Shown piece after piece: positions 1 to 64,000 of a DNA stretch of 64,000 nt. The DNA comes from Capsaspora owczarzaki ATCC 30864 (lineage: Eukaryota; Opisthokonta; Filasterea): assembly GCF_000151315.2 (NCBI RefSeq), contig NW_011887296.1:1025095-1089094 (forward strand). Reading direction: 5' to 3'. Under the pieces are notes generated by a model. That model was not told the DNA's origin and did no database searches. It saw only the letters and a list, made by a program, of their open reading frames with translations. Numbering within the stretch: the stretch's first letter is position 1; every line of letters starts with the position of its first letter. Position numbers and translations under genes: made by a program.

Positions 1-178
1 ACGAGGGGGGGGGAGAGAGAGTAAGGGATTGCAGCAAAAAGGCGAGATCTGCCTGCTTCTCTCGCTCTCCATCTTGCGCGCCCGACTTCCGTCCAATGGA
101 GGGGGCCAAAACACACTCGAGGGGGGCGCTGACTGAGCTTGTGGTTATTGGAGTGGGGGGGGGAAGTGAAAGGTGTAC

Positions 179-273
179 CGAGCGTGCTTGGCATTCATGT
201 TCCAGGGCGAGAAGACCACGTTGACGTCCTTGACAAACTTGAGCGCGTGCTTGAGTGAGTTGGTGCCAGCCAT
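179..273 (-). CDS. MRPL53: Mitochondrial ribosomal protein mL53, first exon (partial)
   Basis: This exon encodes about 31 residues beginning MAGTNSLKHALKFVKDV and continuing into VVFSPW and NAKHAR. mL53 proteins (animal MRPL53, yeast MRPL44) begin the same way: a short helix, a strand of the type V.V.F.PF, then a segment ending in R before TFL. The protein would belong to the large subunit of the mitochondrial ribosome. The exon ends at a good donor (CTCG|gtacac, 178-177) in phase 2. The rest of the gene should lie to the left, partly or wholly outside the window; I could not place a second exon with confidence in positions 1-170. The start is the only in-frame Met before the conserved strand. 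Confidence 0.55.
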
Positions 274-520
274 GTTGGTGAATGGAATAACAAGTATGAT
301 GACTGAGCAATCGGGAGAAGGTAGTGAATTGTTATGGCAAGGTGAAATCAGAGACCATTGGTTTGGGGAAAGGACAGGGATTTCCAAATGCAATAACGGC
401 AGTCCATCCGGCAGCAGGTTCCGAGATCGATACCGCAAAGTCTACTAATAGAGAAGAAGATGGTTTGTATTGCTGGAAAAAATAAAAAAAGGTGGGGAGA
501 AGAACCGACACTGCACTGCT

Positions 521-1690
521 CTACAACTCGGGCTTGAGCGTCTTCTTGTAATCGTTGATGCGCTTGACAAAGTCGGCCTTCTCGGCACAGCCCTTGCAGT
601 CGAGGTTGAGATCGTTGACGACCTTCTTGAGCTCGCGGACTCGGAGAGTGTTGACGTCGATGGCGTTCAGGTCAATTGGCTTGTCTACAACAGGAATGTG
701 GAAGAACACAAAGAATACAACCAAAGTGAGACATCGCCATTCATCACCAGCAAACAAGCTTAGCAGAACAAAGCAGAACGCGCATGCGCCACACGCGACA
801 TACCGTATTTGAGATCGCAGATCTGAGGATCGCGCTTTTCAAGGCGCTCGCAAACCTTCTCCTTGGGCAGTCCGAGTGAAATGGGGCGAGACACCTCACG
901 GAGCAGGCCAGTGGCAGCGTCTTCAGTGCCGCCGACGAAATAGCACTGTGAACGACGGTGCATCCCCGCAAGCAAGCAAGGTGAGCTGGTGAAAGGGCAA
1001 GCTCGTCCAAACGAACCAACAACCAGCACCACCACCTCCAACCCTCAACCACCATCCGCCAATCAATCAATCAATCAATCAATTACAAGCGCAAATTGAC
1101 TCTCATACCCAGCGGTTGTCCTTGCCAGTGGCCGACGCGCAGAACTCGCGGGTCTTGGCCTCAATCGCATTCATGTCGGTCAGCTCCTTGGCAGAGCACG
1201 ATGCCTGGATTGTTTCCACTGCCTTCAGGCACACTGTGACACAAAACAAAATCAACGGAGAGTGTGGTAAAGTCAAGTGAGTGCATGATGCGCAGTGAGC
1301 CCTTCCTTGTATGAAGTTCCATCATCGTTCAACAGGCAGTCCGTTTGTGGGAGCACTGCCACTGCCCGTGCTGAAGCTCGACCCCCTTGTCGAATGTGGA
1401 CTTGAGCTTGTGAGTGTTGATGTGGTTGTGCATCGGGGTGCAATGGCCAGCGGCAGATTGTGACGCTGAGCTGGACGAATCAGCGCCTTCCACGCGCGGT
1501 TCGATCGCCCAGAGCGCTGCGATGTGCTGTGCCAAAGCGCCGAGGCAAGGATCCCCTCGCCAGCATGGGATTGCAAAAAAAATGTGTGGTTTGTACCTTC
1601 GCAGCCGCCTGGGCGGTAGGCAGACGCAGTCGCAGCAGCGAACGCAAGCAGAGCCACAGTTCCAACCAGAGCAGCAACGAGCTTGACCAT
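521..1690 (-). CDS. MANF: MANF/CDNF family ER-stress secreted protein
   Basis: Four exons join in frame: 1597-1690, 1109-1233, 804-945 and 521-684, giving 174 residues (human MANF precursor is about 180). Residues 1-24 form a signal peptide (MVKLVAALVG...ASA). The saposin-like N-terminal domain follows, with GCEVCLKAV and a REFC..ATGKDNRWC segment that match MANF spacing. The C-terminal SAP-like domain carries LRVRELKKVVNDL and the CKGCAEK motif with its CxxC disulfide. KYDKPIDL spans the last intron exactly as in animals. MANF is a luminal ER protein that binds BiP and protects against ER stress. The protein ends KPEL, where animal MANF has RTDL, so an ER-retrieval signal is plausible. All borders are GT-AG. 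The gene is head to head with RAB7. Confidence 0.93.
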
Positions 1691-2952
1691 TCTGAACAGA
1701 ACAAATAAAATAAAAAATAAAATAAAAAAAAGAACTGAGATCATCAAAGACACCTACCTTTCGAGCCTTCTTGCTTTGCTGTGAACCACGAGTCCGTTTC
1801 ACTCGTCACGACTTGGCAAACTTTCAGCCTCCCTTTTCCCTCAAAGCATCTCCTGGAGCAAAATTTCGCCATGGAGTCACCACATTTCATCATGGAGTCA
1901 CCACTTGTTGTCTTTCGTCCTTCGTCCTTCGGTTGAGAAGAAGAAAAGTCCAGTTAAAATAAAAATGAAAGTGAAAAAAAAAAATCAGTTTTCATTTTTT
2001 TTGTAATTGTGTTTTTGTTTGTTCAACCAACAAATCTTCTATTGTTTTTGTTTCGCTTTTATTTCGATCTCATACGAACGAGTGCACTGTTTTCTGCGCT
2101 TTGAATCATCTTTTTCTTTGCCTTTGTGTTTTTTATTTTGTGTGCTTCCCGCCTCTTTTCTGCTTTTTTTTTTTTTTTTTCTGCTGCTTGTATTGTCCGT
2201 CGCCGTGTCCTCCTTTGTCCCCTCCCCCTCTCCCTTCCCTCTCGGCGCGCTCTCTCTCTTGCTCTAGTCTCGTACTCCCTCCCTTGCTGACAGCCGGAGC
2301 CCTGTTGCTGCAGCAGCGCGTCCCTTGCGCGTCAGCCAAAGTCATGCGCATTTTCTTTTTTTAATTTTTTAATTTTTTTTGTCCCTTTTTTTTTTTTTCT
2401 CCTTTCGTCTTTGCTTCGGCACGAGACGAGACGCTCGCCTTTTCCGACCTCTTCCCCGTTGCTTCGTGTCGTTTGCTTCCTCTGTTGTTGTGTCGTTTCA
2501 GCTTGAGCAACGACGGCGGACGCAGGAAGAGCACGGAAAACTGCAGTCCAAACGGACACATGCGCGTCTGTTTTTCGGTTGATTTTTTTTTTCTTTTTTT
2601 CTTCTTCTTCTTCTTCGCTCGACATTGCTGCGTGTCTCTCCCCGCCCTCCTCGTCGCATGCCCCTTGTGCTCGTCGTACGTGAGCGGCTGGCTCACCGTT
2701 CCTCGGACCACTCGCTGGCTCTCCAGCAAGCACTCCACGAACGAACCAGCTTCGAACAGCAAAACGGCTCTTTTTTTTTTTCAATTTTTTATTTTTTTTA
2801 TTATTATTTTTTATTTTCTTCCCTTTCTGCCTCACATGCTTTTTTTTTTTTTTTTTTTTCCCTTCCTTCCTCCCTCGGCTTGTTTCACTCACTCTGGTCC
2901 ACTCCACACACCCGTTGCTTCTGCTCTTGCTTCTATAGAACATATAAACACA
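1691..2952. promoter_or_regulatory. Divergent promoter region MANF / RAB7
   Basis: About 1.26 kb between the MANF start (minus) and the RAB7 start (plus). The RAB7 side is extremely pyrimidine-rich on the plus strand (T runs at about 2165-2180, 2385-2400, 2585-2615, 2770-2800 and 2838-2860) and ends in a TATA-like stretch, catataaaca, only 11 bases before the ATG. Short open frames here are made of T-run codons and are not genes. A 5' untranslated exon of RAB7 could be hidden in it. Confidence 0.5.
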
Positions 2953-4594
<1,642 letters not shown>

Positions 4595-5126
4595 AAGTCT
4601 TTTTGCTCTTTTTTTTTTTCCGGTTTTCGTAGTTTGTTTTGTCTACTTTTTTTTCTCTCTCTCTTTGATCTGTCGCGCTAGAAGCGATCGACCAGATACT
4701 GCGACCGCGCCCACCCCACCCACCCTCTGAATTGCCTTGCTGCCTGTCGGTGCGGAGTCTCTGGAGATTGCTTGTGGTTGAATTGTTGATGATTTTGTGC
4801 CAGTTTGTTTTTTTGTTCATGTTGAAACTTTTTTTTCAATCACCGCATCCACTGCAATTGTATCGCCATTAGCTTGAGGTTGTTGGGATTGGATGTGGGT
4901 GAAAGTTGGGGATGTGGGTGAAGAAGTTGGGGATGTTTGAATTGAAATGCCAGTAACCTGCTCTTCTCCTCCTCGTCCTTCTCGTCGTTAAACTAGTGTG
5001 TGTGTGTGTGTTGAACAAAAAACAAAAAAGCGTGCGTCGTAACACTCCTCGTTTTACACTCGTTATTGTTTTTTTCCCCTGCTCAACAGGGCTCAAAGTG
5101 CTGCGAAGTGAGCGTCGGGGTTTGGC
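4595..5126 (+). other. RAB7 3' flank and PI3K 5' flank
   Basis: 532 bases between two co-directional genes. They hold T-rich tracts just after the RAB7 stop, a short GTGGGTGAA-type repeat (gatgtgggtgaaagttgggg, then a second gatgtgggtgaa) at 4891-4925 and a (TG)n at about 4997-5010. I see no gene. Confidence 0.5.
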
Positions 5127-8100
5127 ATGCTCGCGTCTTCAGCTGGTGCTGCTGCGCCAAAGCCCCCGCCGCGGCGGCCCCGCTCGGGATCGGTCGATAC
5201 CGCCGTCCCACTAGTGCTCTACTTGCGAGTGTGGGCAAATTCGGCCGTCGTCGCCGCCGAGTCGACCACCCGCAATGACGCTGCTCAATTCGGCTCAGCT
5301 CACGACGCGGCCACCACTACCGCAGGTCTGTCTTCCACCCCTGCCCCGCGTGCGTCCTTCCGTTCTGGATTGGCTTGCTGCTTTGCTTATTGTTGTTGCT
5401 GGTGAAGCATTGAGACTCATATCTGCTCATTCAAACTGCAATACTCTTTCGCGCGCGGTTTTTGAATCACTTTTTACACAACCAGAGCGCAATGTCACAA
5501 CGGGACTGTCGGCCGACCAAGAGCTGCTCGTCGATGCGCTCGTGCTGGAAGTGCCCACGGGCCGCTTGGCCGCAGCCGGTCTGCCCAGTGCCCGTGCAGC
5601 GCTGCACCGCGCAAGGATTGCACGGATTCGTCGCGAGTTGTTTGTACTGGAAGTCGAGCGCGCGCGTCGCCTCGCCATGCTCAACGCAACACTGCAGAAG
5701 GTTGCTACGGTCGCCAGCCAACTGCTGACGGCGTCCGAGGCGGCTGCGGCGGCTGCGTTGGCCGGTGCGGGACCTGGCGCTGCCTCCGATGCAGAATCGC
5801 CATTCGCAGCGCTTGCCAATGCCGCGAGCAAGTTTGGCCTGCTGCCACGATCAAGCAAGGCACTTAATGCCGGTGCGCTAGCCTCGCCAAGTTCGACAGG
5901 CTCTATTGCAGATGTGGCCGCGTCGAAAACGGGACCGCGCTCGTCGCCAAGCAACTCTGTCTTTTACTTTCCATCGTCATCGCCTTCTCCGGGACAGCCT
6001 TTTGACCAACCCTCATCATCAGCAGCTGCCGAAGAATCTGGGATGGATGCTTCTTCTGGGTCGTTGGACAAGACTGACAAGCTTTCCTTGGACAAGTTGT
6101 CCTTGGACAAGGTGTCTGTCGACAAATTGCCGCTCACTACTACTCCGCCAGGACAATCTCCTGCGCCAGTCCTCATGATGGTGCCGCACGTCACGTCGCC
6201 GCTTGTTGAGCAACTGTTAACGCTATCGCGTGCTGGAGATGCGGCGACGCTGTCAGCGCGGCTGCAGCAACAATACGGGATGGCCGGTGCTCTCCAGCAC
6301 TCGCAACAACTACTGCAACAACTGGGCAATCCGCTGGCGGTTGTGCCCCAGCTCTCGCAAGAGCAGGTCGCTGTACTGCGTTTCCAGCGTTGGCAGATGG
6401 ACAGTCCTCTAGTCAGCGAATTCTTGTTGCTTCACGGCCTCGATCCGAGCGACTTGGTTGACGACCCACTCGTGCAGGCACGGGGCCTCGCATCTCGTCC
6501 ATCTCGGAACTTTGCTCATCTGTCAACGTCCACGCACGGCCAAACCGCTGCGCTCTCCTCGCATTCACGGCATGCGCGCGTCGCAAGCATGACGCGCATG
6601 ATGATCCACGGTTCAAGTCGCTCGCATGAAAACGAAGGCGGGGTTGCGGAGGCCAGTGTGAATGGAGCGGGTGATGCGAGTTTGGACGCACCAACTCGTG
6701 AAGTACGCGTATGTCGCGAACATTTGTTGCAGTACTTTTGCGGCCTCGGCCGTGTCAACGACAGCATCCGCAACCGGGCCCGCGAGTCCTTGTACTCTGC
6801 CATCCAGTCCATCGCCGACGACCAGACTCTGCAGCAGCAATCGTCAGAGGATGCTGCCGCAGTCGCCGCACCGTCCGTCTTTTCATCCGACATTGCACAC
6901 ACCGTCACGTTGTCGATCGGCTCGGTGGACCTCCCGGCTCCCCGCGACACCTTCCCATCGTTGGTCGGCTCGTTTGCTTGGATGGAAGCAAGGCTCTACT
7001 ATGGCAGTACTCTGCTCAACCAGCCCGGAACCGCCTTTGCCACGTCCGCGCAGAAAGTCACCGCGTTTGCCGACCGACTTCTCTTTCACAATTTCAAGAT
7101 TGACTTTGGCGTGGCTCTCCATTCTGTGCCTCGCGGCACTCGCATCCAGCTCACATTGGTCTCGGCACCACGCGCACCAACAGTGGCAGCTGTCGTTGCG
7201 AGCCGTATAACAAGCGCGGGTGATGCGACAGCGACCAATAACAACAGCAACATGGCTGCACAATCAACAAGCGCGTTCTCCTCATCAAGCGCAAGTACCT
7301 CCGCCGGCGGTGTTCCCCGCCTGGCTACCGTCACGCCGGTCTTGTCCACAACATCTCGAGTGGTGGCCTGGGCGAATATTGCACTTGTTGACTGCGAGGC
7401 CAACGTTGCTCAAGGGCAGCTGCATGTTCGGCTGTGGGATGGCATGCAGCCGTCTCTCTATGGCACTACCTCGACCACGCGGTCGCCGCTGGCGGCGACA
7501 GCGCATGTCGCACTTCAGGCCTTTAGCCACAAAATCTTTTTCGTTGATCCTTGGTCCTCCAAAGACCCTCCTTCTCCTTCGCAAGCTCGCAAACAACGTC
7601 GCGCACATCCTGCGATTCGACGTGGCACGGTATCGGTTGCGACCTCTGCTGAGGAAGCAGCGGCAAAACCGTTTCGGCACAGCGATAGCGCTGACGCATT
7701 GCTGCTGCTGCAGCAGACATCATCATTGCCTTCGGGTGAAGACGAAAAGGAAGCCTCGACCACCAGCCTTCCCAGCGAGTCCCATAGCTCGGAAAGCCAC
7801 GAGTGCGACGGGGACGCTGCAACAGTTTCGGACACGGTGGCTGCTCCCGAACCACACACCAACTCGGAGGTGCCGTCGTCGTCCCCATCCCCTCTGCCTT
7901 CAAGTAGTACAGCTGCTACTTCAAAAGACCCAGCGCGAAGGCGCCTTGGCAACGCCGAATCCAGCAGGTTGAGCACCGATCACGATGTCATTGACAAGTT
8001 GATTGCAGTTGATTGGCTCAACTCGGCGGCAGCTCGCGTTGCGATGCAGCAAATCTCCAGCACACCGACGCTGCAGTCCCCGACCGCGGCGCTGCGCCTT

Positions 8101-9801
8101 CTTGGTGGCGCTTTCCCGGACAGCACGGTTCGCGCGTTCGCCGTCTCGTGTTTGCATCGCGTGAGCGACGGCGAGTTTGTCGAGTACTCGATGCAGTTGG
8201 TGCAAGCGCTCAAGTTTGAAAACTACCATGATTCGCCGCTGGCGCGCCATTTGCTCGAGCGTGCCTTGTCCGACGACCGAATCGGCCAACGGGTGTTTTG
8301 GTATCTGCGCTCCGAAGCCAAACTACCCACGTTCCGCGAGCGCTTTTCGCTTCTGCTGGAGGTCTTTATTGCCTTGTTGGATCGAAATCGGCTCCTTCGC
8401 CTTGTCCACCAGGTTGATGTTCACGCAGAACTCGAGTACGTCGCGCAAGCGGTGAAACATGTCAAGGCGGCCTCGAGACACGCGCTTCTTCATGCCATGC
8501 TGTCTGCGATGCGACTCCCGCCCGTGTTCGGCCTTCCAATCGCTACAACCGAGCGTACCCTTGGAGAAACCTTTGCCGCGGCGCAGATGCCAGACTCGCC
8601 AGTGCTGTCTCGCGCAATGTCCGTCTCGGTGACTCGCACTCCGAGCACCCGAGGAGGGGGAGGATCGCACCGGCCTTCTGTGTCTAGCCGGCCGCGGCCC
8701 GCTGATATTGCCTCGTCTGTTTCGCTTGGGAACTCGGCTACCTTGACAGGAGCTGCGGAAGCCTCTGGGCCCGACTTTAAAATGTTTTGTGGACTCAACG
8801 TGTCCGGGTGCAAAGTGCTCGACTCGAAAAAGCTTCCCTTGTGGCTGTCATTCAAGACCACCAATCCGTTTGCACAGCCCTTCTATGCTCTGCTCAAGTG
8901 CGGTGATGATGTTCGGCAGGACATGCTCACCTTGCAGCTCATCCGCCTGATGGATCGACTCTGGAAGGCCAACAATCTCGACTTGCGCCTCATCACGTAC
9001 GACTGCATTGCCACGGACGTGAGTGGCGCTGGTGTGGGTCTGATCCAAGCCGTTCGCGATGCCACCACCCTTTCCGCCATTCAAAAACTCGTCGCGGGCT
9101 CTGCGGCGGTTTTCAAAGAAAACACCATTTCCGTGTGGCTCCGGCAGCAAAATCCGATCGAAGAGGACTATATCGCTGCGGTAGACAACTTTACCCTCTC
9201 ATGCGCAGGCTATTGCGTCGCCACCTATGTGCTGGGCATTGGTGATCGCCACAACGACAACATTATGTTGAAGAGCGACGGGCACATCTTCCACATTGAC
9301 TTTGGGCACATTCTAGGCAATATTAAGCGCAAGTTTGGCATCAAGCGCGAGCGCACGCCGTTCATTCTCACCTCAGGCTTTGCCAATGTCATGGGCGGCT
9401 CTGGCAAAGACAATGGCCAGTTCACCAAGTTCCAGGTGTACAGCTGCCATGCTTTTATGATTTTGCGGCAGAATGCGGCCCTGTTTATCAACCTGTTGTT
9501 GCTGGTACGTTTGCGTTGAGAATTTTGGGGTGCCATAGGTGGAGGTTTTTTTTCGTTTCATACTGACGTGACGATTCTGTATATCACTGTTCTGTTTTGG
9601 ATGTGCGCAATGCAGATGCTTGGCTCTGGATTACCAGAGCTACGGTCGGAAGACGACATTGCATACGTCAAATCTGCTCTTTTCCTCGACCAAAACGATG
9701 CTGATGCACTGAGGTCCTTCCAAGATCTGCTGGCCGGTGTCTTGAAGGCGGAATGGAGCACGCAAATCAATTGGTACATTCACAATCTTAAACATGCATA
9801 A
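5127..9801 (+). CDS. Class I phosphoinositide 3-kinase catalytic subunit
   Basis: Model: exons 5127-5325, 5486-9504 and 9616-9801, all in phase, 1467 residues (animal p110 is about 1070). The first 450 residues are low-complexity, Ala/Ser-rich, with a DKLSLDK-type repeat, and I cannot confirm adaptor-binding or Ras-binding domains. A C2 domain follows (SDIAHTVTLSIG to QLTLVSA), with a long Ser/Thr insert, then the helical PIK domain (DKLIAVDWLNSAAARV to FRERFSLLLE). The kinase domain has the ATP-binding lysine in ALLKCGDDVRQD, the catalytic loop GIGDRHNDNIML, the DFG motif in HIDFGHILGN and the activation loop KRKFGIKRERTPF. That basic loop is the class I signature, which allows PI(4,5)P2 as substrate; Vps34 and class II differ here. 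The protein ends in INWYIHNLKHA. The long open frame also reads through intron 1, so the ATG at 5127 is chosen because its exon splices in phase. Confidence 0.9.
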
Positions 9802-9928
9802 GCAACAAGCGGCATTTGGTGTTATGCTTGTTTTTTCATGCAATATGCGTCACATCACACACAATTTATCAATAAATCTCAGCATCACTCAAGTTTGGCG
9901 TGAGCCATTGTCAAGCTTGGTCGTTTGT

Positions 9929-12725
9929 TTACTTTGCTCCAACATGGGTGCGGCTATCCCGTCGCGACTGACGCCGCTTTGTTCCACGCACTGTCAGCAG
10001 ATTGTCCATCGCGCTACGAAGCTTGTCGGGAATGCTGAAGAAGGAATTAGCCTGCAGTGCTTGCTTGCAGTCGTTCTGAAAGTTCAGGTTGCCTGTGGAA
10101 CACACAAACACAAAAACGAAACAAACACAAAAACGAAAACAAAAACAATGTGCATTGGTTTGGTTGAATGTGCGTCGTCTGAGAAAGCAGTCTGGCAGGG
10201 ATAAAGTCACATTCGCCTTACTGCTCATCCGAAGAATGTTGCTGATGGAATTGGCAATCGAGGGAACAAAGTGAGGAAGAGCTTTGACGGATGAAGGGAG
10301 TCCGCCCAGCGGAATATCGCTCATCCGACGCCGCGACCTTTCGCGCACCGCAGCGGGCGCGATCTGAGGTGCAAGAATTCGATCTGCGCTGAGCGGGTTC
10401 TTAAGCAGTCCAAGAAGATCTGCGTGCAAAGTTTCGCGAAGGGTCAGCCTTGTTTTTGTTTTTTTTTCTTCCAAAACTGAATCTTTGTTTTTCATGCTGG
10501 TTTTCATACCGCACGCGGTCACCAGCGACTCGACCAAGGTCTTGCTAATGATAACGTCGACAAGTGCGAATGATCCTGATTTGCACAGTACGATTGAGAC
10601 AATCTCCGCAGACACGCATTCGCGGCAAAATCGGGCATACCTTGCGGGACTTCAGAGCAGCTGAACAGGACGCGTGTCTTTTCATTCATTTGGGACCGAT
10701 CCACTACACCGACAAAGATGCCTTGGATTCGCACCGCTGCGCAACAGCAATGAAAGGTTATTGAGTTACCACTCGAAACGAGAAAAAAGGTAAACCACAA
10801 ATAGAACCCGCCTACCAATGCGATCAACGAATGCCGCGTGTGCCACATCCAACTCGTGGTAGACTTGTACCGTGCAGGTGACGTTCGGAGCGGTGGTGTT
10901 GGAAAACACAGAGTACAGCTGTGCCATCCGCGTCACAGTGCAAATGTCGTCGTGTTGTTGACGCAGCGTTCGAGTCTGCTGCGGCACTCGGTAAATGACC
11001 TCCGAGTCAAGTTGGCAGGCCTGAGAGGTAGGGGTTTTGTCAGTGGCTGAAGTGGGATAGGGGGGGGGGGCAAGCAATGAAGTATCGGCACAAACATTAC
11101 CTTGGGACTGGCAATGCGAAGCGTCAATACAACGTGACTACCCTGGGTCGAAAGCAACAGCCGAGGAGCCCCGGCTTTCATTTGGTTGAGCATTGCTACG
11201 ACTGCCGAATTTCCAGAGCATGCTGCAAGCCACAAAAAAAAAAAAAGTCAGCGACATCGGAGCAAAAACAAAACAATCGACATTTGCCATCCCGCTCGAG
11301 CCCAGAACAACTCATCCATCTTTACATTGGAAATGACGCGCCACGAGTGCTTCCAGATCTTCAAGAGGCATTGCGCTCGGTGCTGCAAGAGATCAAGCCA
11401 TTAGAAAAACCAACCCAAAACTAAAAAAAAAAAACCAAAACCCAAAAACAACCCAAACAACGCATACCACTAATCGAGAACTCCACGGGCAAGTGATCCG
11501 CCAAATGCACAACAGACATGACTGCGTCATGTTCGACGGCTGCAGCAATCTCGATCGCCGATACAGGGTTATCAGTGGCGCCAGATTGGCTGCTTCGATT
11601 CCAGACGGCAAGCATCAACAGTAGGAATTGCTGAAGCTGTCAACACCCCAGCCCGGGAGATCGACCAATCGATGAGCATCAGAACAACACGGATTTTGAT
11701 GGAATATGGCAATAATCGCACGGTATCAGTTGATCGGTCCAAAGTGAGCCAAAGCATAAGACAGCGAAAACATTCAACACACTCACAAACAAACAAAAAA
11801 CCGCGCAAATTTCCCGCAAAATTGAACTTTTTACCTCAACAAGACAACCGGAAGCAAGTGCGACGCGCTGGCCCGCGACCGAGTTTGGATCGAGTGGAGG
11901 AAGGTCGTCGTCATCCATTCCAGTCGGTTCATCGTCCTCGGCGTCGTACCCGTCGTCGTGTTCGTCGTCGTTGTCGTCGCAGGGTGGCGGCACAAGCGGA
12001 TGCGCGTTCAAGTTGGCGTTCTGGACGTCCTGTTGCTCCCAGCCGGCTTCGTCTCTGCCAGAACCACCCCACGCATTGCGATGCATGCCGGCGTTGTTGT
12101 TTGCATTGTAGTAGGCCGCACGACTCTGCTGGTGCAGCTGCTGTTGCTGGTGCTGGTGCTGGGCGTGGAGAGCGGCGCGGGCAGCGAAAAGCTCTTGCGC
12201 TTGCTCCCTCTTCAGCTGCAGCTGCAGCTGCTGTCGCTGCTGTTCGAGATGGGCTTGCTGCAATTCAACCAGCGACTTTTGTGGCATTCCAAACTGCGCA
12301 TAGGCGATCGCGGCTTCCGTTTGGTGCAAGGGGAGCGTTTCCATTCTCGACGTCTCGGGCGCGCACTGTTGTTGCTCTTGTTGTTGTTGTTGCTCAAGAT
12401 GCTGCTGCAGCTCGAACTGGAGTCGATACTGTTGTTGGTGTTGCTGCGGTAGATGCTGCTGCTGCTGCTGCTGTTGCTGCTGCTGGAAGAACTCTTGCTC
12501 GCGGAGAAGAAGCTCCTGCTGCGCTGCAAGTCGCTGCCGGACAACCTCGCGCCGGAAGGCCAGCTCAAACACATTCACCTCGACCATCGGGCCTCGCTCG
12601 CTCCGACGAGAGCGTTGGCGCAGGTGCTGCGTCTGCTTTGGTGGCTGCGCTTCGAACGGAGCTGCACGAGCGTTCATCTTGATCGCAGCGGCCGCTTCTT
12701 GGCTGGACATTTCCATCACTGGCAT
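9929..12725 (-). CDS. Uncharacterised polyglutamine protein (multi-exon)
   Basis: I do not recognise this gene. Exon 1 (11835-12725, 297 residues) starts MPVMEMSSQEAAAAIK and holds a basic coiled-coil-like helix (FRREVVRQRLAAQQELLL), several glutamine runs encoded mainly by CAG/CAA, and an Asp/Glu-rich stretch. Exon 2 (11468-11636, LQQFLLLMLAVWN to EFSIS) and exons near 11385-11325, 11222-11100 and 11020-10815 join in phase and encode a globular-looking part with beta-type segments (PRLLLSTQGSHVVLTLRI, SFALVDVIISKTLVES). Three or four more exons lead to a stop at 9929. The join near 10620-10660 would need an intron of about 38 bases, so the model is uncertain there. It lies tail to tail with PI3K, 127 bases apart. 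The frame, phases and borders make it a real gene; the function is unknown. Confidence 0.6.
12120..12500 (-). repeat. CAG/CAA triplet runs encoding polyglutamine
   Basis: Plus-strand CTG/TTG clusters read on the coding strand as Gln. The longest uninterrupted stretch (about 10 Gln) is near 12453-12485, with shorter runs at about 12121-12150, 12220-12240 and 12370-12400. Confidence 0.85.
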
Positions 12726-13238
12726 TTTCAGAACTGAGCTTTTTCCTCAACTTTTGCTCTCCTCAGAACAACGCCGAAGAGTATCAGCAGGAATAAGTGT
12801 CGGACAACCAAAAGTCACACAACGAAATACAAAAAACAAAAGTGGAGTGAGCAGTGAATGCATGCCAGAAAGGGGCATATCGGGATTATCAGGAGCGTAG
12901 GAGATGATCGGGGGGCGGCGGGTGGTGGCAGGTCGGAATCGCAAAACAAATAACCCAATCGGCTGTGTTCCCGATATGCCCCCCTCCCACGCAAATGCCA
13001 AAGTTGGAAAGTATGCGAGCAACTAAGACAACAACACACCAAGAACGCTCGAACGACCAGCGCAGTTTGGATGGGTCGCGTTTTTTGGGGCCCTAACCCT
13101 CCCCAAACCTTCCATCAACTGCATCAGAACTCAGGGGCACGCGGAACGACACCTACAATCCAAAAGGTCTATTCAACGTAATAACAAGAAGCATATCCAA
13201 AAAACGCGCACAGGTATGCAAAACAAGAGGAGCGGCAA
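12726..13238. other. Intergenic space upstream of the polyQ gene
   Basis: 513 bases between the polyQ protein start (minus) and the sorting nexin stop (minus). This is the presumed promoter of the polyQ gene and the 3' UTR of the nexin. An imperfect duplicated ggggcatatcggga / cccgatatgccccc pair (about 12875-12888 and 12972-12985) forms an inverted repeat with a loop of about 80 bases. No gene is seen. Confidence 0.45.
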
Positions 13239-16921
<3,683 letters not shown>

Positions 16922-17128
16922 TGACAAAAAAAGGATGACTGGAGCGACGGTTTCCATTCCCCTCCCGTCCCAAAACGACTCGCGTGAAGCTAACTCTGAG
17001 TTTGAGGCCTCGCTGCTCTTGCTTCTTGGACGGTGGGCGAGGGGGCAAGAAAAAAAACGGCTGGCATCGAATGGCCATGCACCGTAAATCCCAAAAATGT
17101 CCATTCACAACTTTCCATTCACACTCCG

Positions 17129-19360
17129 TCACCATGGGATCAGCGCAACATCGGAACTGTCGTCAGCATCTGCAGACGGATTGGCTGGAAGCTCTGGCTC
17201 GAGAGGAAGCCCAAGAATGGCAGCTCGGCGTGCCTTCTTGTTGGGTTCATCGCCCGCATCAATCACCTTCTCGCAATGTCTCTCCGGTTGGAGGGGTGCC
17301 AAATGAGCCTGGATGGAAGGATGCTCCCGTTTGAGTTCGGCAATGCCATCGTCATACGATTGCGTGGCAAAGAAACGAGCTCGGGCTGCATGGCAAAGTT
17401 CGAGTTCAAAAAAAAAAAACAGAATCCAACAAGCACCTCGTGAGTTTGCCGCACAGGACAACCGATAGTCATTGTTCTCGGCAAGAATAGATGGCCAGCA
17501 TTGGTACCTTCTTTGCTCAAGACTCGAGGGTCGTCCATATTCATGACGTGAGTGTGGAACAGCGAATATGGAATTCGGCTTGACAACGCAATCTGAATCC
17601 ACTTGTCCAGGCAAGAAGCAGGCGCAAATGCGTAGCCCCCAAAGAGAGCTGGGTTGGCCAACAGTCCACGAGCCGACATGACACCTGTGACCGAGCATGG
17701 GACACAAGGAGATGGTGGTCAGCTTTGAGCAGACAAGCGGTTACAAACAAACGCACTCAGCATCTGCGTTACCGTCAACTCCAGTCGCGGCAGCCACAGC
17801 ATTAACATCCAGCATTGAATTTATATCGCCGTTCGCCACAACAGGGATGCTAACATTATCCTTGACCTGCTCAAAGATGCAACAAAATCATGCAATACCA
17901 ACAATTCGCAGCAAAACTGAGCTCACCACCAAAAGCAAGTTGGCGAGTCAGTATTGTGCGCTCTCGTACCGCTTTGATGCCTTCTAGAATGACAGGCTCG
18001 TGTCGCATCGACGGGGTTCGACCGTGCACAGCAATCCAATCCGCCCCTGCTCGCTCAGCGGTTTGTGCCAGCTCAATGGTTTTCCTGAGAATGATGATGA
18101 TGATCGGACAACCGACAGTTAGTCCGAATCACAACGATCTTGCTTGCTTCCGGACCAAGCCCGGACCAGCAGCCCCAAAAACGCACTCACTTGAAGTCCA
18201 GGTTGATTCGGATTTTGACAGAGACAGGAATTGTAATCCGACTCTTCGCGGCTCGTACCATATCGTAAATCAACTGGGGCTTGCGCAGCAATGCCGAGCC
18301 GTAGCCTTCACTCATTGCCCATCTGTTGCATGTACCAAGATGACCATTTAGTTGACAAGAACATGGCGAGCCACCATGAAACGTGCTGGAACAGCAAGTC
18401 GTACCTTTGCGGACATCCGCAGTTGATGTCAATCCCATCGACATAGCTGTAATCAGAGCAGGAGTGTCCGTTGAGACTTGGGCATGAGTGCACATCGGAA
18501 AACCTCTTTCTCCCCGTTCAAAAACAAAAAACTCAAATTCACTTACGGAGCCACCATCTCGGCGGCTGTACATAGCATTTCTGTGTGCTTGGCAGCAAAT
18601 TGAACAATAACAGGATGGTCGTCTGTCGCATGCAAGAAAAATCAGCCCAAACGCGCCTCGACTATGTTTGTTTTTTTGCCCGGAAAATCACGGCAATCCT
18701 TACACTCGTTGGTCGAGAAATCATTGTCTCGGCCTCGTTTGGACAAGATAAAGTTTTCGGCGACCGTCATTGGGGTATAAGCCAGATCGCATCCAAACCT
18801 ATCAACGAATGAAATGCACCCAAGCAGAATCAGGGATCCTGAGCACCTGAATTTGGCACAAGAAAGCGGAACTTACGCGCGCACTAATTCTCGAAAGCCA
18901 AGTCTGCGCACAATTGTTCGTCCGACAAAATTCATCGAGTTGGTCACACACGGAGAGATATTCATAGAGTGTTTTCGACAAGTGAGTGTGAGAGCAGCAC
19001 ACGAGGAGCAGCGAGGAAGGCGCACGTGCGACCTCGGTCCAGTAACCACCGCACGAAGCCATGCGCGGTCGCTTACTTTGAGTATCGCACCATTGGTGCG
19101 CAGATGCGGACGGGCTGCTTGGTCTCGCGGGCTCGTGCAAAGAGCTCCAGCGGAGTGAGGTAATCCGGGAAGGCCGAATCATCACCGGCCCGACTCTCTG
19201 CGTCAGCGTCGCCCTTGCCCGATACACGCGACTGCACTTGCTGCTGGTCGACAGACACGGAAGCCGCGCCCGCTTTCCGTCGACCGGGAAGCCGGCGAGC
19301 CACGGGGTGCTCGACCAGCGGCGCGTCGTCACTGAGCACTTCTCGGTCGCGATCGCCCAT
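17129..19360 (-). CDS. DUS4L: tRNA-dihydrouridine synthase, DUS4L type
   Basis: This FMN enzyme reduces specific uridines of tRNA to dihydrouridine. The spliced protein reads PVRICAPMVRYSK, LGFRELVRA, CDLAYTPMTVAENFI, VDGIDINCGCPQRWAMSEGYGSALL, PVSVKIRI, WIAVHGRTPSMRHEPV, IPVVANGDI and GVMSARGLLANPALF, the ordered core of the Dus TIM barrel. The Cys of INCGCPQ is the catalytic proton donor. The YTPM and EGYG-A-L sequences are closest to Dus4/DUS4L. The N-terminal 70 residues are extra, charged and low in complexity. The C-terminal helical region runs to VALIPW. About eight small introns are present with good borders (for example donor TCAAA|gtaagc at 19076). An upstream in-frame Met is possible, but the start at 19360 is preferred. 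Confidence 0.9.
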
Positions 19361-19687
19361 TTGAATTTGAATGACTGGAGGTCGATTGAACAGAATGGCA
19401 TGGAATGGTGGATAATCATGTACAAATTCTCGAAAAGAAAGTACAAGAACAACAAAAGAACAAAACGCATGCGCACAGACAAAAAAAAAAAAAAAATAAT
19501 GCACACAATGGAAAACAAGAACGAAAAAAAAAAATGATACCCAGGGGGTACGAGTGCAAAAGAACCCCTCACCTCCCCTTTGCATTCCTCCTGCAGAAGC
19601 AGACAACCTCTTGCAAAGGCGCCAGAGCTCACGAGACGCAACCAAGGCACAAAGGCACAGTGAATTCATCGAAATGGCATGTTTGCT

Positions 19688-22180
<2,493 letters not shown>

Positions 22181-22334
22181 TCTGGGCCAACTCGAAAAGA
22201 ATGAACCGACCCCTCGAATTGGATTGTGGGGGCTTGTGACGATGCTGGATTGTCAACAAATGTGCTATGACACAACGAAAGCACTACTCGAAAATTTTGG
22301 ACGGTTGCGGTCGGCGATGGTGGTGCACCGTTAA

Positions 22335-22385
22335 AAACAGTGCCCCCTCTGATAAAGTAATATTATAGAATAGGGGGCACTGTTT
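22335..22385. repeat. Perfect 14-bp inverted repeat with AT-rich loop
   Basis: Left arm aaacagtgccccct (22335-22348) and right arm agggggcactgttt (22372-22385) are exact reverse complements around a 23-base loop (ctgataaagtaatattatag plus 3). It lies between the CaMKI start and the Nudix stop, so it could be a hairpin in the Nudix 3' UTR, an operator-like palindrome or a relic of a small transposon. No flanking target duplication is evident. Confidence 0.8.
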
Positions 22386-22467
22386 ATTTGGGAGTTGTTA
22401 CTAGAGCCCGAAGGGCGACCATGTGCACTACAAAGCGTAGCGTAGTAGTACCCCCCCCCAACAATCT

Positions 22468-23412
22468 TTACAACCGACTCGAAGGCTGGTGCGTCGCTGG
22501 AAGCACAAAGCGATCGCCATCAAGCTCAAGCTGCGTCGGTAATAGACCGCCAGGAGGCATGAGGCTAAAGCTGGGTGTGTGCTCGTACGCAACCTTGGAG
22601 GCGACGATGAGCACCAAAGCCGTCAACCCGAAAATGTTGGCAGAGCTCGTCAGGGTCGGATCGACCTTGTCGGAAGTCGCCAGCAGCGACAGGGCATCGA
22701 TGGGATAGTCGAAAAAGTGAATACGGAACGGGACGGAGCGGAAGGAAATGTCCATGAACGAATGGTGCAGGCCCAGCGCAAACATGTCAAAGGGGGCGTC
22801 GAAAATGACAGACACCTCGCGCGGGTTTGGTGTAAGGCGCGGTAATTGCGAGCGATTGCCCAGCCATGCTACGACTGGCGTGACGAGCAGCAGGTTCTTG
22901 GACACGAACGGTGCCATGGCTTTGATCACCTGCGGCCAAGTTTGCGGCAAGCCGACCTCCTCCTCGGCCTCTCTCAGCGCGGTGTGCGCAGCATCTCGGT
23001 CTGTATCGTCTCGTTTCCCACCAGGGAATGCAACTTCGCCACCTAATAGGACAAACCTTGACACGAGTGAGCATTGTTCACATTGCAGATTGTGCAGCAG
23101 CAATTGAAACAACAACAAAAACGAAGCAACCCAACCGTGTGATCGCATGTCGACCGCCCGCTTGGTCAGCAGCACCCGAACAGAGTGCGTCGTCTCGCAG
23201 TAGAACAGCCCGACGAGCACTGCTGCCGTTGGAAGTGCCCGCAGGCTCGACGACAGCGACTCTTGCGGGTGCTCTGGGATGTAGTGTCGGAGTCGCTCCA
23301 AGATGACATCCACGTCTGGAGCTTGCATTGCAAAAGCGGTGTGTTGGTACTTTGGAAGAGCTTGATCAACGATAGCGAGGTACAGTATACGAGCGATTTG
23401 TCGGTCAGCCAA
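22468..23412 (-). CDS. CoA-type Nudix hydrolase (NUDT7/NUDT8/PCD1 family)
   Basis: The enzyme should cleave CoA or acyl-CoA to phosphopantetheine and 3',5'-ADP. The CoA-Nudix signature LLTKR...MRSHGGEVAFPGGK is restored when an intron of about 120 bases (donor CACG|gttggg, acceptor ttag|GTGG) is removed. The Nudix box follows as GGKRDDTDRDAAHTALREAE, then EEVGLP, with the metal-binding glutamates in REAEEEVG. Downstream F..FDYP and SANIFGLTALVL fit the family. The last three residues are SRL, a known variant of the type 1 peroxisomal signal; NUDT7 is peroxisomal in animals. The intron is a multiple of three without a stop, so its retention would insert residues inside the signature. The start may be 23412 or the in-frame Met at about 23328. 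Only about 225 bases separate it from divergent UXT. Confidence 0.85.
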   Translation of the reverse strand: MADRQIARILYLAIVDQALPKYQHTAFAMQAPDVDVILERLRHYIPEHPQESLSSSLRALPTAAVLVGLFYCETTHSVRVLLTKRAVDMRSHGWVASFLLLFQLLLHNLQCEQCSLVSRFVLLGGEVAFPGGKRDDTDRDAAHTALREAEEEVGLPQTWPQVIKAMAPFVSKNLLLVTPVVAWLGNRSQLPRLTPNPREVSVIFDAPFDMFALGLHHSFMDISFRSVPFRIHFFDYPIDALSLLATSDKVDPTLTSSANIFGLTALVLIVASKVAYEHTPSFSLMPPGGLLPTQLELDGDRFVLPATHQPSSRL

Positions 23413-23637
23413 GTACTGTCCAGTAGTTCAATTGGAAACGGCAGAATTGACTGAGCTCTTTTGACTTCCCAGAACAAGCACATTGATGGTGTGGTAGATC
23501 TACTGTGTCATTCCAGCAACAGTAATTCTCAATGTATTTCGTAGTTGACTCCAAAAGCGAAGCAAAAGACTAAGCCAGTCCAGTCCAGTTCAAATCCAGT
23601 TCCCAAACCAACAACAGCCAAACGGCTCAGAGAGCAC
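23413..23637. promoter_or_regulatory. Short bidirectional promoter Nudix / UXT
   Basis: 225 bases or less between two divergent starts. A short gtccagtccagttcaaatcc stretch lies at about 23577-23596. No gene or RNA is seen. Confidence 0.5.
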
Positions 23638-24361
23638 ATGGAGCAGGCACCACCGACGCCGACCGAGCTGAGCGCCAAGATCGCGCAGTACGAGCGCTTT
23701 GTAGACGACAAGCTCAAGTCCGACCTGCAGCAGGTCGAGTCCAAGCGGGAGCAGATCTACGCACAGTGCGCAGAGTACCTGCAGCTCAAGAACAGCCTGC
23801 TTGCCATCTGCGACGCAACGGGACTGCCCTCCACCGCAGCAGCAGCAGCAGCAGCAGCAACACACACAGGAGCATCGTCATCATCATCATTTGCATCGGC
23901 ATCGGCATCGTCCAAAGTGGCAGCCGGCAGCAAGGCATCCGACGCCGCAGTCACGCCAGTCAAGACCATGGTCGACATTGGATGCAACTACTACGTCCAG
24001 GCGGAAATCCCAGACCCAAGCAGAGTCTTTGTCAAGGTTGGATTTGGATTCTACGTCGAGTTGTCCATTCCCGAGGCTCTGGTATTTATTGAACGCAAGA
24101 CAGCACAATTGGACAAGTTAAGTTTCGTTCGACATCGTTCATGTTTGATGCTGTAACCAGTGGCGTCATCCATGCCCACGCAATACGCCATTGTAGTTGT
24201 TGTCTGACTGGCTTTTTTTGCATTTTGCCATCGGCAGGTCGACCGAGGCGCTTGCAGCAGAATCGGCCAAAATCAAGGCCAACATCAAACTCACGCTGCA
24301 AGCACTACAAGACCTGCAGTCCATTCGAGAACCAAGCGAACCTCGACGGGATGTCTCTTGA
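23638..24361 (+). CDS. UXT: UXT, alpha-type prefoldin-like protein
   Basis: Two exons, ending exon 1 at GGACAA|gttaag (donor at about 24117) and starting exon 2 at cggcag|GTCGACC (24237), restore D-K-S-T-E in frame. The protein matches UXT along its length: YERFVDDKL..DLQQV, YAQCAEYLQLKN, VDIGCNYYVQAEIPD, VFVKVGFGFYVELSIPEAL and FIERKTAQLDK, then a C-terminal helix. UXT is a subunit of the URI/R2TP prefoldin-like complex and a transcription cofactor. Between the two coiled-coil halves, where animals have a short linker, there are about 50 residues of Ala/Ser/Thr low complexity encoded by GCA/TCA repeats. The frame is open further upstream but without an ATG; 23638 is the first Met, leaving a very short N-terminal arm. 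It ends 55 bases from MBIP, tail to tail. Confidence 0.88.
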
Positions 24362-24415
24362 CCAAGATGCCATTGGGACAGGCACCTCCCGATAATTTTG
24401 TTGGTTGTGGACTGT

Positions 24416-25586
24416 TCACTTGGTGGAATCGACCTTGGTCCGCTTCTGCTTCTTGTCTCGAAGGGTCTGTGTCAGTTCTTTGATCCGGGACTCGATGGAG
24501 TCGGTAGAGTCAAGAGTCTCGTCGGCCTAGGAAGAACCCACAAGTGTTGCAGAAAGTCAGTCCGTCGTGCTCCTCAAACGTTAATAATTTCTTTTTTTTC
24601 TTTTTTTGCTTGTTTTGTTTGTTTGCCAATGCTTTGTGAGCGCGGTACTGCTCCAGATCACTGGCATGTTAGTACACAATACATCTCTTTCCCTCTTCTG
24701 CTCTGGGCGAACTGTCGGCGGAAATGTGGGAGCAAAATCACTCACTGGGCGTTTTGTGGTTGCCGAGGTCGCAGATGCAGCCTCTGCTGCTTCTCGCGAA
24801 GCGAATGACGCCAAGTTAGGATGTGCCGTGATTTGCTTGGCCACAGCCACCTGAAATGCGGCGATTCAAGCACACCTTGTTGGTTGTTTTGGTTTTTGAG
24901 AAATCAAACAGCATTTTGGTCCCCCTACTTACACGAGCAATAAAGTAGTCTGGATCAATGCGCTCCAACGCGAGAATTCTATCTTCAATCTCCTTGATAC
25001 GAGCCATGAAATTGAGTGGCAGCTTGCGATCTGGGGAACAAGCATGCAGCACAAAGTGGTAGTTAGCTGACTCGTGCACTGCAACATCAGGCCATTCGCG
25101 ATTGACTCAATGAATCAACACTCAAAAGAAAATCTCTTGTTATGAGCTTACTCTCCATGCCAAGGTGGGCCTCCAGACTTGCGACGCGCTCTTCGACGCC
25201 GTGTGGCAGCAAGTACGTACCGACCACATTGTCCATGCGTACCGCCGGGACGTGGCTGCTGCTCAATGCGCCCGTGTCCAGATTACGATGCCTCTGGATG
25301 TCAGCAGCTCCGACACGCGCACACGTCGCATCGCCTAAGCATGGAGCGAAGCCACCATGAGGGTTGAGCCGAAGATCAAGCACGAACCACCACCACCACC
25401 ACCACCACCCATTGCCAATATCACAGCACATCACATCATACTAGTGATGTAGATCTGCCTCTTGTCCTCACCTGGTCGTGCTGGAGCAGTAAACTCGCGC
25501 TGGTTGTTCTCGTCAATCTCGGCTCGCTTCTGCGCAATGCGCTTCTGCATCTCGCTGTTGATCTGTGCTTCCACACGGACGCACAT
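24416..25586 (-). CDS. MBIP: MBIP-like subunit (ATAC histone acetyltransferase complex)
   Basis: Spliced pieces line up in order with the C-terminal half of animal MBIP: INSEMQKRIAQKRAEIDENN then QREF; VGTYLLPHGVEERVASLEAH; FMARIKEIEDRILALERIDP then DYF; and a last exon IKELTQTLRDKKQKRTK. MBIP binds MAP3K12/DLK and is a structural subunit of the GCN5-containing ATAC complex. It is a coiled-coil protein here too. An exon between (AVAKQITAHPNL to VRPEQKR) is Ala/Ser-rich. The start at 25586 (MCVRVEAQ) makes the protein shorter than animal MBIP at its N terminus; since the divergent USP30 start lies at 25829, little room is left for more exons. Exon borders in the 25100-25400 region are approximate. 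Confidence 0.75.
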
Positions 25587-25828
25587 GCATGAGAGCATTA
25601 GAAGTTTAGATTCAGATTGTTGTTTTTTGTATTCAGGTGGGATTTGCTCTGTACTTCAGCATTGGTCGCTTGATCTTGCACGAGCTCACTGCTGCTGCTC
25701 ATCCTCTCAGAAACAAAAGAGAGACTGAGCTGAACTCCAGTTTCATCGTATTCCACTTAAGTTTCGAGCGGTGGCTCAGTTTTTTTTTTCCTTTGTTTCT
25801 GTTGTCGTTGTCTGAGCAGCTATCATTC

Positions 25829-28345
25829 ATGGCTCAGCCAAGTCGAGACCCGAGTGACGTGTTTGACCGACTCGCTGGACTGTTCCACGACCTCGCCGAC
25901 ATGGTTCGAGAGACTGTCGCGGACGGTGCTGCACCGGGGATGCCTGTGGCTGTGGCTGTGGCTGCACCGCCACCGCTGACGCTGCCGCATGCGTCGGAGT
26001 TGCTGACGTTGGACGGCGCGCGAACGGCAGCCAAGTACGTTGCAGTCCAGGGCCAGACTGCCCTCCGCGCCATCCCCGGATATCCATCGAGCGTTGTCGC
26101 TGCTGCATCCACGGGCGCCGCGGCCGTCGCAGCAGCTGGCCTGGGCGCGCTCTGGTGGAAGTCGTCGTTCGGCGACCCTTCACATGCTGCTCCGCCTCGC
26201 CGCTGGTTCTGGTCCAGCCCAACAAACCCATCTCTAGCAAATGGCGTCAATGGCACAACAACAACAACAGCACCGCTGAATCAAGGCGGACATGAGACGC
26301 TGGCCGGTGGTGCTGCGTTTGACGAGGTCGCCATGCGCCGCAAGCGAAGACTCGCCAAGACAAGTAACGATCGTACGTTCGTTCACAGGGGAATCGGAGC
26401 AGCGTCGTTCATTCGATATGCGAGTCGAGTGCGCCGTGGTTCCTGGTTTCCATGCTACGGTGGCGCTGTTGGCACAATCTGACAACAAGCTTTTTGGCTG
26501 ATTGCTGATGTGTTTGGATTGATGACAGCTTACGTGCCAGGGACCAAGAACATTGACGGCAATTCGTGCTACATCAACGCGCTAATGCAGGCAAGGACTT
26601 GGAGAATGCGCTTCGTGGTTCGAGGGAGAGGGTGTATTGTGGGGTGCTTCGCAAGCTCTGACTTTTGGCAACCATCATCATCATCAGGCTTTCGCGTCTG
26701 TTGGGAAGCTGCACGAGTTTCTGTGTGCCCATGCAGACAACGCCCGGATATTGGGGCATGGTGGACAGCTACCTCTTGTTGTAGGCGTGGCTGACTTTCT
26801 CGATGGTATGCAACACGGAGTGGTGCTTTTGTGTTTTGTCAGGCGTTTTGTTTCATCCCTCAGCCTTGAATAACGCCATCTTGCCGTTGTTTGTTTCATC
26901 CCTCAGCCTTGAATGAGCGACAACCCTCTTCGAATTCAAAACCGCTTGCTGCGTACACTGTGCTTGATCCGCTCTGCGCAAAATATGGAATGCTCAACGG
27001 TCGGCAGCAAGACCTGCACGAACTGTTTCAATTCGTCTCCTCGACCTTGACTGACGAACTGGCAGCCATGCAGCACGCCAGCAAGCGAACACTTTCCATC
27101 GACAAGGTGAGTAGCCGCGAATTGCAGCTTGATTGATTGGGAGGTGGCTCACCCCTCTCTCCTCCACAAAAAAACAAAAAAAATTCTGATGTGTCGCAGA
27201 ATCTTGCCATCCCTAGTCGGTCTTGCCTCTCGTTTGCATCGCCAATGATTGGTCTCGTGGCGACTCAATTGGTCTGCAGCGCCTGTGGGCATGAGGGCTC
27301 CTTGAGACTCGATCCTTTCGATAACATTAGTTTGCCTTTGTATGCAGTCGATAGCGTAAGTTTGAGGATCATGGTGTTTCCATCTCTGCCATCACTCTTG
27401 CCTCCTCTCACCCATATTCCTCCGGTGTTGCAGTTCTCTCCTTCTTTGCTTGACTGCCTTGCAGCGCATTTCTCCACACAGCCGCTGGAAGGCATCAAGT
27501 GTGACAACTGCTACGACCGTGCAGTCCCATTATCGTGGCAGTCCTCCGCCAGCAACACTCCATCCAAGGCTGGCAAGGTTTCCCTTGCGGCGATGGCGGC
27601 GGCTCAAGGTCGACGCTGGCAGCCCACTTTGCGTGGTCGCGGATCCCTCCACGTTGCGCTTGCTAAACTCCCGCCAGTGTTTGCCATCCACCTCTCGCGC
27701 CTCGTGTACACGGATTCCGGCAACGTCAAGGCCGACAAGCACGTTCGTTTCCCCATGGTGTTGGATTTAGCCCCTTTTGCCTACCTGGAGCAGCAACACA
27801 ATGCAATCGCAACCATGGGCCCAGAGCCGCTCGCGCGTCTCATCCGTGCAGCAACCCGATCCACAGAAGCAGGCTCTACAGCCCAGAGTTCTACGTCCAG
27901 CGATCGCAACGCCTACCGCTACAAGCTTTCCGCGGTTGTCGTTCATCTCGGTGGTGGATCCGGCGGGCATTTCGTCACGTACCGGAAAATTAAACGCGTG
28001 TACCGTGTGCCCGCCGCCGTTGCTGCTGCTGATACTCCTTCTTCTGTTAATGCCTCTGTTTCCAGTGAAGGAACAGAGTCGTCACTTCCTGCAGGTGGAG
28101 CCGCGCAAGAAGCCGACCTAGTCAAAGAAGCCACCGCTGTCTCGGACGCGTCCTCCTCGGCAACATCCGCTGAACCTTCGACCGTCATCAAGGAGCATTG
28201 GCTGCATTGCTCGGACGATGTCGTGCGCATGGCCACCACCCACGAAGTTCTGAGCTCGCAAGCCTACATGCTGTTTTACGAGCGCGTCGGGGCGGCCTCC
28301 AGCTCCACCATTTCTGCAGGGATACAGCATGCGTCCAAGCTGTAA
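25829..28345 (+). CDS. USP30: USP30-type mitochondrial ubiquitin-specific protease
   Basis: The N-terminal region has a hydrophobic segment near residues 85-110 (SSVVAAASTGAAAVAAAGLGALWW), placed as in USP30, which is anchored in the outer mitochondrial membrane and opposes mitophagy. The catalytic Cys box is NIDGNSCYINALMQ. The finger has CSACGHEGSLRLD and CDNC. LPPVFAIHLSRL, the His box GSGGHFVTYRKI and the final HCSDDVVRMAT and LLFYERV-type ending (YMLFYERVG) follow. Like USP30, it has Ser (CSDD) where most USPs have the third catalytic Asp/Asn. The intron after the Cys exon uses a GC donor (AATGCAG|gcaagg). An exon near 26700-26815 is followed by one starting at 26908, whose acceptor region is duplicated. 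The stop is at 28343. A Ser/Ala insert separates the two halves of the His-box region. Confidence 0.9.
26847..26914 (+). repeat. Duplicated 3' splice-site segment in USP30
   Basis: The 25-base string beginning tttgtttcatccctcag occurs at 26847-26871 and again at 26890-26914, 43 bases apart. Each copy holds a complete acceptor followed by CCTTGAAT. Only the second copy gives an open frame (ALNERQP...); the first leads to a stop after about 17 codons. Confidence 0.9.
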
Positions 28346-28778
28346 TTGAGGATGATGATGTTGTTGTTGGTGGTGCTATTCTTTTCTTGTGGTGATCAAC
28401 AAAACAGCGGAAATTTGCAGTGTTCATGGTCCAACAACGGTTTTCTGACGCCCAACGTCATTGTTGTTGCCGCTGTTGTCGCTGTTAACGTACCATTGGA
28501 TATTGTTGTTCGACGGGACAGGCGACAAGCCTTGCAATGAATGCTTGCAGAAAGGAGTTTCGCAAACCGCACTCAAAACGATGGCAAAATGCTCAACAAA
28601 GAACAATGTTCACCACATAGACATTTAGACAATACAACACATACACACAAGCAATAGCACAAAAGACATGGATTCACAAAATGCGTTTGCCATCCTCCAA
28701 GGCAACGCGGCGGGAAGGTTTTGTCGTTTGGGGGCGTTTTGGTTTCATACTTTTTTCCATGTTTTTTTCTATCCCTTG
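28346..28778. other. Convergent intergenic space USP30 / NDUFB11-like
   Basis: 433 bases holding both 3' UTRs. It includes GTTGTTGTT repeats (28357-28372, 28460-28490, 28500-28510) and an A-rich stretch (28620-28680). No gene is seen. Confidence 0.45.
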
Positions 28779-29263
28779 TTAATGGTGGGCAGGAGCAGCA
28801 GCCTCTGACTCCTCGTGAACTGCATCTGGATTTTGCTCACGCAGGCGTTCAAGTGCGATAGCGCGTGCTTTGACAGTCGGACTGCAGAAAAGCGGGCGGT
28901 AGATTTGAGGTGAGGCACTTCGTTTGACAGACCACCATTCTCACACCCGCTGAATCCGACCCATTCACAGACTCACGCATTCACACACGAAACTCTGACT
29001 GTGCTTACTCGGTGTCTGGGCGATAGTACGTGACGACGCCAAACAGGACCAGACCGCCAATCATGCCAATGTACCATGCTGGCTCCCAATCTTGCCACTT
29101 GGCGCGCGGCCCAGGCTGTCCAGCAAGACGAAAACCAAACAGCGCAAGCACACGCATACAAGGACATCGCAACAAAGTGAGTGAGACGGAACAGAGTAGA
29201 ACGACACGCGAGAGAGAGAGAGATGGGAGAAGAAAAAACTCAACGGAAACTCAATGCAAAAGC

Positions 29264-29306
<43 letters not shown>

Positions 29307-29652
29307 CAGAGATCTCGCATTGAAGCCGAAAAGGCCGAGCTATGCCCTTGTTTGTCAATCTCGCCTCAGGCACGGCGCTTGGACACCGAGTTTAGATGTG
29401 GGAAGCTGCTGGGAGGGGAGATGTGGGGGGGGGTTTCACCTTCTCGTTGAACAGAAAGCCGTTCGGATACTCGCGCGCGGGATCGAGCGGACGCCCGTGG
29501 CCGTGGCCGTGGCCGTGACCGCCGCCGCCGCGTGCTGCAGGGACCTGGCTGGACAGCGATCGTGCAGATAATCGCACTGCTGCTGCTGGTGGTGCCGGGG
29601 TCGAGGTCGAGGCGGCGGCAAGCAGCGCAGGCACTCGTCGCAGAGCAAACAT
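28779..29652 (-). CDS. NDUFB11: Probable complex I subunit NDUFB11 (ESSS)
   Basis: Exon 1 (29440-29652) starts MFALRRVPALLAAAS, an Arg-containing, acid-free mitochondrial targeting peptide, then a (GH)n run and AREYPNGFLFNEK. Exon 2 gives PGPRAKWQDWEPAWYIGMIG with one membrane helix (AWYIGMIGGLVLFGVVTYY) and RPDT. Exon 3 is a charged amphipathic helix (VKARAIALERLREQNP). A W-rich segment before a single helix, then YRPDT and an ALERL helix, is the layout of the ESSS/NDUFB11 accessory subunit of NADH:ubiquinone oxidoreductase. I base the call on this layout and partial motif memory, so other single-pass inner-membrane subunits remain possible. The length is about 135 residues. Confidence 0.6.
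29267..29305. repeat. 39-base poly(A) (T on the coding strand)
   Basis: An uninterrupted A run lies in the NDUFB11-like intron 1. It is flanked by GA repeats and agca, with no retroposon body beside it. Confidence 0.9.
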
Positions 29653-29742
29653 TGTGTGAAAGAGCAAAAAAGGAAGAGTGGCACAAAGCACAAAAGATCA
29701 GAAAACGAGACTAGATTTATATTGAGATGGAGTTTGAGCATT

Positions 29743-29782
29743 GAGAGTGGGAGAGTGGGAGAGTGGGAGAGTGGGAGAGTGG
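29743..29782. repeat. 8-bp minisatellite (gagagtgg x5)
   Basis: Five tandem copies lie in the short divergent region between the NDUFB11-like gene and the O-mannosyltransferase. Confidence 0.9.
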
Positions 29783-29988
29783 GAGACGTTGGGCTTTGAA
29801 GCACAACTTTGAGACAACCCCCCCCCCACCCTCCCCTATCAATGAGATTTTGGATTTGTTTGAAGCTTGTGTGATCCGTCAAACAGTGCAAGTCGAGCTA
29901 GAGTGATGATAATGCAGCATCGAATGCCCGCTGATGCAGTCCTTTTCGCTTATTTTTTGCTTGTCTGTCTTCGATTCTTGGTCTTCGA

Positions 29989-32900
29989 ATGCAGGCTGCG
30001 GAGATCAATCCAACGGTCGCCACGCCAGTGTCGCAGCAGCTGCAGCAGTCGCGCACTGCGACATCCAACCAGCAGCAGCGGGAGTCAGGGGAGTCGGCGG
30101 GCACTGCGGGATCCAACCAGCAGCAGCGAGCCAAGCAGCAGAACGCACGCGACGCGATCGACCCCTCTGCCACCGCGACAACGACGACGGCCAGCGCGAG
30201 TGGTGCAGCGTCACGCGTTGTGCAGGGCAGCAGTGAGAAGCCCCCCAGGCTGGACGGTCAGAGTGCAGCGCATGCCGCCCTTCGCACGTCATCGGCTGCC
30301 AAGCCGGGCGTTTCGCAAGGGATCTCTGCTGAGTGGGATGCAAAGGTACCCCCGACACTGCGTGTTGCGCGTTCCTGCTCGCAAGGATGATATTGACGAC
30401 GATAGTGATGGTGATCAACATTGCTGTGGAGAAGGCTGGTCGCTCAGAACCCAAACACTCAGAACTCAAACGCTCAGAACTCAAACTCTCAGAACCCGTA
30501 TGACGTGTAACTCACAGCATCATGGGTGTTTCTCTTTGTCGGTATAGTACTATTGGTCTGCACTTGGGTTGATCACTGTCATTTCACTGGCGACGCGCTT
30601 GTTCATGCTCAGCGAGCCCCATTTTGTCATGTAAGCTCCATGTTGCCGGATGCTGCATTTGCGATACATGTCAGACTGACTTTAGGCTCAACTCTCGCGC
30701 GAATGCGCCTGTACTTGGGTTTCAGCTTTGACGAGGTGCATTTCGGCAAGTTTGCCAGCTACTACTTGCGACGCGAATACTTTTTCGATGTGCATCCGCC
30801 GATTGGCAAGATGCTGCTGGCGCTTGTGGGCTACCTTTCTGGCAATGACGGTTCTTATCTGTTTGAAAATCTTGGCGCGGATTATCTCGTGGACAATGTG
30901 CCATACCTGCCGCTTCGAGCATTCTGCGCGGTGCTCGGGGCGTTGATTGCCCCTGCATCGTTCGTCACGCTGTCGGCATTTGGCTACTCTGTTGTCACCT
31001 CGACCCTGGCTGGACTGCTTGTCGTCCTAGACGTGGGTCTCCTCACCCAGTCACGCTACATTCTCCTCGACTCGATGCTGCTGTTTTTCACGATCGCTGC
31101 CTTTGCATCGCTGGCACAGTTCATTTCCAAGCGTGAAAGGTGCGCGCTGCTAAGCCATGGATGAGTGGAGTCGATGTCCATTGAACTGAACTTGTCTCTT
31201 TGCCACACACACACATACAGCCCTTTCACGAGTGGATGGATTTTCTGGCTGGCCAGCACGGGCGTGTTTCTTGGGTTTGCCGTTGGGTAAGCCACTTGGC
31301 CAAAAGTGTTTGATTGGTGATTGTCGGTTGGTCTCTGACGATTGCTGAGGACACCATTGACAGCATCAAGTACGTCGGAATCTTTGTCATTGCAGCCGTC
31401 GGCCTGTACACAATTTACGATCTTTGGACGCTGCTTGGAGATTTGAGCGTGCCCATTCTGGGTGCAGGGTCTGACGATCGGGTAGGTACTAGGTGGTTTG
31501 GTGCGATTTGCCGAAAAGGGCCATATTTGTTCTCACCGTTGTCTGTGGTGTGTCTGTGTGTGTGTGTCTGTCTGTCTGCGTCTCCCTTGCTACCATTCCC
31601 GACAAACTGTCCTGCAGCCGACATTTATTGAACACTTTGCAATTCGGGCTGTCTTTTTGATTATCGTGCCGATCGCCATTTTCCTTGCAGGATTTGCCAT
31701 TCATTTTGCCGTCCTCACGCAATCAGGGCCTGGCGATGCCTTCATGAGCCTGGCCTTCCAGGCTGGGCTTCAAGGAAGCTCCATTCAGAATCTGACGCGC
31801 ACTCACCCTAAAAGTAAGGATGTATTGATGTGGGCCTGCTTTTCGTGCTTCGTGTTTGCCCTGACTTTCGTTTTGTTTTGTTTTGCTCTCTTTTGACAAT
31901 GCGCAGCAATCTACTATGGCGCCTACGTCACGATCAAGTCTCAAGCGCACAATTGCTACATTCACTCGCATCTTCATCGCTACCCATTGCATTATCCGAC
32001 CGGTCGAGTCAGTTCGGCGCAGCAGCAGGTAAGCTGGCCTGGGTATCAAGGTTGACGTGATTTCCAGCTAGACGCATTGCCCTCACTTTTGTTCATACCG
32101 CAATCCTGCTTTCTGGGACCCCAAGGTGACTTGTTACGCGCACAAGGACGCCAACAACTGGTGGATTATTTTACGCGAACAGGACACCGACGCCTCTCAG
32201 TACAAGGAGTTGATGCCTGTCAGGCATGGCGATCGTATCAAGCTGGTGCATGCGACGTCAAACACAACTCTCAACTCGCACGACGTGGCTGGCCCGGTCA
32301 ACGCCATCCTTCAAGAAGTCTCGACGTTCAATGCTGCGGTGGATACGGTGACTCCGTACCCGGTTTTCCGCATCGACACAAACTACAGCCCGATCTTGTG
32401 GTCTACCCTCGGCTTGGGCGGAACTCCTGAGTGGGAATCGATGCTTCCATTCCGACTGCATCACGAAAACACGAGTGCAACCCTCCAGACGAAGGGCGAG
32501 TGAGTGGGATGCTTCCTATTGTAACGCGGGAAGGGGGAAGTTTGTTGGGGTGTTTTTCTCACCGGGCCGCTTTGATTCGTATTCATAGAGCCCTCCCAGA
32601 ATGGGGATTTGGTCAAGGCGAAGTAACGACGGCGGTGACTGGCGTAAGCATCGCTGACAGCTCGTTTGTCGTCGAGGAAATTGAGGATCATATTTGTAAG
32701 CGCTCGAACCTTTGTGTTTGTTTTCATATGTCTGTGTTGATTGGTTTATCACGTTTACTTCACTGTTGATTGGTTTATTCACGTTTACTTTGTGTTCTTG
32801 TTTTTGTTCTTTTTGTCCTTCGTCCTTTTGAATGATCTTCAACCTCGGCAGTCCGGCATTCGGACGCGACAAACCCCATCCGCGCGCGCTTGGGATTCTT

Positions 32901-33648
32901 GCAGAGCTTTATCGAATTGCAGACCGAAATGTTTGCCGCCAACAACCGCTTGACGGACAACCACGCCTACCAATCGCGCCCGAGCGAATGGCCCCTGCTC
33001 CACCGTGGCATCTCGTTCTGGCAGGGCGATCAACGCCAGGTCTATCTGATTGGCAATCCCGTCATCTGGTGGTCTGCCACTGCTGCCATTTTGCTGCTTG
33101 CTGTTGCGGATGTCGTCTTGTTGATTCGAGAGCGTCGAGCAGTGTATGATTTGGCTCCAGGTAAGGAGGGTAAATGTTTTTCAGGGGTTGTCTGCCAACT
33201 GCCGATCACTCCGGATCAATGGCTCACCGATACCCCTCGCCTTCCATCGCTGCCACCCGTTTTTGTCTGCTCGTCAGCAACTCGTTTCCGAATGGTTGTG
33301 TGCGGTCGAATGCTGCTTTTGGCTTGGGCTCTGCACTACGTGCCGTTCATGACGTTCGCCCGCCAGCTGTTCCTGCACCACTATCTGCCGGCCCTCATGT
33401 TCAAAATCATGATTCTGGCCATTGTTCTTGAGCATGGCGTGGAGTTTGTCGTGGGGCTTGCTGCCAAGCTATTTGGCCCGTCCGTTCGATCCTCCGGCCG
33501 TGTTGCACTTCTCATGGTGGCGTCTACGACCACAGCAGTTGCAATCCGGTACTTTTTGTTGCTTGCTCCTCTCGCGTATGGCATGTACCAGGCGCGAAGC
33601 GACGTGGAAGCCATCAAACTACGGAAATCGTGGGATTTGAAATTGTAG
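29989..33648 (+). CDS. POMT2: Protein O-mannosyltransferase, PMT2/POMT2 type
   Basis: The ER enzyme transfers mannose from dolichyl-phosphate-mannose to Ser/Thr of secretory proteins. Exons 29989-30345, 30548-30630, 30726-31139 and about seven more join in phase. After a 119-residue cytosolic Gln/Ser/Ala tail come a first membrane helix (YYWSALGLITVISLATRLF) and the catalytic luminal loop FDEVHFGKFASYYLRREYFF then DVHPPIGK, with the Asp-Glu pair of all PMTs. HFGK and FDVHPP are PMT2-like rather than PMT1 or PMT4. Hydrophobic helices, MIR repeats (HSHLHRYP, VTCYAHKDANNWWII, DRIKLVHATSN) and C-terminal helices with HHYLPALMFK follow. The protein ends WDLKL. PMT2 enzymes normally work as heterodimers with PMT1/POMT1, which is not in this window. 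The next gene encodes a long Ser/Thr-rich stalk, a possible substrate. Confidence 0.92.
30441..30500 (+). repeat. 15-bp minisatellite in PMT intron 1
   Basis: Four imperfect copies of cgctcagaactcaaa lie in tandem, the last diverging at its 3' end, about 50 bases upstream of exon 2. Confidence 0.9.
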
Positions 33649-35392
33649 TTGAAGGAGGGTTTGTTGTGCTTTTGTTTTTCAAAGGGCTTGTCTTGCATTC
33701 TGAGTTGCTTTGTTATGTTTGAAGGATTTTGATGAGAGCTCACATGTGATTAGGACTTGTTCCATTTCTTTTAACGAGGGAATGGGAATTGGTCGATTGT
33801 TCGGTTGAATCAAATTCTTCGATTCCGTGAGAGCCAGAGTTCCCGCCGATGAATATGTAACCCCGATCGATCAAGCCATGAGCGTGAATCGAGATCTCAA
33901 GTTGGAGCTGCATTCCAGCGAAATTGCTTGTACGGCTACGTCGGGGTTGAAGTGTGCCACGGTTCCAATATCCAGTGCTGCTCGTAGTCATGGCTTGGCT
34001 GACACGATTTCACAGACTCAATGTCGCTAAGCAGCCCGACTGGAAGACTCGATTGGCCCCACCCTCCAAACCCACAGCTTAGACACGATAGCAACCCGCA
34101 CATGGATGGGTGTCTTGTTGCTAGCGACCGTGGGAATTGAACTTTGACCTTGCTCTGCTGCGCCGCGGCTGCTCTTCCCTCCCATACTCCAGCGCCTCTG
34201 TTTCCATTGGCTCCAAGCGTACATACATCTGTAAAATCACTCATGGGCAACATGGTGCGCGCAGCGTGAAGAAGCGAGATGACACTTTGAGGTTTGGACC
34301 TTGACACCGATTTTTCACACCTAAAATCTGGATGCGATTTGTTTGCGGACGTTAATTTTTCGCAGCGCAGTCCTCATTTTTGTCCACTTGACTTTTCTGT
34401 TTAATCTTTGTGCTTTATCGCGAGATTTTGAAAGTAACCAACGGTAACACTGCCTGATTCCCGCGTCTCAACTCTCTCGCAGCTTACAACCTGATTGTGA
34501 GAGGAGCAGCAAAGGCGAGCGGCAAGTGAGCAGGTGCAGGATGACCCCGTTTCTGCCATGATGCTCAAAGCATGCCTCATCGCGTGTGCGACCCGTCTCC
34601 TTGCCATGCAACAAGTGAAAACACACAAGCTTGGAGATTGAGTGGCACTGGGCAGGGACATGATTATTCGATGTGATTGAGACAGAGAACGAGTCAGTTG
34701 AGAAAGAGGCTCGAACGAAGAACGATCATGCACCAAAAAGCGGCAGATCGGGTCCGTGTATTGCAGTCAAGAGCCTTTCGCAGTGGACTTTGGGAGGGAT
34801 GGTGGAAATGAGAAGAGAACAAAGTTACCTGCTTGCGAGATGAGTGAGTGAGAGAGCGAGAGCGCTCGCGTGTGTGTCAGCGTGTGAAAGTTAGCGGTTT
34901 ACAGTCTATAGCCATTGTTGCTAGGTTTGTTTTTTGCAAATTTCCGTGGTTTGCTGAGCCATGCTTTCTTTGGTCTTTTGACGCTTGCTTGACTTGACGT
35001 TGCAGCCACACAATGTCGATTGGAAAGCATCCTCATCGCTTCAAACTCGAATTGTATGAGAGTGTGACTTTACTTTTGGTGTTCGATTGCGGTTTCAACG
35101 CTTTTCGTTTCGACACCTTTTTATTTTCTCTCGCGTGTGCGAACTCAAAACCTCCGGTAATTAGCGAGGACCAGTGCATCACGATGAGCGTCACGATGGA
35201 CAGTGTTGGGCAGATAACACAAGGGGCTTGCTGGTGGAGGAGGAGGAGGAGGAAGAAGGCAGGAAGCGTGGCGGCGAAATGGCACAGCTCCCAGAGGTGG
35301 CAATGACTCAAATACTCAGGGAGCAAGGAAGCAACAATCACTCACGATTGGATCCATCTTTGCTTGTTATTTGTTGCTAGCATTCAGAAAAA
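33649..35392. other. 1.7-kb region without a recognised gene
   Basis: This is the longest stretch in the window without a supported gene, and it is not especially T-rich. A minus-strand frame at 33740-33991 reads DRGYIFIGGNSGSHGIEEF, which looks coding, but I could not extend it by splicing or name it. GA/GT-rich simple sequence lies at 34845-34885. The 3' part must hold the promoter of the surface-protein gene at 35393. A degraded gene or a non-coding transcript is possible. Confidence 0.35.
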
Positions 35393-38300
35393 ATGGCTGC
35401 GGCGCGATCGCTCGTTGTTGTTCTTCTCGCGCTTGCGGCGATGAAAGCGCAAGCTGACATTCACAATTTGCCAACCAAGTGGGTCAATGCGGCCAGCTCG
35501 ACTGCTCCGCAGCTGTCCACCAAGAATGTCGTCCTGTCACCTGCGCTGGGTTGGCTGACTTGCTCTGGGGCGACTGGAGGCTACTACGGTACTGGTTCCC
35601 GGTACTTTAGCGCCGAATCGCTTCTGCAAGACATTTACACGAACGAAATCACCATTCGCTACCTTCAAGAGTACCTTGCCAATGCAGGCGCCAGCGTCTA
35701 TTCGACTCGAGAGCGCTGGTTTGACACTCCCACAGAAGTCATCATCAATGACTTTGACAACACAGCTGCCAAAAAAGTGACTTACACTGCTAACAGTGGT
35801 GCTTCGTGGTTCTCCGCATCAATCGTTGCAGGATATGGCTCCGATCAACACTGGGTTGCAGGATCTACAACGGAATCCGCCCAAGCCACGTTTACCGCTA
35901 CAATTTCCACGTCTGGCTACTACCCCGTCTATATGACTTGGCCGAGCCTACTCAATCGAGGCACCCCAGACATTCGCATTACGCATTCCGGAGGCATCCA
36001 GACAATAGCTGTCCCGATGTATCAATTTGACTCCATCTTTGTGTATCTTGGCCGCTACTACTTTACTGCCGCAGCCGGAATCAAGATCGAGGTCACCAAC
36101 AAAATGCCCGTAACTTTGGTCAAATTTGCGATGGCTGATGCAGTACGCGTCGGATGCGGAGCGTCAGCCGGTATTCCGCGCTGGAAACTGTCAGCCCAGG
36201 ACTTTTTGAGCTTTATGAGTCAAAACCAGTATTCAACCCTGGGTCTTCAAGTGGCAGCCAACTCAGCGCCCACCCTTGATACCGACTACCAGGCCAGAGC
36301 CAAGTTCTCCAACTACATGTTCAACCAAAAACTGGACACGGATTTGTTGAACAGGCAAAATGGTGCTGACTGGCTGTATGCAGGTATCGGGGCCAGTGGC
36401 GGTGCAGGATCAGGTGTCTCGACTGTTACACCCTACTCGGTAGGCAATACTTGCTGTACTCGATGATAGTTGAACTTGAGCGAATTATGCTGATTCTTCC
36501 ATAACCTCCGTAGAAACCCAGCGGTATGAGCACAACGCTCTACACGGCGTGTGGCACCGCGGCAACCATTGTTCGCTCGAACGTTCAGCAAGCGACCGGG
36601 CAGAACAACAAAATTGCCAACGCCGATTCATCAAAAACGGAACTGACCCAAAACACCAACATGCCATCGTTCATTACATACACCATTGACGTGCTCAATG
36701 CCACTGAAATGGCGCTGATGGCGAAAGAATCCTACCGCGAAACGGTAAAGCGGATTGTTGGTTGTGTTCGAGCGATTGGTGAATGCACTCTGAAGGTCTC
36801 TGACTCATCGAATGATAACTATCACAAAAAACAGCTGGGTCGTGCCATCTACAAGGGCATCCACAAGTACTTTGTTCCGTCGTCTCCTACCATCATCCCG
36901 TTGCCGGTCACCAACCTTTACACCATCTCAAGAACCGACGGCGTTGCCCTCTGCTGGGTTCAACCGACTGATCCGCTGGAATCAAGTGCAACTGCAGCGT
37001 CGTACAAGCTGTACACCTCTACCGACGGTCGCGGCTGGGATGAAGGTGTCATTTTTGCGTCCAGCACCTCGGGTAATAGCGTCCGTATTGAGTCACTCAG
37101 CTACGGTAACAGCGTGTGTGGTGTCACGACCGCTGTCACGGTCGACACGCAATACTACTTCAAAGTTGCTGGAGTCAATGCCGGCGGCGAGGCTCTCACC
37201 AAGCTTACAGTTGCCGGGTACCGCAACTCTGGAGCCGGTCCTCGCATTCTCGTGGTTGATGCTTTTGACGCCGATTTTGTGCACACGAGCGACAATATCG
37301 AGGGCCGCTACACACGCGAGTACGTGTTCGAGTATGTCACCGCGCTCCAAGCTGCAGGCTATCGCTGCGACTCGGCCACCAAGAGCACTCTGCTCGACGC
37401 GACATGGGTGAACGCCTACTTGGCCAACTACCAGATTGTCATCTGGTTTGCAGGAGAGAACACTGGCATCAACGTGTTCCCTGCAGCGCATCAAGCTGTC
37501 ATCAACACTTGGATTGCGGCTGCGACCATCATCAATCCGCGGTCTTTGATTGTGACCGGTTCGCACGTCGCTTCTGGTCTTGCGGCTGCTGGTGGAGCAA
37601 GTGCAACCTTCCTTGCCAACAACCTGGGTGCTGGTTACGCTGGCGCTACTGCCAGCGCGCCATTCATTGCCCGTCAAGCGGACCCAGGCTTCACGATGAG
37701 CGGCACTGTGACGTTCAACTCGCTCATCGCGCTTGGCAACCCTTACATCGTTCAAACCCCTGACATCCTGACTGTCACTGGAGGCGGCACTGCTGCACTG
37801 TACCATGGCGCTTCTGGCACCAACATAGCTGCTGTGAGCACCGTGAGCGGTAGCTACTCGTCGTTTTTGCTCGCCATGCCATTCGAGACGATCCTGTCGA
37901 GCACCGAGCGCACGACGCTGATGACGTCGATTGTGATAAGTGTGAATCAACGACGTGCCAGCTCCGCCATTGCGGCGGCGAGTGCGAGCGCTGCGACCGC
38001 GGCGTCGACATCTCAAGCATCAGTGGCAACGCTGCTGGCAGCCACGGCTTCAGCGATGTCGTCGTCTGTGGCCTCGGTTGCTTCGAAGGCATCGGTTGCC
38101 AGTGTTGCCTCGACGTCAATTGCGTACGTGACGAGTGCCGCTTCTGCGGCATCTGCTGCTACTGCTGCCTCTGTTGCTTCTGTGGCATCCGCCGCATCAG
38201 TGGCATCCACGTCCGTTGCATTCGTCACCAGCGCGGCCTCTGCTGCTTCAGTTGCATCTGGTGCATCCGTCGCATCCACGTCTGTTGCATCCGTCGCCTC

Positions 38301-40488
38301 TGCCGCGTCCGCTGCAACGACCTCGAAGGCATCTGCCGCTTCTGTTGCCTCGGTCGCATCAGCTGCTTCTGTCGCATCTGCCGCCTCTGACGCGTCTATC
38401 GCGTCCACGTCGATTGCATTCATCACGAGCGCGGCCTCTGCTGCGTCTGTTGCGTCCGCTGCATCTACCGCAAAGGCATCTGCCGCGTCGGTTGCTTCCA
38501 TGGCGTCTGTTGCGACCATTGCATCCACGTCTGTCGCATCCGCCGCTTCCGCTGCATCTGTGGCATCCACATCGATCGCATTCGTTACCAGAGCGGCATC
38601 TGCTGCTTCCGACGCTTCTGTTGCATCTGTTGCGTCCACGTCTGTTGCTTCTGTCGCATCCGCCGCATCAGTGGCATCCACGTCCGTCGCATTCGTCACC
38701 AGCGCGGCATCTGTTGCGTCTATTGTATCAGCTGCATCCACTTCGAAAGCATCTGTCGCGTCTGCGGCATCTGCTGCTAATGCTGCTTCTGTTGCTTCTG
38801 TTGCTTCTGTGGCATCCGTCGCATCAGTGGCATCCACGTCCGTTGCATTCGTCACCAGCGCGGCCTCTGCTGCTTCCATCGCATCGGCCGCATCCGTAGC
38901 ATCCACGTCAGTCGCATCCGTCGCCTCTGCCGCATCCGCTGCAACAACCTCGAAGGCATCTGCCGCTTCTGTTGCTTCTGCCGCTTCTGTAGCTTCTGTC
39001 GCATCTGCCGCCTCTGACGCGTCTGTAGCGTCCACGTCGATTGCATTCATCACGAGCGCGGCCTCTGCTGCGTCTGTTGCGTCCGCTGCGTCTACCGCAA
39101 AGGCATCTGCCGCGTCGGTTGCTTCCATGGCGTCTGTTGCGACCATTGCATCCACGTCTGTCGCATCCGCCGCTTCCGCTGCATCTGTGGCATCCACATC
39201 GATCGCATTCGTCACCAGAGCGGCATCTGCTGCTTCCGATGCTTCTGTTGCATCTGTTGCGTCCACGTCTGTTGCTTCTGTCGCATCCGCCGCATCAGTG
39301 GCATCCACGTCCGTCGCATTCGTCACGAGCGCGGCATCTGTTGCGTCTATTGTATCAGCTGCATCCACTTCGAAGGCATCTGTCGCGTCTGTGGCATCTG
39401 CTGCTAATGCTGCTTCTGTTGCTTCTGTGGCATCCGTCGCATCAGTGGCATCCACGTCCGTTGCATTCGTCACCAGCGCGGCCTCTGCTGCTTCAGTTGC
39501 ATCTGCAGCCTCCGTCGCATCCACATCCGCCGCATCCGTCGGCTCTGCCGCATCCGCTGCAACAACCTCGAAGGCATCTGCCGCTTCTGTTGCCTCGGTC
39601 GCATCAGCTGCTTCTGTCGCATCTGCCGCCTCTGACGCGTCTGTGGCTTCTGTTGCGTCCGCTGCGACTAGCTCAAAGGCATCTGTTGCTGCTGCTTCCG
39701 ACGCTTCTGCAGCCTCCGTTGCATCCACGTCAGTCGCATCCATCGTCTCTGCCGCGTCCGCTGCAACTACCTCGAAGGCATCTGCCGCTTCTGTTGCATC
39801 TGTTGCATCGGCTGCTTCCGTAGCATCTGCCGCCTCTGACGCGTCTGTAGCGTCCACGTCGATTGCATTCGTCACGAGCGCGGCCTTTGGTGCGTCTCTT
39901 GCGTCCGCTGCAACTACCTCGAAGGCATCTGTTGCTTCTGCTGCTTCTGTTGCATCAACCTCAAAGGCATCGGCTGCTTCCGCCGCTTCGGTCGCATCCG
40001 ACGCTGTCGTGCGATCCACATCCAGTGCATTCGTCACGAGCGCGGCATCTGGTGCTTCTGCTGCATCAACTACATCCACATCTGTGGCGCGTGTGACGAG
40101 AGCGGCTTCTACTGCTTCTAGTGTAAGCGCTGACTCTGCAACAAAGACAACACTCGCCTCCAAAGCGTCTGGTACCTCTACCGCAGCATTCTCTGCAGCT
40201 TCTGCAGCTGTCAAAGCTGCGAATCGTCCGACCAGCTTCCCGATCGGCCCGGTGGTTGGTGGCGTGGGTGGTGGCGTTTTGCTGCTCCTTTTGATTGTTC
40301 TGCTTGTCGTCCTGCTCCGTCGCCGCCGCCACCCCACGAAATCCCAGAAACCCGGTTCGGCGGAAAGCGATATCGCTCAGAATCCTGTCGCGGAAGATTC
40401 GGTTGGAACATTTGACAATCCTCTCTTCCACCAACAGAAAGGCAACGATTTCGGTAGTCGCGAAGGCGTTGGATTCTGGGTTGTATAA
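35393..40488 (+). CDS. Surface protein: amidase-like, golvesin-like ectodomain on an Ala/Ser stalk
   Basis: Two exons, 35393-36439 and 36514-40488, join in phase 0 to about 1673 residues. A signal peptide comes first (MAAARSLVVVLLALAAMKAQ). Residues 45-110 (VVLSPALGW, ITIRYLQEYLANAGASVYST then RERW) look like the start of a bacterial N-acetylmuramoyl-L-alanine amidase, but the usual zinc-binding GH after LSP is missing. Residues 115-250 (WFSASIVAGYGSDQHW, SGYYPVYMTWP, LGRYYFTA, MADAVRVG) resemble the golvesin/xanthan-lyase module. The amidase C-terminal part seems to resume after it (MPSFITYTID, GRAIYKGIHKYF). Then come an FN3-like domain (PVTNLYTISR to YYFKVAGVNAGG) and an alpha/beta xanthan-lyase-like domain (ILVVDAFDADF to TVTFN). 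About 750 residues of Ala/Ser/Val/Thr repeats lead to a membrane helix (GGVGGGVLLLLLIVLLVVLL), an RRRR stop-transfer and a tail with FDNPLF, an NPxF-type endocytic motif. Enzyme activity is doubtful; a cell-wall or polysaccharide-binding surface receptor or adhesin is my inference. Confidence 0.75.
37960..40190 (+). repeat. Coding Ala/Ser repeat with about 620-bp higher-order unit
   Basis: Codons GCN-TCN-GTN dominate, built on a 9- to 15-base theme. The marker cctcgaaggcatctgccgc recurs at 38321, 38948 and 39566, so the array has a higher-order period of 627 and 618 bases. The first two units are nearly identical along their length, including TSIAFITSAAS and TAKASAASVASMASVATIAS; the third diverges after about 150 bases. 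Confidence 0.9.
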
Positions 40489-40960
40489 TCAACTCGGGCA
40501 TTCCCCTGCCGCTCGCGCTGCTAGCTGCTAGGATTGACCCTATTTGTTGAAGAGGTAGCCGGACTTCAGTTGCCACTCTCTTGAGCTTGCTTTTCATGTT
40601 TACGGTTTGGCTGTTACGTGTTTCTTGTAAAGTATCAATATTCATTATCTTTGTGAGTAAATACTCCTGCGACTTGCCTTGAAAGTTTGTATTGAGCAAC
40701 AAGGAATTGGTTTGACTATTACATGTTTGGCGTTGTACAGCTTTGCATACAACAGCAACCCGCTAACTATAACGAACGAAGTGACCTTAGAAGAGTCACG
40801 GAGATCTACAAAGAGTGGTTGGACAACCTTGAAGGACAACCTTGAAGGAGGGTGCGAAACTATAACGTCGTTGACCCAATCATTTGGGGGGGGGGGAAAC
40901 CAAACGAGGGATTCAACCAACAAACTTGCCCAGAAAGGAATAACAAAAGTTTCAAAGGTG
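40489..40960. other. Convergent intergenic space
   Basis: 472 bases between the surface-protein stop and the stop of the seven-helix gene. A g-run (40885-40900) and a tandem aaccttgaaggac duplication (40827-40852) are the only visible features. Confidence 0.45.
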
Positions 40961-42151
40961 TTAAGATGTTTCTGGAGGCGAATCAGCTGCGGGCGGCGCG
41001 CCTGGATTCGGCTGGGCAACTACCGAGTTGGGAGCGGGGGACTGCATCCCAGTCGGCACGAATTCCTCGACGCCGACGACAACTTGCTCGTCATCCATCT
41101 CCTCCTCGAGTTCGACATTGTATTCGGTATACTCGACGGTGGTGGCTTTGGGAGTATTGCGCCCGGAATCTCCAGAGGCATGCGTGCTTGCCTTTGAGCC
41201 GGGGTGGTTGCGCTCGTCGTACGTGTTGCCCCTTCGGCCGCGACGAGGGGCATGTGTAAGCATGGTCATGGCCAACCCGGCCTCAAAGACGTCCTCTTCC
41301 TCCTGCCTTCGGACAAACCAGCTGGTAATAACATCGAACACGACCGCGCAAAAAATGGGCGATGTGATGCCGGTATTGAGGAGCAGGAAGACGGCGCGGT
41401 AGTAGTACTTGCTCGAATCGATTACGAATAGCAAGGCAAGGTACGAGAGCAGGCAGCAGACGGCAAAAATCAGAGCAGGCCGCCCAGCTCGGAACTCGTT
41501 AAAGGACCGTCGCACATCGCGCAGCGCGTGCGTCCACCACAAGGCCATTGCGGCACAGTAGATTCCAATGAAGCAGTTCAACGAGTAGTTGAGCACCTTG
41601 GTCCTGGTGTAGCACACTTGAATGACTTGGCCGTTCGCCAACACGAGCGGGCCCAACGAGGTTTCACCCGCGGTTGAATTGACAATGCTGAGAACGAGCA
41701 TGGGCACGTAGATGACCCCGACGCCCAGAATCTGGATGAAGGTTCGGTCAATCTTCCGGTGGGTGGCTGCAAAGCGGGAGCTGAGAAAGTCGAGCACAAT
41801 CCATCGCATAAACAGGCGGTAGAGCAAGCAGGCGGAAATCAGCCCCATGCCAAAGGTCACAAAAAACCACTGTCGCCACAACGCGCAAGCACTGAGCACG
41901 GGGTAGTCGTTTGGAATGAGAATTTGTGAGTGCAGCTCGGCCACGAAGCTAATGATGGCGGCCGAGGCTCCAAGAAAGAGCGACCAGGGCTGCTTGGCCT
42001 TGAACGGCTTCCAATCGCGATGGATGACCATGTACAGCGCGACCAAAAACTGGAGGCTCAAGACCAGCGTGCACATGGCAACCGCCCAGACCTCGAATGG
42101 GTTCCAGTAGCTGGTCATGTCCGTGTAGATGATTTCGTCGTCGCCTGCCAT
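40961..42151 (-). CDS. Seven-helix membrane protein resembling RGS1-type receptors
   Basis: A single exon encodes 396 residues. Seven hydrophobic helices are visible: WAVAMCTLVLSLQFLVAL, FLGASAAIISFVAEL, WFFVTFGMGLISACLLY, FIQILGVGVIYVPMLVL, LNYSLNCFIGIYCAAMAL, PALIFAVCCLLSYLALLFV and AVFLLLNTGITSPIFCAV. The N terminus is short and outside with no signal peptide; the C tail is about 110 residues, acidic and Pro/Ser-rich. LLYRLFMRW after helix 3 and ALRDVRRSFNEFR before helix 6 recall plant AtRGS1-like seven-helix proteins, but no RGS domain follows. I infer a G-protein-linked receptor of that loose group; ligand and partner are unknown. It is intronless, while most neighbours have introns. 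Confidence 0.7.
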   Translation of the reverse strand: MAGDDEIIYTDMTSYWNPFEVWAVAMCTLVLSLQFLVALYMVIHRDWKPFKAKQPWSLFLGASAAIISFVAELHSQILIPNDYPVLSACALWRQWFFVTFGMGLISACLLYRLFMRWIVLDFLSSRFAATHRKIDRTFIQILGVGVIYVPMLVLSIVNSTAGETSLGPLVLANGQVIQVCYTRTKVLNYSLNCFIGIYCAAMALWWTHALRDVRRSFNEFRAGRPALIFAVCCLLSYLALLFVIDSSKYYYRAVFLLLNTGITSPIFCAVVFDVITSWFVRRQEEEDVFEAGLAMTMLTHAPRRGRRGNTYDERNHPGSKASTHASGDSGRNTPKATTVEYTEYNVELEEEMDDEQVVVGVEEFVPTGMQSPAPNSVVAQPNPGAPPAADSPPETS

Positions 42152-43365
42152 TGTTGTTTTGCTGTGGATCGAGTCCTCCTTGGTGATGAGTCCAACAGAG
42201 TCAGATCAGTTTGATCTTGAAAATTTGTTGTTCGTTCCGCCGAGTCACGGAGCGAGCGCTTGTGCGTGCTTGAAGCAGGTGTGACTTTGGTAGCGGGACC
42301 AGGATTGCAGGAAGCAAGTGTGGCGTGGACTGATCCGTGATCAGCGAGCGAGCGCGAAGGTTTGCGTTTTGTTTTTGAGCAATAAGGCGGTAATCCTCGT
42401 GGCAGGATTCAGAAACAGTTCAAAAACAGCAAAAAAGGGCCTGCTTGTTGTTGTTGATGTTGATGTGGATTTGCGCTTCTTGATTCAACCCCCGAGAGAA
42501 GGACAGAGGCGTTCGAAACAAAAGAGAGAGACACGGTCGCTGGCTTTGGCTTTGGCTTTGGAGTTGGCTTTGGCTGCGCAAAGTGGTACAATTTTGAATC
42601 AAAGATCGGAATTGCTTAGCTGATCAAGCCAAAAATCGATGGAAAAAAAAAATCCACAACAAAGAAACGGCCTGCGCTGGAGCACGGTGCGTGTGTATGG
42701 TGTGACTTGGGATGCAAGCCTGGTCCAGTGTGCCTCGGCGAGTTGCGTTTCCCAAGTGGGATGGGGAGGGGAGGCGGTTTGGCGAGAGGAGTGGAAGGAG
42801 GCGTACTTGGGAAAAAAAAAAAAAAAAAAAGCGCAGGTGCGAATAGTGAACTTTGAACTGTGGATGATGGACACGAGTGGAAATTTTCGGTAGCCAACGG
42901 GTGGAGCGAGAGAAAGAGATAGAGACAGAGAGACAGAGAGAGAGAGAGAGAAACGACAACAAACGAAGAGCAAGAAACAGAGAGAAAGAGAGAATTGGAA
43001 GACAAACAATGCAATCCACTCACTAAAATTGTGACGAAGGCAAAATGAAAGAGTGAAATAGTGTAAATTTGTGGTTGGAAGCGAATTCGTGGTTGTCGTT
43101 GATTCGATTGTGGACAACACATTATTCGAGATGGAAAAAGGGGACATGGAGTGAGTGAATTGGCGATTTGAGCAACGGAAGCAAGTAGGGGGAAAAAAAA
43201 AAAAAAAAAAAAGCGAGCCTCAATGCATCCACTCACTCACTCACTCAATCCAATTGCTCAACCATCTCAGAAATTGAATCAATGAATGGAAAACACCGCA
43301 TTTGACTCGATTGCAGTCCTCTACTCTTCTTTTTTTTGTTTTTCTCTCCATCTCTCTCATAAAGC
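42152..43365. promoter_or_regulatory. Divergent promoter region, seven-helix gene / bL17m
   Basis: 1.2 kb with (GGCTTT)n-like tandem units (42540-42572), A runs (42812-42830 and 43192-43212), (GA)n (42905-42953) and (ACTC)n-type repeats (43229-43245). A CT-rich segment ends just before the bL17m ATG. No gene is seen; long minus-strand frames here are made of T-run codons. Confidence 0.5.
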
Positions 43366-44558
43366 ATGGGCAAGTACGGCGCAACACTGGCCAAGCTGAG
43401 CCGCAAGACGTCGCATCGCATGGCGCTCCTGCGAAACCTCACCGCAGCCCTCATCCGCCACGAGCGCATCGAGACGACGTATGCCAAGGCCAAGGCTGCC
43501 CACCGCGTCGCCGAGAAGGTCAGTCCTGGGGGGCACACACACACGGGGGAGGAGAAAGAGTGGAAAGCAAAGAGAGATCTCCCCGTCTCGCTCTCGCTCT
43601 CGCTCTCCAGCTCGGTCCTGCGATTGCCGTTGGCTGGAACAGTCCTCTCACACTGAATAACTGTCAACTTTCCTCTGCTTGCTTTTTCGTTGGTGTGTGG
43701 TGGCAGATCATCACGCTCGGAAAGCGAGACACGGCATTCACCAAGCGCAAGGTCCGCGGCTTCTTGTACGACCACGATGGCTCGCTCACACGAAAGCTCC
43801 ACACCGAGCTCAAGAAGCGGTATGCACAGCGCGCCGGTGGTTACACGCGCGTGCAGCGCTTGCCCGCACGAGCGTCGGATCAGGCGGCGATGGGTGTGCT
43901 CGAACTCGTGGACAGCCCCCTCCCGAATCTGCCCAAGCTCAACTTGACGGAAAAGGCCTTTGAGCGTGCGCTGAGCATCCGTACCTTTGCAGTAAAGCAG
44001 GACTTGCGCTCCCAGGCGTACTGGGCCGAGCAGACCGCGCTGGCGAAAGGCGTGTCGGTCGCCGAGGCGAAAAAGATTGCCGAGCGCGTCCGGACTGGCG
44101 AGGCGGCCACATTGCTCATCCAGCAACACCGCGACACAGTCCTCAAGGAGGCTATCGCTAAAGAGTCCAACCCCGACGCGCCGATCGGCCGATCTGCCGG
44201 AAAATCCCAGCGTCGCTCGCCAGGCGTGTTTGCGACGCACATGCTCATGTCTCAACACAGCGAGTTTGCATTGCAAAACCACGCTGCGCGCAACAGGCGC
44301 ATCGCGTCCGCTGCGCTCAGCGAGCAAGGCGTTGTGCGCACCCCTCAGCAGGCCGTCATCAACGGCATTTATGCTCTGGCGCTCCGTCACCGAGCAGACC
44401 ATATTGCAGAGCTCCGGCAAATTCAACCACGCTACAATGAGGCCTTTGCCAAAATACGCAAGGAGCAAGAGACTCAGGCCCAGCAACAACAAGCCATGGA
44501 GAAGGAAGCCAAGAAGCAGCAAGGCGTCTTGGGCCGCTTGCGAGGGATTTTCGGGTGA
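43366..44558 (+). CDS. MRPL17: Mitochondrial ribosomal protein bL17m
   Basis: Exons 43366-43518 and 43707-44558 give 334 residues. The N-terminal 110 residues are the bL17 fold: [45 protein letters not shown] and RKVRGFL. It binds 23S-type rRNA near the exit tunnel of the mitochondrial large subunit. Bacterial bL17 has about 120 residues and human MRPL17 about 175, so here some 200 residues of charged, helix-prone extension ([14 protein letters not shown] to [13 protein letters not shown]) are added. The open frame runs through the intron, which is 188 bases without a stop. The start is preceded by a CT-rich tract like those of other genes here. No classic presequence is evident beyond the basic N terminus. 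Confidence 0.92.
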
Positions 44559-45027
44559 TCGAGCAGCGCAGCGCTTCGATCTGGGCCTGACGATGCTAAT
44601 GATGAGCGAGAGAGCGAGAGAGAGAGAGAGAGAGAAACAATGGGTGGAGCTCTTCTGCCTTGCTTTGTTCGTTCGTTGTTGGCTCTTTGTATTTTAATAA
44701 TCGACCAAAAACTGCATGCCAGAAAAACAAAACGAGTGTGTGTGGAGTTTATCGAGTGCGTTGTGAAGCCTGTTCCATCTGCACGCTGCCAGCGAGTGCT
44801 CGGCTGAAATCAGGAAAATTGAACTGTGGATGGAGCACTTCTTGCATTTCTCGCTCGCTCTTTCTCTCTTTCTCGATCGCGCTTCGTTCCACGACTGGCC
44901 ATCGCTTCGTGAGCATGCAGTCAATCCCAGCGCTGCCATTTTATCTGGCTTGACAACACGCCACCTCCCAATTTTATTTAGGTGCTCAGTCGTTTTTACT
45001 TGAAACACTTTTTGACAACTACCAACA
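44559..45027 (+). other. bL17m 3' flank and transgelin 5' flank
   Basis: 469 bases with (GA)n at 44605-44635 and CT-rich sequence at 44840-44880. No gene is seen. Confidence 0.45.
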
Positions 45028-46800
45028 ATGTCCAACCGACCTGCTGCCATGGGCCTCGACGCCGAGCTCGCTGCCAAGCGCGCCGCCAAGTACGACCCCG
45101 TTGCCGAGGGTGAGGCCATTGCCTTCATCAAGGAGCAGACTGGCATTGTCGTCCCCGCCGGCAGCGACAACGTCCACTCGGCCCTCAAGGACGGCTCCGT
45201 TCTTGCAGAGTAAGTTGAGCAACCCAAAAAAAAAAAAAAAAAAAAAAAAGTGTGCCTTTTTATTATTTTTATTTATTATTTTTTTGAGGAACGTTTCTTG
45301 CACCTTTGCGCTTCTGCTGGTCGTGCGCCAAGCCGGCGATGCGAGGGGGTTTGTGCAGTCGCACAGAGTGTGGTGGTGTGAGAGGAGAGCATGCGCCCCG
45401 ACTGCTACGGAACTGAACTGTCATCGAAAAAAGCGCGATCTTGCATTTTTTGTTATTTTTTTTTTTTTTTTTTTTTGTTATTGAGTGCGGTTGGATCTAT
45501 GTGGTGCTAGATCTCAACGCTTCTCGACGCTGCTTCTTTCGTTCTCGTCGACTGCTTTCTCTTCTCCTCTCTCTCTCTCTACATTGTCGTCTCCTCTTCC
45601 ACAAAGTTGGTTGTCGAGCGTGTGTTCGTTCTCGCTGCATTGCAACAGTGTGGTTCGATCGCTGCTTCTTTTTTTTTTTCTTTTTTTTTTCGCTGGAATT
45701 TTTTAATTTTTTCAATTCCAATTTTGTGTCATTGTTTGTTCTTTTTTTTTTCTTTTTTTTTTTTTAATCTTTTTGTCTCTCTCTCTTATCGCTCTCCCTT
45801 CTTGTGCCTTTTGTGCAATAATGCTTTCATCACATCAAAGTGTCACGCACCCCTCCTTTTGCCACCATGATTGTCCCGCTCGCTTTCATTCTTTTGGTTG
45901 CGGTCAACAAGTGCATGTTTTTTTTTTTCTTTTTCTTTTTTTTTTTCTCTTTTTTTTTTTCTTTTTTTTTTCTCTTTTTTTTTCTTTTTTTTTTTGCTTT
46001 TTTGTTTGTCATCATCATTGTTGTCAACGAACTCACCCTTTCCCCTCTGTGCGTTCCTTCTTCGCATCATCAGGCTCGCCAACTCGGTCAAGCCTGGCTC
46101 GTTCTCCAACACCAAGGCCCAGACCATGCCCTTCAAGCAGGTAATTGCTCATCACTGTGGTTTTGTTTGTGTTGGCCTTTTTCTTCTTTCTTTTTCTTTA
46201 AAACTCTCGCGCTTCGATTTTTTTTTTTTTTTCGATTTGTAATCTGAGGTGCCGATAACGGTGTTTTATTTTCGGAGGTGTCGGACTTTGGTTGGCCAGT
46301 TGGAGGGGGGGATGGCGGGTGTGAACCTCAAATTTTCGCTGTGATTCATTGAACTGTGTGCTTGCGTTGCTCATCCGATTGGTTCCTCTTTGTTTGCTTT
46401 TTTTTTTTTTTTTTTTTCCTTTCTCTCACTTCAGATGGAGGTCATCAACAAGTTCCTCGAGGTCGCCTCGTCGCTCGGTGTCCCGATCACCAACTCTTTC
46501 CAGACTGTCGACCTGTTCGAGAACCAGAACATTGGCCAGGTATGCACTTTTTCCCGACTGCTTGGCTCTTGCTTGGCTCTCATTCTCACTGCTCTGCTCT
46601 TTTGCTTCGCTCAGGTCATCATTTGCATCAACGCCCTCAAGCTCGCTGCTCAGGGCAAGGGCAAGCTCAACAGCCACGCCAGCAAGGAGGTTGTCACCGA
46701 CCACTCTGTCATCCCCATGCAGACCCACGGCTACACTGGCGGCGCCAACGCCTCTGGTCAGAACTTTGGCCTCGGTCGCCAGATCGTCAACAACAAGTAA
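45028..46800 (+). CDS. TAGLN: Transgelin/calponin-like actin-binding protein
   Basis: Four exons, 45028-45209, 46074-46140, 46435-46539 and 46615-46800, join in phase to 179 residues. A single calponin-homology domain is visible: EGEAIAFIKEQTG, LKDGSVLAELANSVKPGSF, PFKQMEVINKFLEVASSLGV, DLFENQNIGQVIICINAL. A C-terminal calponin-type repeat follows (GYTGGANASGQNFGLGRQI). Such proteins (transgelin, yeast Scp1, Dictyostelium CH proteins) bundle and stabilise actin filaments. Intron 1 (864 bases) and intron 2 are built from long T tracts, like the RAB7 introns. G-rich third-position codon choice (GTC, CTC, AAG) suggests strong expression. Confidence 0.95.
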
Positions 46801-47036
46801 AAGGTGTTGTTGTTGTTGTACTTTCGTTCCCCCCCCCCCCGTTTGCGTTCTGACAATGGCGTGTTTTTCGTGTTGAATAAGTCACTTGTTTTCAATACAA
46901 TGGATCGTTGTTGTCGTGTAACAACGCTGCGTTGTATTCAGTACTCTGATACACTGAACATGCATGGCAAACCGAGGAGAGGACATAAATATGAAGCAAC
47001 CTCAACAAAAGTCGCAAAAAGCATGCAGCTGCATCT

Positions 47037-48373
47037 CTACTCGGGTCCAACGCTGCTGTCGACAGGAGTCGGAAGGGTCGGCACTCCTTCCAGTCGCACG
47101 CGTTTCCGTGCGTGAGTTGAGGGGATGGAAGCGGTTAGCTCGGCGGCGACAGTGGCTGCTGCTGCTGCTGCTGATGTCAACAGTTGCGCGACGACAGCCG
47201 CGTCCGCTAACGGATTTGGCACAGGAAGCGCTTGACTGTTCAGCAATGAAAGCGGATCCTGTGAATTTGGCTCGGATACGGCCGGTGTCGGGGGCACGCT
47301 CTGCTCGTGCACTCGGCGGACATGCGCCCTGAGAGTGTGTTTGTGCGCAAAGGACGCGCCACAGCTGTCGACCTCGCAAGTGAACGGCTTGTGTTGCTCG
47401 TGAAACGATCGCACGTGCGTGTTTCGCGCATGGATGGAAAAGTAAAACTTGCCACAGCCCTCGATTGGGCACGGGAAGGACTCGCGAGTGGGATCGTGCG
47501 TCCGGAGGTGATCGCGGAAGCTGCCTCGATTTTTAAAGGTGCGCCGGCAATGAGGGCACACCTTGACGGCAGGATGCTCGGCCTTGCGGTGAGCCACATA
47601 GTCAGACCACTTGGAGAAGTGAGCCTCGCAGTCGGCACATGCGTAGCTTGTCGAGTGACGACGCGCGTGTTTCCGAAGCTCGCACGCCTTCAAGAAAGCC
47701 ATGTCGCATCCTGCCTCCGGGCATGCGAACGGCAAGACATTGGTGTGCACAAACATGTGTGTGCGTAGCTGAGAATGCTTGGCGAAGGTTTCACTGCGAG
47801 AAGCGCGAAAAGTCCAAAGTCAAAACACAAAACAAAGCTAAAAACACAAAACACAAAACAATGCTGCAAAGGACGAAAGTACCTGCAGCCATCAAAAGTG
47901 CACTTGTACGGCAACTCTCGATTGTGCGTCTGCATATGTCGCTTCAGGTGGTAGTTGTTCACGTATGCCCACTCACAACCTGCTACCGTGCACTTGAATG
48001 GCTTGTCGCCAGAGTGCGTCCGTTGGTGCCGTAGCAAGTGTGTCTGGCGAAAGTACGACTTGTCGCATCCAGGCTCTGAGCAAGACCATTTCCTCTGGCC
48101 AAACCCAATCCAGAAAATATCAATTTATAAGCGCGGCGAATTCTCAGAAAATCCCCATCGAGATCAACACCTACTGTCTGCCCTGACGCGGATACTTCAG
48201 CGAGTGATGCAGACGAAGCAACTCGTGTAGTCGCAGTATCGCCAGCATCGTGCGGTCCTTCTTCGCTGTCTGACTCTTGAATGTCTGGCAAACGCTGCTC
48301 CTGGTCGGAGTTGAAGTCCTCATCATTGTCGGAGGCGTCTCCGCCTGCCATGTCGCCATGGTCATCATCATCA

Positions 48374-48430
<57 letters not shown>

Positions 48431-48687
48431 TAGGCATCATTATAGGCATCATCGTCGTCGTCGTCGTCGTCATCAAGCAGTCGGCGGCGTGAGGAAGTGT
48501 GCTGAAATCTCGCTGTCGGCGTCGCACGTGGAAGTGTAGTCTGAGCGGCACCGACACGTCGCCCTGCGGCCTCGGACGGCCCGACTGTCATTGGAGAAGC
48601 GGCACTGCGTGTATCGTGGTCTGGGTCGGCCCCGGAGTCGGCTTGGTCGTCGCTGGGTGCTTTTCGCTTGGTCGGGATGCGTTGCAT
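47037..48687 (-). CDS. GTF3A: TFIIIA-like C2H2 zinc-finger protein
   Basis: The N-terminal half (about 190 residues) is very acidic, with Asp runs of about 9 and more than 20. At least eight C2H2 fingers follow: CSEPGCDKSYFRQTHLLRH, CTVAGCEWAYVNNYHLKRH, CTFDGC with ETFAKHSQLRTH, CPEAGCDMAFLKACELRKH, CADCEAHFSKWSDYVAHR, CPHCRRTFKNRGSFRDH, CPIEGCGKFYFSIHARN and CEVDSCGASFAHKHTLRAH. The C-x4-C spacing alternating with short C-x2-C fingers in the middle, with a Trp finger, is typical of TFIIIA, which binds the 5S rRNA gene and 5S RNA. Fingers 3 and 4 are joined across an intron near 47790-47880. A yeast Zap1-like factor cannot be excluded. The C tail is Ala-rich. The start is taken at the first Met of the acidic domain (MQRIPTKRK). 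Confidence 0.72.
48366..48472 (-). repeat. (GAC)n triplet tract encoding polyaspartate
   Basis: The plus strand shows CATCATCATCATCGTCGTC followed by about 17 GTC units, then a second shorter array after an interruption (48432-48450). It is translated as Asp runs in the zinc-finger protein. Confidence 0.92.
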
Positions 48688-50229
48688 TTCGCTCACTGTA
48701 AAGTCGAAGATGAATTGGAGTGAGAAGCGGAACCATTTTGGCGCATTGTTCATGTGAGTTGAGAGTGCATTGTATTTGCTATTGCATGATGAGCGAGCGG
48801 ACGCACTGAGACGCTCCGGCATCACCAACAGATGGTTGAAGTTTGCCGAATTGCTGCAATTTCAAACAAAGCCCGTGCTCTTGCTCTTCGCTCTGCTGTT
48901 TCATGTACGATCAGACGTCAGCCCATGAAGACCGCCATCGTCTCGTTCAAACGAGTGACGCTGGTGAGGACGAGCAATCAAGCGAGCAGGAAGGGTCAAA
49001 GTCAAACGGATTCGGTCTCGATCTCGCTCTCTTACACACTCTCCATTGCGCTCGATTCTTCCTTTTCGTTGCGCTTTTCATTCCCAATGCTTTTGTGATT
49101 TTGGAAGGATGATCTTCAGCTCAGTCTCGACATTAGTTGTATGTGCGAATGCATTACTTTGCTGGTTTTTTTTTCGTTTTTTTTTTTTTTTCGTTGTTTT
49201 TTTTTTTTTTTCGTTTTTTTGGATGTTTTTCTCGCCTCTTCTCAGCGCTAAGCCAACCCACAGCCCAGATGAACGACGATGCGATTGGACAGAGTGATTA
49301 AAGTGATTTGAGACGATGGAGAAGGAGAGGATGATGATAATGGTCGCTGGGACAGCTGACTGTGTGTCCTTTCGTCCTATTACGCGCGCTTTGCTCCTCC
49401 TCGCGCATCCAACTGGCAAGAGAGCGCGGCGAGTGGGCTGTCGTGCTCATCGTGCTCATCGGCTTGTTCACCCATGTCCTTGTCTGGCTGTGTGGTTTGG
49501 GGAAAATCCCCCTTTCCCCTCCTTTCCCAAATGCCCTTCGCTTTCCCCCTTTCTCTGCAATGCAATGGCTGACAAGCAACGCCGCCCCGTCTTGTGACAC
49601 TGAGCGCAATGGATTTTTTTATTTATTTCATTTTATTTTATTTTTATTTGATTGGTGCTGCTATGTCTCGTGCTTCTGCTGCGGCTGCTTTTTCACACAA
49701 GCGACTGAATTAAGTGCACTACTTTGTGCAATCGTGGAAGGAACGAACAGCGACAGCGGCGCAAACAAACGGCAAAATCGAAAAGAAGAAAGAAAAAAAA
49801 AACGGCAGATCTCAACAAGAATGGCTTTTTTTTTTTTTTTTTTGTTTTTTTGGCTGTCGTTTTTTCCTTCGTTCTCTCGTTGCATCTTCATTCACTCTGC
49901 TCCAAATCGGATGGATGGATAGGGAGGGGGAGGGGTTCAAATGATGACCAGCAACATGCCTTCTCTGCTCCATTCGTGCTGCTGTTCGAGCTTGTCGCGT
50001 CATTTTTGTCTTCATTTTTTTATTCTTTTTTTTTTTTCTTTTTTCCTTCTTCTTGTTCCGCCTTCTTCTTCTTCCTCACTTTTTGTTTGTTCGTCCTCAC
50101 TATTCGCTCATTGGCTTGTTGCTGTTGTTACTTGCTTGAATCAATGACAGACTATTAGGCCGCGGCTGGACACTATCCCCCTCCTTGAATTCTTGATTGC
50201 CGGAAAAAAACAAACTCAAACACAAAAGC
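48688..50229. promoter_or_regulatory. Divergent promoter region TFIIIA-like / ARL8
   Basis: 1.5 kb. T runs dominate (49166-49220, 49610-49650, 49825-49850, 50015-50050), with a GGATGGATGG-type GA-rich piece at about 49905-49935. No coding frame outside these runs looks real. One or both genes may have untranslated first exons here. Confidence 0.5.
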
Positions 50230-51010
50230 ATGTCCTGGTTCAAGGCGATCGTCGAGTGGTTCAAATCGCTCTTCTGGAAGGAGGAGATGGAGCTGACGCT
50301 GGTCGGCCTCCAGAACTCGGGCAAGACGACCTTTGTCAACGTCATTGCATCGGGCCAGTTCAGCGAAGACATGATCCCGACCGTTGGCTTCAACATGCGC
50401 AAGGTCACCAAGGGCAACGTCACCATCAAACTCTGGGATATCGGCGGTCAACCTCGCTTTAGGAGCATGTGGGAGCGCTACTGCCGTGGCGTGAACTGCA
50501 TCGTGTAAGTGGATGTCGTGATGTGGTGGTTGTGGAAAGGGTTTATGTGCTGCGGCTCTCAAATGTTGCTCGCGTCTCGGTCCACTGTCTCAATCTCCTT
50601 CTCCCTCTCCCCGTCTCTCCCCTCTCTCGTGCAGATACATGGTCGACGCCGCCGACCACGAAAAGCTCGAGGCTGCCCGAAACGAGTTGCACGGACTTCT
50701 TGAGAAGCCCCAACTTAACGGCATCCCCGTCCTTGTTCTTGGCAACAAGAACGACCTACCAGACGCATTCAGCGTGGAAGAGCTGATTGTTCGTCTGTAC
50801 GTAGTTATTTACTGAGGGCGAAAGGTGGATGCCCAACATGATTTGCTGATTCTCACTTTTGTTCAACTCACCCTCGCTCGCACAAAACACAGTAACCTGA
50901 AGGCTATCAGCAACCGCGAGGTCTGCTGCTACTCTGTCTCCTGCAAAAAGCAAGACAACATTGACATCACCCTCCAGTGGCTTATCAAGCACTCAAAGAG
51001 CTCCAAGTAA
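50230..51010 (+). CDS. ARL8: ARL8 lysosomal small GTPase
   Basis: Exons 50230-50504, 50635-50796 and 50893-51010 join to 184 residues (animal ARL8A/B have 186). The protein is nearly identical to animal ARL8 in [63 protein letters not shown] and the end [15 protein letters not shown]. The amphipathic N terminus ([15 protein letters not shown]), which is acetylated rather than myristoylated in the family, targets lysosomes. ARL8 recruits kinesin adaptors and HOPS for lysosome movement and fusion, in functional partnership with Rab7, also in this window. Confidence 0.97.
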
Positions 51011-51445
51011 AAAAACCACCGAACAATCACAACTTGGAACGTGTAGTCGTCGCTTTCGCGTGATTCTCTGTTCCTAGCACCCCCTTTCCTTCTGTTGATG
51101 ATTATCTTTTTGGTCAAATTTGTTGCTATCTTGATTGCATGTCGTCCTTTTTGTCATTTGTTGTTTTTTCGCCGCAGCTGTTAAATGCGGACACAGCATA
51201 GATCTTCGTTACGTTTCAGTTGCTGCTTGCGCTTCAGCCATCACGTCGAAAATCATGATGAATGAAGTGGGGGTTATATTGTTTTTGTCGAACACACTCC
51301 AGGAAGGACGTTGAACGAATGCAGTTTGAAAAATTTGATGGGGGGAAAACACAACAACAAAACAGAAGCATTGAGTAACAGAGCAAGAACGAGGAAGAAG
51401 AAGAAAAAAAATACAGAAATGAAAAGATACAAGAAAGAAAAGGCT
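51011..51445. other. Convergent intergenic space ARL8 / NOG1
   Basis: 435 bases with both 3' UTRs. It is A-rich at 51340-51440. No gene is seen. Confidence 0.45.
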
Positions 51446-54400
51446 CTAACGACGGTCGTGGGTGCCAGACTTTCGCTTGCCGGCAAACAAATGCTTGGGC
51501 CTCTCGTTGAGAATGACACGATCGCCCTCGCCCTTGCGTGCCTCCATGTTTGCGGGGCGCTGGTGCTTGGCCATGAGGCGAGCAGCAACAGCTTGTTGCT
51601 GGAAAACCGACACGAAACCAGATAGCCAAAATAGAGCAGAGTGTGTGAGAAGATGAAACCCAAAACAAAAAGAAAAGAAAAAACAGCCACGCAGACACTT
51701 ACCGCTTGGTCGCGAAGACCTGTGACGGAGCGGCTGCGGCTGCGAGCGACGGCGCGCGATTCGGCGGCCTCGGCCAAACCCTCGACAGCCAACTCGCGTG
51801 CGCGAGTGCGCGACCGTGGGCGTGCCTGGTCGAAATGAGGAGTCTGCTGCGAGCCGTCGTCCATCGAGTTGGGGTCGGCCTGAGGGGGCAGCTCAATGCC
51901 CATCGACGCCATATGGTCGCTGAACATGGAGCGAGTCTTGGCCTGACGAACAAATACAAAAATTAAAGAACACAAAAAGTGAGTCAGGTGCCGAAAGTCG
52001 AATCAAATCTCATCAACAACGCATACCTTGGTCTTTTGAGTAATGACAGAGCGGTTGCGGCCCTTCTTCAGCCGGCTCTCGTTGATCAGGAGAGCCTTCT
52101 TTGCGCGGATGCGACGAGCAGTCTCGCGGATGGCCTCCATATCTTCGTCCTCCTCTTCGTCGTCGGACTTGTAGTCGCCGCGCGCCTCTCGGAATTCCTC
52201 CTCGAGCTCGAGCGCCTCGAGCTTTTCCATGATATTGGGGTCGATAAAGTCGGCAATGTTCTTGCCGTCCATAATTTCAGGAATCTTATCATACTGCCAG
52301 TCAGGATTGGCAAGCGTCCATTCAGAGTTGAAATCGGTGTTGTAGTCCGCGCCAAGCTCTTGTTGAATGTCCTTGAGCGTACGGCGACGGGGAGCGTCAG
52401 GATCAGCCGAAGCAGCAGGTGCAGGGATGACTGCAGGGCGCTCCTGTTTTGTCAAAAGCAGTGTGGAGTGAGTCGTCCGTTTTTTTTTTTTGTTTTTTTT
52501 TGTTTCGTTGCGTTGAATTAAAATCAGGAGGGACAACTTGACGCATAAACAAAATGCTGCAAGGTACGTACAATATCATCGCGCTCGGTGGGCATGGCCA
52601 AGTGAAGACGGTTGACAACGTCGTTAACCTTGCGAGATGAGATGGTGGCCTCGACACGGTGTGCCAAGAGCTTGTCGCAAGCCTACAAGAACAGTCAAAA
52701 CAATTGATCGGGAGGGGGCAGAGGGCGGAGAAGATGAGAAAACCTCCAAAAAAATCCACCAAGACAATGCAAATCAACTCGGCCAAAAAAGAGCAGCAGG
52801 ATCAAACCACATACAGTGTTCTTGACTTGGGCAACATTCTCGGCAGTGAGTGTGCTCATGGGAAGGGTAATGATACCCTCCTCCTCGATGGCGTTGATGA
52901 GGGCACGCTTGTCGGGGTGGAGCTTGTCGACCGTGATGACATCAATCTTGTTCAGGCCAAGGATGATTGGCTTGTTGGCAAAGAGCGGTCGGATGCTGTT
53001 GAACAGGGAAACTTGCTCGGCGATCGAGTGACCGCACTGCTCGGACAGATCGAGCACGTAGAGGACGGCGGCGCGGAGGTGAGCCAGGGCCGTGATGGAC
53101 TGCATTTCGATCGTGTTACGCTCCTCGAGGGGGTGATCGAGAATTCCGGGCGTGTCGATGACTTGCCAGCGGAGATAGTTGTACTCGGTGTGACCGACAA
53201 ACAGCGACTTGGTGGTGAAAGCGTATGGCTGGACCTCGACGTCGGCGCGCGTCACCTGGTTCATGAAGGACGACTTGCCCACGTTGGGGAAGCCGCACAG
53301 GATGATGGTGCGCGTGTTGGGGTCGATGGACGGCAGACGGGCAAGATGCTGGCGCACCTGCTCGAGGTACTGCAGACTGGCATTCTGACGCACCATCATG
53401 GTGCACATGCGACCAAGCGCAGCACGCTTGAGCTGCTTGCAACGGTAGAGCGAATCGCCGTACTTGAGCAGGCGGGCGTAGTCCTTGGCGACGTTGTCGA
53501 TAATGTTGCGCGCCATGTTGATTTGGCCCAAAGCGAGCTTGTAGTGGTCCTTGTCGTACAGCACGTTCATGAGATCGGCGTAGAAGGGATGGATGTCCTG
53601 TGCGACAGAGTCGTGGTTTGGTTGTGCAATTGGATGCAGTGAGTTTGTTGTTGAAAACGACCAAGCAAGCAAGCAAACAAAGCCATCCGAGACGGTGCAA
53701 CTGCACGAGACGGTGACTATCTTGACTTAAACGCGAAAGAAAGAGAGTGAGAGAGAGAGAGAGTACAAGTGTCGGCAACGGGTGCTGGCTGTCCCAAAGC
53801 ACTGCTCAAAGACACACGTGGATGGAACAACCTGCGCTCTCTCTCCCTCCCTCTCCCTCTCTGCCGCCCAGCAGTCTCAGTCGAGTGTGTTGTCGTGCAT
53901 GAGTGTGCTGGTTAGCCATGCGCAATTCGACCCGGCAGAGACGCAACGACCGCTGCATTTGTGGCTGCTCAAACCTACAGACAGAGAGCGGCCCATGAGG
54001 CTCTCTCCACGCTGGAGAGAAGAAAAATAAAGGCCCTCTCGCCCCAACCCAGCCTGTCACATCGAGTCGCCGCCACGGAGGGCCAATGTAGAACAGCGCA
54101 CGATTCGCCTCACAGCCACCACGAGGCGATGAGGACGGGCTGGGGCGACGCACACCAACTCGTCGCGTGTGTCAATGCAGCCATGTGTGTCTTTTTCTTT
54201 TTTTCTTTTTTTTTCTTTTTTTTTTTCGGGCTTCAATGCGCTGTCGCTCGCCTGGAGATACGAACGGGGCCTGTCAACAAAATACCAAGGCAATCGCGAC
54301 ATACATCGAGCTTGGGAAAGTCGGTGATGATCTGGGAGAGCTTGTCGTGGTAGTTCTGCTGCGTGAACTTGACTTTGCGAATGTAAAAGTTGCGAATGCG

Positions 54401-54523
54401 GGAAATCTTGTAGCCCTTGTGGATGACGGTCGGCGTCTTGCGCTGCGTGCGCGACAGAATAATGTCAACAAAGTCCTTCGAACTCGGCACCACCTGGATG
54501 CGCTTGAAGTTGTAGTGACTCAT
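51446..54523 (-). CDS. GTPBP4: NOG1/GTPBP4 nucleolar GTPase for 60S assembly
   Basis: The protein starts [20 protein letters not shown], a nearly invariant NOG1 N terminus. Exon 1 ends KLD|gtatgt at about 54303 and joins [20 protein letters not shown] across an intron of about 700 bases. The OBG-type G domain has GFPNVGKSS (G1), [12 protein letters not shown] (G3) and NKID (G4). The acidic linker ([20 protein letters not shown]) and the basic NOGCT C terminus ([12 protein letters not shown], then [20 protein letters not shown]) follow, with a nuclear basic tail. NOG1 inserts its C tail in the peptide tunnel of pre-60S particles. About six exons; the frame is intact. The length is close to the family norm (about 640 residues). 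Confidence 0.96.
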
Positions 54524-54574
54524 GGCAACAAGCAAAAGCAGAACAAAAAGAGACGGGGAAAAAAGCAAGGAGGG

Positions 54575-54606
<32 letters not shown>

Positions 54607-54879
54607 TGGCGGTTTGGTTGTTTCAGATTGTGTGCTGTTTTTGGTTTCACACAAAGAAGAATTTCACAAAGAAGAACAATGGATACGGTGTTCAATAGGA
54701 AAGGGGAGCGTGTTGTTCTAAGAATACAAAAAGCACCAAAAAAAAACAGCCGAAAAAAAAAACTCGGCAAAGACAGGCTCGAGCAGACAAAAACACAAAA
54801 CAACAAAAGCACCAACATCCAACAAGCAACAAGCAACAAGCAACACCACAAGAACAGATGGCGCCGTTTTGGTTTTTTT
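54524..54879 (-). promoter_or_regulatory. NOG1 5' flank / downstream end of the fusion enzyme
   Basis: 356 bases. A 35-base A run (54569-54603; T on the NOG1 sense strand) sits just 45 bases upstream of the ATG. A (caacaag)n-like repeat lies at 54825-54850. Confidence 0.55.
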
Positions 54880-56934
54880 CTACTTGGCAAGAGAGGCTGG
54901 GCGGTACTGTTCGGAATGCGCAAGCACCTTCTGGCACAGGCCAAAGAACTGGCGATGGTGGGCGTCGTGCAGCGGAATGAGCGACAAGTACAGCGACGCC
55001 GTCAAGATGTCGAGGTAGTAGATGCTGGGCGCCGACTCTTGAGCATACTTTTCAGTGACAAACTGCAAAAAGATGTGGCGGAGGTGCGCAAGCAATGCCT
55101 CGTCGTCGGCATTGTCTTCTTTGTCGAGCAGCACAAAGTCGTAGCCCCAGAGCGACTGGTACAGCTTGGCCAAGTCGTAGTTGCGGTCGCCTTGCATGGT
55201 GACATGGCCACCGAGTTGGCCGCGCATGTCAATCATGACCAGGTTGCCGTCCGACTTGAGAAGGACGTTGGAAAAGACGGGATCGCCGTGGATGACGTGC
55301 GAGTACACTGCAAGCTTCTCTGCCTCGTAGTTGTCAAGAGCGGCGACAATGGTGTCAAAGGCGGCCTTGACGCCGACAGGATCGATGGCGTCGTAGATGG
55401 CGCGCGACTTGGCGTAGCGGGCGCGCACCTTCGGGGCGTAGTTTTGGTACAAGTCGAGCGTGGCAGGGTCGGGGCGGTCTCCCGGGTGGCCTTGCGACGA
55501 ATGCAGCGCGTGCAGCGCGCGAAGAAGCTTGAGCAAGCGGCCATCGGTCAAGCAGCGGTTGATGGAGAGATGCGAATACGTCACGCCCTTGACCTGCTCG
55601 AGCTTGATGGTGACAATGTTGGTCTTTTGCTCGGTGGACGACTCGAGCAGGCGTGGGAAGAGGTGGGCAATGTCTGCAGGCATGTGCTCGTAGAAGAAGC
55701 GCTCGCCGCGAATAATGTCGTTGTGCGACGACTTGATGACATAGTTGTCGACAAAGGTGACCTTGTTAAAGTTGCGCGCTTCAATGACGCCGAGCTGACG
55801 CGCAGGCACCGACGAATCGCGTCCCGAGGTGATGAGCGACCAGCCGAGCTCCTTCTCCGTGTCGCTAAAGGCGTTGACGGCCAAGTCGTCAACGTAAATG
55901 TCTGCGTGGGGCTTGCCGAAATGCAGTTCGTCGTACGGGATTTGGTTGGTCTCGAGGGCGTTCAGCGTGATCCAGCCAATGTCCTTGATGACGGCGCCGA
56001 CGTTGCCACCGTGGGTTTTCATGCGACGCGCCGTCGAAATGATAATGTAGTGTCCCGCAGCCTTGAGCTCGCGCACCAGCTGGATGTTCTTTTCCATGGG
56101 CTGGCAGCTCGTGTAGTCGCCTTCGACCAGCGGGTAGGTCAGGAGCGTGTTGTCGAGATCAAAGCAAAAGCGCATCGTTCGTGGGGACTTGATCTTGCCG
56201 ATGCGAATGTTGTGCAAAAAGTCTGTGAGCTGGTCTGGCGAGCCGACGCAGTAAAAGTCGCTCACATTGACTCCCTTGAAGGGCTGCTTTTGCGACAGCA
56301 TCAAGCGAATGATGGCAGAAGTGTAGTACTCGCCAGTCGAGTCGACGGACGTGTCGAGCTGCTCGACGCAAAACTGCTTGAGCAGCTCGCCGCTGGCAAA
56401 GCCGTAAGCGCCGGTATTGGCCCAGGTCGAGATGGGCATCTTCTCCTTGATGTCGAGAATGTTCTGCTGGTCGTCCATCGCAATGTAGCTGAACACGGGC
56501 TGGCCAATCTTGTCCTCAAAGCAAAAGGAGGCGTTGACGCCCGGATCGAGACGGCGAAAGTCGGCAAGAACATCGCTAAAGTATATGGTGTCGCAGTCGA
56601 GGCAGATGGTGCGGCGCTTCAAGTCGTCCGGCTTCATGTGCTGGAGCACGACAAACACGGTTTCTGCCGGGCCGCGCGTCTCAAAGTCGAGCGTGACGAC
56701 GTTGATGCGGTGCTTGGGATACTGCTTGCAGACACGCTTCTTGAAGTGGAAGATGTTCTCGACCGAGGTCATGACAGCCATCCAGATGACGTCGTTCGAG
56801 CGGTCAATGCTGAGGTTGTCCAGCAGCCAGTAGAGCATCGGATGGCCGACAATGTTGATCAAGGGCTTTGGGAAGCGGTAGTTGTCGCGCTCAAACCGCG
56901 AGCCAATGCCGCCCATCGGGATGATAATGTTCAT
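54880..56934 (-). CDS. Intronless fusion: nucleotidyltransferase + HAD phosphatase + APH-like kinase
   Basis: A single open frame of 684 residues holds three domains. Residues 1-240 are a sugar-phosphate nucleotidyltransferase: MNIIIPMGGIGSRF, FPKPLINIVGHPM, the metal site LDCDTIYF and NTGAYGF. Residues 258-370 are a HAD phosphatase of the capsule EcbF/BcbF group: FDLDNTLLTYPLVEGDYTSC, IIISTARRMKTHGGN and a PYDELHFGKPHADIYVDD motif. Residues 430-684 are an aminoglycoside-phosphotransferase/choline-kinase-like domain with VIHGDPVFSN (about residue 550) and VMIDMRGQ, the HGDxxxxN and metal-Asp motifs. Together they suggest synthesis of an activated polyol or sugar derivative for a surface polysaccharide or lipid; the substrate is unknown. 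The architecture is of bacterial capsule-locus type, and the gene has no introns where most neighbours have several, so transfer is likely. A plus-strand frame of 784 codons opposite is a shadow. Confidence 0.85.
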   Translation of the reverse strand: MNIIIPMGGIGSRFERDNYRFPKPLINIVGHPMLYWLLDNLSIDRSNDVIWMAVMTSVENIFHFKKRVCKQYPKHRINVVTLDFETRGPAETVFVVLQHMKPDDLKRRTICLDCDTIYFSDVLADFRRLDPGVNASFCFEDKIGQPVFSYIAMDDQQNILDIKEKMPISTWANTGAYGFASGELLKQFCVEQLDTSVDSTGEYYTSAIIRLMLSQKQPFKGVNVSDFYCVGSPDQLTDFLHNIRIGKIKSPRTMRFCFDLDNTLLTYPLVEGDYTSCQPMEKNIQLVRELKAAGHYIIISTARRMKTHGGNVGAVIKDIGWITLNALETNQIPYDELHFGKPHADIYVDDLAVNAFSDTEKELGWSLITSGRDSSVPARQLGVIEARNFNKVTFVDNYVIKSSHNDIIRGERFFYEHMPADIAHLFPRLLESSTEQKTNIVTIKLEQVKGVTYSHLSINRCLTDGRLLKLLRALHALHSSQGHPGDRPDPATLDLYQNYAPKVRARYAKSRAIYDAIDPVGVKAAFDTIVAALDNYEAEKLAVYSHVIHGDPVFSNVLLKSDGNLVMIDMRGQLGGHVTMQGDRNYDLAKLYQSLWGYDFVLLDKEDNADDEALLAHLRHIFLQFVTEKYAQESAPSIYYLDILTASLYLSLIPLHDAHHRQFFGLCQKVLAHSEQYRPASLAK

Positions 56935-58235
56935 GGTTGGGAGGCGCGGGAGATATGGGGGGGGAAGTCTGTCAGGAGGTAAGGGGGAGGGGAGGAAGTA
57001 CCAAAAAAAAACCAGTCGTTGGTGAGTGAGAGTAGGAGGACAGAACTGAACGCGAGTGCTGGACTGTAGGGCTGTTCAAAGCGCGCGCTCGCGTTCTGGG
57101 GGCGTCAGTGTCTGAATGAGCAGAGTGGATGCGATGCAACATGGGGTGGGGCAGGTTGGAAGCACCCGAGGAAGCACCCCTCTGCTGGTCGTTACTGAGG
57201 GCTTGTTTTCTTGTGTGTGTTTTTTTTTTTTCTTTTTTTTTTTTTTTGGGTCGTGTCACACTGTCCTCTCACACTGTCCTCTCAACCTCACTCAGTCACT
57301 CACGTCGCTCTCTCGGTCGTGCGAGTTCTGTGCGTTTTGCAATCCAGAACGCTGAACGACTTCGCTCAAGCAAGGATGAGTGGGGAACCGAACCGCGCCT
57401 GACTCTCTCACTCACTTCTCTCACTCGCTTTCTGTTTGCTCCACAATGCACAACTGTGACGTCGCACGCCAACTGTCTCTGCGTTGCACACTGCCCATGT
57501 TTTGTCTCATGCACCCTCTCACACGCAGAAAGGACTGAACTGCCCTCAGCGGACGGCGAAAGGCCGGCAGAGACAGAGGAGGGGGGGTTGGAACAGAACA
57601 ACGCATGCGCAGCGCAGGCAGCAGCACACTGCGAATGAAGCGCAGCGAAACACACCTCAAACAAAAGAGTATCAATAAAAGGGACTGGGGTGGCTTTGGA
57701 AACGAGACCCAAAGGCACAAAGACAGAGACAAGCAAATGGCAGTTGAAGGCACACAATATACTATTATATTCAATAAAAACCATTGTCGGTTGCGGAGGC
57801 GTGAACAATCGGTGCCTGATTTTTATGATTTTTTTTTTTACTTCACCCTCCCTCTCGCTTTCTCGCTTGCTTGGCTCTGTGATCTGCAAGCATCCGGATA
57901 CTCAGATTGGGAAGCATCAGAGATTTGCTCATGGCTTGGGGGATGGTGTGCGTTTGGGGGGGAGGAGGAGGAGGGGACAGTCGAGGGAGCAAAGATCCCA
58001 ACAGAGCAACGCACCCACAGCACAAGGGGAAAAAAAAGAAAAAAAAAAGACTAAAATAATAACTAAGACTAAAGACTAAATAATGGTCTGGGATTGAATG
58101 CAAAGTAGCTGCTTGCTCGAGATCTAAGAGCAGTTGGAAGACTGGAACGAAAAGAAAATCACGGTAGAGTACCTGTATTTGTAAATCCAATCGTTGAACT
58201 GCCTCATCTCAACACTTGGTTTTTTGCAATTTCAT
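56935..58235 (-). other. 1.3-kb flank upstream of the fusion enzyme
   Basis: It contains T runs at 57219-57246, CT-rich sequence to 57440, an A+T-rich part (57760-57840) and A runs near 58025-58065. Short frames exist on both strands, but none has a recognisable domain or coherent splice sites. It presumably holds the promoter of the fusion gene and the 3' UTR of the LRR gene. Confidence 0.45.
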
Positions 58236-61019
58236 TCACATAACGGCAGCAGGCACACTGGTGGTGGTCTCTACAGCAGCTTGGTCCCGATGGGCTCGGT
58301 TTTTCACACGAAGAAGACAATGAGGCAAGGTTGCTGTCACCAAGCCGTGCAGATTCTCAATCGGATTGCCGGTCAGCTGAAGCAGCGTCATTGTGGCGGG
58401 TCGAGGTGACAACCACTTTGGCAAGCGTGTCAGTTTGTTGTGTGACAAATCCAGAGAAACCAAGCGAAGCAGGTTGCTGCTCGACTTTGGCTCTGAACAA
58501 TCTTCCGCCATGTTGCCGGTCTCAATGGACGGCAGCGCGAGTCGAGGCAAGCTAGTGAGTCCGTTGCTAGCAAGTGACAGCGACGTTAAGCACGGACATG
58601 TTTCCGAAAGTGCCTCAAACAGCCGTTCCAGGCCATCAGAGTTGCCCGACAGCTGGCAGCGCGACAAATCCAGCGTTGCCAGCTGCGGCATCAGCGAGAA
58701 CAAGCGGCCCCATTGGACGAACGCGCCCAGATTGTTTCCGCTCAAACTCAAAGAAGCGAGCGACCCCGTGCCGCGAAAGGCAATATCACTAAGCGGGTCG
58801 GCAGGATCCTGCGGGCCGTGCAGCAGGTCCAGCGCTTGCGACAGGATGGCATCGCCCAGCGGGACGCTGTTTCGCGAATCCCGGAGTGTCAGATGCAGCA
58901 GAGTCTCGCTTTCACAGACGGCCTGCAGACACGCAGCCACTGTCGAGGCTCCAAGCTCGCATTGTTGGGATGCGCATGGACGTCAATGCCCCGCGCACTC
59001 GTGTCGTCCAGCACAGCCGACAAGAGAGCAGCACTGCCCCCGAGACGCGAGTCCGCAGCCGGTGGAAGACGAGTTCTGAGACCCCGATGTCGGGCATGCG
59101 CGCCAAACCTGACTCCACGTCATTTCACCGCCTCCAGTGACGATACCGACAGATGACCCTCGTCGAGGGTTGAGTCTGACACGGCAACGTTTGGCATTTC
59201 AGGCGCACTTTGCGTCTGGTGTGCGCTGAGCTGCTTGGGAGCGTCCATCACATTCAGGCTTTGGCTTCCCTTCAAACCACGCCGCCGCAACGCGGACAAG
59301 ACGGATCCGACACTGCCTCGGGCATGATGAAGCCCTGCTGCCTGTTGGACGGCTCCACGATGCGTAGGCGTGCACACTGGCCAGTCTAACGCCACAAACG
59401 TCACGTCTGGCACAGACTCAACCCGAAGCGTCAGCCCGGCCGTGGGGACGTCCAGTGCGACTGCCGTCGCGTCTTGCCCCTTTTGACTCCTTCCGTTGGG
59501 GACTAAGGGCTGTAGCTTCTTGTTCAGCACGACTGGAGCAGCAAACACTCCGCCGGCACCGTTGGTTTGGGCTTTGGCAAACGCCGCAGACTTGCGTTCG
59601 ACCGACCTGCGCCTGTTTTCCCGAGTGCCCTGTCGTAGCTGCCGTTTGGCCAGGCCTTGAATTGTCGCCCACGACCAATGCTCGTGCAGGACAACCTCGT
59701 TCACATGATCGGGCAGAGTCGCCAGGACGGCAACCAACTCATCCGTCTTTCGGTCGCGACCACCGTGCGTGGCTGCAATTTCCAAAGCGGCCAGGGACAT
59801 TAAGCTCGGCAACTCAGTGCTCCCGTCATCCGTACCGGCGGATGGTGAGCGATGACGACCCGGAACCAAGCCGGCGACGTGCTTGACCAGGGACAAGTGC
59901 CGCGAGTGCGACGGGGCTGCCAACACCAGGCGCCGAGTGCGATGCGATGCATGCAGCACCTCCACAAAGCTGGCCAACGTCAGTGGCATGCTTTGCAAGG
60001 GCTGCTTCATTGCCACAACCGGGTACAGCGAGCTTGGCGTCAAGTCGCGGAACAGCACGGCCTTGCCCACCAGCCGGCGATCAGACTTGAGCGTGATTTT
60101 CGTGGTGCTCAGAGTCCGCACAATCTCTTCGAGGACGCGCAGTGCACGACTCGGAGTGTGCAAGGCCGAGATGCGCGACCAAATCGGGCTGCTCGTGCCA
60201 GGGATGCCATTTCCAGGCATGTCAAAGCTGCTTCCGTCAGCTGTGCTGCTGTTGCCATCCGTCATCAGGTTGCTGTGTTTCTGAGCCAGGCTGGTCCTGT
60301 TCATCAGCGGGTTTGTTTCCGGGTCAAGGGAAGAAGCAGTCGGCAAGGCCAAAAATTGACACTCGTGCAGCTCGACCAGCTCCTTGAGTGCACCCAGGCA
60401 CCCAGTTGGCGCATTCGGTTGCGGCAGTGGGTAGCGCGTGTCCACGATAAATCCGCACTTGAACAGCGACCTCTGACGGACTTGAGCCAGAACAAAGAGC
60501 AGTTGCTCGACTTTGCGGATGGTATCGTCGCAAGACGAGTCGCAGGCAATCACAATGCCATCCACCTCGGGTGCACCTACAATCAACTCAATGGGCTATC
60601 TCACCATCGAGTGATGACGCGGGGGGAGGAGGTCCCAGTCATTGGTGAGTCGTTTGCTGACATCGCTGAGCAATTTTGTTCTTCCAATCCGCCTCACCTT
60701 GACATGAACCCGGTCAACCCGCGTGGCAGACACTCGATGCAGCTCTGGGCCAACGAGAATTTCCAAGTTGAGTGGCTGATTGGTGGTCACTGGGCTGGAC
60801 GCGGTCTGACCTGCACCCTGCATCCAGCTTTGAGTGGCAAGCTGGAGACAGGACGGGTCCCCGAGCAACACCTAGCCAAGTCCGACGAATATGACAAATA
60901 ATATTCAGAAAGGGGGGGGCGGTGAGAAACAGCTTGTTTTGGAGTGATTTGAAAATGGCTGGAGGTGTTGAGCGCGTAGGTGTGGAGAGTCAGTCGGACA
61001 CCAGGATGTGACCCGGCAT
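58236..61019 (-). CDS. GTPase-like domain plus leucine-rich repeats, unassigned
   Basis: Exons 61002-61019, 60698-60871, 59129-60586 and about 58236-58955 join in phase to roughly 789 residues. The first 120 residues look like a small-GTPase fold with an altered P-loop: MPGHIL|VLLGDPSCLQLA has no GKS/T. Then come VHVK|LIVGAPEVDGIVIACDSS, an amphipathic helix (DTIRKVEQLLFVL) and a strand CGFIVDT where NKxD would be. The middle 350 residues are unrecognised, with a basic stretch. The C-terminal part has leucine-rich repeats: LLHLTLRDSRN, LASLSLSGNNLGAF, LATLDLSRCQLSGN, LTSLSLASNGLTSL, LVSLDLSHNKLTRLPKWL and MTLLQLTGNPIENL. I infer a nucleotide-independent pseudoGTPase scaffold. The 18-base first exon and the exact acceptor of the last exon are the weakest points. 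Confidence 0.62.
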
Positions 61020-61228
61020 GACTCGCGAAACACCTGCATTTGTCAGAGTTTGAACGGATCAAGCAAAAAAAATCATCGCATGTATTTTGATGATTGGCAG
61101 AGTTGAGTGATGAGGCTCTTGGTATGAACTCGGCAGTCGATTGTGAAACGAGAGGGGGTTGAAAATGGACGGATGGAAAGGCGAACAAAACAAAAATGGT
61201 TACTCGGGGGTTGTTTTTTTTTTTTCAC

Positions 61229-61761
61229 CTGTGCCATGCTGGTAACATTGTCGCCCGGTACTGTCAAAAAGGAGTGGTAGACAATTGAGTGTTACCATGT
61301 GGTGTTCCTTGAAGAGCGCAGCATCTCCGGCCTTTTGGTGCGCAAGCTGCAATGGTAAATGATTTGGCGCAACGTTCGACATGAAGGAGATGTGTTGGCG
61401 AGACAATGGGGAAAAAAGTGTATGGGTACAATTGCGTGTAATAAAATGAAGACTGTACAAACCTTGATGTCACGTCGAGCGCTTTAAAGCGTGCTGCAGG
61501 GCTGCGACACCTGAACGACGATTGGCGAAACGGAAAACACAATCGCTCGCGCAGTCACCTCCAATACAGCTTGCCTCGCTCGCCTTCCAATCGAATGTGG
61601 AAATTGACCTGGTCGTCGTGCGCGTGGACAGCAAGCTTTTGGAAAAGGTGTTTTGTACGTGTACGACGAACATGGTTCCGGCTTGGAACAGCACAAGTTT
61701 GGCTGATTGTGTAAACGGCCCCCGCTTTGTCTTCCGGCATCGTTGTTCGTCCGTGATCCAT
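61229..61761 (-). CDS. Possible small gene, fragmentary model
   Basis: The frame MPEDKAGAVYTISQTCA (start 61731 or 61761) continues LFQKLAVHAHDDQVNFHIRL then EGERGKLYW. Splicing at GGAG|gtgact, CTCGAC|gtgaca and CACATG|gtaaca gives CRSPAARFKALD, then LAHQKAGDAALFKEHHM, then YRATMLPAWH, which looks like one coherent helical protein. I do not recognise it and could not find its C terminus between 61020 and 61228. It would be divergent from deoxyhypusine synthase, about 100 bases away. It could equally be part of a transcript without protein. Confidence 0.33.
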
Positions 61762-61858
61762 GATATCCGTTTATTTACACTGTACTATTGCTTATGTCTC
61801 TAGCCAAGCAAGCCGTGATGCCACTCTTCCATTTTGTTCCAAGCCAAACTCATCCAAA

Positions 61859-63850
<1,992 letters not shown>

Positions 63851-64000
63851 TTTTAGATTTTTCTGTTTGTTTTTGTAATTTTGTTTTTCGCGCATTTCAA
63901 CTCGTTCTCGTGTTGCCACTACTCTCGCTTTTGCCCATGTGCTACATTGATAAACCAAGGAATGCAATATTTCGGTGATTGTTTCATTCGAAAACCGCTG

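Follow-up and report, generated by a model that had tools for sequence, protein, structure and literature searches.

Nine Capsaspora owczarzaki genes place a bacterial-type, amidase-derived ectodomain without its active site on kinase, tyrosine-motif or tyrosine-less cytoplasmic sides

The window analysed here, a stretch of 64,000 nucleotides from contig NW_011887296.1 of Capsaspora owczarzaki ATCC 30864 (GCF_000151315.2), carries, at contig positions 1060487-1065582, a gene of three exons with an open frame of 1643 codons and a product of 1643 aa (Table 1). The initial annotation had drawn two exons and had overlooked the in-frame intron 2, retention of which adds 30 aa. As seen by comparison with paralogues, introns of 76-92 nt lie at the identical phase-0 position, before LGR, in all eight copies that were modelled, and an intron in the region of intron 1 is present in seven of the eight, with none in C2c. 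We note that the intron 1 of C13a, at 42 nt, is doubtful. At the sequence level, the conservation of the exon junctions across paralogues speaks for a single gene and not for exons of separate genes.

Table 1. Features of the window gene (positions are those of the window)
Feature	Positions	Strand	Basis
Exon 1, aa 1-349	35393..36439	+	open frame, GT donor
Signal peptide, ~aa 1-21	35393..35455	+	sequence, by eye
Pseudo-amidase, N-terminal half	35510..35755	+	alignments to bacterial relatives; fold from paralogue
Golvesin/xanthan-lyase CBD-like module, aa 122-253	35756..36151	+	
Pseudo-amidase, C-terminal half, aa 254 to ~440, spanning both introns	36152..36876	+	Amidase_3 profile, site alignments
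Intron 1, 74 nt, GT..AG, phase 0	36440..36513	+	paralogue comparison
Exon 2, aa 350-426	36514..36744	+	
Intron 2, 90 nt, in frame, stop-free	36745..36834	+	site common to paralogues
Exon 3, aa 427-1643, and stop	36835..40488	+	
Fibronectin type III domain, approximate borders	36892..37227	+	AF2 model, Foldseek
GATase1/ThuA-like domain, approximate borders	37234..37968	+	
Stalk, aa 801-1565, 89% A/S/V/T, tandem repeats	37957..40251	+	composition
Membrane helix, aa 1566-1587	40252..40317	+	mean hydropathy 2.92 over 20 aa
RRRR stop-transfer	40318..40329	+	sequence
FDNPLF tail motif	40411..40428	+	sequence
Out-of-frame tyrosine-motif relic, DSGLYNQLGH in +1	40472..40501	+	nucleotide alignment

The ectodomain had been described as an amidase-like fold split around a golvesin-like module, and three kinds of evidence agree with this description: a match to the Amidase_3 profile at aa 341-427 of the window protein (below the cut-off), a Golvesin_C/Xly CBD-like module with a profile score above the cut-off and a CBM-like fold, and an amidase fold in the model of a paralogue, from which we assign the amidase part to the Amidase_3 fold. 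The proposed FN3-like domain was recovered as well, since an AF2 model built for the window protein itself gave FN3 domains as Foldseek matches. The last domain, previously called xanthan-lyase-like, instead resembles GATase1/ThuA, and no polysaccharide-lyase domain was seen among the matches listed, apart from the CBD portion of 6f2p. Values of dN/dS indicate purifying selection on the ectodomain, with 0.31 for the window copy (C5w) and its close copy C5b and higher values (0.41-0.55) among the very close C2a, C2b and C9rtk.

The genome contains nine copies of this family on five contigs (C5w, C5b, C2a, C2b, C2c, C9, C13a, C13b, and C19), three of which are already among its annotated proteins; no CAOG number was found for the window gene. 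Each of the nine has a hydrophobic leader comparable with the signal peptide expected in the window protein, an Ala/Ser/Val/Thr-rich stalk, and a membrane helix, whereas the cytoplasmic sides differ: two copies carry a tyrosine kinase, four carry repeated YxxL/I/V/M (YxxΦ) motifs like those of ITAM/ITIM tails, and three are tyrosine-less. The kinases of C19 and C9 match PF07714 (E = 1.8e-47 and 4.4e-47, respectively, in the first kinase exon), contain HRDLAARN, and follow a membrane helix in one frame, making both copies receptor tyrosine kinases. The presence of such receptors in two sister genes that share the ectodomain strengthens the earlier suggestion of a host surface receptor or adhesin. 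The two kinases fall in different large Capsaspora kinase clades (single clade rejected, p = 1.8e-7), and the ectodomains of one kinase copy and one YxxΦ-tail copy are 97% identical. Further, C19 and C9 each contain one single-base ectodomain frameshift in GCF_000151315.2, which may be an error or recent decay. YxxΦ-type tyrosines make up 4/4 of the tail tyrosines in C13a, 3/4 in C2a, 3/5 in C2b, and 5/6 in C2c, in tails that are partly homologous to each other and with motif spacing unscored. SH2 domains are present in the Capsaspora genome, and the repeated motifs of these kinase-less tails could serve as substrates for kinases and as docking sites for SH2 domains.

A serious competing possibility, to which we give somewhat less than even weight, is that these proteins are adhesins and not signalling receptors, in which a mucin-like stalk and a glycan-binding head glue cells to the substrate, to snail tissue or, during aggregation, to each other, with tails that merely anchor or recycle the protein. 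Consistent with this, the tyrosine-less window copy, C5b, and C13b have stalks of 356-1207 aa, compared with 136-277 aa in the other six, whose cytoplasmic sides hold a kinase or tyrosines. However, the same head carries tyrosine kinases in two copies and repeated YxxΦ motifs in four.

In the window protein, the long stalk (put at about 750 residues before), the single membrane helix, here a hydropathy peak, and, behind it, RRRR and FDNPLF were all located where the initial annotation had them. The 56-aa tail contains no kinase domain and no in-frame tyrosine, but the out-of-frame relic has an in-frame counterpart in C13a (ESGLYDQLGH). The motif F[AD]NPL[FL] occurs in six of the nine tails and is missing from C5b and both kinase copies. 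FxNPLF was considered as a general Capsaspora tail code and rejected: of 14 pattern matches (0 for the reversed pattern), four are family members, and none of the other 10, inspected by eye, is a receptor tail. A search for PTB/PID domains in Capsaspora returned no match and was uninformative, giving no signal anywhere. That a tyrosine-tailed receptor gene is turning into a pseudogene in the window copy, with the tail frameshift as its first lesion, is rather unlikely. The relic and the similarly short tail of C5b would fit decay, but the frame is open over its whole length, FDNPLF and RRRR are retained, and dN/dS is 0.31 for the C5w/C5b pair. In addition, nucleotide alignment indicates that the tyrosines of C13b disappeared in another way, a pattern more suggestive of repeated loss in genes still in use than of decay alone. 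As judged from its tail sequence, the window copy is best read as signal-poor and is probably endocytic.

At the amidase site, the His-Glu-His zinc ligands and catalytic Glu, which read H-E-H-E in 45/45 relatives checked, are replaced by L-Q-G-Y in the window protein: LSPALGW stands at the first His site, LLQD at the bacterial ED, and YAGIGAS at the second His site, with the catalytic Glu absent. The eight aligned Capsaspora copies retain none of the four residues, except for one Glu in one copy, and in 9/9 copies neither His ligand nor the catalytic Glu remains. The absence of the zinc-binding GH, noted at the outset, is thereby borne out, and the loss across all nine copies lends weight to the idea that the protein may bind rather than cut. 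Further, different subfamilies have different substitutes, the pattern expected once a pocket is freed. It is quite improbable that the head is an enzyme of another kind, with a shifted site or a GATase1-like activity, digesting extracellular polymers at the cell surface; the preserved fold and the purifying selection would allow this, but the uniform loss of the site and its variable replacement argue against it. On the best reading, the head derives from a transferred wall amidase that no longer works as an enzyme.

In the tree, the Capsaspora copies make up a single clade (100/100) whose neighbours are bacterial sequences or unlabelled ones from metagenomes, and this strengthens the proposal of a transferred gene. 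The clade is placed between two groups of bacteria, on a long inner branch, in a tree with a midpoint root only, and no bacterial donor clade can be named from it. Each search for relatives scored ~8000 candidates, most rows being without an organism name; among the 52 relatives listed, a eukprot label was found only on three Capsaspora proteins, and no other eukaryotic owner was labelled among the best 120 of 569 relatives listed. The listed kin are bacterial or unlabelled besides Capsaspora's own. Contamination or an assembly chimera of bacterial DNA, which the bacterial-type domains might suggest, has a negligible probability given the GT..AG introns within these domains (one at a site conserved in 8/8 modelled copies), the spread over five contigs, the continuity of two copies with kinase exons, and the three annotated proteins in the same genome.

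Overall, we consider it fairly probable that a bacterial secreted Amidase_3/golvesin/FN3/GATase1-like protein entered the Capsaspora lineage in a single event, ceased to be a working amidase before the family expanded or early in that expansion, and was turned into a stalked receptor head that binds a ligand. Duplication, conversion, and shuffling would have placed near-identical heads on differing cytoplasmic sides, with the kinases acquired by two joins, or by a single join followed by exchange of the kinase, and with the kinase-less YxxΦ and tyrosine-less tails as other outcomes of the shuffling. The window copy would bind the same kind of extracellular glycan as its sister copies but, because its tail is frameshifted, would be incapable of tyrosine signalling, and it would probably serve as an uptake or decoy receptor via FDNPLF.

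If correct, this history would be a clear case, from a single-celled organism closely related to animals, of a catalysis-dead bacterial enzyme recruited to do the sensing in tyrosine-kinase receptors, and would bear on what is sensed by the many receptor tyrosine kinases of Capsaspora and on how amidase-type microbial receptors arise. PMC13171883 reports that Capsaspora aggregation requires clathrin endocytosis, with the receptors still sought, and mentions NPXY membrane proteins of Capsaspora; the family supplies candidate NPxF-tailed receptors for this process. Judged by title and start of abstract, none of the open-licence PMC papers listed treats the family, and the receptor tyrosine kinase survey of Suga 2012 may include the kinase copies.

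With respect to known systems, bacterial proteins share the domain order of nearly the whole Capsaspora ectodomain (Amidase_3 split by a golvesin module, FN3, GATase1-like) but keep the full catalytic set in the 45 rows checked, and one of them (P0002) ends in a Por secretion domain in place of the stalk, helix, and tyrosine tail. Their annotation names include 'N-acetylmuramoyl-L-alanine amidase', 'xanthan lyase', and 'golvesin C-terminal-like domain-containing protein'. The Bacteroides lectins Cbeg4 and Cbeg5 (PMC9166713) likewise combine a golvesin-type CBM (IPR033803), which binds N-glycans on an array, with FN3 but are secreted bacterial proteins; by analogy, the golvesin module here may bind carbohydrate. 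Bacteroides-type rows of similar size (P0036, P0038, and P0052) retain the amidase site. Among the Capsaspora receptor tyrosine kinases, in whose large clades the C19 and C9 kinases nest, the family differs by its ectodomain of bacterial origin and its kinase-less window copy. Internalization tails of the LDL-receptor type carry FDNPxY; FDNPLF likewise lies close behind the membrane helix and may work like such a signal, but it has Phe at the Tyr position and belongs to an unrelated ectodomain. Vertebrate paired immune receptors have near-identical heads and unlike tails, an arrangement that C2b and C9rtk resemble by analogy, with no kinship claimed. Some animal PGRPs, Drosophila PGRP-LC among them, have no amidase activity and are transmembrane microbial receptors built on a wall-amidase fold that has lost the zinc site; PGRPs are Amidase_2, whereas the sequence match of the Capsaspora family is to Amidase_3, combined with a carbohydrate-binding module and with tyrosine-kinase or YxxΦ tails in sister genes. 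It is a tentative and rather doubtful extension that the family is the Capsaspora counterpart of the animal PGRP system, in which a horizontally acquired, dead bacterial wall amidase with a glycan-binding insert would serve for pattern recognition and be wired to tyrosine kinases and ITAM-like tails, alongside tyrosine-less decoy or uptake copies such as the window gene, as a paired-receptor logic outside animals.

A profile search of the Capsaspora owczarzaki genome (27.46 Mb, 29 contigs) detected nine Golvesin_C loci, all of which gave additional matches to the ectodomain (whose other parts are a split Amidase_3-type fold, FN3 and a GATase1/ThuA-like last domain); in the control for this search, one of 14 genomes gave a match (Bacteroides ihuae). 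All nine gene models, i.e. the window copy C5w and eight paralogues named by contig, have a hydrophobic leader, a single strongly hydrophobic helix and, preceding it, 136-1207 aa consisting of 64-89% A/S/V/T, a stretch that in C2a and C2b takes in a Cys-rich piece. This stalk type is not confined to the family, because a non-family gene (L025, G000:C9:324000-327900) also has an Ala/Ser-rich stalk, behind a Cys-rich piece. The named search matches included the C. owczarzaki ATCC 30864 proteins CAOG_05635, CAOG_09051 and CAOG_01892; in CAOG_09051 (L013), a part of the ectodomain (half-amidase, FN3 and last domain) is present in tandem repeat. The initial annotation gave the window gene two exons, which translate to 1673 aa. 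Comparison with the paralogues revealed that 36745-36834 is a further intron, by chance stop-free and in frame, and splicing it out leaves a protein of 1643 aa. An intron of 76-92 nt before LGR occupies one shared phase-0 site in 8/8 modelled copies, a count that leaves out C13b (CAOG_09051, used as annotated and not remodelled). Immediately behind the gene lies a 396-aa frame (40961-42151, minus strand) with several hydrophobic segments and no Pfam match; the window also holds a PI3/PI4-kinase, PIK domain included (5275-9516, plus strand), a piece of ubiquitin carboxyl-terminal hydrolase (27137-28342, plus strand) and, in one frame, consecutive weak nucleotidyltransferase, HAD-like and APH-like matches (54880-56934, minus strand).

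We aligned the active site of eight Capsaspora copies with 45 relatives, chosen by us from 168 non-Capsaspora proteins found in searches; many are unlabelled metagenome proteins, and all named ones are bacterial. At four sites, which we take to be the zinc ligands and catalytic Glu of Amidase_3, all 45 relatives read H-E-H-E, whereas the window copy reads LQGY, bearing out the zinc-site loss noted in the initial annotation. C5b and C13a also read LQGY, C19rtk MQGL, C2a and C2b GPVI, C9rtk GPYV and C2c YEKL; with C13b included, both His and the catalytic Glu are absent from 9/9 copies. The amidase-part structure comes from a paralogue that shares 38% identity with the query, not from the window protein. 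When the eight Capsaspora rows were placed in a tree with 45 other sequences, they formed a single clade (100/100) on a long branch with a bacterial group on either side, two in all (midpoint root only). Because of this single clade, the several bacterial phyla among the names of the relatives listed, and the lack of any other eukaryote label among them (the public searches scored limited candidates), the data favour a gene transfer, as first proposed, and a single bacterium-to-eukaryote event, old enough for introns and duplications. Ectodomain dN/dS was 0.24-0.31 when C5w was compared with C5b, C13a and C19rtk; C2a, C2b and C9rtk, which are very close to one another, gave 0.41-0.55. Along the alignment of C5w with C5b, the synonymous difference drops from 0.06-0.30 (first five windows of 100 columns) to 0.00-0.05 (last four), the pattern that gene conversion would produce.

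Two copies carry a cytoplasmic tyrosine kinase (Pfam PK_Tyr_Ser-Thr, E 1.8e-47 and 4.4e-47).

Paralogues that are receptor tyrosine kinases and share the same bacterial-type ectodomain (L010 and L011)
Copy	Location	Strand
C19rtk	G000:C19:147470-151375	-
C9rtk	G000:C9:804276-808204	+

In C19rtk, one open frame spans FN3, last domain, stalk, helix, RRRR and the first kinase exon (HRDLAARN), and the remaining kinase sequence lies in further exons; in C9rtk, the same arrangement starts late in the ectodomain, downstream of its frameshift. Each copy has one single-base ectodomain frameshift in this assembly. The best PDB kin of the C19rtk kinase are DDR2, DDR1 and TrkB. We placed 77 kinase pieces, out of 176 matches, in a tree. 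The two kinases fell in separate clades, one with 40 rows (100/100) and the other with 21 (100/97), and a common clade was rejected (AU p 1.76e-7); there were therefore either two head-kinase joins or a later swap of kinase. The ectodomains of C9rtk and the kinase-less C2b are 97% identical (dS 0.041).

The C2b tail holds GVYDTL, STYDTL and ITYASI, and C2b shares with C2a a Furin-like Cys-rich piece ahead of the helix (E 1.7e-7 in C2a). Across the C13a, C2a, C2b and C2c tails, 15 of 19 tyrosines have a YxxL/I/V/M context, an enrichment over shuffled tails (P = 0.0004, 0.010, 0.022 and 0.0003) whose four P values are not independent tests because the tails are partly homologous. F[AD]NPL[FL] occurs in 6/9 tails and is absent from C5b, C19rtk and C9rtk. 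The window tail matches that of C13a as far as FxNPLFHQQ and differs beyond: in the alignment at the nucleotide level, a gap of 35 nt is followed by a +1-frame relic, DSGLYNQLGH (40472-40501), the counterpart of ESGLYDQLGH in C13a. C13b has NLGDAS in place of GLYDAL, then GLRE and a stop. The two tails having lost their tyrosines in different ways, there were two or more such losses with FxNPLF and RRRR retained; C5b also lacks NPLF. We interpret the window gene as a signal-poor variant that would serve in uptake or as a decoy, though it may instead be a young pseudogene.

The head, then, preserves an amidase fold without its site, contains a golvesin module, bears signs of purifying selection and sits on a stalk and helix, to which sister genes add a kinase or tyrosine tails. 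The kinase copies may phosphorylate the YxxL/I/V/M tails, which SH2 proteins (34 matches) would then read, and FDNPLF may drive uptake. Capsaspora aggregation is reported to require clathrin endocytosis, in a paper that also mentions membrane proteins with NPXY and describes the receptors as still being sought (PMC13171883). Aggregates are reported to upregulate receptor tyrosine kinases whose ectodomains contain FN3 or DERM (PMC3870316). The head would bind glycan, which may be of bacterial, snail or Capsaspora origin, by analogy with the golvesin-type CBMs of Bacteroides Cbeg4/5, which bind an N-glycan motif; Cbeg4/5 are described as lectins without an enzymatic domain (PMC9166713, section 6). 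Three "Xanthan lyase"-type proteins from our searches (P0036, P0038 and P0052; 967-1005 aa), the first two of which carry the name Bacteroides, resemble Cbeg4/5 in size and domains, yet their amidase site is complete.
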